IMG/VR virus record: IMGVR_UViG_3300048573_000244
Coordinates: 1-39,568 of that record
From: a virus
Length of the DNA: 39,568 nucleotides
Direction: 5' to 3' (one strand)
In this document: positions 1 to 39,568 of the stretch, piece after piece
Layout: each line of letters opens with the position of its first letter
Numbering within the stretch: position 1 is the first letter of the stretch
Translations under genes and position numbers: made by a program
The notes under the pieces: generated by a model
What the model was told of the DNA's origin: nothing
Databases searched by the model: none
The model's input: only the letters and a program-made list of their open reading frames with translations

Positions 1-127
1 ATTCACGATCACAGCGAGATGACGGATGCAGAACTTGCAGAGCGCGTCCGCAGCCTTGCCACGACACTTGCTCCTTTCCTCGTTGATGGAGCTGGAAACG
101 CTGACGCAGGCAATGAAGGCGCGGGCG
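1..127. repeat. Terminal direct repeat, left copy
   Basis: These 127 bases are identical to the last 127 bases of the window. An exact repeat of this length is what a short-read assembler leaves at the ends of a circular contig (word size 127). The molecule is therefore circular or circularly permuted, with 39441 unique bases. A true physical terminal repeat is less likely because the repeat lies inside the terminase genes. Confidence 0.9.
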
Positions 128-156
128 GCAAAGCAATCGCTGCTAGGGTTCACTGA
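1..156 (+). CDS. terS: Terminase small subunit, 3' part
   Basis: This is the C-terminal end of the protein that starts at 39202. Position 1 continues the same frame as 39442 across the circle junction. The last residues read GGKAIAARVH, followed by TGA at 154-156. The 3' end overlaps the large-subunit gene in another frame by about 70 bases, which suggests translational coupling of the two packaging subunits. The joined protein has about 131 residues. Confidence 0.85.
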   Translation: MHDHSEMTDAELAERVRSLATTLAPFLVDGAGNADAGNEGAGGKAIAARVH

Positions 157-1486
157 ATACACGAACCCGCTTTACACGCGGGCGCAGCACCACGCGCAGA
201 TCGCAGCAAAGCTAGAGGCGGTTGAGTGCGGCGAGATTGACCGGCTAATGATCTTTATGCCGCCACGGCATGGTAAATCAGAGCTGGCGAGCAAGCGGTT
301 TCCGGCATGGTGCTTAGGCCGCAACCCAACGCGCCAGATTATCGCGGCAAGTTACAACAGCGACCTTGCGAATGACTTTGGCCGCAACGTGCGCAACCTA
401 GTTGCCGAGCCTGAATTCGGGCAGGTGTTTCCGGGTGTGTCGCTGGCATCTGACAGCCAAGCGGCGAACCGAATGAACACTAACCTAGGCGGCGCTTATG
501 TTGCTGCTGGCGTTGGCACGGCGGTAACGGGGCGCGGTGCACATATTGCTTTGATTGATGACCCGTTTAAGGACCGTGAGGAAGCCGATAGCGAGCGTCG
601 GCGCGATGTGGTGTGGGATTGGTATCGTTCAACGCTCTACACGCGGCTAATGCCGGGCGGCGCGATTGTTCTAATCCAAACCCGCTGGCATGAGGATGAT
701 CTGGCGGGGCGGTTGCTTGAGCAAGAGGCTGGGCAATGGGATGTGCTGGAACTCCCTGCAATAAACAAGGCTGGCGAGGCGCTCTGGCCCGCATGGTATG
801 ACGTTGACGCTCTAGCGCGGATCAAGGCAACAATCGGCCCGCGTGAGTGGTCGGCGCTCTACCAGCAGCAACCGCAACCAGATGAAGGCACGTTCTTTCA
901 ACGGGCATGGTTCACACCGTGGTCAAAGCTTCCCGCGCTGCGGTATTATGGCACAAGCGATTATGCCGTTACCGATGGTGGCGGGGATTATACAGTCCAT
1001 AGGATTTGGGGTATTGACAGCAAGGGTGATGTTTATCGCGTTGATGGCTACCGCGAACAAGCGACCAGCGACAAGTGGATTGAGGCCAAGCTAGACCTGA
1101 TAGCCAAATACAAGCCGCTGGCATGGTTTGGCGAAGGCGGGGTGATCCAGAAGGCAATCGAGCCGATGCTGCGGCGCAGGATGCGGGAACGCAACGTGCA
1201 TTGCCGGTTGGAGTGGTTGCCAAGTGTGGCTGACAAGCCGACTAGGGCGCGTTCGTTTCAAGCTATGGCGGCAACGGGCCGGGTATTCTTCGAGCCGGGG
1301 GCAGACCTTGGCGAGCATTTGGTCTTCCCGGCGGGCAAGCATGACGATGATGTGGATTGCTCAAGTTTGATAGGCCGGGCGATTGATCAAGCGCACCCGG
1401 CGATTGTGAAGCAGCAGACAAACAAAGTCCGCCAAGATGGCTACTGGCCTAAGGCTGAAGCCGATAACGACTGGATAACGGCTTAG
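86..1486 (+). CDS. terL: Terminase large subunit
   Basis: The packaging motor ATPase and nuclease pumps DNA into the prohead through the portal and cuts the concatemer. Counting from the ATG at 86 (466 residues), the Walker A motif PPRHGKS is at about 59-65 and the Walker B motif IALIDD at about 154-159. An RNase H-like nuclease domain follows, with candidate metal ligands D292 (SDYAVT), E350 (GEGG) and the acidic run HDDDVD at 419-424. The frame is open to an ATG at 26, but that start would lie deep inside terS. The ATG at 86, or the one at 113, fits the usual TerL N-terminus better. No strong ribosome site is visible, so expression is probably coupled to terS. Confidence 0.95.
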   Translation: MELETLTQAMKARAAKQSLLGFTEYTNPLYTRAQHHAQIAAKLEAVECGEIDRLMIFMPPRHGKSELASKRFPAWCLGRNPTRQIIAASYNSDLANDFGRNVRNLVAEPEFGQVFPGVSLASDSQAANRMNTNLGGAYVAAGVGTAVTGRGAHIALIDDPFKDREEADSERRRDVVWDWYRSTLYTRLMPGGAIVLIQTRWHEDDLAGRLLEQEAGQWDVLELPAINKAGEALWPAWYDVDALARIKATIGPREWSALYQQQPQPDEGTFFQRAWFTPWSKLPALRYYGTSDYAVTDGGGDYTVHRIWGIDSKGDVYRVDGYREQATSDKWIEAKLDLIAKYKPLAWFGEGGVIQKAIEPMLRRRMRERNVHCRLEWLPSVADKPTRARSFQAMAATGRVFFEPGADLGEHLVFPAGKHDDDVDCSSLIGRAIDQAHPAIVKQQTNKVRQDGYWPKAEADNDWITA

Positions 1487-1494
1487 GAGGAATG

Positions 1495-3321
1495 ATGAAT
1501 AACACCTCCTACCACACCGAGCTTGTACGCAAGTTTGAATCGTCAGAAGAGGCGAGCCAGACCGCGCGCAGTGAGGCGGAAAAGGCCCGTGATTACTATG
1601 ACGGCAGGCAGCTAACCCCCGATCAGATCAAGGCGTTGCAAAAGCGCAAGCAGCCGATTGTGATTGAGAACCTGATCCGGCCAAAGGTTGAATTTCTGTG
1701 CGGGCTTGAACGGCAGGGGCGGACTGACCCTAAGGCCTACCCGCGCACCGCTGCACATGACGACGACGCGAACGCGGTAACGGACGCGCTACGCTATGTG
1801 ACCGAGGACCAGGACTTTCCGATAAAGCGTTCGGGCGTGTTTCAAAACATGCTGGTTGAAGGCTTTGGCGGGCTTGAGGTCTTTGCGGAACAGGGCAAGG
1901 CTGGCATTGATCCGAAGTTGAAGGCGCTGGATTGGGACCGCCTGTTCTTTGATCCGCACAGCTCCAAGGCTGATTTCAGTGACGCTAGCTACCTCGGCTA
2001 TGTCACATGGATGGATATTGAGGAGGCAAAGCGTCGCTGGCCTGAGAGTGAGGCCATCCTTGATGCAACCTTGAACAAAGGTAGTTCGTCCGCTTCAGAC
2101 ACCTATGACGACAAGCCCAAGTGGGCGAATTGGGGGGATACCAAGCGTCGCCGCGTCCGGATTGTCACGATCTATGACCGCTGCCGTGGCGATTGGGAGC
2201 GTGGTGTCTTTACGCTGAGCGGCGAGTTGGAAGCGATGGCTGCTTCGCCGTTTGTCGATGAAGACGGCAAGCCCGAATGCGCGCTGATTCTGCAATCGGC
2301 CTATGTGGACCGTGACAACGACCGCTACGGCCCGGTGCGCGATTACATGACGCTTCAGGATGAAGTGAACAAGCGCCGGTCGCGGTTTCTACACCTGTCG
2401 AATAGTCGCCCGATCCGGGTTGACCCGGCAAGCGGTCTTGATCCTGAAGAAGCGCGCAAGGAGTTCAACCGGCCTGATGGTGTCCTGATTGCGGCGCAAG
2501 GCGAGGTAGAAGACTTAAGCAGCCAGACAATGGCCGCTGGTCACTTCAACCTGCTGGCAGAGGCCAAGGACGCAATCAAGGCAGTCGGCCCTAACGCAAC
2601 TATGCAGGGCAAGTCTGGGCAGGATCAATCGGGCAAGGCAATCTCACTGCTGCAACAGGGCGGGATGACTGAAATGGCCCCGCTGCTGGACAACCTGCGG
2701 CATTTCAATATTCGCGTTTACCGGGCAATCTGGAATCGCATTCGCCAGTTCTGGAATGAGGAACGTTGGGTGCGGGTGACGGACGACGAAAAGAACGTGC
2801 GGTTTGTCGGGATGAATACCACGCAAGGCGCGCTGGCAGCGGTCAAGTTGCGCGATGCGATGAAGGCGGGCCAGATCGATCAGCAAACCGCACAGCAGTA
2901 CGCCATGCAGCTTCAGGCTGACCCGGCGATGCAGCAGCCCGCTAATGTCATTGCTGAGCTTGATGTCGATATTCAGATCGAAGAGGTCCAGGATTCGCCG
3001 ACGCTGCAAATTGAGCAATTTGACCAGTTGACCAAGCTTGCCCCGATGGCTCCGCCGCAATACGTCCCGACGCTGTTTGAGATGCTGATTGAAGCGTCAA
3101 GCCTGCGCAACAAGGACAAGCTGCGGGAGATTATGGACCAAGCCAAGCAGGCCCCGCCCGATCCGGCGCAGGAGCAAATGAAGCAGATCGCGATGAGGGC
3201 TGAGACTGCCAACATCGAAAAGACGCAGAGCGAAACGGCTGAGAACGCGGCGCAGGTGCAGGCCATCATGGCGGGCATCACGACCGACGCGATGCAGGCC
3301 GGATATTCGCAAGCAGCTTAG
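1495..3321 (+). CDS. Portal protein (P22 gp1-like)
   Basis: The dodecameric portal forms the DNA channel at one vertex, docks the terminase and later holds the tail. The protein has about 608 residues and begins with a charged coiled-coil segment. It contains the stretch SGKAISLLQQGG, typical of P22-type portals, and ends in a long Gln/Ala-rich helical tail that suits the barrel of this portal family. AGGAGG at 1485-1490 overlaps the terL stop. The ATG at 1495 has better spacing than the adjacent one at 1492. It sits directly behind terL and before the scaffold, as in P22-like phages. Confidence 0.9.
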   Translation: MNNTSYHTELVRKFESSEEASQTARSEAEKARDYYDGRQLTPDQIKALQKRKQPIVIENLIRPKVEFLCGLERQGRTDPKAYPRTAAHDDDANAVTDALRYVTEDQDFPIKRSGVFQNMLVEGFGGLEVFAEQGKAGIDPKLKALDWDRLFFDPHSSKADFSDASYLGYVTWMDIEEAKRRWPESEAILDATLNKGSSSASDTYDDKPKWANWGDTKRRRVRIVTIYDRCRGDWERGVFTLSGELEAMAASPFVDEDGKPECALILQSAYVDRDNDRYGPVRDYMTLQDEVNKRRSRFLHLSNSRPIRVDPASGLDPEEARKEFNRPDGVLIAAQGEVEDLSSQTMAAGHFNLLAEAKDAIKAVGPNATMQGKSGQDQSGKAISLLQQGGMTEMAPLLDNLRHFNIRVYRAIWNRIRQFWNEERWVRVTDDEKNVRFVGMNTTQGALAAVKLRDAMKAGQIDQQTAQQYAMQLQADPAMQQPANVIAELDVDIQIEEVQDSPTLQIEQFDQLTKLAPMAPPQYVPTLFEMLIEASSLRNKDKLREIMDQAKQAPPDPAQEQMKQIAMRAETANIEKTQSETAENAAQVQAIMAGITTDAMQAGYSQAA

Positions 3322-3348
3322 AGTTTCACCGCCGTCAAGGCGTGGAAG

Positions 3349-3402
3349 GTGCCGCCGACCAACGGGCGTTTAGAAGTGCCGCCGACTTTAACGGGCGTTT
3401 GA
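3349..3402 (+). repeat. Imperfect tandem duplication before the scaffold gene
   Basis: Two neighbouring copies of about 27 bases each read GTGCCGCCGAC followed by AACGGGCGTTT. The second copy carries two extra T residues. They fill most of the space between the portal stop and the preferred scaffold start. The frame stays open through the repeat from a GTG at 3342, so an N-terminally longer scaffold is possible. Confidence 0.7.
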
Positions 3403-3410
3403 GGGAAATC

Positions 3411-4163
3411 ATGGACGACTTGGACGCAATCCTGAATGGGGAAGACACTTCTGCGCCGATTGAAGCTGAAGCCGCACCGCAGCCTGAAACGATAGGGCAA
3501 CCGCGCGACGAAAGCGGAAAGTTTGCGCCGAAATCAACGGGCGAAACGCAGGAAACTGTGAACGCGGTGCCGCCGACCGAAGAACCTCAAATGGTGCCGA
3601 TCAAGGCGAAACAGGATGAAGTGCGCAAGCGGCAAGAGGCCGAAGCGCGCATTCAAGCCCTCGAAGTACAGATTGCATCGTTTCAAAAGGAACCTGCTGC
3701 GCCCCCGCCTTCCATTTGGGAGGATGAACAGGGCGCATTCCAGCATTACGGCTCACAAGTCGTCACCACGGCAGTTGAACAGGCGGAACTTCGTTCCACT
3801 GTGCGAATGTCTGAAATGATGATGCGCCAGAATACGCCGGACTTTGACGAGATGAAGGACGTTTACCTTCAGTTGGAGCGGGACAATCCTTCGCTTGGGC
3901 AACAGGTCATGGCCGACCCGCACCCGTGGAACAAGGCGTACCAAATCGCTCAAAACCACACCCGGATGCAGACACTCGGTGCAACCAATGTTGCAGAGCT
4001 TGAAACGAAACTGCGGGCAGAGATCATGGCTGAATTGCAGGCACAACCTGCGGTGACGCCTAACCTCCCCGCTTCACTTGCGGACGCTCAGTCATCGCGT
4101 GTGGCTTCAAACGCCCCGCGCGGCCCATTGTCGCTTGAAGAGATTTTGAACGGCAAGGGTTAA
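3411..4163 (+). CDS. Head scaffolding protein (putative)
   Basis: This protein has about 250 residues and lies between portal and coat, the usual scaffold position. Scaffolds guide coat assembly and leave the head afterwards. The sequence suits this role: it is very acidic at the N-terminus, rich in Glu, Gln and Ala, has a predicted coiled coil around IQALEVQIASFQKE, and shows no enzymatic motif. The ATG at 3411 follows GAGGGAAATC. A GTG at 3342 in the same frame would add 23 residues encoded by a tandem repeat and has a poorer ribosome site. The assignment rests on position and composition. Confidence 0.75.
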   Translation: MDDLDAILNGEDTSAPIEAEAAPQPETIGQPRDESGKFAPKSTGETQETVNAVPPTEEPQMVPIKAKQDEVRKRQEAEARIQALEVQIASFQKEPAAPPPSIWEDEQGAFQHYGSQVVTTAVEQAELRSTVRMSEMMMRQNTPDFDEMKDVYLQLERDNPSLGQQVMADPHPWNKAYQIAQNHTRMQTLGATNVAELETKLRAEIMAELQAQPAVTPNLPASLADAQSSRVASNAPRGPLSLEEILNGKG

Positions 4164-4166
4164 TTT

Positions 4167-4182
4167 GACGCTGTGAAGCGTC
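4167..4182 (+). promoter_or_regulatory. GNRA-capped hairpin in the coat-gene leader
   Basis: GACGCT, the loop GTGA and AGCGTC form a perfect 6-bp stem with a GNRA-class tetraloop. It lies between the scaffold stop and the coat start. It has no T run, so it is more likely an RNA processing or stability element for the abundant coat message than a terminator. Confidence 0.45.
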
Positions 4183-4227
4183 CGCTCCCACCACGCGGTT
4201 AATCCCGCAAGAGATGGATTTTTCATC

Positions 4228-5271
4228 ATGGCATTTACCACTGTACAGGCGGCTAACGTCGAAGAGCTTTGGGACAATGATTTCTTCAAGTCCTACGTCC
4301 GTGCCAACCGCTTCAAGCGCTACATGGGCACCACCGAAAACAGCATTATCCAGACCAAGGGTGATCTGACCAAAAAGGCTGGCGATGGAATTACAATTCC
4401 GCTGATCACCGAACTGACCGGCGGCGGTCAGACCGGTAACGGCCTGCTGGAAGGCAACGAAGAGGCGCTGGGCAACTACGGTCACAAGATCGATGTTGCC
4501 ACCCTGCGTCACGCTGTGGCGGTCACTGACAACGACCAGCAGTTCACCGGCATTCCGCTCCGCGATGCGAGCAAGGAAATGCTGAAGCTGTGGGCCATGT
4601 CGAAGTTGCGCACTGACATCATTACGGCGCTGGGTTCAAAGTCGGGAACGGCTTACGGATCGGCATCGGAAGGCGTTAAGGATGCGTGGCTGGTTGCCAA
4701 CTCGGATCGCGTGATGTTTGGCGATGGCAGTGTGGGCGGTTATACCGACCATTCGGCTGACTTGCTGCTCGTTACCGCTTCGATGAAGCTGACCAAGGAA
4801 GTTGTTTCCAAGGCCAAGGCCCGCGCTGAGCAGGCCAGCCCCAAGATTCGGCCCGTCACGGTTGGTGAAGACAGCGAGACGTTCGTGATGTTTGCGGATG
4901 CTCGCGCATTCCGTGACCTCAAGCTTGACCTGGCGACTTCGCTGCAAAATGCGCAGGAACGCGGCGACAGCAACCCGCTGTGGAATGACGGTGACCTGAT
5001 GTGGGATGGCGTTGTCATCCGCAAGATTCAGGAAATCGCCACCTTGGGCGCAGTCGGTGCGGCATCGGCGCTGGTTTCGCCTTACTTCCTGTGCGGTGCG
5101 CAGTCGTTGGGCGTTGCTTGGGCGCAGATGACCAAATCGACCACCGACACGCGGGACTACGGTTTCGTAAAGGGTGTTGGTATTCACGAAATGCGCGGCG
5201 TGGAAAAGCTGATTTACAACGGCAAGGACCACGGCGTGTTTACCGGGTATGTCGGCGCTCTGGCGCTGTAA
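4228..5271 (+). CDS. Major capsid protein (N4 gp56/DUF4043-like)
   Basis: This is the HK97-fold coat protein that builds the icosahedral head. At 347 residues it fits the N4-gp56 family. The segment GDGITIPLITELTGG (residues 53-67), LLEGNEEAL (73-81) and the following ATLRHAVAVTDNDQQF are the family hallmarks as I know them. It sits directly after the scaffold, has a hairpin in its leader and is followed by a strong terminator, which suggests independent high-level expression. The ribosome site is weak (an AGAG far upstream). The family assignment is by eye; the role as coat is well supported by order. Confidence 0.88.
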   Translation: MAFTTVQAANVEELWDNDFFKSYVRANRFKRYMGTTENSIIQTKGDLTKKAGDGITIPLITELTGGGQTGNGLLEGNEEALGNYGHKIDVATLRHAVAVTDNDQQFTGIPLRDASKEMLKLWAMSKLRTDIITALGSKSGTAYGSASEGVKDAWLVANSDRVMFGDGSVGGYTDHSADLLLVTASMKLTKEVVSKAKARAEQASPKIRPVTVGEDSETFVMFADARAFRDLKLDLATSLQNAQERGDSNPLWNDGDLMWDGVVIRKIQEIATLGAVGAASALVSPYFLCGAQSLGVAWAQMTKSTTDTRDYGFVKGVGIHEMRGVEKLIYNGKDHGVFTGYVGALAL

Positions 5272-5277
5272 TGGGCT

Positions 5278-5310
5278 GGGCGGGGGTTTGCGCTCCCGCC
5301 CTTTCCTTTC
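5278..5310 (+). terminator. Rho-independent terminator after the coat gene
   Basis: GGGCGGG (5278-5284) pairs perfectly with CCCGCCC (5295-5301) across a 10-base loop and is followed by TTTCCTTTC. It starts seven bases after the coat stop codon. Partial termination here would lower expression of the fibre and tail genes relative to coat. Confidence 0.8.
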
Positions 5311-5322
5311 GGGGGGTGACAC

Positions 5323-6339
5323 ATGGCAACAATCGTCACCCGTGCCGGTAAGGGCAGCGAACTAACACATGCCGAAGTTGACGCGAATTTCACGAACCTG
5401 AATACCGACAAGGTTGAGGCGGCAAGTCTGGCGGCGGTAGCGATTAGTGGCGCATATGCCGATTTAACGGGCATCCCGGCATCATTCACACCATCGGCCC
5501 ACGTTCACACCATTGCCAACGTCACCGGCCTGCAAACGGCGCTGGACGGGAAACAGGCGGCGGGTAGTTATGCGGCGGCAGTCCACGGGCATGTGATTGC
5601 CGATGTTACAGGATTGCAGACTGCGCTAGATGGCAAACAGGCGGCGGGGTCATATCAACCCCTCGCGGCGGTCCTGACGGCGACTACGGCCAGCTTCACC
5701 ACGGCGCAAGAGAGCAAGCTTGCCGGGATCGCGGCGGGTGCGACGGTCAACGCGGCTGACGCGGCTTTGCGGGACCGGTCAACGCATACGGGGACGCAGG
5801 CGGCGGGAACTATTACAGGGTTGGCAGCGATTGCGACAACGGGCAACGCGGCTGATCTGGACCCGCTATTTGCGAGTACTGTGCTGGGCAACCCGGACGG
5901 CATTTCGGGGCCGGTGCAAGAAATCGGGTTTGGCGACTTTGGCAACCTGATCCCCGTTTTTAGCGATTTCGATAACGGCACCGTGCCTGCATCCGGCGGC
6001 GGCGGGACAAAGTTTCTTCGCGATGATGCGGTTTGGGTAGTTCCGGGTGGTGGGGGCGGTGCAACATACGGCACGGCAACAATCGACTTCGGCGCGTTTC
6101 CCGGATCGAATGAAGCATTGGTTACGTTTGCCGATACGGGCGTGGGCGCGGGGTCAAAGGTGCAAGCGTGGATTATGGCCGACGGTGTGACCATCGATCA
6201 TGACGCGGCGGACCATCGCTACGCGCCTATCCTTTTCTCACTGTCGGCATTGCCTACGGCGGGGGTTGGCGGCACGATCTACGCGCGCTCATTTTATGAA
6301 ATGCAGGGGACGTTTGCTGTCCGTTGGTCTTGGGCTTAA
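5323..6339 (+). CDS. Fibre-like virion protein with repeats
   Basis: The protein has 338 residues. The N-terminus (GSELTHAEVDANFTNLNTD) is the start typical of many phage fibre proteins. It is followed by two copies of VTGLQTALDGKQAAGSY at about 66-110, a repeat common in trimeric fibres and head fibres. The middle is Ala/Gly-rich and the C-terminal 100 residues look beta-rich. GGGGGG just before the ATG serves as ribosome site. Its position right after coat could mean a head fibre or decoration protein; a tail-attached fibre is the alternative. Confidence 0.75.
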   Translation: MATIVTRAGKGSELTHAEVDANFTNLNTDKVEAASLAAVAISGAYADLTGIPASFTPSAHVHTIANVTGLQTALDGKQAAGSYAAAVHGHVIADVTGLQTALDGKQAAGSYQPLAAVLTATTASFTTAQESKLAGIAAGATVNAADAALRDRSTHTGTQAAGTITGLAAIATTGNAADLDPLFASTVLGNPDGISGPVQEIGFGDFGNLIPVFSDFDNGTVPASGGGGTKFLRDDAVWVVPGGGGGATYGTATIDFGAFPGSNEALVTFADTGVGAGSKVQAWIMADGVTIDHDAADHRYAPILFSLSALPTAGVGGTIYARSFYEMQGTFAVRWSWA

Positions 6340-6351
6340 GAGGGATTAGAA

Positions 6352-7836
6352 ATGGCATTTCCTAGCACTATCGCAGGCGTTACCGGCAACTTGGTGGAAT
6401 CCACTGATAACCAGTTGCACGTCCGCCCTGAAACCGATGTGACGACTAACCCTTCGCGAGTGGGTGCGGTCAAGTTTTATGGCGAGAATGACGGCGGCGA
6501 TTTGACTGGCGCGGTAAACCTTCGCTCGCCAGAAGTTGACGTTGACTATCGCTTGCGGGTTTCGCAGGATTTGATCCTCGACGAAGAGGTGTTCAACTAC
6601 ACCGCGCAAAACACCGGCAAGCATCAATATCTGACCACGACCATGACGAACACATGGACGGCGGGGCAGCTCACGACGAACGCGACTTCAATTACAACCG
6701 TAAATACCGGGACGCAGCTCGCAACCTATGCGCAGTTTCCTAACACAGGGACAACTACGCTTTCGGCAGATACGGAAGTCGGCTTTTCGGCGCAGCCTAC
6801 TACAAATACGTTTGTCGAATTTGGCCTTGGGCTTGCTGGCACCGCTTTGGTTGCACCGGGTGATGGTGTGTTTTTCCGATTGAACGCTGCTGGCCTGCAA
6901 GGGATTGCCTCGTTCAACGGCACAGAAACTAGCACGGGCGTTTTCCCGCTATCGGGCGGCACTGGAACGTGGGCCTATACCAGCAACAAACGCTACCAGT
7001 TCATTTGCTACATGGGCGGGGTCGAGGCACAGTTTTGGGTAAATGACGGGGCCGGGGCTGTCATGCTCGGATCAATCCCACTGCCCGCCGCGCAAGGCCG
7101 TATTTGCATGGCGGCGGGGATGCAGTATTTCTTCAAACACCGGATTGTCGGCGGCGCGGCAAGCGGTGCCATGCAGGCGTTCTTGGGGGCTTATGGGGTC
7201 CGGCAGGGCGGGACCAACAACACCACCACCATTTCGACCGCTGGCAACCGGCTCTACGGCCCGTATTCGGGGTTATCGGGCGGCACTATGGGTAGCCTTG
7301 CCATCTATCCTAACAGCACTAACCCTACCGCCGCCGTACCAACTAACACCACGGCAGCGCTAGGCTCTGGCCTTGGCGGGCAGTTCTGGGAAACGGTATC
7401 GCTCGCGGTCAATACGGACGGGATCATTTCCAGTTATCAGGTTCCGGCGGGGACTGTGAACGTACCGGGGCGGAGGCTGGTTATTCGCGGGATTGGCCTT
7501 ATGTCCTACGTCCAGACCGTAGTGGTTGGCGGGCCGTATGTGGCGCAATATAGCCTCGCGTTCGGGCATACTGCCGTTTCACTGGCAACGGCTGAGGGCG
7601 CTTCAACAAAAGCTGCGCGACGCTTGCCGCTGGCAGGGTTGACGCAGGTTGTCACTGCTGCACAAGCCGCTAGCACAATTGTTTCGCAGCCCGGTGATAG
7701 CTATATGGACCTTGGTGACGCGCCTGTTTTTGTAAACCCCGGCGAGTTCGTCCAGCTTGTAACCAAACACATCGGCACGGCTGGCACAACCGGCGTGGTG
7801 GCGCACGTGGTGACGTTCGTTTACGGTTGGGAATAA
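6352..7836 (+). CDS. Virion structural protein, beta-rich, unknown
   Basis: The 494-residue protein is rich in Thr, Gly, Ala and Val and low in charge, as expected for an all-beta virion surface protein. Residues about 75-300 look like a lectin/jelly-roll segment (GVFFRLNAAGLQGIASFNG, then RYQFICYMGG with VEAQFWVNDG). A second beta domain follows to the end. There are no catalytic motifs or transmembrane segments. It starts just after the fibre-like gene with AGAGGG upstream and overlaps the next small gene by one base. A head-fibre partner or decoration role is inferred from context only. Confidence 0.7.
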   Translation: MAFPSTIAGVTGNLVESTDNQLHVRPETDVTTNPSRVGAVKFYGENDGGDLTGAVNLRSPEVDVDYRLRVSQDLILDEEVFNYTAQNTGKHQYLTTTMTNTWTAGQLTTNATSITTVNTGTQLATYAQFPNTGTTTLSADTEVGFSAQPTTNTFVEFGLGLAGTALVAPGDGVFFRLNAAGLQGIASFNGTETSTGVFPLSGGTGTWAYTSNKRYQFICYMGGVEAQFWVNDGAGAVMLGSIPLPAAQGRICMAAGMQYFFKHRIVGGAASGAMQAFLGAYGVRQGGTNNTTTISTAGNRLYGPYSGLSGGTMGSLAIYPNSTNPTAAVPTNTTAALGSGLGGQFWETVSLAVNTDGIISSYQVPAGTVNVPGRRLVIRGIGLMSYVQTVVVGGPYVAQYSLAFGHTAVSLATAEGASTKAARRLPLAGLTQVVTAAQAASTIVSQPGDSYMDLGDAPVFVNPGEFVQLVTKHIGTAGTTGVVAHVVTFVYGWE

Positions 7837-8024
7837 TGACCGGCTACGTCGCCCCCGGATATTGGGCTTACGGTTACGCAGAGGGCGAGGTCGTTTCGAT
7901 TGTTATCCGGGGGCCGGGGCGTCATATCGGCTTTCAAGGTATAGACCGTTCTATTTCGTCACGTTCCATCAACCGCGCGGCAACAGGGGGCCGTTCCGCG
8001 CGCACATCGGTAGGGAGGCGCTAA
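7836..8024 (+). CDS. Small basic protein of the tail module
   Basis: This 62-residue protein starts inside the TAATG overlap with the preceding stop. Its first third is aromatic and Gly-rich (GYVAPGYWAYGYAEGE), and the rest is basic and Ser/Arg-rich. The N-terminal Gly/Tyr/Trp pattern is seen in short phage proteins next to tail completion genes. I do not recognise a family. Tight coupling on both sides suggests a virion or assembly role. Confidence 0.6.
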   Translation: MTGYVAPGYWAYGYAEGEVVSIVIRGPGRHIGFQGIDRSISSRSINRAATGGRSARTSVGRR

Positions 8025-8648
8025 GTGGCACTGACATTGACTGCAAAGCCCTCTGGCGCTGATTATACCTACACCTATACCGTGCCGGTTGCGGAAGGTG
8101 ACAGCCTTGCATCCTACACACTGGTAGCAACGGATTGCGTAATCCTAGCGGATGAATCCAGCGGCAATGACATTATTTTTATGGTGTCCGGCGGGGTCGA
8201 TGGCACGTCCGGGGTGATTGAACTAGAGGCGCTGACTGGTAACAGTGAAGTGCTGCCCGAAACGCTCTATATCCCGATCACCGCAACGCAGGCAGGCCCG
8301 ACCAAAGCTAGCGGCGTAATCGAATTTGCGCTGCGTAAAGTGTTTGGTAACGGGGCATCAATTGACGCAGCGGCGGGGGCTGACGCACTTGAGCGCCTAA
8401 ACGATATGGTTGCGTTCTTTGAAGTGTCCGGGGCTTCCGTTGGTTGCCCTATGCCGCTTGAGGAAGGCACTGATTTACTCATTCCAAGCTGGAAGCTTCA
8501 GGCGCTCAAATACGGGCTGACCGTGCGCTGTGCTGAGCATTACGGACGCGAATTGACAGGTGATGTGCTGTTGAACGCACGCACCGGGTTGCAGCAGTTG
8601 AAGCACTCCAACCTGCCTGCTGACCGGGTTGGCACGGAATACTATTGA
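8025..8648 (+). CDS. Head-tail connector, P22 gp4-like
   Basis: In P22, gp4 attaches to the portal after packaging and stabilises packaged DNA. The C-terminal two thirds of this 207-residue protein resemble gp4 (helical segment EFALRKVFGNGASIDAA, then LERLNDMVAFFEVSG, LIPSWKLQALKYGLTVRCAEHYG). Residues 1-90 form an extra beta-rich domain (TLTAKPSGADYTYTYTVPV) that I do not recall in P22 gp4. The GTG start at 8025 follows GGGAGG (8013-8018). The gene order gp4 then gp10 matches P22. Confidence 0.75.
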   Translation: MALTLTAKPSGADYTYTYTVPVAEGDSLASYTLVATDCVILADESSGNDIIFMVSGGVDGTSGVIELEALTGNSEVLPETLYIPITATQAGPTKASGVIEFALRKVFGNGASIDAAAGADALERLNDMVAFFEVSGASVGCPMPLEEGTDLLIPSWKLQALKYGLTVRCAEHYGRELTGDVLLNARTGLQQLKHSNLPADRVGTEYY

Positions 8649-9994
8649 TGAAAGTCCCGTTCGCCACAACCGCCTTCAATCGCGACCGGGCGGCAAGCCC
8701 CGATCTGCAAGTCGTCAATATGCTGGCAGAGCCTTCGCAGACCGAGGAGCGCGGGGTTATCCTGCTCTCGCGTCCGGGGCTAGATGAACTGGAATCGCTG
8801 GGGACAGGCCCGGTCAAGGCATTGTTCAAGGCTGACGGGGTGCTAGGCGGTAAGCGCTTCGCGGTATCGGGCAACAGTCTCTACCGCGATAGTACATTAC
8901 TGGGCGCTGTTAGCTTCACTGGCCCGATCAGCATGGCGGGATATAGCGACAATCTGCTGATTGCAGGCGGGGCTTCGCTGTACGGCTATGACGGAACGAC
9001 CTTGGCGGCTATCGCGTTCCCTGACGGGGCCGATGTGACTAAGGTTGTGGTCGGCGCAGCGCGGGCCTTGTGCATTCGGGAAGGCACGGGAGACTTCTAC
9101 TGGTCCGATGTGCTTTCAACCACGATTGACGGGCTTTCATTTGCCAATGCGGAAAGCAAGTCCGACAATCTGCTAGATATTCTGTTCATTGACGACATGG
9201 CGGTTCTGTTTGGCTCTGAAACCGTTGAGTTTTGGCCGAATACGAACGATGCTGATTTACCGTTTCAGCCGCTGGAAGGCCGGGTGTTTGAACGCGGGGT
9301 ACGGGCAACGGGTTGTGCTACGGCGTTCGGGCCGTCATTTGCTTGGGTGACTGATCTCAACCAGATTTGCTTTGCCGATCAGGATAACGTGATTTCGTTC
9401 CCCGGCTTGGAAGAGCGGATAATCAAAAGCGTGGATTGCAGTCTCTGGACCTTCACCGTTGAAGGCATGGAGATACTGGCTCTGACCTTGGATAATGAAA
9501 CCTGGGGGTACAATCGTCGTACCGGGTTTTGGACCGAATTGCGCTCGGTTGGCTATTCCAACTGGTTGCCGGTGTGTTTCGCAGGCGGGGTTTTTGGCAG
9601 CGGGATTGATGGCCGGTTGCTGGGCTTTGGCGACACATACACCGATCTAGGCGGAGATCTGGAACGTATCTTTACTGCCGGACAGCCGCTTAACTCGCTC
9701 GGCCCGTTCATTAACAATGTGGTGCTGCGATGCCAGACCGGCCAAACGCCTTACCTGTCGGGGGACTATGCTAATCCGGTCATCGAAATGCGGCTTTCGC
9801 GCGATGGTGGCAGGACTTGGGGCGGACACCGGCAAACCACGTTGGGAACGCAGGGCGACTACCGGCATTTGGTGCAATGGGTCGGTTGCGGACAGGCGGC
9901 GCGAGTTGGCTTTTTTGCGCAGTTCCGGGTGACTGATCCAGTTGGCTTCAGGGTTTCTGAGGTGCTGGTTAACGAACCGTTCGGGGGTCTGTGA
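8648..9994 (+). CDS. Packaged-DNA stabilisation protein, P22 gp10-like
   Basis: P22 gp10 plugs the portal below gp4 and supports the needle and tailspikes. This 448-residue protein has the family's character: an N-terminal segment (PFATTAFNRDRAASPDLQVV) followed by propeller-like beta repeats, with several Gly-Asp turns and FWPNTNDADLPFQPLEGRVF near the middle. The ATG at 8648 overlaps the gp4-like stop (TGATG). Its length is close to P22 gp10 (about 470). Confidence 0.82.
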   Translation: MKVPFATTAFNRDRAASPDLQVVNMLAEPSQTEERGVILLSRPGLDELESLGTGPVKALFKADGVLGGKRFAVSGNSLYRDSTLLGAVSFTGPISMAGYSDNLLIAGGASLYGYDGTTLAAIAFPDGADVTKVVVGAARALCIREGTGDFYWSDVLSTTIDGLSFANAESKSDNLLDILFIDDMAVLFGSETVEFWPNTNDADLPFQPLEGRVFERGVRATGCATAFGPSFAWVTDLNQICFADQDNVISFPGLEERIIKSVDCSLWTFTVEGMEILALTLDNETWGYNRRTGFWTELRSVGYSNWLPVCFAGGVFGSGIDGRLLGFGDTYTDLGGDLERIFTAGQPLNSLGPFINNVVLRCQTGQTPYLSGDYANPVIEMRLSRDGGRTWGGHRQTTLGTQGDYRHLVQWVGCGQAARVGFFAQFRVTDPVGFRVSEVLVNEPFGGL

Positions 9995-10599
9995 TGGCAC
10001 TTAAGCTGCCTCGCCTCCCTCAACGCTTTGCGATTGTGGCCAAGGATGGAACGCCGGTCGCTGCGTTTCAGCAATGGTGGCAGTCATTCGCCAAGGCAAT
10101 TGAGGACGCATTCAACGCCTTAGCCGATACGGTTGCGGCGGTAGCGGCGGCGCAGGCGGCGGCAGATGCAGCTAATGCGGCGGCGGCAGCAGCGGACGCG
10201 GCTGCGGTAGGCGCTCAGGCAGCGGCGGACAGCGCGACGACAGTTGCCGCTCTGACGGCCAGCGGGGTCACAGGGGCCACGATAACGGGGACGGACGCAG
10301 GGGCCAACGTAACCGTGACGATCAGCGCTCACACGCGGGTTTATGGCGACGGGACCAGTGTTGCGGTCAATGCCGGGTCCGTGCTGGCGCAACCCTATTC
10401 GACACTGGTTTACATCTACTATGACGACGCAGCCCGTACAGGCGGGACGGTTACTTATCTGGCCACCACATCGCAGGCAACAGCAGCACAGACCGGCGAC
10501 CGGCACCTTGTCGGGCAGGTTATGACACCTGCTGCTGCTGCACCGCCTACGGACGGGGATTATGTCGGCGCACCGGGCTTTGGGGGCATCTATCTGTGA
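9994..10599 (+). CDS. Needle-position fibrous protein
   Basis: The 201-residue protein starts at the ATG of the GTGATG overlap with the gp10-like stop. Residues about 1-40 form a conserved-looking N-terminus (LPRLPQRFAIVAKDGTPVAAF then QQWW). Residues about 45-85 are an almost pure Ala/Asp heptad-type coiled coil, and the remainder is beta-rich. A trimeric coiled coil directly after gp10 is where P22 encodes its tail needle gp26. I infer a needle or short fibre role; sequence similarity to gp26 is not evident. Confidence 0.65.
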   Translation: MALKLPRLPQRFAIVAKDGTPVAAFQQWWQSFAKAIEDAFNALADTVAAVAAAQAAADAANAAAAAADAAAVGAQAAADSATTVAALTASGVTGATITGTDAGANVTVTISAHTRVYGDGTSVAVNAGSVLAQPYSTLVYIYYDDAARTGGTVTYLATTSQATAAQTGDRHLVGQVMTPAAAAPPTDGDYVGAPGFGGIYL

Positions 10600-11012
10600 T
10601 CCGGGAAGCCTGCCTAGCCGATATTCCGATGGTTATGGAACTGGGTAAGCGGTTTGCGGATGACGCAGGGGTAACGGATCAAGTCGGTTGGGATGACGAA
10701 AGCGTTGAACTGCTTTTGACGCAACTGATCGAAGCCGATGATGGCATTTTGCTGGTTGGCGAAAAGTCCATGCTTGGCGGGCTGATTTACGCGCACCCGT
10801 TCAACCGGAATTGTAGAGTATTTCAGGAACTGTTTTGGCGCTCGGAAGGCTTTGAAGGTCTGAAATTGCTGGCAGAAGCGGAACGACTGGCGACGGCTAA
10901 AGGTGCGACACAATCCTTGATGCTTGATGTGATCGCCATGCCGGGCGCGGCGCGGATTTATGAACGGCGCGGTTATAAATTGACCGAGCGGACATTCACG
11001 AAGGAATTGTAA
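10596..11012 (+). CDS. GNAT family N-acetyltransferase
   Basis: The enzyme would transfer an acetyl group from acetyl-CoA to an amine. At 138 residues it is a full single GNAT domain. The N-terminus MIREACLADIPMVMELGKRF is typical, and the C-terminal half ends with the usual motif (AMPGAARIYERRGYKLTERTF), in which Gly-Tyr follows helix 4. The GTG at 10596 overlaps the preceding stop and gives the canonical N-terminus. It lies inside the tail/ejection block, so the substrate may be a virion or host surface molecule; this is unknown. Confidence 0.8.
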   Translation: MIREACLADIPMVMELGKRFADDAGVTDQVGWDDESVELLLTQLIEADDGILLVGEKSMLGGLIYAHPFNRNCRVFQELFWRSEGFEGLKLLAEAERLATAKGATQSLMLDVIAMPGAARIYERRGYKLTERTFTKEL

Positions 11013-11875
11013 TGGCGATTTCACTTGCGGCGGCAACAATCGGTGCAGCGGTGCTAGGCGCGGGTGCCAGTGCGCTATCATCGAGCAAGAACAGCAAGGC
11101 CATCAATCAGGCCACAACCGCGCAGACTGCCGCGACTGACCAGAACAACGCCTTGCAGCGCGATATTTACGGGCAGAACAAGGAAACGCTCTCCCCGTTC
11201 GTGCAAGGCGGCGTGGCGGCTAACAGCGCGCTCAATTCAATGCTTGGCCTAGGTTCGTTCCAGCCGCAACAGATGCAGCCGATGCAACAGCAATTCGCAC
11301 AGCCGCAGGCATGGGGGCAGCAGTTTGGCCAACCACAAGCTTATGGACGGCAGTTTGACGACTTTGGCGACGGGTATGGTCGCAATCGCGGGCTTGGGCA
11401 GTTCATGCAGCAGGACATGCAATATGGCCAGCCACAGCCGATGCAACAGATGCAGGCAATGCAGACCGCGCAGGCTAACCCTTGGGATGGCTTCAAGAAG
11501 TACCTCGAAGGCTCTGACTATGCGTTCCAGTTTGATCGCGGCGCAAATGCCGTAAATTCGGGCTACGCTGGCGCTGGAACGGTCAAGAGCGGCGCGGCCA
11601 TGAAGGGGTTGGAACAGTTCCGCCAAGGGCTTCAGGCGGGCTACCGGAACGAATACACTGGGTTGGTTGGACAGCAGCAGGGCGTTGGCTTGCAGGCCGC
11701 AGGTGCGCAGGCCGGGGTGGGCGTCAACTATGCCAATGCCACATCGGCCAACAACACCGCCAATGCGAATAATCAGGCACAGGCGGCGATTGCCCGCGCC
11801 AACAACAGCAACGCCACGCTCGGCAGCTTCGCCAATATCGGCAGCAATGTTCTAGGCTATTTCGGGGGCCGCTAA
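11012..11875 (+). CDS. DNA ejection protein 1 (P22 gp7/gp14 position)
   Basis: The 287-residue protein opens with a Gly/Ala-rich hydrophobic helix (AISLAAATIGAAVLGAGASA) and a Gln/Asn-rich helix, the pattern of many podovirus internal virion proteins. Residues about 85-150 form a low-complexity Gln/Met/Pro-rich tract. The C-terminus is again Ala/Asn-rich and ends near ANIGSNVLGYFGG. The ATG overlaps the acetyltransferase stop (TAATG). It is probably packed in the head and injected with the DNA to build a channel across the envelope. Confidence 0.68.
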   Translation: MAISLAAATIGAAVLGAGASALSSSKNSKAINQATTAQTAATDQNNALQRDIYGQNKETLSPFVQGGVAANSALNSMLGLGSFQPQQMQPMQQQFAQPQAWGQQFGQPQAYGRQFDDFGDGYGRNRGLGQFMQQDMQYGQPQPMQQMQAMQTAQANPWDGFKKYLEGSDYAFQFDRGANAVNSGYAGAGTVKSGAAMKGLEQFRQGLQAGYRNEYTGLVGQQQGVGLQAAGAQAGVGVNYANATSANNTANANNQAQAAIARANNSNATLGSFANIGSNVLGYFGGR

Positions 11876-11876
11876 G

Positions 11877-12920
11877 ATGTATGAGAACTTAACCAACCCC
11901 GGCGCGATTGGCCTGGGGGCAATGCAGGCGTTCCAGCAAGGCCGCGACATGCGGACCAAGGACGACACCCGCAAAGCCTTCACCGCTTACGCCACGGACC
12001 CTAACGACACCAATCTAAACGGACTGGCGCAGTTCGATCCGCAGTTCGTGATGCAGGCCAAGCAGCAGCAAGCACAGGCCGCGCGGCAACAGCAGCAGGA
12101 CATGCAGCAGCAGCAAGAGCAAGCCCGCCAAAAAATGGGCATGGTGGCGCGGCTATTGGACGGGGTGCAGGATGAAGGCACCTATCAGCAGGGCCTCGCC
12201 GCAGCGCAGCAAATGGGCCTCGATGTATCACAGGCCCCGCCGCAGTACGATCCGAACTGGGTAGGCCAGCAGCGCATGATCGCGAGCCTGTTTGAAAAGG
12301 GCAACGAACAGCAGTTGTCAGGCATTGCGCGGGAATTGACGGACGCTGGTTACAAGCCGGGAACGCCTGAATTTAACGAGGCGATGAAGGGCGTTATTCA
12401 GAACAAGTACGCTTCCGAATATGTCGATGGACGGGGCGCTACCCGCCGCCGTTCCGCTTTGCAATTGGAAGGCGGGCCGCAACCACCCCCCCCTAATGAG
12501 GCAATTGCAGAGTTGCGGGCTAATCCCGGAAGCGCGGCACAGTTTGATGAGATATTCGGCCAAGGCGCATCGGCGCGCATCCTAGGGAACGGGGGTCAGA
12601 CGCAACCCGCGTCTAGCACCTTTCGACAGACTGTTCCCAATGGGCGGTCAGTGATTGGCGACTTGTTTCCGGGGGCAAGAGTGACCAGCGGCTATCGCGG
12701 CCCTAACCATGCCTTGTCCCGCGCGAACCCGTCAAGCTGGCACGCGCGGTCTAGGGGCGCGGTTGACGTTGCGCCGATTAAAGGCATGACGTTTGACCAG
12801 TACGTGTCCCGGATTCGCGGCGCAGGTTATCAGATTATCGAAGCCCGCGATGAAGTTTCAAACCCAAGCAAGCACGCGACTGGGCCGCATTGGCATGTTG
12901 TAATCGGGGATCGTAAATAA
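11877..12920 (+). CDS. DNA ejection protein 2 with M15-like peptidase domain
   Basis: The 347-residue protein has a Gln-rich helical N-terminal two thirds (QARQKMGMVARLLDG region) suited to an internal virion protein. From about residue 268 it carries a domain like M15 peptidoglycan LD/DD-peptidases. There is VTSGYR at 269-274, SSWHARSRGAVDV at 286-298 with zinc-ligand candidates H289 and D297, and GPHWHV with H340 (or H338) as third ligand. Such a domain would open the cell wall during DNA entry. It sits between two other ejection-type genes and overlaps the next by one base. Confidence 0.72.
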   Translation: MYENLTNPGAIGLGAMQAFQQGRDMRTKDDTRKAFTAYATDPNDTNLNGLAQFDPQFVMQAKQQQAQAARQQQQDMQQQQEQARQKMGMVARLLDGVQDEGTYQQGLAAAQQMGLDVSQAPPQYDPNWVGQQRMIASLFEKGNEQQLSGIARELTDAGYKPGTPEFNEAMKGVIQNKYASEYVDGRGATRRRSALQLEGGPQPPPPNEAIAELRANPGSAAQFDEIFGQGASARILGNGGQTQPASSTFRQTVPNGRSVIGDLFPGARVTSGYRGPNHALSRANPSSWHARSRGAVDVAPIKGMTFDQYVSRIRGAGYQIIEARDEVSNPSKHATGPHWHVVIGDRK

Positions 12921-15472
12921 TGGCTGAAAATCCCTATGCAAAATATCTGTCAGCCGCCGCGCCGCCGCAAGCTGATCAGGTCGTAAAGCCTGCCGATCCC
13001 TACAAGCCAGCGGCTGAACAGCGTGCCGTGCGCGATCAGCAATTGCAGGAGGAATCCGCTGCGGCGGCGCGTGAGGCGCGGGAGCGTGAGCGCATTCGGT
13101 TCCAAGCTGAATATGACCCTGAAACCGGGCAAAAGCGAGTTGCTGGCGGAAAGTTAGTTCCAGACAAGGCTGCGAGCCGTATTGAGTCCGGTGTAGGAGC
13201 GTATTCGTCTCTCACAAGTTCGCAGGCGGGATTTCAGGATGACTACGCAGGCAACACGCTAACCGGCGGGCTTGAGAACACAATCCAAGGCGCGGTTTCC
13301 AGCTTTGGCTCGCCGGGGCAGCGCGACTGGTGGGCTAATTTCAAGACGCTGGACAACCAAGTTCGTAACGATCTGTTTGGCGCGACGCTTACCCCATCGG
13401 AGCAAAAGGCATACGCCGACACGACAGTCTCCCCTAGTCTTGACCCTCTCGAAGTTCGGACAAACTTGAAGCGCCGAACCGATATTCTACGCGGCGCACT
13501 GGACCGCCAACGCCGGTTCATGATTGCCAACGGGTACAATCAAGAGGCGATTGATATCCTGTATGAGCCGGTGATGGCAATGGAAGCACTTGGCGCAGCT
13601 ACCGACCAGCCTAATGATCCACAGGCTGCGGTTGGCGGCACAGCCCCCACGGCTGGCGGTCCAGAAGGTGGGCCGTCCCCGTGGAGCAACCCTGATACGC
13701 GCGTTCAAGGTGCAAGCGGCGGGACGCAGCGTAAGGACGATCCTAAGCTTGCAGGCGTGCGCGATGAATACATGGCGCGGCTACTAAAGGGCGAAAGCGC
13801 CGAAACGCTAGTCCCGTGGCTGCGTGAACGCGGCGTTGCCCCATCGGCTTTCCCGACTGTCATTCAGCAAATTAACGACCGCAAGAAGCGCCCCCGCAAT
13901 TGGGATGGTCGCAACTACGGCACCGAACAGCTAGATGATACGTTTGAACAAATGGGCGCGGTTGAACAGGGCGTCAATGCGGTTGGCCAAACCCCGCTAG
14001 GTGCAGCGGCTATCGGAGCTGGCAATTTCTTGTCGGGCAACAATCTCGATAGCATTGCGGAAGCGGTTGGCGGCGATGGCCAGCAAGTGCGCAACAGCCT
14101 TGCCACATCACGCGCAATCAATCCGAATGCAACAGCGGTTGGTGAAGTCGGCGGCGGTGTCCTAGCAGCAGTATCTGGCGAAGCCCTACTATCACGGGCT
14201 GGCATGGCACCGGGCCTTGGTCGCAGCTTGCTTGCTGATGTAGGCATGGGGGCGGCAAACGGCGCTGGCATGGCTGATGATGGCAGTCGGTTGGCAGGGG
14301 CGGCACAGGGCGGCGCTCTGGCGGGCCTCGGCAGCTTGGCGGGGCAAGGGCTGGTCCGAGGTGCTTCGCGCGCCATAGGGCCTACGGGCGGCGGCTTGAA
14401 CGCAATCTATGACGCCGGGGTAAGGCCTACCCTTGGGCAGCGGGTTGCTGATAAGGGCGTGATTGGCCGCACTGTCAACAATGTCGAACAAAGCCTGCAA
14501 TCGGTGCCTATCTTGGGCCGTACTATCGCGGGCGCGCGGCAAGAGGCGCGGGATCAATTCCAAGTCGGCGCGTTCAATGAAGCGCTGAAAGAAGTTGGTG
14601 AACAGCTTCCCAAGGATATGCGCCCCGGCACTGACCCGCATGTCTATGCGCAGCGCACCTTTGACCGGGTATATGCGGAAGCGCGCAGTGGCATGGTTAT
14701 GCGTCCCGATGAACAGCTAGCGACTGATCTGGCAGGTTTCGGGGATGATATTGCGACGCTTGGTCCGACGATGAAGGGTAAGCTAAAGGCCATTATGGCT
14801 AACAACGTGAACAACCGCCTAGTGGACGGGCAACTGACTGGGGATGCGTACAAGCGCACCATGTCTGATCTACAAAAGCACATTGACCGCTTTGGCCGTA
14901 GCACGGACGGAGAACAGCAGGCTTTGGCCGAAGTTCTACGCGGCGTTCGCGGTTCGCTAGATAATGCCGCCCGCCGCAACTCTGATCCTGAATCGGTTGC
15001 GCTGCTTGATGCGGTTGATGCTGGTTATGCCAAACTTGTGCGGATCGAAGAAGCTGCGGCGCGGCGCGGGGGTGATAGTGGTACGTTCACCCCGAACGCC
15101 TTTGACAGCGCGGTACAGCGGACCAGCGGCGGAGTAAGGTCTAAGTCCTATCTGCGTGGCGATGCTTTGATGCAGGACTATGCCCACGCCGGTCGCTCGC
15201 TGGACGATACCGTACCTGATAGCGGCACAGCGGGCCGCACGATGGTTGCCGGTACTGCCGCAGGCGGGGCAGCGTATCTTGAGCCAACCACGGCGGTTAT
15301 TCTCGGTGCTATCGCCGGGGCTTATGCGCCGGGCGTTCGCAAGGTCATGCAAGGGGCCTTGGCACCGGCAGGCCCGCGCCGGGCGGCTATCGCTTCTCAG
15401 TTGAAGAAGCGCGCCAATATGATCGGGTCAGCCACGGCAGCGGCTTCGCTGGGAACAATGGCCCCCCAGTGA
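12920..15472 (+). CDS. DNA ejection protein 3, large
   Basis: At 850 residues this is the largest protein of the phage. The N-terminal 250 residues are charged and helical. Residues about 330-500 are rich in Gly and Ala with amphipathic stretches (AAIGAGNFLSGNNLDSIAEA, GGGVLAAVSGEALLSRAGMA) that could insert in membranes. The C-terminal part is helical again, ending in a hydrophobic Ala/Gly region. Size, order and composition match the large internal ejection proteins of P22-type phages (gp16/gp20 position). No lytic motif is evident. Confidence 0.68.
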   Translation: MAENPYAKYLSAAAPPQADQVVKPADPYKPAAEQRAVRDQQLQEESAAAAREARERERIRFQAEYDPETGQKRVAGGKLVPDKAASRIESGVGAYSSLTSSQAGFQDDYAGNTLTGGLENTIQGAVSSFGSPGQRDWWANFKTLDNQVRNDLFGATLTPSEQKAYADTTVSPSLDPLEVRTNLKRRTDILRGALDRQRRFMIANGYNQEAIDILYEPVMAMEALGAATDQPNDPQAAVGGTAPTAGGPEGGPSPWSNPDTRVQGASGGTQRKDDPKLAGVRDEYMARLLKGESAETLVPWLRERGVAPSAFPTVIQQINDRKKRPRNWDGRNYGTEQLDDTFEQMGAVEQGVNAVGQTPLGAAAIGAGNFLSGNNLDSIAEAVGGDGQQVRNSLATSRAINPNATAVGEVGGGVLAAVSGEALLSRAGMAPGLGRSLLADVGMGAANGAGMADDGSRLAGAAQGGALAGLGSLAGQGLVRGASRAIGPTGGGLNAIYDAGVRPTLGQRVADKGVIGRTVNNVEQSLQSVPILGRTIAGARQEARDQFQVGAFNEALKEVGEQLPKDMRPGTDPHVYAQRTFDRVYAEARSGMVMRPDEQLATDLAGFGDDIATLGPTMKGKLKAIMANNVNNRLVDGQLTGDAYKRTMSDLQKHIDRFGRSTDGEQQALAEVLRGVRGSLDNAARRNSDPESVALLDAVDAGYAKLVRIEEAAARRGGDSGTFTPNAFDSAVQRTSGGVRSKSYLRGDALMQDYAHAGRSLDDTVPDSGTAGRTMVAGTAAGGAAYLEPTTAVILGAIAGAYAPGVRKVMQGALAPAGPRRAAIASQLKKRANMIGSATAAASLGTMAPQ

Positions 15473-15511
15473 TCCGGTGGAAGCATTCGAGCAAAACAGC
15501 TTTTAGAAGCG

Positions 15512-15540
15512 TTGCAAAAAACAAACTCATTCGTCACAAT
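15512..15540 (+). promoter_or_regulatory. Possible promoter for the tailspike
   Basis: TTGCAA at 15512-15517 and CACAAT at 15535-15540 are 17 bases apart, each with four of six consensus bases. They lie in an AT-richer 88-base gap between the ejection and tailspike genes, whereas the neighbouring tail genes overlap. The match is modest. Confidence 0.35.
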
Positions 15541-15560
15541 AGCACAACAGGGGCAAAAGC

Positions 15561-17861
15561 ATGAGCCTATTTTTTCCGGGCCTAACCCAAGCAACGGATA
15601 ACGCGGGCAACCCCGTTTCTGGCGCAAAGTGGAAGTTCTACGTCACCGGGACTAGCACTCCCGCAGCGGTCTATTCCGATTCAACCTTTGCCACATCGCT
15701 AGGTTCGACCGTGACATCCGACACGCATGGCTGGTTTCCAGAGATTTACCTCGACGACAGCGTTACCTATCGCGCCCGGCTGGAAACGTCCGCTGGCGCA
15801 TTGATTGGCGACCGTGACATTGATCCGGTGAACGGCGATGCAAGCGGCTTTGGCGGTTTTGTCACCCCGCAACAGTTTGGCGCTATCGGCGGTGAAGTAG
15901 CGGATGATGGTTTGGCCTTGAACGCTTGGCTGGCCTACATTGCTGAGAATAAAGTCCCATTCGCGGCACTGGTTGGGAATTACCGGACCACCATCCCGAT
16001 TGCCTATGACTTCGACTATGGCGACGGCGGGTTTACTACCGATAAGCTTTACACCACAACCGTCTATTGCCACGGGCGTATTCGCGGCGATGGGGCAATG
16101 GACCACCTGCTTGAAATCAAAAAGGCTCCGTTTCTCAAATTCGTCGGCAATCTGCACCTGCTGGGCTTGCCGGATGGGCAGGGCTTCCCGTGGTCAACCC
16201 GCACGATTGAAACGGGCTTTTATTATGAGAACTGCGGCAATCTGGACTTAGATTTTCTGCACGTCACGGGCTTCAAATGTTACGGTGCGGAAACCGGCCC
16301 CGCTGGCACGAACAACAACCATTCGCGGTTTAACCATATCGCCGGTTCCCGTGTAGGGTCTGGCCCGCGTGATGGTACGGCAGACCGTGGCCAGCGCACC
16401 ACGTTTAGCGCCCGCACCGATACCGGCACGGCTAACAGCTTTGGGCAGCGTTCGGTCTTGACCGTGGCGGCGATGATGCCCGCCTATATGGACGGCCCGG
16501 CCCGATGCACTGAAATTCGCATCAACGGCACCGGCATGCTTTACACCGTTTTGAGTGTTGACCGGGGCGCAAATACAATCTCGGTTTTCCCGTGGATCGA
16601 AGGCGGGGTGACAGCAGGCGATATTGAGTACTATTTCGGCGCGGTGTTCTGCGCCCGTGGCAATGATGCAAACCTGATTGATATTGGCACTATCCAGGCG
16701 CAGGCATGTGGCGGGGCTTTGGACCTGCAATGCCTCTACGGCGGGACGTACGGCACAATCCATTGCGAGGCGGGCGGTGTTGCCCTGCGGATTGGTCGTG
16801 ACCCTGCATCGACGATCCTAGGCGCGTCTATCGGACGGCTGTATTGCGAAGGCACGACTAAGGACATTCGTCTTAATTCCGGGTCCGCTGCAAACATCGT
16901 GATCGACAGCGCCAGCCCGGTTGAGTTTGACAAGTTTGAAAGCGGGGCAAGCGTTCGGGATGGCGCATTTGTCCTTAGCCCCGGTGGCTTTACCGGAATT
17001 TCAATCGGCGCGGATAACGGCGGTGTGTTTGTCTCTCAAAAGCGGACAGGGACAACCGTTGCCCTTGATTTCAATATCCCCCGAGCTGACCGCCAATATA
17101 TCGCGACGGACCTCAATCTGGTCCTGACGGATATGAACGCGGACCTGACCCGGCTGTTCCAGATGGACGGCGGGCTGGTAACGTGTCGTAGCGCCACGGG
17201 GGGGTGCAATTCAATTGACTTCACATCGTCGGGGACAATGACTGTCAACGGCGGGGCAACTGCCAGCTTCGGCCCTTATGCCAATGCCGTGACATTCTCG
17301 ATTTATGCCAACGGCACGGACTGGTCAATTGAGCCGCATGACGATAGCGGGGTACACTTCAAAACACCGCTTACCGCTGGCCTTTTTGCAAGCACTCAGC
17401 CTTGGGGAAGCAATTCTTCAACCAGCACGTTTGCAATAGATCAACTGGACGCGGTGTTAATTCATCCCGCGCGTGACTTTGCGACCTCGGCAATTTCGTT
17501 TGAAGTGTCGGCGTTTGTTGCGGCTAGCAACGCGAAGATTGCCATTTATGATCTGTCCTCTTTGGCGCGGTTGGCGATGAGCGCAGATATTGCCACGGCG
17601 GCAAACGGCGTTAAAACGTGGACAAATAACTTCACGTTCAAGAAGGGCAGGCATTATCTTATCGCGATCCATGCCAGCGCGGCAATCACCGTTCGGGCTG
17701 GCGACCTTCGTTCACTATATCCGATTGGCAGCGATAGCGCTGGCATAAACTTTAGCCTGATCCGGCAGAGCGTTGCCTATGCCGGCGGCCCGCCCGCAAC
17801 ATTGGCCGGGACAAAAACCACACTGGCAGCGCCGCCGATGTTTGCACTTACCGCAGCTTAA
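15561..17861 (+). CDS. Tailspike / receptor-binding protein
   Basis: The 766-residue protein is probably the trimeric receptor-binding spike. Residues 1 to about 105 resemble the P22 head-binding domain (FFPGLTQATDNAGNPVSGAK, then DTHGWFPEIYLDDSVTYRARL). VTPQQFGAIGG marks the usual start of a right-handed beta-helix, which continues to about residue 560. Such helices often carry a polysaccharide lyase or hydrolase site; I cannot name catalytic residues. The last 200 residues form a separate beta domain. It has its own leader and follows the ejection genes, where P22-like phages also place their spike. Confidence 0.85.
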   Translation: MSLFFPGLTQATDNAGNPVSGAKWKFYVTGTSTPAAVYSDSTFATSLGSTVTSDTHGWFPEIYLDDSVTYRARLETSAGALIGDRDIDPVNGDASGFGGFVTPQQFGAIGGEVADDGLALNAWLAYIAENKVPFAALVGNYRTTIPIAYDFDYGDGGFTTDKLYTTTVYCHGRIRGDGAMDHLLEIKKAPFLKFVGNLHLLGLPDGQGFPWSTRTIETGFYYENCGNLDLDFLHVTGFKCYGAETGPAGTNNNHSRFNHIAGSRVGSGPRDGTADRGQRTTFSARTDTGTANSFGQRSVLTVAAMMPAYMDGPARCTEIRINGTGMLYTVLSVDRGANTISVFPWIEGGVTAGDIEYYFGAVFCARGNDANLIDIGTIQAQACGGALDLQCLYGGTYGTIHCEAGGVALRIGRDPASTILGASIGRLYCEGTTKDIRLNSGSAANIVIDSASPVEFDKFESGASVRDGAFVLSPGGFTGISIGADNGGVFVSQKRTGTTVALDFNIPRADRQYIATDLNLVLTDMNADLTRLFQMDGGLVTCRSATGGCNSIDFTSSGTMTVNGGATASFGPYANAVTFSIYANGTDWSIEPHDDSGVHFKTPLTAGLFASTQPWGSNSSTSTFAIDQLDAVLIHPARDFATSAISFEVSAFVAASNAKIAIYDLSSLARLAMSADIATAANGVKTWTNNFTFKKGRHYLIAIHASAAITVRAGDLRSLYPIGSDSAGINFSLIRQSVAYAGGPPATLAGTKTTLAAPPMFALTAA

Positions 17862-17879
17862 CAAGAGGGAGTACCTAAC

Positions 17880-17969
17880 ATGCCTACCACTGTACCAACG
17901 CCCGTCCCGGCCCCTACCCCGCCGCCTTCGCCGGAACCAACCCCTACCCCGACGCCGACTGCTGACTAA
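17880..17969 (+). CDS. 29-residue Pro/Thr-rich peptide
   Basis: The ATG at 17880 follows AAGAGGGAG and the stop overlaps the next start (TAATG). The peptide is a Pro-Thr repeat (PTPTPTAD at its end) with about half proline and no other pattern. Because of the ribosome site and exact overlap I think it is translated. Runs of proline stall ribosomes without EF-P, so it could act as a leader that tunes the membrane protein behind it. Function unknown. Confidence 0.6.
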   Translation: MPTTVPTPVPAPTPPPSPEPTPTPTPTAD

Positions 17970-18436
17970 TGTGGACGTTCGCGGCCATGATGCTGATTGT
18001 CCCGCTGGTCATTGACTGGCGGGATTGGCGCACTGTCACTCGGCGCGGTAGAACGTGGGCGGTGATGATGGCTACAGGCATGGCCGCGTTCGCATTGCCG
18101 TCTTTGCAGCTAGGCGGACAGCCGCCGTTCTGGGTGGCGGCTGCTTACGTTGCGATAGACCTTTTCGCGGGTCTGGCAATATCGCGCCCGAAACCAATCG
18201 GCTGCGCGCAAAGGACAATCGGCGCGTTATTTGCCTGTATGGCAATCTTTGATATAGTGTTTTTCATATCTAGCAACGGGCTTAATGTGGGCTACTACGT
18301 TGACGCATTGCGCGCGGCAGGCTGGCTTCAATTTGTCTGCCTTTTCATGTGGGGCGGCTGGAATGTTGGAAAAGCTTATCTTGGCAACACTGGGGATCAT
18401 CGGCCTGCGCGTGCTAATCGGCGAATTGCTCGATGA
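17969..18436 (+). CDS. Multi-pass membrane protein of the lysis region
   Basis: The 155-residue protein has about four hydrophobic segments: residues 2-16, 32-47, 52-69 and 84-102, with a further weak one near 118-132. The C-terminus is basic. It starts at the TAATG overlap with the proline-rich peptide and overlaps the next gene by four bases (ATGA). Its place just before the endolysin suggests a holin-like or accessory role, but the length and helix number are not those of a standard holin family. Confidence 0.6.
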   Translation: MWTFAAMMLIVPLVIDWRDWRTVTRRGRTWAVMMATGMAAFALPSLQLGGQPPFWVAAAYVAIDLFAGLAISRPKPIGCAQRTIGALFACMAIFDIVFFISSNGLNVGYYVDALRAAGWLQFVCLFMWGGWNVGKAYLGNTGDHRPARANRRIAR

Positions 18437-18678
18437 CGGTAAACCGCGCGGCGGGCTGGTTCGACAAGCACCTATGGCAGATACTTGCCGCAGGGGGAAT
18501 GGCATGGTCGGCGTATCTTGTCGGGACTGCGGAGACGGGGAACAAGATCGCGAACCTTGAAAAGACTGTTGCGGCACAAGCTGCTGAGATAGTCGCGATG
18601 AAGGCTGCGGCGGCTGAATTTCGTGACCGCATGACGCGGCTTGAATGCCGGACCAATACAGGGGACTGCAAGCAATGA
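18433..18678 (+). CDS. Single-pass membrane protein with coiled coil
   Basis: This 81-residue protein has one hydrophobic segment (WQILAAGGMAWSAYLVG, residues 15-31) followed by a heptad-like helix (IANLEKTVAAQAAEIVAMKA). It ends in a basic tail with two cysteines. It overlaps both neighbours by four bases and lies directly before the endolysin. It may be a holin, antiholin or membrane anchor of the lysis system; this is by context. Confidence 0.65.
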   Translation: MTVNRAAGWFDKHLWQILAAGGMAWSAYLVGTAETGNKIANLEKTVAAQAAEIVAMKAAAAEFRDRMTRLECRTNTGDCKQ

Positions 18679-19286
18679 TGACCGAACCGCGTAAATTCTT
18701 TGACGTCTGCCGGACGGGCGTCATGGGGCCGACACTGGACAATGACGAGGTGTCCGGCGCTTCTGCCATCATCGCAGCTTGTGAAGGCCTGCCGCTCGCA
18801 TGGACCGCCTATGCGCTGGCGACGGCATGGAAAGAAACCGCGCACACCATGCAGCCGATCAAGGAATATGGCGGCGCGAACTACTTTTTCCGGCGTTATG
18901 ATCCGCAGGGGCAAAACCCGCGCCTTGCCAGAGTGCTGGGCAACACGCAGCCGGGCGACGGTGCGAAGTACGCAGGCCGGGGCTATGTCCAGCTAACGGG
19001 CCGTGCGAACTACGTCCGGGCAGGTGCCAAGCTGGGGGTGGATTTGGTAAACAATCCGGACCTCGTGCTTGATCAGGCTATTGCGGCCAATATCATGCGG
19101 CAAGGTATGCGGGATGGCTGGTTTACCGGCAAATCGTTCCAGAGCTATTTGCCAGCAAGCGGCGCTGCTACAGTCGGACAATTCACGCAAGCGCGCCGGA
19201 TCATTAACGGGACGGACTGCGCAGCGGAGATTGCCGGTTACGCAATGAAGTTCCAGACTGCATTGCAGGCCGGGGGCTGGGCATGA
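18675..19286 (+). CDS. Endolysin, glycoside hydrolase family 19
   Basis: The enzyme would cut peptidoglycan glycan chains at lysis. The 203-residue protein is one GH19 domain. AWKETAHTMQPIKEYGG at residues 51-67 contains the candidate catalytic pair E54 and E64, and GRGYVQLTGRANY is the family's substrate-site signature. No signal peptide or transmembrane segment is present, so export depends on a holin. The start is the ATG at 18675, in the ATGATG that overlaps the preceding stop; an ATG at 18645 in frame is less likely. Confidence 0.92.
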   Translation: MMTEPRKFFDVCRTGVMGPTLDNDEVSGASAIIAACEGLPLAWTAYALATAWKETAHTMQPIKEYGGANYFFRRYDPQGQNPRLARVLGNTQPGDGAKYAGRGYVQLTGRANYVRAGAKLGVDLVNNPDLVLDQAIAANIMRQGMRDGWFTGKSFQSYLPASGAATVGQFTQARRIINGTDCAAEIAGYAMKFQTALQAGGWA

Positions 19287-19588
19287 CCCTCTACAGCATA
19301 ATGACCCCGGACGGACGGCGCGCATGGGCGTTCATGGCGATCTGCGGCGGGTGCGCGGTGTTCACGCTATTTGCGGTGGTAGGGGTCTGGCTGGTTTCGG
19401 ATAATGCTGAGTACGCATTTTATCTCGCGCTCGCGGCCCATGCACAAGTTTTTTTGGGCATGGCGGCGCTCGGAAGCCTGCTGGTCAAGCGGACTATGAA
19501 AATTGGCCGCGATGGTTTAGAGTTTGACGACAAAGCCGATGCGCAAACCACTACCGTCACTGTTGAAACGAAGGGAGAAGTGCCATGA
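19283..19588 (+). CDS. Two-helix membrane protein, holin candidate
   Basis: The 101-residue protein has two hydrophobic helices (about residues 14-37 and 46-66) separated by a short loop. A charged C-terminal tail is rich in Asp, Thr and Glu. That layout fits a small class II-type holin. It overlaps the endolysin by four bases (ATGA), which supports a lysis role. Several other small membrane proteins sit nearby, so which one forms the lethal hole is uncertain. Confidence 0.65.
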   Translation: MTLYSIMTPDGRRAWAFMAICGGCAVFTLFAVVGVWLVSDNAEYAFYLALAAHAQVFLGMAALGSLLVKRTMKIGRDGLEFDDKADAQTTTVTVETKGEVP

Positions 19589-19683
19589 CGCAATTTATCC
19601 AAATGGGTTGGCCGTTCGCGGCGGTGCTGATTGCAGCGCTGATTTGCATGACGATTGTCTATGTCTCTAAAAATGCCAGATAG
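19585..19683 (+). CDS. 32-residue single-pass membrane peptide
   Basis: The ATG at 19585 overlaps the preceding stop and follows AAGGGAGAAG. The peptide has one hydrophobic helix (about residues 9-28) and a short basic end (KNAR). Its role is unknown; antiholin or lysis regulator are possibilities from context. Confidence 0.6.
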   Translation: MTQFIQMGWPFAAVLIAALICMTIVYVSKNAR

Positions 19684-19686
19684 GCC

Positions 19687-19788
19687 ATGATGTTTGACCG
19701 CAAGGGCTGCATTGTCCTTTCGCTGTCAATGGCTGCAATCGCCTTTTCGGTGTATGCGATTGTTAACACTGTATGGGGGTGGCTATGA
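19687..19788 (+). CDS. 33-residue membrane peptide
   Basis: Two ATGs (19687 and 19690) begin a peptide with a basic start (MFDRKG) and one hydrophobic helix ending in VWGWL. The stop overlaps the next start (ATGA). The ribosome site is weak. It is the third tiny membrane protein behind the endolysin. Confidence 0.5.
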   Translation: MMFDRKGCIVLSLSMAAIAFSVYAIVNTVWGWL

Positions 19789-19850
19789 GCAACAAGGAAT
19801 TGAACGCCGATTCGACCGAATCACTCATCGAAGGTTGGGGCGGCGACTAA
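19785..19850 (+). CDS. 21-residue acidic peptide (putative)
   Basis: The frame runs from the ATGA overlap at 19785 to a TAATG overlap at 19848-19852. GGGGG upstream could be its ribosome site. The peptide is acidic and has no recognisable motif. The support is the exact stop-start overlap on both sides. Confidence 0.4.
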   Translation: MSNKELNADSTESLIEGWGGD

Positions 19851-19984
19851 TGAAGCCCCGCTACAACCCGCGCAACCGCAACCCGCGCACTGATAGCGCG
19901 CCGCATTCGTGGTCGCAGGCTTACTATGACCGGGAGCGGTATAAGCCGGTATGCGGCTTTCGCGCAGAGAGGGAAAAGGTATGA
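19850..19984 (+). CDS. 44-residue basic protein
   Basis: The protein is very basic and rich in Arg, Asn, Pro and Tyr. It overlaps its neighbours at both ends. Its start MKPRYNPRNRNPR is like the VKPRYNP segment near the start of the HNH protein encoded at 26331-26675. Function unknown; nucleic-acid binding is possible from charge. Confidence 0.5.
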   Translation: MKPRYNPRNRNPRTDSAPHSWSQAYYDRERYKPVCGFRAEREKV

Positions 19985-20301
19985 CCTGGATTATCGCCAA
20001 ACTTGTCCTAGGAGGGGTGCCACAGCGCTTTGCCAAGGTGCTGGCCTACTTGGGTGCCGCCGTTGCCATTGCCCTGCTTGTATGGGCTGTAATCGCCCGT
20101 CACGACCGGAAGGTGATCCGAGAGCATGAAGCGGAAGTGCAGGCCGAGGTGCAGGCAAAGGCCTCTGAGGGCGCTGTAGCGGCTTCCAGCGCGGCTGCTG
20201 ACACTGTGTCGGATGTGGAAGCAGGTAACCAGCGAATGCGAGAGGCGGCGGCTAAGTCGGATGATCCACTTAAGGCTGCGCTCGATGCGGGGCGGAAGTG
20301 A
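19981..20301 (+). CDS. Rz-like inner-membrane spanin (putative)
   Basis: The 106-residue protein has an N-terminal transmembrane helix (about residues 21-42) and then a long charged and Ala-rich helical periplasmic domain (HDRKVIREHEAEVQAEVQAK). This is the layout of i-spanins, which pair with a small outer-membrane lipoprotein to fuse the two membranes at the end of lysis. A lipoprotein gene follows after 160 bases, which supports the role. Sequence similarity to a named Rz is not evident. Confidence 0.6.
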   Translation: MTWIIAKLVLGGVPQRFAKVLAYLGAAVAIALLVWAVIARHDRKVIREHEAEVQAEVQAKASEGAVAASSAAADTVSDVEAGNQRMREAAAKSDDPLKAALDAGRK

Positions 20302-20461
20302 TGCTGCGGCGGCACCCGGTTCAACTCACTCCCCTATGCTCGGGGCATCTGGCGCTTTCACGGAGCAGAACTCTCGCCGGACATCGTGCATAACAGCCGC
20401 CGCAGTATCGAGCGGGGCGCATTCCGAGTTGTCGGCGCAACCCCGCAACGGAGTATCTATC

Positions 20462-20725
20462 ATGAAAGCCGTAATCCTGCTAGCACTATTTACACTGTCC
20501 GCATGTGGCACCCCGCCCGTAAGGATAGCCCTGCCACCTGTTGAATTGACAACGTGCGCAGATGAACCAGCAACCCCCGATATTCCCGCACGCGATGGCA
20601 CGGACGCAACGCAAATCCAGCGCGACACGCTTACGCTAAGCTACATCCTCGGTCTGCGTTCAGCCTATGGGGATTGCAAGGCGAAGGTTGCCGGTTTGAA
20701 GGCTTGGTCTGAGGCGGTGGAGTAG
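20462..20725 (+). CDS. Rz1-like outer-membrane lipoprotein (o-spanin)
   Basis: The 87-residue protein starts with a lipoprotein signal peptide (MKAVILLALFTLSAC), with the lipobox LSAC and the modified cysteine at residue 15. The mature part is Pro-rich at first (GTPPVRIALPPVELTT) and then helical with a C-terminal Cys. This matches Rz1-type o-spanins. The same frame is open upstream to 20213, but only the ATG at 20462 places the signal peptide at the N-terminus. It is the last rightward late gene and ends three bases from the converging early operon. Confidence 0.75.
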   Translation: MKAVILLALFTLSACGTPPVRIALPPVELTTCADEPATPDIPARDGTDATQIQRDTLTLSYILGLRSAYGDCKAKVAGLKAWSEAVE

Positions 20726-20728
20726 CTG

Positions 20729-21010
20729 TTAGTTTCGTTTAATGAATGCCTGCACCCTCGGGTCATCGAAATTGTCGCCATCATGGTACACAGGTTTGGC
20801 GGTAGGCGGTGGATTGAGGTAGAAGCGATCCGGGGGGATCACTTCAAAGCCTTCTGCGCCCTGCCTGATAAAAACCTCTCCACCGTACATCATCATGGCC
20901 TTTAGGCAGGTGTCTACATAGGCTTGACCCCATCCGCCGGGTTCGCTCGCAATCAGCAATTCCCGCTGCGCTTTCGTCAGCCCCGCCGCAATACGTTCTG
21001 CGTCAGTCAT
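20729..21010 (-). CDS. Small early protein, unknown
   Basis: This 93-residue protein is the last gene of the leftward operon. It starts MTDAERIAAGLTKAQRELLI, a helical segment like those of phage proteins with winged-helix or MarR-like starts, and ends with a Pro/Tyr-rich tail. A longer frame exists but the ATG at 21010 follows AAGGAA. Its stop codon is three bases from the convergent lipoprotein gene, with no terminator between them. Confidence 0.65.
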   Translation of the reverse strand: MTDAERIAAGLTKAQRELLIASEPGGWGQAYVDTCLKAMMMYGGEVFIRQGAEGFEVIPPDRFYLNPPPTAKPVYHDGDNFDDPRVQAFIKRN

Positions 21011-21290
21011 CGGGGGTTCCTTCGAGGGCTTGGCGTAAGTGTCTGCGCCACCAGAAATTGCCGCGCTCATTGTCCGGCTTTTCGCCAAAGTGACAGCCAT
21101 GCAGTGGCCCTTGTCCGAGCAAAAACTCGATCACTGGCGCGTTCCGAAGTTCCCGCAGCCTCTCGGCTTCACCAGCTTGGCGGAGAGCGGATAGGATGGT
21201 GTCTTGGTTTTTACAGGCGATGTAGGCAAAGTGTGCGTCATCATTGCGCGTATGGGCGCTGGCAAGCATTTCGATCAGTGCTTGGGTCAT
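21003..21290 (-). CDS. Small early protein, unknown
   Basis: The 95-residue protein (MTQALIEMLASAHTRNDDAH) is helical in its first half. It has Cys, His and Trp residues near the end (GCHFGEKPDNERGNFWWRRH) without a clear metal site. The ATG is part of an ATGA overlap with the gene before it. Function not recognised. Confidence 0.6.
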   Translation of the reverse strand: MTQALIEMLASAHTRNDDAHFAYIACKNQDTILSALRQAGEAERLRELRNAPVIEFLLGQGPLHGCHFGEKPDNERGNFWWRRHLRQALEGTPDD

Positions 21291-21679
21291 CACTCCATCC
21301 CCTCGATAGCCCGCAAGCTGGCTGCGGTGAGTGCAAGCGCGGGGGTTGCTGCAAAACCATGAACAGCGTCCTTGATCTCTCCGCCAGCAGAAATTGTGAC
21401 AATAGCTGGCGATTTTCCGCCCGCGCCCATCGTCCATTCGCACCCTTCCGGCACGAGCATCATGGCTGCGTCCAGCCAAGCTTCGGCATCCACAAATTTC
21501 TTGAACCGCTTGATCGCTGCGTTTTGCGTTTCAAGAGCCTCGTTGTGATAACCAGAACATCCAAACGCACTTGGACCGGGATTGCAGGCAAAGAACGCCT
21601 TTTCAAATATGGCAAAACTCGGTTCCGTCGCCGCTTCCACCCGCCCGGCAAGTTCGATCAGCGTTGTTTTGTCAGTCAT
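21290..21679 (-). CDS. Conserved phage hypothetical (Ea22-like context)
   Basis: The 129-residue protein contains AWLDAAMMLVPEGCEW and HGFAATPALALTAASLRA. I know these segments from many short hypothetical proteins of phages in alpha- and gammaproteobacteria. No enzymatic motif is visible. It overlaps both neighbours by four bases. It belongs to the accessory early genes that often counter host functions, but this is inference. Confidence 0.7.
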   Translation of the reverse strand: MTDKTTLIELAGRVEAATEPSFAIFEKAFFACNPGPSAFGCSGYHNEALETQNAAIKRFKKFVDAEAWLDAAMMLVPEGCEWTMGAGGKSPAIVTISAGGEIKDAVHGFAATPALALTAASLRAIEGME

Positions 21680-21765
21680 GGGCCTACTCCATCGCTATCG
21701 TCGCCGGGGTCAGCGGCTATTCCTATGGCGACAAGGATCAATCCCGCCAGCACAAGCCAGATCAT
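21676..21765 (-). CDS. 29-residue membrane peptide
   Basis: The frame fits exactly between two genes with an ATGA overlap on each side. The peptide is one hydrophobic helix (MIWLVLAGLILVAIGIAA) followed by an acidic Gly-rich tail (DPGDDSDG). Without it there would be an 85-base gap in an otherwise overlapping operon. Confidence 0.6.
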   Translation of the reverse strand: MIWLVLAGLILVAIGIAADPGDDSDGVGP

Positions 21766-22028
21766 CACCCTTGCTCCACTTCATCGGCGAGTGTGGCGGA
21801 CATGGCCTTGAATGTAGGTGCAGCTAGATAATGGTCTTCACCCGCTTCGATCATCGCCGGGCTGGCCTCTACGGTGCGCAGGAAGGCGGCTATTGCGGGG
21901 CGAAGTTCGGCAAGCATCATTGCTTTATCGTCCGCGTCCATTTCGGAGTACGGCTGCGCGTCTTGGTCGTTATACCGTTCGTAAGCCGCCTTCCCCGCAG
22001 CTTCGATTGCTTTGGTGTGGTCAGTCAT
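21765..22028 (-). CDS. Small early protein, unknown
   Basis: The 87-residue protein (MTDHTKAIEAAGKAAYERYN) is helical and acidic. The pattern AAGKAAYERYND and a C-terminal AGEDHYLAAPTFKAMSATL resemble accessory proteins of sphingomonad and rhizobial phages. The ATG at 22028 is preferred over an upstream open frame because its MTD start repeats in many genes of this operon. Confidence 0.6.
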   Translation of the reverse strand: MTDHTKAIEAAGKAAYERYNDQDAQPYSEMDADDKAMMLAELRPAIAAFLRTVEASPAMIEAGEDHYLAAPTFKAMSATLADEVEQG

Positions 22029-22317
22029 GCGCCAGCCCCTCTGCAACAGACGACACCGGACAAAGTGACATAGGATTAACAAGAGCCTGCCAATTTTCTT
22101 CTCTATGCCGGACATGGATTTGCAAGGTGTCTGTCAGTTCTTGTCCCACGACAAAGAAACACGCTCGCTCGGCGCTAAACGCCTCTGTTCCGGGCGGTAG
22201 TTTAATCACGGCAGCGGCAAATTTGTTGACCAGTTTTTCATCGTTACCCGTCCGCAACATATCAAGGCGAATAGCTTCAATCTGTCCTGCGCGGCCTTTT
22301 AATACCTTATCAGTCAT
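22021..22317 (-). CDS. Small early protein, unknown
   Basis: The 98-residue protein begins MTDKVLKGRAGQIEAIRLDML and has a mixed alpha/beta composition with VIKLPPGTEAFSAERACFFVVG in the middle. AAAGGAG lies eight bases before the start. No family recognised. It overlaps both neighbours. Confidence 0.6.
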   Translation of the reverse strand: MTDKVLKGRAGQIEAIRLDMLRTGNDEKLVNKFAAAVIKLPPGTEAFSAERACFFVVGQELTDTLQIHVRHREENWQALVNPMSLCPVSSVAEGLAHD

Positions 22318-22432
22318 GTGACGCTCCTTTATGTGTGGGCCTAACCAGTGTCGTCATTGGACGATCACTTCCAGCGCGCGCCCGGCTTTCGCGTTGCAAC
22401 CGCCAGTGTTCGGCTTGCGCTTCCGGGGTCAT
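22310..22432 (-). CDS. 40-residue basic protein
   Basis: This short frame fills the 111-base gap between two neighbouring genes and overlaps both (ATGA at the start). The product is Arg-rich (LQRESRARAGSDRP). Its coding part carries the ribosome site of the next gene. The 14 bases at its start recur exactly at the start of the next upstream gene (22807-22820). Confidence 0.5.
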   Translation of the reverse strand: MTPEAQAEHWRLQRESRARAGSDRPMTTLVRPTHKGASHD

Positions 22433-22812
22433 GGCTGGTCGCCTTGTGGTAGGAGTGCGTAGAGGGGGATTTCGGACCATCCAGCGGCCCTTTCGGCAGC
22501 GCTAAGCGGTTGCCATTCCAAATCCTTGCCGTGGTGCAGTTCGCGCTCCCTCCACCGCATCCAAGCGACCGGCTCTCCCCGCACTTCATCCCGTCCACTT
22601 GCGAGAGTGGTTAGGATGGCGGAAAGGTCCCGCTCAAGAATGATGCCCAGCTCTTCAACGGTGCATTGCAGCAAATTGGGCTGAGCGTCCGGCGATACGT
22701 AATCCGGCAGTTCGTAAATGTCCTGCACGACAGCGAGTTTGATCCGATCCACAACCCCCGCTACATCGGCAGAGCAATTTGCACTTTCTGCAATTTGCTT
22801 TGCGTCGGTCAT
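22429..22812 (-). CDS. Early protein, unknown
   Basis: The 127-residue protein has an acidic helical N-terminus. Its C-terminal segment VAWMRWRERELHHGKDLEWQPLSAAERAAGWSEIPLYA (read in parts) is of a kind found at the end of many phage hypotheticals: WxP(L) followed by GW.EIPLY. The ATG overlaps the stop of the gene before it and follows GGAAAGGACC. Function unknown. Confidence 0.65.
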   Translation of the reverse strand: MTDAKQIAESANCSADVAGVVDRIKLAVVQDIYELPDYVSPDAQPNLLQCTVEELGIILERDLSAILTTLASGRDEVRGEPVAWMRWRERELHHGKDLEWQPLSAAERAAGWSEIPLYALLPQGDQP

Positions 22813-23066
22813 GGCTGGTCCTTTCCGGCGCGTAGGGTGGCAGCACGGCTATCCCATGCCTTGCTGCGGGAGATATTGCGCATCAGCTTGCGAAGCGGCT
22901 TGGCGTCGAAATCGTCAAAACCAAGGCGCTTCAAAACACCTTCAGTTTCGCCAAGGTCGCGCAACATATCTTCGCAGATCACGTCCTCGCCATGCTGGTG
23001 AAAGCAAGTCGAGACGGCAATCAGATAGCCGCGCGTAAAGGCATCACGCTCAGTTGGGTTAGTCAT
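22809..23066 (-). CDS. Small early protein, unknown
   Basis: The 85-residue protein starts MTNPTERDAFTRGYLIAVST. It has a helical core with Cys-His residues (CFHQHGEDVICEDMLRDLG) and a C-terminal basic helix. It starts in a TGATG overlap. The family is unknown to me. The start chosen follows GGAAAGGACTTG. Confidence 0.62.
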   Translation of the reverse strand: MTNPTERDAFTRGYLIAVSTCFHQHGEDVICEDMLRDLGETEGVLKRLGFDDFDAKPLRKLMRNISRSKAWDSRAATLRAGKDQP

Positions 23067-23242
23067 CACAAGTCCTTTCCGGGTAAATGAGCGTGGGCTA
23101 GGGTGACACGGCGGATTACTCTGCCAACTTCGATAATCGCCGAAGGCGTGAAGCAACTATTGATCATGCCACCCGCCCATTCGCGGAGTTCGGCAAGCGT
23201 ATCAAACTGCGGATCATAGCCGCGCGTTTTGAATGTCTCACT
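23066..23242 (-). CDS. Small early protein, GTG start
   Basis: The 58-residue protein reads VSETFKTRGYDPQFDTLAEL from a GTG at 23242 that overlaps the preceding stop (GTGA). GAAAGG lies eight bases upstream. A longer frame exists but enters the neighbour. No function recognised. Confidence 0.55.
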   Translation of the reverse strand, partial: SETFKTRGYDPQFDTLAELREWAGGMINSCFTPSAIIEVGRVIRRVTLAHAHLPGKDL

Positions 23243-23462
23243 CACTGGTCGGGCCTTTCGGGGTGAGAGCGGCCAGTTCGGCAAAGCCCACCTCAGTCAA
23301 CTGCAAGCGCCCATCCTTTGCGAAGCCTGCCGCTCCGGTCAGAAGAAGGTCCAGATCGTCGGCAATACTTCCACAGCTTGCCCCGCGCTCAGGGTGGCTG
23401 TGATACCTAAGCGAAAAGGCTCTACGTTCTGCGCCGGAAGGCATCTCGCACCGCTCACCCAT
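23238..23462 (-). CDS. Small early protein, unknown
   Basis: The 74-residue protein has a Cys/His-containing first half (MGERCEMPSGAERRAFSLRYHSHPERGASC) and an Asp/Leu-rich helix (IADDLDLLLTGAAGFAKDG) that looks like a small DNA- or protein-binding fold. The ATG at 23462 is spaced eight bases from AAGGA. Another ATG at 23471 sits too close to it. Confidence 0.55.
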   Translation of the reverse strand: MGERCEMPSGAERRAFSLRYHSHPERGASCGSIADDLDLLLTGAAGFAKDGRLQLTEVGFAELAALTPKGPTSE

Positions 23463-23658
23463 GACGTTCATCCTTGATAGGGGTCACGTATTCGGTGATA
23501 ACTTCCGCGCGACTGTTGCAGCGGATTATGACCTTCGTCGTCTCGTTGAATACGCAGCCGACCTCGTCTTCCAGTGCGCTCAAGATTGCCTTGTGCAGCG
23601 CCAACTGGTTCACCTTGTAGGTGATGCGAGCAACGTCCTCTGCTATGCGTTCAGCCAT
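23455..23658 (-). CDS. Small early protein, unknown
   Basis: The 67-residue protein (MAERIAEDVARITYKVNQLALHK) is helical at first and then beta-like (EVGCVFNETTKVIIRCNSRAEVI). It starts in a TGATG overlap. No match known to me. Confidence 0.55.
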   Translation of the reverse strand: MAERIAEDVARITYKVNQLALHKAILSALEDEVGCVFNETTKVIIRCNSRAEVITEYVTPIKDERHG

Positions 23659-23834
23659 CACTGGTCATCCTTGATTGCTGCAACCTTACTCGCTGCATAC
23701 CGCGCCCTTGCCCGGCATCTATCATAGATGCGGCGCTTCTCGTCGGTAGCGGCGAGGCCAGCTGCTTTTACGGCGGTTTCCAAATACGTTAGCCTTTCGG
23801 CTTCCGTGGCGGTCAAATGTTGCTTCCAATCCAT
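23658..23834 (-). CDS. 58-residue basic helical protein
   Basis: The frame runs from ATG at 23834 to TGA at 23658 and fills the space between two genes. The product (MDWKQHLTATEAERLTYLET, later DEKRRIYDRCRARARYAASK) is helical and strongly basic at the end. Sequences of this kind, with ATEAERL followed by basic helices, occur in small phage proteins. Function unknown. Confidence 0.6.
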   Translation of the reverse strand: MDWKQHLTATEAERLTYLETAVKAAGLAATDEKRRIYDRCRARARYAASKVAAIKDDQ

Positions 23835-23885
23835 TCACCACTTATCCGCGTATTCCGGCGGACTGTCAACCGTTATCTGCGTCAT
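23835..23885 (-). CDS. 16-residue peptide (doubtful)
   Basis: A short frame (MTQITVDSPPEYADKW) ends one base before the next start. It accounts for a 55-base gap. Support is only its exact abutment with neighbours, so it may be plain leader sequence. Confidence 0.25.
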   Translation of the reverse strand: MTQITVDSPPEYADKW

Positions 23886-23889
23886 TCGC

Positions 23890-24018
23890 CTACTGGAATA
23901 GGGTGAGGGCTTCATGCGCTGCCACATGATCCGGCCTCGAAAGGGCAACTTCTTCATCGGACAGAACGATGCCTAAGACCTCTGCCAGTTGTTCGGCTAT
24001 TGCTTTCCAGTTAGTCAT
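23890..24018 (-). CDS. 42-residue helical protein
   Basis: The frame starts at ATG 24018, overlaps the previous gene, and follows GAAAGGCAGTC. The peptide (MTNWKAIAEQLAEVLGIVLSD) is an amphipathic helix followed by an acidic turn. It shares the MTN/MTD start of its neighbours. Function unknown. Confidence 0.55.
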   Translation of the reverse strand: MTNWKAIAEQLAEVLGIVLSDEEVALSRPDHVAAHEALTLFQ

Positions 24019-24325
24019 GAGACTGCCTTTCGGGACTGGTTACGGGCGCATCCTGGCGGACCGCGCTTTCGTGAACGGCACCCGTGCCGGTTGCCGCCCT
24101 GCGGGCTTCAATCGCTTGCGCGGCGTTGCGCTTTTCGATGCGGAGTGCGACGCGGTTGAGTTTACGGGCCATAAACCGGGCCGAAGCGGGCGTAAGAATA
24201 AGGCGCTCGAAAAAATCTTCATAAATGGCGATTGTGTTGTCCCGTTCCCGAATGGTCACAGGTTTGCTTGATTTGCCAGCCATCGGAGTTGCTCCGTGCA
24301 GTTCGCGGAAGCCATCATCATGCAT
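24011..24325 (-). CDS. Early protein, basic, unknown
   Basis: The 104-residue protein has a basic helical middle (FMARKLNRVALRIEKRNAAQAIEARRA) and an N-terminal PVTIRERDNTIAIYEDFFER. That pattern suggests nucleic-acid binding. GGGAG lies seven bases before the ATG at 24325; an internal ATG at 24283 is an alternative. No family recognised. Confidence 0.6.
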   Translation of the reverse strand: MHDDGFRELHGATPMAGKSSKPVTIRERDNTIAIYEDFFERLILTPASARFMARKLNRVALRIEKRNAAQAIEARRAATGTGAVHESAVRQDAPVTSPERQSHD

Positions 24326-24608
24326 TGACTTTCTCCCGTTCTATGGCCTCGAATGCTGCGTGAATTGAAAGAGTAAGGCGTTCACTCAAGAAACAACGGA
24401 TTCGCTCTTCGGTCAGTTTTGACATTCCAACCGCCCTCGCGCCGGTCCAGTTGCGTTCCCGTCGAAGTTGCTCCGGGATATTTAGCAACATCGCAATTTC
24501 GGCATCTGACAGCGTCAGTCGCGCGCTAGGGATACCCACCGGCACGGCAGAGACAGCCTGCTGGCTCTGTTCATGGGTAGCCCGGTCCGTAGGAAGCGCC
24601 CTGTCCAT
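24318..24608 (-). CDS. Early protein with helix-turn-helix-like core
   Basis: The 96-residue protein has RLTLSDAEIAMLLNIPEQLRRERNW (read in parts), which could be a helix-turn-helix, followed by a helical C-terminus (LTEERIRCFLSERLTLSIHA). A strong ribosome site (GAGGGGAGAGGG) precedes it. A DNA-binding role is a guess from the helix pattern. Confidence 0.6.
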   Translation of the reverse strand: MDRALPTDRATHEQSQQAVSAVPVGIPSARLTLSDAEIAMLLNIPEQLRRERNWTGARAVGMSKLTEERIRCFLSERLTLSIHAAFEAIEREKVNA

Positions 24609-24609
24609 T

Positions 24610-24759
24610 TCACCCTCTCCCCTCTAATACCTTACCATCCCAACCCAGCCCTTTGCTTTGCAGCCATTGGGCCATACCGTTATCACGCGGTGGCGGTGGT
24701 TTTCTCCATGTGGGCACTGTCCTGCCTTCGATCTGTCGTGTTGCTTTGTGCATCGGCAT
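24610..24759 (-). CDS. 49-residue protein
   Basis: The frame starts in a TGATG overlap with GGGGAG just upstream and ends one base before the next gene. The sequence is basic, with a proline run (RKPPPPRDNGMAQWLQSKG). MAQWLQSKGLGWDGK looks like the short phage proteins that end in a W-G-K turn. Function unknown. Confidence 0.6.
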   Translation of the reverse strand: MPMHKATRQIEGRTVPTWRKPPPPRDNGMAQWLQSKGLGWDGKVLEGRG

Positions 24760-25265
24760 CACTCCCCAGCCTGCATTTCGTTTTTCCGCTGCAATTCTTC
24801 AACGCCGTCCTGCAAAAGCATTGCCCAATCGTTCGGACGGTTGCGGCGCAAGTTCATGCTAACAGCGTTTTCAGACAACTTCTGAGCGAGGAACAGCATT
24901 TCACCGTATCGCAGATCGCCAATGGCGGAGAAAATGGCTTCGATTTTGTTGGTCGGCTTCATGATGGTTTCCAATGCTTTGAAAGGCTGCTGGGCAGCGG
25001 GAACGTGCTGCATGAACGGGCGCGGAGTACTGACAACCGGGTTATACTTTGACGCGCCCATACCCCGTAGTTCACGCCTGACAGTCGCGATATGATTTAG
25101 TCCCGCACGCCGGTCGCCGGGCGTACTCACCATGACGACAAGCCGGGTTTCATCCTTATATTGCAGGATGATTTTTCGGTGCTTCCCCGATACCTCTTCA
25201 ACAAAGCTGGTGTCCGGCCATAGCGCCAGTTCCTGCCTTGTGGCGGCAAGTAGTTCCTTGCTCAT
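24759..25265 (-). CDS. HicA-like small-fold protein with C-terminal extension
   Basis: The 168-residue protein starts like HicA-fold proteins: a short helix, SGKHRKIILQYKDETRLVVMVSTPGDRRA (read in parts) and then NHIATVRRELRGMGA. The GKH...I...TP.D.RA...VRR.LR pattern is the double-stranded RNA-binding-like fold seen in HicA and its phage relatives. The C-terminal 100 residues are helical and of unknown function. No HicB partner is adjacent, so a regulatory or anti-host role is more likely than a toxin pair. The ATG at 25265 is used rather than the TTG before it. Confidence 0.55.
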   Translation of the reverse strand: MSKELLAATRQELALWPDTSFVEEVSGKHRKIILQYKDETRLVVMVSTPGDRRAGLNHIATVRRELRGMGASKYNPVVSTPRPFMQHVPAAQQPFKALETIMKPTNKIEAIFSAIGDLRYGEMLFLAQKLSENAVSMNLRRNRPNDWAMLLQDGVEELQRKNEMQAGE

Positions 25266-25274
25266 AATCAATCC

Positions 25275-25694
25275 TTAAAACCGCGCAATCTCCATGACCG
25301 CGCTTTCCCAATCACCGGCATTCGTCCCCGCCACCATATCAATCGCGAGCGATACCATTGCCGAATACAGTAGCTGAAAATCTTCATCGCCCATGCCTGA
25401 AAAGGCCCAGGACTTGGCCTGCAAATGCAGCTCGCCGGTTTTTACGTCGAGCACGTCATCGACATAGCCCGCCCCGATTGTCAGCGCCTTCCGTAAGCCT
25501 TCCTGCGACGGGTAGCGATCCATCACATGCGGGTGCAATGCTTTAAGCAAGGCAAAGGCTTTGCGGTGCAGATGGATATTGCGCGGCAGGCGGATTGTCG
25601 CCAGCAATTCCGAGCCTACGGGCCATCGGGGCATGTCCTCTGGATAGACCGCGACAAACCCGGACGGCGTGCGACGGATTAGGATGTCAGCCAT
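25275..25694 (-). CDS. DUF1367-like phage protein
   Basis: The 139-residue protein has the segment IRLPRNIHLHRKAFALLKAL at about residues 37-56, typical of DUF1367, a family of small proteins in phage recombination/replication regions. ADILIRRTPSGFVAVYPED at the start also fits. The exact role of the family is unknown. It lies a few genes from the SSB and annealing-protein genes, which is the usual neighbourhood. The ATG at 25694 is chosen because the family begins there; the open frame continues upstream. Confidence 0.72.
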   Translation of the reverse strand: MADILIRRTPSGFVAVYPEDMPRWPVGSELLATIRLPRNIHLHRKAFALLKALHPHVMDRYPSQEGLRKALTIGAGYVDDVLDVKTGELHLQAKSWAFSGMGDEDFQLLYSAMVSLAIDMVAGTNAGDWESAVMEIARF

Positions 25695-25929
25695 CGTCCT
25701 GCGCCTTATGCTCCCAGCATCGCCACGTGTAACTGCCATCGGGCATGGGCGTCCCGCTCGATGAAGAGTTGACGCAGCCTTCAATGTCACAGGCTCCTTC
25801 CAACATCTCAGCCGAGTAGCAATGCGGACAACCGCTAATGCTTTCGCCCTCAATAAACGGATTGTCGGCTGTCAGGACTTCTACGCCTTTGCAGATTTCC
25901 CCGCACGCCGTGCATTTATATCTATTCAT
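25687..25929 (-). CDS. Zinc-ribbon protein
   Basis: The 80-residue protein begins MNRYKCTACGEIC and later has GCPHCYSAEM, CDIEGC and RCWEH, giving several Cys pairs suitable for zinc. The pattern is a two-zinc ribbon. It overlaps the neighbours on both sides. Such proteins are often adaptors that bind DNA or RNA polymerase; the partner here is unknown. Confidence 0.68.
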   Translation of the reverse strand: MNRYKCTACGEICKGVEVLTADNPFIEGESISGCPHCYSAEMLEGACDIEGCVNSSSSGTPMPDGSYTWRCWEHKAQDDG

Positions 25930-26120
25930 CGGTCAATATCCCCATCGCTACACCGGCAACAAGACCAATCCGCAACCTCAGGACCAAAATGGCTGTCAGG
26001 TTCAAACTCGAATTTGCACAGCCCGGCATCAATATCCGCGTATGCAATGAACTGCCCGCAATCTGCGCATTTGATCGGCTTGACAATAAATGATGTCACA
26101 TCAATTTCCTTTATAGCCAT
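25926..26120 (-). CDS. Small zinc-ribbon protein
   Basis: The 64-residue protein has KCADCGQF near residue 17 and CCRCSDGD near the end, two CxxC knuckles 37 residues apart. It overlaps the preceding gene by four bases. It may be a paralogue or partner of the neighbouring zinc-ribbon protein. Confidence 0.65.
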   Translation of the reverse strand: MAIKEIDVTSFIVKPIKCADCGQFIAYADIDAGLCKFEFEPDSHFGPEVADWSCCRCSDGDIDR

Positions 26121-26145
26121 TACAGTTCCTCCAATGTCCGGCGAA

Positions 26146-26331
26146 TTAGGATGGCTTCCATACCGCCCTCCAGCGTCCGCCCTTGCCCCGCGTTTCGATA
26201 GTCATCGGGCCTTCGCTGGCATATTGCCAAGCGTACCGCCCGGACTCGCGATATCCTGTAGCTGGGTCTAGGGCCATACCGCCCGCCACGACCATGCCGC
26301 CCTGCTTTATGCGCCAGTGAAATTCAGCCAT
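26146..26331 (-). CDS. Small conserved-type protein, beta-rich
   Basis: The 61-residue protein (MAEFHWRIKQGGMVVAGGMA, later YAWQYASEGPMTIETRGK) looks like a small beta barrel. I recall similar short proteins in other phages, always unnamed. GGAGGAACTGTG precedes the ATG at 26331. Confidence 0.62.
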   Translation of the reverse strand: MAEFHWRIKQGGMVVAGGMALDPATGYRESGRYAWQYASEGPMTIETRGKGGRWRAVWKPS

Positions 26332-26675
26332 CACAGTTCCTCCAATATCCCCATAGCCACGCTTTCACGTTCAAGCCGCACAGCCAGCGCGGGCAGATCA
26401 ATGCCGTTCACCTCGCACCATTGACGCTCGCCAATGTCATGCACCCCGCCCTTGCCTACGTGGCAGTCATTGCAGAGCGGCACCTGAAAGCGATGATCCC
26501 GCCGCCAGCGTTTGCCGGGGCAATCCTGCAACAAGTGATGCACCACCACACCGAACGCCCCGCAACCCGCGCAAGGGTGCTTACGGACGGCTTCCCGGTG
26601 CGCCGCCTCCCGTGCCGTTGGGGTTGGGTTATAACGGGGTTTGACGCGCCCGTGTGTGATGGTTCTGACTTTCAC
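26331..26675 (-). CDS. HNH nuclease, Ref/recombination-associated type
   Basis: The 114-residue protein contains KHPCAGCGAFGVVVHHLLQD, FQVPLCNDCHVGKGGVHDIG and ERQWCEVNGID, which together give a zinc-bound HNH fold (CxxC, HH, CxxC-H). This resembles the Ref-type and HNH proteins found near phage recombination genes, which cut displaced DNA during recombination. The start is a GTG at 26675 with GGAGG upstream. An upstream in-frame start exists but has no ribosome site. It sits two positions from SSB and the annealing protein. Confidence 0.75.
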   Translation of the reverse strand: MKVRTITHGRVKPRYNPTPTAREAAHREAVRKHPCAGCGAFGVVVHHLLQDCPGKRWRRDHRFQVPLCNDCHVGKGGVHDIGERQWCEVNGIDLPALAVRLERESVAMGILEEL

Positions 26676-26752
26676 GCATCCTCCAAATATCCGGGTTTCC
26701 CGCACCCCCCCGGCGGTTCTTCCACGCTGTTGCGAGCGAGTTAAGTTGCTGA

Positions 26753-27145
26753 TTAATAAGGAATTTCGTCGTCCAGGTCATCACTGAACCCCGCTGCCGC
26801 TGGTCCGGGCGGGCTTCCCTGCGATCCGTCCGGCGTTCGGCGTTCATCGCCCCCCGGCGTGCCTTGAACGGTGATCCCGTTGGTACGGACCTGCAAATAG
26901 GTCTTGCCGTTATGCTCGCGCGTTGACAGTTCCCCGGAGCAAGCCACCTTGCTACCCTTGCGCAAGATACGCGCCAAGCCCTCGGAGCCTTTGCCCCAAC
27001 TAGTCACATCATACCATGTGGTCGTCTTTTCGCCATTGGCAAAGCCATTGACCGCAACGGACGTGCTGCACAATTCAGCCCCCGATTGCGTGGTCTTGTA
27101 TTCTGCGTCTTTTCCGGTCGAACCTGCGATAGAGATAATTTGCAT
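26753..27145 (-). CDS. ssb: Single-stranded DNA-binding protein
   Basis: The 130-residue protein coats single-stranded DNA during replication and recombination. Residues 1-100 form an OB fold (QIISIAGSTGKDAEYKTTQSG, TWYDVTSWGKGSEGLA, GSKVACSGELSTREHNGK). The C-terminus is a Gly/Pro linker and the acidic tip DDLDDEIPY, which in bacterial SSBs recruits partner enzymes. It is followed upstream by the annealing protein, so the two form a recombination cassette. Confidence 0.93.
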   Translation of the reverse strand: MQIISIAGSTGKDAEYKTTQSGAELCSTSVAVNGFANGEKTTTWYDVTSWGKGSEGLARILRKGSKVACSGELSTREHNGKTYLQVRTNGITVQGTPGGDERRTPDGSQGSPPGPAAAGFSDDLDDEIPY

Positions 27146-27154
27146 GATCGTTCC

Positions 27155-27769
27155 TTATCCTGCGCGCATATTGGCGACATTGCCTTGCGCGGCTTTGATC
27201 TGTTCTTTTTGGTCAACGGCATAGGCCCGCCATTCTTGAGGCACGCCGGGGAAGTTGGCCTTCCAGTAGTCAACCGTAGTCCCGTCATCGAATGACGCGC
27301 GAAGCCCGGTTAGAAACAGGTTCACACTTTCGGGCACAGGTGCGCTCACATTGGCGCGGCTCTTGTCATACAGTGCCAGCCCGAATACGTTGCCAAAGGT
27401 GCGAGCGGCGCGCTTTAAGGCATCGGTCACAGCTTCCTTAGTCGCGCCTTCAATCGCATCGCCCACGCCCTTTGCAAAGCCCGATCCGAACCCAACGTCT
27501 TGCCGGGTAACTTGGCCAACTGTCAGGGTGCAAATGCAGGTGTAAGCTGCGGCCCATTGGTCCTTGCCCTCAACCCTGTCCAGCGCATCGCGGCTTAGGT
27601 CGATTGTGTAAGACCAGCCATCAAAGCCAAACACGCGGTTTAGCTCGTTGATGACGTGCCAACCTTCCAAATAATCTCCCTTCGGCCCGAAACTGCCACT
27701 TGGCTTGACAACGTGTTTCGGATCAAGCGGGGCCTCTAGTAGCTTGGTTTGTTCAGGTGTTAGTGTCAT
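27155..27769 (-). CDS. Rad52-type single-strand annealing protein
   Basis: The 204-residue protein would anneal complementary single strands, supporting recombination-dependent replication. It has the Rad52/Rad22 core: YLEGWHVINELNRVFGFDGW (residues about 33-52), TCICTLTVG, and KGVGDAIEGATKEAVTDALKRAARTFGN (in parts) with the characteristic EAVTDALKRA helix. It lies next to ssb. GAGGTAAGTT precedes the start. No exonuclease partner is recognised nearby; RusA at 34554 could resolve junctions later. Confidence 0.9.
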   Translation of the reverse strand: MTLTPEQTKLLEAPLDPKHVVKPSGSFGPKGDYLEGWHVINELNRVFGFDGWSYTIDLSRDALDRVEGKDQWAAAYTCICTLTVGQVTRQDVGFGSGFAKGVGDAIEGATKEAVTDALKRAARTFGNVFGLALYDKSRANVSAPVPESVNLFLTGLRASFDDGTTVDYWKANFPGVPQEWRAYAVDQKEQIKAAQGNVANMRAG

Positions 27770-27812
27770 AACTTACCTCATTAAACTTGGTGAAGTTTGG
27801 TACGATGGACAT
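27753..27812 (-). CDS. 19-residue leader peptide overlapping the annealing gene (putative)
   Basis: ATG at 27812 follows one of the best ribosome sites of the operon (AGGAAGGAAAGC). The frame, MSIVPNFTKFNEVSYDTNT, ends at 27753, 17 bases inside the annealing-protein gene. It may be a leader peptide that couples or limits translation of that gene. There is no other support. Confidence 0.35.
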   Translation of the reverse strand: MSIVPNFTKFNEVSYDTNT

Positions 27813-28227
27813 AGCTTTCCTTCCTAGCGGCAAAAGGCATTTTGAAGCCCCAGCGTGTCGCTAGTTTGGAAAGCCACAGCCTATTAAACTCGGAGCCAGC
27901 CCGGCGCTTATAGACACTGACATGGCAATCGAGCCTGTCAGTTTGCTGGTTCTTGATCGGTCGATCCCGATTGCGGCCCGCGTCCAGCTTTCGCTTTACG
28001 GTTGGTCCTGCCACTATCCCACAGCTACCTCTCACAATGCCCGCTGCCGTTAACCGACCGGGGAAGGCGCAACCTTCGTCTGCATTGCCAGTTCGCTTGT
28101 TTGGTTGAGGCGGGCTTTTGAACGCTTGGCCCTTGCGTATGAAGCCGGTGAACGCTATGGAGCGGCCATGGCCCGTGTCGCACCTCAACTGCGTCACGGG
28201 CTTTTTATGCGCCATCTGGATTTGCAT
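27781..28227 (-). CDS. Basic protein, unknown
   Basis: The 148-residue frame fills the gap between the HTH gene and the annealing gene. It starts at ATG 28227 inside the HTH gene, and its end leaves only 11 bases before the annealing start. The product is rich in Lys and Arg with scattered Cys (GHGRSIAFTGFIRKGQAFKS, later RLDCHVSVYKRRAGSEFNRL). There is no clear ribosome site and no known family. Codon choice looks coding but is not decisive; a leader region is the alternative. Confidence 0.45.
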   Translation of the reverse strand: MQIQMAHKKPVTQLRCDTGHGRSIAFTGFIRKGQAFKSPPQPNKRTGNADEGCAFPGRLTAAGIVRGSCGIVAGPTVKRKLDAGRNRDRPIKNQQTDRLDCHVSVYKRRAGSEFNRLWLSKLATRWGFKMPFAARKESYVHRTKLHQV

Positions 28228-28426
28228 TGCAAGCAACAAATACAACTTTCTTGTCATAACCAACAGCCTTGGCAATGCGCGGGCCGACGCCGATTTTACC
28301 TGCCAGCGCCAGCGAGACGTAGGCCTGATTGATCCCATGGCGCTTGGCCCATGCGACCTGCCCGCCTTCCGCCGCAATCCGGTGGCGCAAAATTCCGATA
28401 ATGTCTGATTGACTAAGGCCGATCAC
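28205..28426 (-). CDS. HTH DNA-binding protein, YdaS/Cro-like
   Basis: The 73-residue protein has one helix-turn-helix: GGQVAWAKRHGINQAYVSLALAGK with IGVGPRIAKAVGYDKKVVF after it. That is the layout of YdaS/Cro-type proteins, which regulate phage promoters. The start is a GTG at 28426 overlapping the preceding stop (GTGA). It is embedded in the early operon rather than at the divergent control region, so it may control a later step. Confidence 0.75.
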   Translation of the reverse strand: MIGLSQSDIIGILRHRIAAEGGQVAWAKRHGINQAYVSLALAGKIGVGPRIAKAVGYDKKVVFVACNANPDGA

Positions 28427-29109
28427 GCCCGTTTCTCCCCTGCAATATCCACACCGGGCATTACCCGCGTTCCACGGGCAACAGCCTTGCGGACGTATTC
28501 GTCAAGCCAATCTGACAGCGCATCGGCGTCCGTTGCCATGACGTGCTGCAACAGCGCGCGCCTGTCCGTAATCGTTCCGACATAGTGAGTTCGTAGACCA
28601 GTTGGCGCACGTTCGATCCGCTTGGCTTGTGCCTGTAGCTTGCCAGCCTGTTTTAAGGCATCCTCGGCGTCATAACGGGCCTCTAGGTCACTATCCCCCC
28701 GCAATGTGGCCTGTGCGGCCTCTAGCAGCTTTGCGGCGGCATCACGGGCATCTTGTGCCAGCTTACCCGCAATCGCCTTTTGAGCATTGCGCCACGGGGT
28801 AAGCGCGGCCTTCAATGCTGCGGCGGCGGCGTCATGCTTGTCCAGCACTGGCTTCCAGTCAACCGACACTTGATCCGCAGCGGCTTTCAACGGGCGATAG
28901 GCCTCCTCCTTTGCAGCCGTTGCCGCGCCCTTGCTTTTGCGTACGTCGTCAAGCAGCACGTCTAATGCATCGGCTTGTGCTTCATTCGCAACCGGGCTTG
29001 CGGTGCTGCCGGAAACTAGTTCCAGCAAGTCACCCGCCGCTGCCGTCATCGCCTCTAGTGCGGACAGGGGCGGGCCACCGTTCGCGCCTATAGAAAGGTG
29101 GTCAATCAT
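28423..29109 (-). CDS. Coiled-coil early protein, unknown
   Basis: The 228-residue protein is almost entirely helical and Ala-rich, with heptad-like stretches (DDVRKSKGAATAAKEEAYRP, KLLEAAQATLRGDSDLEARY). The C-terminus ARGTRVMPGVDIAGEKRA is like the ends of phage proteins found beside annealing proteins. The ATG at 29109 follows GAGG and overlaps the preceding stop (ATGA). A longer frame extends to 29175. It may be a recombination accessory; I do not recognise a family. Confidence 0.65.
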   Translation of the reverse strand: MIDHLSIGANGGPPLSALEAMTAAAGDLLELVSGSTASPVANEAQADALDVLLDDVRKSKGAATAAKEEAYRPLKAAADQVSVDWKPVLDKHDAAAAALKAALTPWRNAQKAIAGKLAQDARDAAAKLLEAAQATLRGDSDLEARYDAEDALKQAGKLQAQAKRIERAPTGLRTHYVGTITDRRALLQHVMATDADALSDWLDEYVRKAVARGTRVMPGVDIAGEKRA

Positions 29110-29378
29110 GCTCTTGGCCTCGGAAACGGATAGCGCCAATGTGTAACTGGTCCGTGACACCATTCCGCCGGGCAAAAGCTTTCCTCTTCAATCTCAAACT
29201 GAAATTGATCATCGAAGCATGACCACACCGCGCCGCTGTATTCGCGCGGGCTAATCGGCGTATCGTCACTCCATTCGCCCGGGCAGTAGCGGGCAGATAC
29301 CTCCATACCATGCGCGAACAAAACAACATCCTGTCCATCAAACCATTCAGTGTCTGACATTGGGTTCCATGCGCTCAC
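29106..29378 (-). CDS. Small acidic protein, unknown
   Basis: The 90-residue protein is rich in Trp, Phe and acidic residues (EWFDGQDVVLFAHGMEVSAR, later FDDQFQFEIEEESFCPAEWC). Small acidic aromatic proteins of this kind occur in phages as DNA mimics or host-protein inhibitors, but that is only a suggestion. The GTG at 29378 follows GGAGTGAATT. Confidence 0.6.
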   Translation of the reverse strand: MSAWNPMSDTEWFDGQDVVLFAHGMEVSARYCPGEWSDDTPISPREYSGAVWSCFDDQFQFEIEEESFCPAEWCHGPVTHWRYPFPRPRA

Positions 29379-29581
29379 AATTCACTCCTATCGTCATTAA
29401 CCGGCCCCATGATATTCGGCGCGTCCGGCCTTTCAGCATTGGCAAGGGCTTCCGATACGGATTTGCCAACGCCAAAGCTTCCCTTGCCGAGCGTCACGGT
29501 AAAACGGTCCATCGCCTTGATCCGGTGGATTGATTTGATATCATGCCGGTCAATCAGCGCGGTAAGGTCAAAGTCGTTCAT
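29375..29581 (-). CDS. Small early protein, unknown
   Basis: The 68-residue protein (MNDFDLTALIDRHDIKSIHR) is alpha/beta with a Gly-rich turn (TLGKGSFGVGKSVSEALANA). AAGGGCGGA precedes the ATG at 29581. It overlaps both neighbours. Not recognised. Confidence 0.6.
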   Translation of the reverse strand: MNDFDLTALIDRHDIKSIHRIKAMDRFTVTLGKGSFGVGKSVSEALANAERPDAPNIMGPVNDDRSEL

Positions 29582-29760
29582 CGTTCCGCCCTTTCCCAAA
29601 GGACTTCACCATTAATGCGTTCAACCCTGATAATCTCTGGATTGAGTGCAACGTGGTCTTGAACTTCAATCTCGGCAGGCTTAATACCCATAAATTGAAT
29701 GGGGTAGAAGTGGTTGCCTCTGAAAAACAAAACAACTTCACCGGACGGTTGTAATTTCAT
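29578..29760 (-). CDS. Small beta-rich protein
   Basis: The 60-residue protein (MKLQPSGEVVLFFRGNHFYP) looks like a small all-beta fold with VERINGEVLWERAER at the end. It starts in a TAATG overlap. Function unknown. Confidence 0.55.
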   Translation of the reverse strand: MKLQPSGEVVLFFRGNHFYPIQFMGIKPAEIEVQDHVALNPEIIRVERINGEVLWERAER

Positions 29761-29825
29761 TACTCAACCTTTCGCAATTCCGCCGACTGCCAAGATGGCA
29801 TGGTGGCGGTGATTTCATCGCACAT
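29760..29825 (-). CDS. 21-residue peptide
   Basis: The ATG at 29825 follows AAGGAG by eight bases and the stop overlaps the next start (TAATG). The peptide is MCDEITATMPSWQSAELRKV plus one residue. Good initiation signals support translation. Confidence 0.5.
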   Translation of the reverse strand: MCDEITATMPSWQSAELRKVE

Positions 29826-29940
29826 CGGCTTGCTCCTTACGTTCCGCCACAACTTGCCATGCAGGCCGTCCGTTAATCGTGACGATGGCCATCTTAGGCC
29901 GGGGTGGTTTGGGTTTATACAGGCTGGGGAAGGGTCTCAT
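29815..29940 (-). CDS. 41-residue basic protein
   Basis: The frame starts in an ATGA overlap at 29938-29940 and contains the ribosome site of the next peptide. It reads MRPFPSLYKPKPPRPKMAIV and then TINGRPAWQVVAERK, so it is basic and Pro-rich. It is probably a real operon member of unknown function. Confidence 0.55.
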   Translation of the reverse strand: MRPFPSLYKPKPPRPKMAIVTINGRPAWQVVAERKEQADVR

Positions 29941-30089
29941 GCTGGCCACTCCTTTTGCAATTGATGCCAGCGTCCCTGCCCCATATCACTGCGAGCCTCT
30001 ACAATCTGGCGATCCAGCGTAAACGTGGGCGCGTCCAGGGATGGAACGCAGCGCTTCCAGGCGTCGTTCATGGCTTGGCGGTTATCCAT
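29937..30089 (-). CDS. 50-residue protein
   Basis: ATG at 30089 lies inside the end of the gene before it (ATGGATAA overlap). The product (MDNRQAMNDAWKRCVPSLDA) has a helical N-terminus and ends GRWHQLQKEWPA. An internal ATG at 30071 is possible. Function unknown. Confidence 0.55.
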   Translation of the reverse strand: MDNRQAMNDAWKRCVPSLDAPTFTLDRQIVEARSDMGQGRWHQLQKEWPA

Positions 30090-30615
30090 TGCCCAGAGCC
30101 TTCGCAACAGCGGCCTCGCGGTAAGCCTTGATCACTGCGATTGCGGCGTTCTGGCATGAGTTTGGGGCCTTACGCAGTAGGCGCGCAGTTTCAGTATATC
30201 CCATTGCTTCCATGGCAGCAGCCAAGCACTCCTGATCAGGATCAATCGGCATAATGCTGGGATCGTGCGCGGCCAGCTTTTGAAGGGTGCGGGCGTGGGC
30301 GATGATGGATCGCTTGGCCCAATCGGTTGTTCCACCGGGCAGGCTTTCCCACGAATAGGCGGTTACAGCCATCGCCGCCATATCCAGAAGCTCAATCGGC
30401 GGTAGTTCTTCATTCATGACTTGCTCCTTGTAGTACGGGTCGCCTGCGAGCAGCCGGATTGCGGTTACAGCATTCCAATCAAAGTCACCCTTCTGCGTGG
30501 CAAACCACTTGCCTTTAAAGCAAATCATGCAAACCTGATCATCCGCCAGCCAATCCGGCCTCTGTCCGTTCGTGATGGTGACTTCGATTACGGGGCCATA
30601 TTTGTCGGTGGTCAT
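30082..30615 (-). CDS. Early protein, unknown
   Basis: The 177-residue protein has a beta-rich N-terminal half (MTTDKYGPVIEVTITNGQRP, VCMICFKGKWFATQKGDFDW) and a helical C-terminal half (SIIAHARTLQKLAAHDPSIM, LAAAMEAMGYTETARLLRKA). The two halves may have been separate proteins. GGAGGATG lies upstream of the ATG at 30615. I do not recognise a family. Confidence 0.65.
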   Translation of the reverse strand: MTTDKYGPVIEVTITNGQRPDWLADDQVCMICFKGKWFATQKGDFDWNAVTAIRLLAGDPYYKEQVMNEELPPIELLDMAAMAVTAYSWESLPGGTTDWAKRSIIAHARTLQKLAAHDPSIMPIDPDQECLAAAMEAMGYTETARLLRKAPNSCQNAAIAVIKAYREAAVAKALGNG

Positions 30616-30794
30616 CAAAACATCCTCCCAATCAAATCAGAAAACGCGCTGTAAAGGCCAACCGCCACACAAGCTGCGCAAGCCCATTGGACCATCCAGT
30701 CGCTTTGCTTGCGGGGCTGCGGTGCGCGGACTTTGCCTGCCAGCGTGTTGTAACGTGCGCGGTCGGCTTGGTTGCTGGTGATAGGGTCGGTCAC
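30615..30794 (-). CDS. 59-residue single-pass membrane protein
   Basis: The GTG at 30794 follows GGAGGC by six bases, and the stop overlaps the next start (ATGA). The protein has a basic N-terminal half and one hydrophobic helix (WACAACVAVGLYSAF). Function unknown. Confidence 0.6.
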   Translation of the reverse strand: MTDPITSNQADRARYNTLAGKVRAPQPRKQSDWMVQWACAACVAVGLYSAFSDLIGRMF

Positions 30795-30994
30795 TTGCTT
30801 GCCTCCGCTGCGAGGGCGGTAAAGTCGCGATGCTTTGCGCAGAACGGCTCGGCAGCAAAGGCGCGGTTCCGACAGTTCGTGATGATGCAGACGGCTTCAA
30901 ATTTCGCCGTTCCGTGACTCTTGTTGACGCAATCGCAGATGGCTGGATCGCCACCCGCTTCTGCGCAACAGTATGCGAATGGCTTGTCAATCAT
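30791..30994 (-). CDS. Cys-rich protein, possible zinc binder
   Basis: The 67-residue protein begins MIDKPFAYCCAEAGGDPAIC and continues with DCVNKSHG, CIITNCRNRAF and FCAKH. Eight Cys and two His in this space suggest a zinc-bound mini-protein. The ATG at 30994 overlaps the gene before it. Confidence 0.62.
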   Translation of the reverse strand: MIDKPFAYCCAEAGGDPAICDCVNKSHGTAKFEAVCIITNCRNRAFAAEPFCAKHRDFTALAAEASK

Positions 30995-31308
30995 GCTCCG
31001 CGCTCCCAACGTTCCGTAAGCTGCCGGTCGCGATATTCTTGATATCGCCAGTCTTGCTCCGCAGCGTGATCTTCGGCCCAATCCTCCGCAGAGCGTGCGA
31101 TAGCCTGCTCAAGCAGCGCGTCTTCTTCCGCGTCGGTCAAAGTGATTGGCCTGCCGTCGCGCTTGATCGAAACAATCTCGCACTCGCCACCTTCCGCTGG
31201 CTGCCAGTAAGTCGCTTCGACAAACGGGGTGCAGCTATAGGTGACGACCAGTTCGACCTCTTGGCGACCAATCATGTGATCGACCGTGAACTGAAATCGC
31301 TTGCTCAT
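30991..31308 (-). CDS. Acidic early protein, unknown
   Basis: The 105-residue protein has a beta-rich first half (RFQFTVDHMIGRQEVELVVT) and a strongly acidic helical second half (LTDAEEDALLEQAIARSAED). The ATG is in a four-base overlap. Such beta-then-acidic-helix proteins are common in phage early operons and remain unnamed. Confidence 0.62.
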   Translation of the reverse strand: MSKRFQFTVDHMIGRQEVELVVTYSCTPFVEATYWQPAEGGECEIVSIKRDGRPITLTDAEEDALLEQAIARSAEDWAEDHAAEQDWRYQEYRDRQLTERWERGA

Positions 31309-31562
31309 ACCCCCGCCTCCGCTGCTGCTATGAACACATCGCCAGTGACCGGATCAAGCGTGTAGCGGCGACCTGATTGCACCTTGGTGCATTCAACTTT
31401 CCCGCGCCTATAAGACCAGTCACGCAAGGTCTGACCTTCAGACCAGCCGCAGCAGTCACATTCTAAAGCATAAATTCGGCCAGCGGCGCAGTTAGGGCAA
31501 TCAGTATAGTCTTGCCCGCTATCATCAGGACCACAACTGTCGTTTTTGATTTGCTCGATCAT
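31305..31562 (-). CDS. Zinc-ribbon protein
   Basis: The 85-residue protein has TDCPNCAAGRIYALECDCCG, a CxxC-x(12)-CxxC zinc ribbon near residues 22-39. A basic segment with GRRYTLDPVTGDVFIAAAEA at the end follows. The sequence CPNC...CDCCGW is of the type found in phage regulators that bind RNA polymerase; no further support. Confidence 0.65.
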   Translation of the reverse strand: MIEQIKNDSCGPDDSGQDYTDCPNCAAGRIYALECDCCGWSEGQTLRDWSYRRGKVECTKVQSGRRYTLDPVTGDVFIAAAEAGV

Positions 31563-31897
31563 TGCGCACCGCCTTTGGCCTTGGCGATTGCAAGGCGGGC
31601 TTTGGCAATTTCTTCACTGCCAACCATAGATGCAGACGGCGTCCAGTAATCGCCATAGCTCTTAGAGCGCTGGAACACTTCTTGGTCACTGCACCGATCA
31701 TCGCGCGATGAAACCACCCCTTCCAAAGCATCCATCAGTTCCGTGATGGTGGCGGCGGCTTGCTCCATGCGCTCGGCATTCGCGATCAAACGGATAGGGC
31801 TGCCATCACTGTCATAGACTGTGTTCTCGCGGAATGCCTTTGCATCAAGGCGAAGTTCTTCTGCCGCCTTCAACGCGGATGTCTGTTCTTGGGTCAT
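31559..31897 (-). CDS. Early protein, helical, unknown
   Basis: The 112-residue protein (MTQEQTSALKAAEELRLDAK) has a helical coiled-coil-like first half and SYGDYWTPSASMVGSEEIAK at the end. It starts in a four-base overlap. It resembles the unnamed small early proteins of rhizobial phages only in composition. Confidence 0.6.
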   Translation of the reverse strand: MTQEQTSALKAAEELRLDAKAFRENTVYDSDGSPIRLIANAERMEQAAATITELMDALEGVVSSRDDRCSDQEVFQRSKSYGDYWTPSASMVGSEEIAKARLAIAKAKGGAQ

Positions 31898-32082
31898 GTC
31901 TGTTCACCTGTAAGAGTTGTGTTGCGCAGGTCGTCGGCTGCAAGTTTCCAAACCTTTGCGCGCGTTTCGCAATCCTCTTTGCCACGCTTGGTAGTTTGAA
32001 ACCTCTTTTTCGCCCGCTCATTGCTGGCGTAAAGTTCAAACGCCTTGGCAATGTCTTCCAAGCTTGCTGCGGTGTATTTCAT
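31894..32082 (-). CDS. Small helical protein, unknown
   Basis: The 62-residue protein (MKYTAASLEDIAKAFELYAS) has two charged helices with a basic patch (NERAKKRFQTTKRGKEDCET). It overlaps both neighbours by four bases. Not recognised. Confidence 0.6.
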   Translation of the reverse strand: MKYTAASLEDIAKAFELYASNERAKKRFQTTKRGKEDCETRAKVWKLAADDLRNTTLTGEQT

Positions 32083-32393
32083 GCTTCACCTGTCGCGCTG
32101 GCGATTGCTTGGTCAGCGTCCGCGATGATCTGGTTTACGTCCGCGTCAAGGTTGCCATATTTCAGGCGAACAAGTGCGAGCGTGACTTGCAAAGTCGCTA
32201 GCAATGCGGGCGCGGATGCGAAAAGCTGAGCGTGAGCCTTTGCGGCTTCATCGCAGCCAATTCCGTCACCGAATATGCCAGCGACTAGGTTGCGCCCGCC
32301 GTGCGAAGCAACCGCGTATGGCTGTGAATAATTGCGGGCCATGTTGCCAGTCGGTCCCCAGGCAAAAGGCGTTCCCGGTACAGGCGCGCTCAT
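32079..32393 (-). CDS. Conserved-type phage hypothetical
   Basis: The 104-residue protein contains AAKAHAQLFASAPALLATLQ, a motif that I know from many short phage hypotheticals, preceded by a Gly-rich N-terminus (PFAWGPTGNMARNYSQPYAV). Function unknown. The ATG at 32393 is used; a TTG two codons upstream is possible. Confidence 0.62.
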   Translation of the reverse strand: MSAPVPGTPFAWGPTGNMARNYSQPYAVASHGGRNLVAGIFGDGIGCDEAAKAHAQLFASAPALLATLQVTLALVRLKYGNLDADVNQIIADADQAIASATGEA

Positions 32394-32395
32394 GC

Positions 32396-32659
32396 TCAAT
32401 TACTCCCAAATGAAGGGCTATCGGGATGATGCGCGCCAAAGCTAACCCCGTCGGTGCGATTATATTCGGCAGCAGCCTCAAGATTGCGCCATGCGTCTGA
32501 CAACGCCAGATCGACCGGCTCAAGACTGTCAATAAAATCATCGGAGCGGGACAGGTTCAAACCGCCGCCTTGTGCAATATCACTCAGCACGGACATTTGA
32601 TCACGCATTGTGAAGTTGTTGCCGTACTGTGCGCGGATTGTTTCGAGTGCGGTTGGCAT
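32396..32659 (-). CDS. First gene of the leftward early operon, unknown
   Basis: The 87-residue protein (MPTALETIRAQYGNNFTMRD) is acidic and helical. AAGGAGATGAGCA precedes the ATG at 32659, the strongest ribosome site of the operon. As the first gene behind the early promoter it should be made at once after infection. No family recognised. Confidence 0.65.
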   Translation of the reverse strand: MPTALETIRAQYGNNFTMRDQMSVLSDIAQGGGLNLSRSDDFIDSLEPVDLALSDAWRNLEAAAEYNRTDGVSFGAHHPDSPSFGSN

Positions 32660-32683
32660 TGCTCATCTCCTTTTGTTGCCCCG

Positions 32684-32711
32684 ACAATACGCCTATCGCT
32701 GCGGCGGTCAA
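32684..32711 (-). promoter_or_regulatory. Leftward early promoter (candidate)
   Basis: On the minus strand TTGACC (32711-32706) and TATTGT (32689-32684) are 16 bases apart, and the first leftward start codon is at 32659. The -35 differs from consensus at one base. The position is right for the promoter of the whole leftward operon. Confidence 0.55.
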
Positions 32712-32756
32712 GCACTAATTTGCAGCGTGCGCGCATTTATTCGCTTGACGACCGCA
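32700..32756. promoter_or_regulatory. Mirrored arms in the divergent control region
   Basis: TGCGGCGGTCAAGC at 32700-32713 and GCTTGACGACCGCA at 32743-32756 are inverted copies matching at 13 of 14 bases. Each covers the -35 box of one early promoter. The 29 bases between them include AATTTGCAGCGTGCGCGCAT, an imperfect palindrome. A regulator bound to the arms would act on both promoters. Confidence 0.5.
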
Positions 32757-32772
32757 AAATAGCCTATAGAAG
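32745..32772 (+). promoter_or_regulatory. Rightward early promoter (candidate)
   Basis: TTGACG at 32745-32750 is followed after 16 bases by TAGAAG (32767-32772); TATAGA at 32765 is an alternative -10. The start codon of the HTH gene is at 32780, so the leader would be very short. Confidence 0.5.
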
Positions 32773-32779
32773 AACGGGT

Positions 32780-32974
32780 ATGGAAAAAACGGAACGCCTC
32801 AAAATACTGGAAGCCCGCGCATTTGACGCCGGTTTATCCATGAAAGAAATCTGCAAGCGCGCGGGGGTGGCACAGTCAACCGTATCGCGCTGGCGGGCCA
32901 ACCCGGACGCAATGACGGGCGGGCCATATCGCAGGCTGATGGCCGCAATCGAAGCTGAAGGGGCATCGCAATGA
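32780..32974 (+). CDS. HTH regulator of the divergent region (Cro-size)
   Basis: The 64-residue protein has one helix-turn-helix (LSMKEICKRAGVAQSTVSRW, residues about 19-38) with a short N-terminal arm. Its gene starts right behind the rightward promoter, the position of cro in lambdoid phages. It probably binds the mirrored sites at 32700-32756. No CI-type partner lies on the other side, where the first leftward gene is an unknown acidic protein. Confidence 0.75.
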   Translation: MEKTERLKILEARAFDAGLSMKEICKRAGVAQSTVSRWRANPDAMTGGPYRRLMAAIEAEGASQ

Positions 32975-33165
32975 CGGAAAATCAAAAGAAGGCGCTGGCC
33001 AATAGCTATTCAAAGCATGACGGCGGGCGCTTGTATTTAGGCAAATGCAGCGCAGTAGACGTTCGCGCTCTAAATGAGGCTGGTTATGTCGCTTATCATG
33101 ACCACCCCACCCTCTTGACGAAAAAGGGACTGCGCGCGCTGGCCGAATTGGGGGCACCACAATGA
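32971..33165 (+). CDS. Small early protein, unknown
   Basis: The 64-residue protein (MTENQKKALANSYSKHDGGR) has a winged-helix look: helix, short turn, then YVAYHDHPTLLTKKGLRALA. It starts in a four-base overlap. It may be a small DNA-binding protein; not recognised. Confidence 0.55.
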   Translation: MTENQKKALANSYSKHDGGRLYLGKCSAVDVRALNEAGYVAYHDHPTLLTKKGLRALAELGAPQ

Positions 33166-33395
33166 AACTAACCCCCGAGCAAATCGTTGACGGCTGGATT
33201 GCGCATGATGGCGGGGGGTGCCCTGTCGCAGAATGCGTATCTATCTACTGCATGTTGCGGTGCGGCATTATAGGCTGGGCTATGCGCCATGCGTCGGCTT
33301 GGGAATGGGACTTCCGGCCCATGATTAGCGGCAGGATGATTATCGAGAGACCGACCGACATCATCGCATACAAGCCGGAGCAAGCCCATGACTGA
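33162..33395 (+). CDS. Small Cys-rich early protein
   Basis: The 77-residue protein begins MKLTPEQIVDGWIAHDGGGC and contains CPVAECVSIYCMLRCG, a cluster of Cys. The rest is helical with Trp residues. Many phage proteins share a pattern of GWIAHDGGGCPV followed by a basic loop. Function unknown. Confidence 0.6.
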   Translation: MKLTPEQIVDGWIAHDGGGCPVAECVSIYCMLRCGIIGWAMRHASAWEWDFRPMISGRMIIERPTDIIAYKPEQAHD

Positions 33396-33555
33396 CCCCG
33401 TATTCACAACCCGCGCCGATCTGGAAAAGTGGGTTGTCAATGGTTGCGTGGGTGCCGCTGGCCTAGATAAATCGCATCGCGAGGGTATGTATGAGTACAT
33501 TACCCGCGTGCTCATTGCCCATTCACACCTGTCATCTGAAGGGGAAGCCCCATGA
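33388..33555 (+). CDS. 55-residue protein
   Basis: The frame starts with ATGACTGACCCC in an overlap with the preceding gene and ends in an ATGA overlap. The product (MTDPVFTTRADLEKWVVNGC) is helical and acidic at the end. The start region is repeated almost exactly at the next gene. Confidence 0.55.
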   Translation: MTDPVFTTRADLEKWVVNGCVGAAGLDKSHREGMYEYITRVLIAHSHLSSEGEAP

Positions 33556-33662
33556 CTGACCCTATGGCCGATCTAATCCGCGACAGCCGCGTGATTGAAA
33601 GTATGAGGCACCTTGACCAGCTGCGTAAACGGACGTTCTGGCAATGGCTGTTCGGGCTATGA
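33552..33662 (+). CDS. 36-residue protein
   Basis: The frame starts ATGACTGACCCT and overlaps both neighbours. The product is helical with an aromatic C-terminus (RKRTFWQWLFGL) that could touch a membrane. Its first four residues equal those of the preceding protein. Confidence 0.5.
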   Translation: MTDPMADLIRDSRVIESMRHLDQLRKRTFWQWLFGL

Positions 33663-33913
33663 CGCAGCGTCAACTAGACCTACTGCGGTTCATCACGGGC
33701 TATCAGGAAACGTATGGCGGATGGCCGCGCTATTGCGATATGGCGAAAGTTGTTGGCAAAGGCCATATCGCAGACGCACTACGGGAGCTAGAGAGGCGCG
33801 GTTATATAAGCCGCAGAGGTCACACTCGCCAACGCACAATCGAAGTCCTGCGCCCCGTGCCAATCCCCCGCGATCCGGCTGGGGAGCCATTGTATTTCGT
33901 GAGGGTGAAATGA
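33659..33913 (+). CDS. LexA-type winged-helix DNA-binding protein
   Basis: The 84-residue protein matches the LexA N-terminal domain: MTQRQLDLLRFITGYQETYG, then GHIADALRELERRGYISRRG and a basic wing. It lacks the LexA/CI protease domain, so it cannot be a RecA-cleavable repressor. It could compete with host LexA or read operator sites of its own. The ATG at 33659 overlaps the preceding stop; a longer frame begins at 33644. Confidence 0.75.
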   Translation: MTQRQLDLLRFITGYQETYGGWPRYCDMAKVVGKGHIADALRELERRGYISRRGHTRQRTIEVLRPVPIPRDPAGEPLYFVRVK

Positions 33914-33999
33914 CAGCAACAAAAATTACAGTATGCACCCTAGCATTTATCGGGGTGCTGGTTTGGATGATTTTACTAGCGTGGAGGATGGAACGGTGA
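33910..33999 (+). CDS. 29-residue membrane peptide
   Basis: The frame starts in an overlap with the preceding stop. It encodes one hydrophobic helix (TVCTLAFIGVLVWMILLAW) and a basic end (RMER). GAGGGTGA lies just before it. Function unknown. Confidence 0.6.
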   Translation: MTATKITVCTLAFIGVLVWMILLAWRMER

Positions 34000-34205
34000 T
34001 TGACGACAGCGCCCCCGGATCATGGGCCGCAGCCCTGCCCTACGTACACTTCCCCGTGTCCGATTACAGCCCGTTTGAACGCGATCTGGACCGCAGGCTT
34101 GCCGCACGTAAGGTCGCACACGCAAAGGCGTCCAGATCGGCAAAACTGGGGCATTCAACCCGCTGGCAACGTGCCGGTGCAAAGGCAAGGGCGATGTTTC
34201 AATGA
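33996..34205 (+). CDS. Small basic protein, GTG start
   Basis: The 69-residue protein reads VIDDSAPGSWAAALPYVHFP and then DLDRRLAARKVAHAKASRSA, with a strongly basic C-terminus. The GTG at 33996 overlaps the previous stop and has GGAGG upstream. It may bind nucleic acid; unknown. Confidence 0.6.
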   Translation: MIDDSAPGSWAAALPYVHFPVSDYSPFERDLDRRLAARKVAHAKASRSAKLGHSTRWQRAGAKARAMFQ

Positions 34206-34363
34206 CTGAATTATGGGGACAGGGCGGGATAGTCCGTTTGCCGGTTGACTTCGCGCAAGTCGCAAGGTCGCTGGATATGCACGCGGACAAGATCGCCATT
34301 CATTATCAGACCACAATCCAGACTGCACGGAATTGGCTGGATATGCCAAAGGTGCCCAAATGA
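34202..34363 (+). CDS. 53-residue protein
   Basis: The frame overlaps both neighbours by four bases. The product (MTELWGQGGIVRLPVDFAQV) has a helix rich in Ala and basic residues after a short beta-like start. Function unknown. Confidence 0.55.
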   Translation: MTELWGQGGIVRLPVDFAQVARSLDMHADKIAIHYQTTIQTARNWLDMPKVPK

Positions 34364-34557
34364 GTACGCCATGGAGGCCCCGACCAAGCGGTGCGACTGC
34401 GAAAGCTGACCAGCTTGCGAAGTCCGGCTTAGGCGTTGGCAGCATCTACCGCATGGTCAAATATGAGTTCGGCCATACTCCAAGTCTGGCGCATATTGAA
34501 AAGTTGGTTGCCGCTGAAAAGGTGAAGCGGGACAGGCTTAGAAAGCGTTACGCATGA
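34360..34557 (+). CDS. Small HTH-like protein
   Basis: The 65-residue protein contains ADQLAKSGLGVGSIYRMVKY and PSLAHIEKLVAAEKVKRDRL, a helix-turn-helix-like core with a basic C-terminal helix. It directly precedes the RusA gene and overlaps it. A DNA-binding role is likely from composition but not proven. Confidence 0.55.
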   Translation: MSTPWRPRPSGATAKADQLAKSGLGVGSIYRMVKYEFGHTPSLAHIEKLVAAEKVKRDRLRKRYA

Positions 34558-34886
34558 TAACGTTGCCCTTCCCCCCTTCGATTTTGTCGGGCCACAATAC
34601 TGGCCACTGGAAAGCCAAATCCGGCACGGTGGCACAACACCGCGAATGGGCCAAGCTGGCGACACTGGCGGCTAAGTGGCAGGTTCCCCCAAGGGGCGAC
34701 ATTGTGATTTACATCACGTTTTACCCTGCTGATAATCGGGGAGACCGCATGAACTTTCCCAACCGGATCAAGCCGCAGATTGACGGCATTGCCGAGGCCT
34801 TGGGCATAAATGACAAGCGGTTTCTGCCAAGCTTTCACTTCGGGCCGGTCGCGTTTCCGGGAAGGATCGAATATGCCATCGCGTGA
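34554..34886 (+). CDS. rusA: RusA-family Holliday junction resolvase
   Basis: The 110-residue protein would cut four-way junctions made during recombination and replication. It has the RusA pattern: LPFPPSILSGHNTGHW at the start, then DRMNFPNRIKPQID at residues 64-77 and GINDKRF near 85-90. D64, D77 and D87 fit the three metal-binding aspartates, and K73 the conserved lysine. It lies just upstream of the replication protein and complements SSB and the annealing protein of the leftward operon. Confidence 0.85.
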   Translation: MITLPFPPSILSGHNTGHWKAKSGTVAQHREWAKLATLAAKWQVPPRGDIVIYITFYPADNRGDRMNFPNRIKPQIDGIAEALGINDKRFLPSFHFGPVAFPGRIEYAIA

Positions 34887-35088
34887 ACTATCAATCCAAG
34901 CGCAATCGAAGCGTGCCAGCGAAATTGAGGCCATCGCAAAGGCTAGGCGATTGACGGCTGACGAGCTGGCGGAATACGATAGCTTGGCGCACCGTAGCTA
35001 CATGCGGAATTGGCGTATGCAGCGCGATGAAGCGAACGGGCGGAACAAATACAATTCGTCATGGAGACGGCCTTGTGACGCCGTTTGA
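34873..35088 (+). CDS. Small basic protein, unknown
   Basis: The 71-residue protein (MPSRELSIQAQSKRASEIEA) is highly charged and helical, ending in a basic tail. It overlaps RusA and the replication gene. It could be a small accessory of the replication initiator; no motif is visible. Confidence 0.55.
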   Translation: MPSRELSIQAQSKRASEIEAIAKARRLTADELAEYDSLAHRSYMRNWRMQRDEANGRNKYNSSWRRPCDAV

Positions 35089-35656
35089 CCCCCGGTTGCC
35101 GATCATCGCCCGCGCCGCCAAGGTCAAGACGTGTCACGCCTTTCATTGCTGGCACGCAATGCGTGATATGCAGCCGTTTCACATAGCGGCCTTTGCTGCG
35201 TTTGCAGGTCTGGAGGAACGTCACGTAACGGCCATCATGGCGGCAATCCAAATTCACGCCCCATTGACGGCCAAGCGCGCCAGCGTGGCCCGTGGTACCC
35301 GTTTGCCGCATGACTGGACTATCCCGGACGACTGGATAGAGTGGGCGACAATCCAGCGCCGATGGTACCCGGCGGACTGTGAGGCCGAGAGCCTGCTATT
35401 CGCGAACTACTGGCAGGCAAAGTCCGGCCAAGGCGCAACAAAGCTGGACTGGTTTAAGACTTGGCAGAATTGGGCGCGCAATTCACACCGTCCAGACGGC
35501 ACCTATGCCAAATCCACATCGGCCCCGGTTGACTTTGCCGAACAAACGCGGCGCACCGCCGATCTTTATGACCGCATGGGCCGGACTGTCGAAGCCGCTG
35601 AATTGCGCGCGAGCATTGATAGCAATGTGGTGCCGATCACGCGGGCTGCGGGTTGA
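35075..35656 (+). CDS. Replication protein, DnaT / lambda O-like
   Basis: The 193-residue protein has an N-terminal winged-helix-like part (MQPFHIAAFAAFAGLEERHV, a MarR/HTH-type segment). Its C-terminal domain contains LPHDWTIPDDWIEWA, then FANYWQAKSGQGATKLDWFK and TWQNWARNS. The W-x-x-YW...K.DW...W.NW pattern marks the C-terminus of DnaT and phage replisome organisers, which load the host DnaB helicase. The GTG at 35075 follows GGAGA by eight bases and overlaps the preceding gene. No helicase or polymerase gene accompanies it. Confidence 0.75.
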   Translation: MTPFDPRLPIIARAAKVKTCHAFHCWHAMRDMQPFHIAAFAAFAGLEERHVTAIMAAIQIHAPLTAKRASVARGTRLPHDWTIPDDWIEWATIQRRWYPADCEAESLLFANYWQAKSGQGATKLDWFKTWQNWARNSHRPDGTYAKSTSAPVDFAEQTRRTADLYDRMGRTVEAAELRASIDSNVVPITRAAG

Positions 35657-35681
35657 CATTATCAGACAATGGCAGCATAGG
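35653..35681 (+). promoter_or_regulatory. Possible promoter of the tRNA block
   Basis: A perfect TTGACA (35653-35658) overlaps the replication-gene stop, and CATAGG lies 17 bases downstream. About 85 bases without a convincing gene lead from here to the first tRNA. The -10 box is weak. Confidence 0.4.
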
Positions 35682-35765
35682 GGCGGCATGAACCGTTTCA
35701 CTCTACAACAGCGACCGCAACCTAGCCTCCGACATTGAGGCGCGTTGCAAGACTGCGCCCACTTT

Positions 35766-35841
35766 CTGGGAGTAGTTCAGTTGGTAGAATGGGGGCTTTG
35801 GAAGCTTCAGGTCGCTGGTTCGAGTCCAGTCTCCCAGACCA
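35766..35841 (+). tRNA. tRNA-Pro (anticodon UGG)
   Basis: Acceptor CTGGGAG pairs with CTCCCAG. The D arm is GTTC/GAAT, and the anticodon stem GGGGC/GCTTC holds the loop TTTGGAA with anticodon TGG. The T arm is GCTGG/CCAGT around TTCGAGT. CCA is encoded. It decodes CCA and, by wobble, other CCN codons. Confidence 0.92.
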
Positions 35842-35847
35842 TATTCC

Positions 35848-35924
35848 GGCCTTGTAGCCCAACTGGCAGAGGCAACGAGCTTAGACCTCGTTCAGTGTCA
35901 GTTCGAATCTGACCAAGGCCACCA
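35848..35924 (+). tRNA. tRNA-Leu (anticodon UAG), short variable arm
   Basis: Acceptor GGCCTTG pairs with CAAGGCC. The anticodon stem ACGAG/CTCGT holds CTTAGAC, anticodon TAG (codon CUA). The T arm is GTCAG/CTGAC around TTCGAAT, and CCA is encoded. The D stem has only three pairs (GCC/GGC). The variable loop is just five bases (TCAGT), whereas cellular leucine tRNAs carry a long variable arm. Charging with leucine is therefore an assumption from the anticodon. Confidence 0.85.
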
Positions 35925-35925
35925 T

Positions 35926-36001
35926 GGTGTTCGTAAGCATAATGTAATGTTACCGGCCTGTGAAGCTGGGTATGCGGGTTCAAGTCCCGTCGATCACCCC
36001 A
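35926..36001 (+). tRNA. tRNA-His (anticodon GUG)
   Basis: The extra G(-1) at 35926 faces discriminator C (35998), the histidine identity pair. Acceptor GTGTTCG pairs with CGATCAC except for one T-T mismatch. The anticodon stem CCGGC/GCTGG holds CTGTGAA, anticodon GTG, and the T loop is TTCAAGT. CCA is encoded. Confidence 0.9.
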
Positions 36002-36002
36002 T

Positions 36003-36076
36003 TTCCCCGTCGTCTAACGGTAAGACGCGGCGCTTTGAACGCTGAAATCGTGGTTCGATACCATGCGGGGGAACCA
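36003..36076 (+). tRNA. tRNA-Gln (anticodon UUG)
   Basis: Acceptor TTCCCCG pairs with CGGGGGA (one wobble). The D arm is GTCT/AGAC. The anticodon stem CGGCG/CGCTG holds CTTTGAA, anticodon TTG. The T arm is CGTGG/CCATG around TTCGATA. CCA is encoded at 36074-36076. It decodes CAA. Confidence 0.92.
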
Positions 36077-36078
36077 TC

Positions 36079-36098
36079 ATATAAAGATTTCTTTATAT
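36079..36098 (+). other. AT-rich hairpin after the tRNA block
   Basis: ATATAAAG and CTTTATAT form a perfect 8-bp stem with the loop ATTT, two bases after the CCA of tRNA-Gln. It may be a processing signal for the tRNA precursor. It lacks the GC stem and T run of a terminator. Confidence 0.5.
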
Positions 36099-36109
36099 CC
36101 GAATTTGGG

Positions 36110-36618
36110 GGCTTGCGCTCATTGCGAGTGCGGCGCATAAAGTTTGGGCCGCAACGATGGATAAGATCGCGCGGCCCGACTTGTTTTGCAGAGCCTCTTT
36201 AAGCTCCACAGTCGGCCATTGCAAGCGCGAATTGACTTGGCCGCGCACTTATCCTGAAAATCAAGCCTAGCCGTGCAGAGAGGGGATTGCGTCCCCTGCG
36301 GGTCCGACGCCGCGCATAGTGAACTGGTTAGCGTTGGGATTTGGCCAAAGCCAAGGGTTGAGCGAAAGCGGGAAGCCCGGCCAAGCGGATTGCAGTTGAT
36401 CCGACAAGTAACCCGCAACCCTTGGTGCCTGCATCATCCAAGGGGTCGGTATGCGGCGGACTGGCTCCGAGTAGCATATTTCGACTGGCTCCGCCCCTTG
36501 GCTCTTTGGGTGCAACACGCACTCAAAACCGGGGGGATAGGAGAGCTATGTCGAAATAACAACGAACTTCACCAAGTAGCATAAGGGTTAGGTTATTAGT
36601 TGACTATCCCTTAGGTGA
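36110..36618 (+). ncRNA. Candidate large structured non-coding RNA
   Basis: No convincing gene lies between 36077 and 36633, yet the stretch is packed with exact complementary arms. GGGCCGC 36146 pairs with GCGGCCC 36171; AGGGGA 36281 with TCCCCT 36292; CCAAGGGTTG 36351 with CAACCCTTGG 36416, which encloses CGGG/CCCG (36369/36412) and CGGAT/ATCCG (36386/36399); CCAAGGGG 36438 with CCCCTTGG 36494; TATTTCGAC 36477 with GTCGAAATA 36550; GGGTGC 36508 with GCACTC 36519; and TAAGGG 36582 with CCCTTA 36608. Three stems contain G-U pairs only in the + transcript, which favours that strand. The RNA is probably co-transcribed with the tRNAs. It is not a tmRNA, RNase P RNA or known intron as far as I can tell. 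Confidence 0.45.
36140..36187 (+). terminator. Strong hairpin with T-rich tail, possible terminator
   Basis: AAGT and GGGCCGC (36140-36152) pair with GCGGCCC and ACTT (36171-36182), with a further inner CGAT/ATCG stem. TTGTTTT follows at 36181. This could end the tRNA transcript, or it could be the first domain of the structured RNA. The T run overlaps the lower stem and is interrupted, so termination may be partial. Confidence 0.45.
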
Positions 36619-36633
36619 CATTATGGTTGAGGA

Positions 36634-37065
36634 ATGAAAAAATGCACAAAATGTCAAAGCGAACTTCCGCTAGAAAGCTTTCATAGCAACAGTGCTGCAC
36701 GGAAAACTCTCCGAGCTATTTGCGGACCATGTGAGATTGCAAAGCGCAAGGAATATCGTCAGCGTCGGAAATTAGACCCAGAATTTTCAGATAAAAGTCT
36801 GTATCATAGACAGCGCAAAATCTTAGATGATGCGAAGTCTGTACCATGTATGGATTGCGGAATTTTACATTCGCCGTATATTATGGACTTTGACCATAGG
36901 GACGGCGCAGAAAAGTTGTTCAACGTTTCTTCTGGATTCAAGCGAGCAAAGCACATTGTGCTGGCGGAAATAGCCAAATGTGACATAGTTTGCTCAAACT
37001 GCCATAGATACCGGACATATGAACGGCGTGGCGCAAAGCGAGGGGTTGTTAATGCAGCGCAATGA
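36634..37065 (+). CDS. HNH homing-type endonuclease
   Basis: The 143-residue protein has an N-terminal zinc finger (CTKCQSELPLESFHSN and CGPC) and an HNH core: CMDCGILHSPYIMDFDHRDG, then KCDIVCSNCHRYRTYERRG. DFDH provides the catalytic His, and the CxxC pairs bind zinc. The gene is visibly AT-richer than its neighbours and is the only one in this arm so, which suggests recent arrival. GAGGA touches the ATG without normal spacing. Free-standing HNH nucleases spread by cutting related phages at their own insertion site. Confidence 0.85.
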   Translation: MKKCTKCQSELPLESFHSNSAARKTLRAICGPCEIAKRKEYRQRRKLDPEFSDKSLYHRQRKILDDAKSVPCMDCGILHSPYIMDFDHRDGAEKLFNVSSGFKRAKHIVLAEIAKCDIVCSNCHRYRTYERRGAKRGVVNAAQ

Positions 37066-37204
37066 CTTCCCCGCAACCAAATTCATTTGCGACGTAGCAC
37101 GGTATCAAATGGGCAATCTGACAAAACAGGCAATCCGAGATCGCTGGGCAAAGGGGGAATATCCGGGGGTGAACGCGGAATGGGCTGCGTGGAATATGAA
37201 ATAA
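37052..37204 (+). CDS. 50-residue protein, unknown
   Basis: ATG at 37052 follows AGGGG, overlapping the end of the HNH gene. The product (MQRNDFPATKFICDVARYQM, ending GVNAEWAAWNMK) has a basic helical middle (LTKQAIRDRWAKGEY). An in-frame ATG at 37019 is less likely. Function unknown. Confidence 0.5.
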   Translation: MQRNDFPATKFICDVARYQMGNLTKQAIRDRWAKGEYPGVNAEWAAWNMK

Positions 37205-37227
37205 TTTGCACACCGCGCATTTAGTGT

Positions 37228-37256
37228 TTGACACAATGCAGCCATTGGCCTAGTCA
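37228..37256 (+). promoter_or_regulatory. Possible promoter for the right-end genes
   Basis: TTGACA at 37228-37233 is followed after 17 bases by TAGTCA. The 95-base gap before the next gene is otherwise without a frame. The -35 is perfect and the -10 poor. It would drive the genes from 37300 to 39117. Confidence 0.45.
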
Positions 37257-37299
37257 CAATTATCAGCAAGGGGCAATGCCCGCCAATAGGAGACTGAAA

Positions 37300-37473
37300 A
37301 TGAACGCGATCAAAGCCCGCTTAGAAAGAATGATTTCTTACCGCGATTCTTATGGTGGCATTTCAGTTGCTGAAGCGCGCGCAAGAAATAATGCCGTTAA
37401 GGAATTATGGGCATCTTTGCCTCACCAAACGGACCGCAACAAATATCGCAAAGCTGCGGGGATTGTCACATGA
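37300..37473 (+). CDS. 57-residue basic protein
   Basis: ATG at 37300 follows AGGAGA at seven bases. The product (MNAIKARLERMISYRDSYGG) is basic and helical. It is the first gene after the possible promoter at 37228 and is translated in an ATGA overlap with the next. Not recognised. Confidence 0.62.
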   Translation: MNAIKARLERMISYRDSYGGISVAEARARNNAVKELWASLPHQTDRNKYRKAAGIVT

Positions 37474-37673
37474 GAATGAATTACAAATGCCGGAAGTGGC
37501 AGCGCCGCGCCGACACACTTGCCCGCAAAATGGATGATCTAATGACGGATATTCATAACCACATCAAACCGACGACCGCTGTCGAACTTTCGGTTTTTAA
37601 TCATACGGCGCGGCTTGTCGATGAGCTTGATATGTTGGTTTGCAACCTTGACGCAATGGCTCGCGAAAAATGA
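37470..37673 (+). CDS. 67-residue helical protein
   Basis: The protein starts MRMNYKCRKWQRRADTLARK and continues with a long acidic-basic helix (ELDMLVCNLDAMAREK). It looks like a small coiled coil. It overlaps both neighbours by four bases. Function unknown. Confidence 0.58.
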   Translation: MRMNYKCRKWQRRADTLARKMDDLMTDIHNHIKPTTAVELSVFNHTARLVDELDMLVCNLDAMAREK

Positions 37674-37879
37674 CCCCCGCAACATTCCGCCGCATCCGCA
37701 CAGAGCGCCTAAAGCTAGATCAAGCCGAACTAGCCGCGCTGCTACGCATAGAGGACCGCCGCACCATATCGCGCTATGAGACGGGCGCACGGGGCATTAG
37801 CGGGCCTGTGTCATTGCTGATGGAGCATATGGATATGTACGGCTGCGGCTATCTACCAACATGGGGGCAACAGCCATGA
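37670..37879 (+). CDS. Xre-type HTH regulator
   Basis: The 69-residue protein has a canonical helix-turn-helix (RLKLDQAELAALLRIEDRRT, then ISRYETGARGISGPV, residues about 12-46), like the Xre/MqsA type that reads RTISRYETG. It has no oligomerisation or protease domain. It lies in the operon leading to the late promoter and may control that switch. Confidence 0.78.
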   Translation: MTPATFRRIRTERLKLDQAELAALLRIEDRRTISRYETGARGISGPVSLLMEHMDMYGCGYLPTWGQQP

Positions 37880-38112
37880 CAGTCTGGAACGATGAAATGA
37901 CAACAGCCGCCATCGGTATGCGGCGCGCTGGCGTGCCGGGCAAAGTCATTGCTTCAAGGCTGGGTGTAAGTCCTAAGGCCTTGAAAAGTAAAATGTTTTC
38001 CAAGGGTGTGCATTGCACATTAACCCGCAAGCGCGGCCATAATAAATCATTGCAGGCTCGCGGCAGGTTAATAAGCTATGATTGTGTGGATATTGAGGAC
38101 ATTTTGCCATGA
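37876..38112 (+). CDS. HTH protein with GcrA-like pattern
   Basis: The 78-residue protein starts MTVWNDEMTTAAIGMRRAGV and has PGKVIASRLGVSPKALKSKM, a helix-turn-helix of the W..E....G.S...IA..LG.T type found in GcrA and many phage proteins. The C-terminus is basic then acidic. The resemblance is to the pattern only. The ATG at 37876 overlaps the stop before it. Confidence 0.62.
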   Translation: MTVWNDEMTTAAIGMRRAGVPGKVIASRLGVSPKALKSKMFSKGVHCTLTRKRGHNKSLQARGRLISYDCVDIEDILP

Positions 38113-38276
38113 ACGAAGCTATTGGCGAACAGGCCCGCAAGCTGGAACGCGATGCGATTGTGGCGTGGCTGCGCCAACTTCTGCCAGAGGATTCGGGTGG
38201 AGAACTTGATGATGAGGCGCTTGACGGGCTTGCAGACGCAATCGAACGCGGCGATCATTTGGAGGTAAAGCCATGA
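38109..38276 (+). CDS. 55-residue acidic protein, MNEAIGEQ start (copy 1)
   Basis: The protein starts MNEAIGEQARKLERDAIVAW and is helical and acidic (GGELDDEALDGLADAIERGD). It overlaps both neighbours. Its first eight residues, and the DNA behind them apart from one base, recur at the gene starting at 38425. The rest is different. Function unknown. Confidence 0.6.
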   Translation: MNEAIGEQARKLERDAIVAWLRQLLPEDSGGELDDEALDGLADAIERGDHLEVKP

Positions 38277-38428
38277 GGCGTTCCCCGCCCGGATTGTGGC
38301 AGTGGTGCGTCGCGGCTTCGGCGCTAGGTGTTGCGGTCGGGTGCATGGTTTCCGAGAAAAACACAGGGGCCGGTTTTACAGCTTTGATTGTCGCTATGGT
38401 GTTTTGGATTTGGAGTAGTCTGGCATGA
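38273..38428 (+). CDS. 51-residue two-helix membrane protein
   Basis: The product has a hydrophobic helix at about residues 9-25 (WQWCVAASALGVAVGCMV) and another at 36-49 (FTALIVAMVFWIWSSL). The loop between is charged. It overlaps the genes on both sides. Such small membrane proteins are frequent in early or middle phage operons; role unknown. Confidence 0.6.
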   Translation: MRRSPPGLWQWCVAASALGVAVGCMVSEKNTGAGFTALIVAMVFWIWSSLA

Positions 38429-38604
38429 ACGAAGCTATCGGCGAACAATCTGCCATAGGCGCTTTGATCAAGTTGGCGGCATCAGGCCACCGCAAATACA
38501 CCTGCCACGGCGTCGAAATTGACGGTGTTGATCTTGGTGATTGGGTAGTAGAGGTCCGCAACGTAGCGCACGCTTGCAAAACGCGGCAAAACAGGGTTAG
38601 GTAG
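38425..38604 (+). CDS. 59-residue protein, MNEAIGEQ start (copy 2)
   Basis: The protein begins with the same MNEAIGEQ as the one at 38109 and then diverges (SAIGALIKLAASGHRKYTCH, with a C-terminus GDWVVEVRNVAHACKTRQ). Its body is alpha/beta with Cys and His. It overlaps the membrane protein gene by four bases. Function unknown. Confidence 0.6.
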   Translation: MNEAIGEQSAIGALIKLAASGHRKYTCHGVEIDGVDLGDWVVEVRNVAHACKTRQNRVR

Positions 38605-38607
38605 CGC

Positions 38608-39117
38608 ATGGCCAAGCGCAAGAAAAAACCCGCAGTCACCATTGCCCAGCCAACCCCTGAGCAACTAGACAAAGGGGTGTTTACAGTGGGCGGGATCGTT
38701 GGCCAGCGCGCCGCCTTCACATACCGCCGCATTCCCGTCATCGACACAATGGCACAGACCGGCAAACTATCCCCGCGCCAGCACTTTGCCCTTGCCCGAT
38801 ACCGCGATGTAGCAATAGCTGAAGAACGCAGCCCGATGCGCGACAGCCTGGACAAAGCCATGCAAGGCCCCAAGGGGCAGGGAGACGGCACAGGCCACAT
38901 TCGCACCGCATATGAGCTAAACCGGCTTGAGAGTACGTTAGGGCCGCTGATAGACGTCGCACGGGCAATCGCGGTAGATGATACCACGGTAAGCCAATTC
39001 GCCTGCAATCGCGGCGGCACGAATGCGGACGGCTCGCCTAAGCGCAAATGGCTGCAATTATGCATGAGAGCCATTCAGGTCGCGGGGGACAGGTTGGCGG
39101 TTTCAGTGGGGGCTTGA
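38608..39117 (+). CDS. Candidate late-gene regulator (DUF6456-like)
   Basis: The 169-residue protein is basic at the start (MAKRKKKPAVTIAQPTPEQL). It has a helical core (KLSPRQHFALARYRDVAIAE, then AYELNRLESTLGPLIDVARA). The pattern of a helix with GxLs..Q..A..RYR is like small DUF6456-type proteins of alphaproteobacterial phages. It is the last gene before the probable late promoter and terS, the place of late transcription activators or antiterminators such as lambda Q. The role is an inference from position. Confidence 0.55.
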   Translation: MAKRKKKPAVTIAQPTPEQLDKGVFTVGGIVGQRAAFTYRRIPVIDTMAQTGKLSPRQHFALARYRDVAIAEERSPMRDSLDKAMQGPKGQGDGTGHIRTAYELNRLESTLGPLIDVARAIAVDDTTVSQFACNRGGTNADGSPKRKWLQLCMRAIQVAGDRLAVSVGA

Positions 39118-39142
39118 CAATCCCTACCGTGTCGGTAGTTAA
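39114..39142 (+). promoter_or_regulatory. Probable late promoter with palindromic operator
   Basis: A perfect TTGACA (39114-39119) overlaps the end of the preceding gene. The spacer holds CTACCG-TGT-CGGTAG (39124-39138), a perfect inverted repeat. A -10 candidate is TAGTTA or AGTTAA at 39136-39142, weak by itself. A weak -10 plus an operator between the boxes suggests a promoter that needs or obeys a regulator. Confidence 0.6.
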
Positions 39143-39201
39143 CGCAGTCAACATGGCGAATTGCGCCAAGGGGGCTAGCGGCATAATTCAAGCGGGGCGA
39201 T

Positions 39202-39568
39202 ATGACTGACAAGCCCGAAAATACGGCTCCAGTTCGGGCCGACGTTCTTACTCGTTTCCAGCCTGGCAATCCCGGCAAGCCGAGGGGCGTTCGGCACAAG
39301 CTGCAAGAGGATTTTCTAAAGGACGTTCAGGCTGCATGGGAAGCTAGCGGCCCGCAAGCCATCATTGACATGATCGCCGACAAGCCCGGTGACTTCGTAA
39401 AGATGGTGGCAAGCTTGATGCCGAAGGAAGCCACGCTTAACATTCACGATCACAGCGAGATGACGGATGCAGAACTTGCAGAGCGCGTCCGCAGCCTTGC
39501 CACGACACTTGCTCCTTTCCTCGTTGATGGAGCTGGAAACGCTGACGCAGGCAATGAAGGCGCGGGCG
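39202..39568 (+). CDS. terS: Terminase small subunit, 5' part
   Basis: The gene begins at ATG 39202 (MTDKPENTAPVRADVLTRFQ) and continues past the right end into 1-156. The N-terminal part has PGNPGKPRGVRHKLQEDFLK, the start of many small terminase and DUF5681 proteins, where a helix-turn-helix recognises the packaging site. The middle (ASLMPKEATLNIHDHSEMTD) is the linker that precedes the oligomerisation domain. It lies right before terL, as expected. GGGG six bases upstream is a modest ribosome site. Confidence 0.82.
   Translation, partial: MTDKPENTAPVRADVLTRFQPGNPGKPRGVRHKLQEDFLKDVQAAWEASGPQAIIDMIADKPGDFVKMVASLMPKEATLNIHDHSEMTDAELAERVRSLATTLAPFLVDGAGNADAGNEGAG
39442..39568. repeat. Terminal direct repeat, right copy
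   Basis: This is the exact second copy of bases 1-127. It lies inside terS and continues in the same frame at base 128. Only one copy exists in the circular genome. Confidence 0.9.

Follow-up and report, generated by a model that had tools for sequence, protein, structure and literature searches.

A compact RNA beside phage tRNA genes appears to belong to a new family of structured noncoding RNAs in Sphingomonadales phages and integrated elements

Between a cluster of tRNA genes and an HNH nuclease gene in a phage genome lie 557 bases in which a sequence-only reading had recognized no convincing gene and had proposed a single large structured RNA. Does this stretch specify an RNA, how far does that RNA extend, and what might it do? 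The DNA analyzed, referred to here as the window, comprises all 39,568 nucleotides of IMG/VR record IMGVR_UViG_3300048573_000244. It encodes a terminase, a portal, and a major head protein, and an exact 127-bp direct terminal repeat (1–127 and 39442–39568) makes it probable that the record covers the whole genome. Four tRNA genes on the + strand (Pro TGG, Leu TAG, His GTG, and Gln TTG), of which the last ends at 36076, follow a gene for a primosomal/replication-initiation protein (phrog_3992), and the HNH gene occupies 36634–37065 (143 aa; phrog_2255, E 1.4e-29), which bears out the placement described for 36077–36633. Directly 3′ of the last tRNA gene, the + strand carries an A+T-rich hairpin with an 8-bp stem at 36079–36098 (perfect arms 36079–36086/36091–36098), which may mark the 3′ limit of the transcript carrying the tRNAs.

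The + transcript of the 557 bases has a fold energy well below that of shuffled sequences (z −4.06), and the − strand a less extreme one (z −2.80), compared with a mean z of −0.22 (sd 1.05) in 98 samples of 400 nt taken elsewhere in the genome on both strands. Because single 400-nt pieces of this genome reach values as low as −3.9, fold energy is insufficient proof on its own. The excess of exact complementary arms that had drawn attention to the locus is genuine: when arm pairs at most 200 nt apart were counted, 37 perfect arms of at least 6 bp were present (17.9 expected), together with 15 of at least 7 bp (4.5 expected), 7 of at least 8 bp (1.1 expected), and 3 of at least 9 bp (0.3 expected), and none of 200 shuffles matched these counts in the four size classes. 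Open reading frames inside 36077–36633 have neither a PHROG nor a Pfam match, and homologous stretches are interrupted by indels of lengths other than multiples of three that separate conserved blocks. Relatives L075 and L131, for example, are 82% identical over 495 bases with 1–3-base indels throughout, and L076 and L077 are 76% identical over 341 bases with single-base indels separating invariant blocks. A protein-coding interpretation, considered because short frames seem conserved between L075 and L077, was ruled out by in-frame stops, absent starts, and the single-base indels. These comparisons show the family element to be an RNA that codes for no protein, in agreement with the original impression that the stretch lacks a gene.

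Homologues were encountered along several routes. In L075, L076, and L077, a noncoding stretch of ∼550 bases lies immediately 3′ of the primosomal gene, with neither tRNAs nor an HNH gene there; window positions 36133–36241 are 75% identical to L075 and L077. By blastn, the 5′ part of the window's RNA matches L160, L164, and L165 (72% over 140 nt, E 1e-14). Degenerate patterns placed on conserved stretches retrieved L131, L156, L158, L160, L161, L162, L164, L165, L166, L167, and L195, the last from Sphingorhabdus sp. 109, and L210, L211, and L220 came to light in Sphingomonadales genomes. In total, there are ∼15 distinct relatives in phages and Sphingomonadales genomes, with noncoding RNAs of ∼400–550 nt. 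Other searches returned nothing further: four members had no blastn match among 50,697 phage records, the RNA was detected by blastn at none of 73 loci found with the HNH gene as a guide, and an alignment of the primosomal protein yielded no relatives in genome contigs. L106, which matched an 18-base exact pattern once, was discarded as a coincidence inside a protein gene, and L212 and L213 matched weakly and were left out. A covariance model of one domain (R1, described below) matched only its starting genome among 385 genomes sampled from the whole class. Weak matches to a second model (R2) among 398 genomes of the order, with a best E of 2.7e-5, were treated as G+C-rich hairpins and excluded. 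As far as sampled, the family appears confined to sphingomonad elements, and this distribution suggests that the window's phage infects a sphingomonad.

All structural evidence is comparative, and the most extensive comes from R1, a 188-position domain aligned by sequence only across 11 members. Its 35 proposed pairs are formed in 88.6% of cells, compared with 40–48% when the partner is slid, and the covariation score is 0.459 as opposed to 0.08–0.13. Double changes occur at 23 of the 35 pairs, although such counts represent non-independent events, as some of the ∼15 members are close kin. None of 500 shuffles attained the real value on any measure, and when every possible pair of columns was ranked without supervision, the R1 helix pairs came out on top. 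Column pairs 9–248 and 14–42 each use AU, UA, GC, and CG. Among non-Watson–Crick cells, 18 are G-U and 6 A-C, an excess which suggests that the RNA is read from the same strand as the neighboring genes; comparative analysis shows the window's RNA to be encoded on the + strand, as the tRNAs are, and covariation in homologues supports the structured + strand RNA originally proposed. Checks suggested along with that proposal gave a consistent picture, in that base changes in homologues compensate, shuffled sequences fold less stably, and no coding frame is conserved.

The family layout consists of a 5′ domain and a core with helix P1 upstream of R1, and a three-helix pseudoknot downstream. The sequence core, R3, reads GGUUAUGCGAAUURGCGC...AAAAGCUGCYUUGG. 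R1 is present in subtypes A and B only and was undetected in subtype C (L076, L077, and L167), so that by this comparison the middle of the RNA is exchangeable. Exchange also appears to involve halves of the molecule: the L077 RNA (5641–6260) resembles L075 in its 5′ half (86%) and L076 in its 3′ half (77%), so that on sequence comparison it is a recombinant and RNA halves are exchanged between phages.

Within the window, we read the RNA as a compact member of ∼365 nt at 36107–36470, on the + strand. Its 5′ domain (36111–36226) is predicted to form a three-way junction of P0, stem 1, and stem 2. R2, a model of this domain built from five relatives with the window excluded, matches 36123–36225 with 64.9 bits (E 5.3e-17, a rough value, as for all three of our home-made covariance models, R1–R3), and the second-best place in the 39.6 kb scores 9.3 bits. 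The closing helix P0, read by hand, pairs GCUUGC (36111–36116) with GCAAGC (36221–36226). Stem 1 (36146–36177) pairs GGGCCGC with GCGGCCC (36146–36152/36171–36177), followed by an inner stem, CGAU/AUCG, and a 7-nt loop, GGAUAAG, at 36159–36165. This stem is kept in six sequences, with L160 swapping C-G for G-C. Stem 2 (36178–36214) joins GAC(U) at 36178–36181 to (A)GUC at 36211–36214, according to pair counts on alignment A9, and has a C-G pair in the window where the other sequences have U-A.

The loop of stem 1 appears to engage in a kissing interaction. In all six sequences compared, which represent five loop sequences (GGAUAAG in the window, GGGUGA in L075 and L131, AGGUGA in L077, GGUGGA in L160, and GCACCA in L166), it is fully complementary to a site at the matching place in the P1 loop; in the window this partner is CUUAUCC at 36248–36254. 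The decisive test is the presence of the complement at a fixed position, for which the chance expectation is 0.2–2% per sequence and ∼1e-8 for four independent variants together, by our own multiplication and assuming independence. Because both partners lie in loops, the contact could form within one molecule or between two.

Downstream of this contact, the window departs from most relatives. Its P1 is weak (about 36232–36239/36261–36265), and between P1 and the pseudoknot a variable middle region of ∼130 nt (36271–36400) replaces ∼310 nt, including the R1 domain, of most relatives. The R1 model has no match in the window, and R3 has none at the expected place, although the kissing partner in P1 is still kept. 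On its own, the middle region folds no more stably than shuffled sequence (z 0.09). The structured architecture resumes with a 3′ pseudoknot at 36401–36456, formed by the helices CCGAC/GUCGG (36401–36405/36445–36449), CCGCA/UGCGG (36413–36417/36452–36456), and CCCUUGG/CCAAGGG (36419–36425/36438–36444). Its arm order, a-b-c-c′-a′-b′, recurs in ten relatives from three subtypes with differing sequences, as read by hand. With arms of 5 bp, the layout arose in none of 400 shuffles; the window's arms measure 5, 5, and 7 bp, and the weight lies with these longer arms alone, as 4-bp arms gave the layout in half of the shuffles. On a plain MAFFT alignment, 75.9% of the pseudoknot cells pair, compared with 34–56% when slid, a moderate covariation signal because MAFFT misaligns subtypes A and B there. 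A small hairpin, GGA-CUGGC-UCC (36458–36468), read from the sequence, resembles the tails of relatives and is the probable 3′ end of the RNA. Taken together, the comparisons show that three elements, namely the three-way junction of the 5′ domain, the kissing-loop contact, and the 3′ pseudoknot, are common to the relatives and maintained by compensating changes.

This boundary revises the extent of the RNA. The + strand of the stretch is structured as had been proposed, yet it appears to hold not one RNA of ∼550 bases but the family RNA plus a separate, very stable imperfect hairpin before the HNH gene (36475–36560, + strand, z −7.6), for which no counterpart was seen among the relatives. Two exact arm pairs that had been singled out as competing, 36438–36445/36494–36501 (8 bp) and 36477–36485/36550–36558 (9 bp), do exist and do cross, and had been taken as a possible switch. 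Two neighboring elements explain them better: the arm at 36438 has an alternative partner, 36419–36425, that fits the family pseudoknot, and the 9-bp pair is the outer arm of the separate hairpin, which also accounts for a large share of the folding stability in the second half of the stretch. The HNH gene looks like a recent arrival: its GC3 is 0.39, against values near 0.6 for most long ORFs of the phage, and its protein has no relative in nine related phage records, L075, L076, and L077 included. In the same area, two short sequences, GACTGGCTCCG (11 nt) and AGTAGCATA (9 nt), are each present in two copies within 36459–36583, and these repeats could mark an insertion.

How does this RNA relate to known classes? 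At gathering scores, 4227 Rfam models recovered only the tRNAs of the window and nothing in the relatives, and lax thresholds gave only chance-level matches in both. The GOLLD and ROOL models matched neither the window nor the relatives, and the HEARO and group I and group II intron models had no match in the window. The absence of an assignable class noted at the outset is thus upheld, and the suggested kinship with GOLLD, ROOL, HEARO, or group I introns finds no support in these models. No publication on such a family was found in the open-licence literature, and by these comparisons the sphingomonad phage RNA family is new and absent from Rfam 15. A distant, unrecognized form of a catalogued RNA, ribozyme, or intron would be very improbable given the match results; no host gene was seen to be interrupted by it, and a conserved protein partner is absent. 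What speaks for such a form is a general likeness to GOLLD and ROOL in size, pseudoknots, phage location, and the window's tRNAs (PMC12286853). ROOL, a large RNA with several pseudoknots that occurs in phages and prophages and is reported to lie often near tRNA islands, shares with the present family a knotted architecture, carriage by phages, and kissing loops (PMC12286853). The solved ROOL, however, measures 659 nt, as opposed to ∼370–550 nt here, with no sequence or model match, and the tRNA-island location holds for the window and for none of the 15 related loci. GOLLD, likewise a phage/prophage RNA reported to lie often near tRNAs, combines one conserved and one variable part, as does this family (PMC12286853). 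It often exceeds 800 nt and conserves its 3′ region, whereas the sphingomonad RNA keeps a 5′ domain and a 3′ pseudoknot and varies in the middle. A homo-oligomeric RNA cage is among the traits by which GOLLD is recognized. Like HEARO, the window's structured RNA precedes an HNH gene, but the resemblance does not extend to a constant HNH association, as the 143-aa protein is missing from the nine related records. The tRNA setting had been taken as suggestive; with no tRNA gene at any of the 15 related loci, the tRNAs beside the window's RNA appear incidental.

The gene neighborhoods bear on function. The RNA lies beside the primosomal gene in the window, L075, L076, L077, L112, and L131, beside an endolysin gene in L156 and L166, beside an Rz-like spanin gene in L211, and behind an integrase gene in L195, L210, and L220. 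In these last three, which may be integrated elements of a kind distinct from ordinary phages, the integrase gene and one ORF of 233–290 aa, without a convincing family match, precede the RNA. The distribution shows, as judged from these records, that the RNA family moves as a unit between neighborhoods, and the varying neighbors argue against control of one particular gene, as a cis element would be expected to retain its target. We favor, with a probability of about 0.6, the reading that the window's RNA is a compact representative of a new noncoding RNA family of Sphingomonadales phages and integrated elements, free-standing and acting in trans. It would exist as a stable RNA of its own or be cut from the tRNA-containing transcript, and would work in trans as a folded body, whose copies might be joined through kissing loops and which might bind a partner from the host or the phage in the course of infection. 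A further step, to an independent class of large phage RNAs in which exact loop–loop complementarity links separate copies into an assembly made of RNA only and different from those of GOLLD and ROOL, with an infection role recurring among sphingomonad phages and integrated elements, is less likely.

Against the favored reading, R1 and R3 are undetected in the window, whose middle might not be part of the same RNA, and the distinct members number only ∼15. In addition, most members are embedded in operons and, like the window's, have no evident promoter or terminator for themselves, an arrangement compatible with a cis-acting element as well. HK022 put RNA, which has adjacent hairpins in a phage transcript, must be transcribed through to act and acts in cis. 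An antitermination signal of this kind, or a leader of the next operon, would be in keeping with the shared strand, the frequent position at operon junctions, the two adjacent hairpins in the 5′ domain that recall put RNA, and the lack of a terminator-like site found within the window's RNA. We nevertheless regard it as unlikely: the downstream gene varies (HNH, small ORFs, endolysin, integrase-adjacent genes), put RNA is far smaller, and known antitermination RNAs need less size and fewer tertiary contacts than the at least two present here. Alternatively, the window's RNA could be a decaying remnant that kept the ancestral 5′ domain and pseudoknot, lost its middle, and had the HNH gene and hairpin inserted nearby. 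The missing R1 and R3, the unremarkable fold of the middle, and the low GC3 of the HNH gene and its absence from nine related records would fit. Decay, however, would break pairs, and the window's own changes are compensated (GGAUAAG/CUUAUCC and the C-G pair of stem 2), its pseudoknot is private in sequence yet perfect, and relatives of subtype C also do without R1, all of which makes a remnant quite improbable.

To the few large pseudoknotted phage RNAs these results add one more family with a covariation-supported structure and a kissing loop, along with a naturally compact form that is of use for structural studies. Members in sphingomonad genomes may be inducible, which would open expression, assembly, and fitness to direct testing. 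Elsewhere in the window, positions 8801–9200 also show a strong + strand fold energy (z −3.9, 20 shuffles), inside a predicted ORF at 8645–9994.
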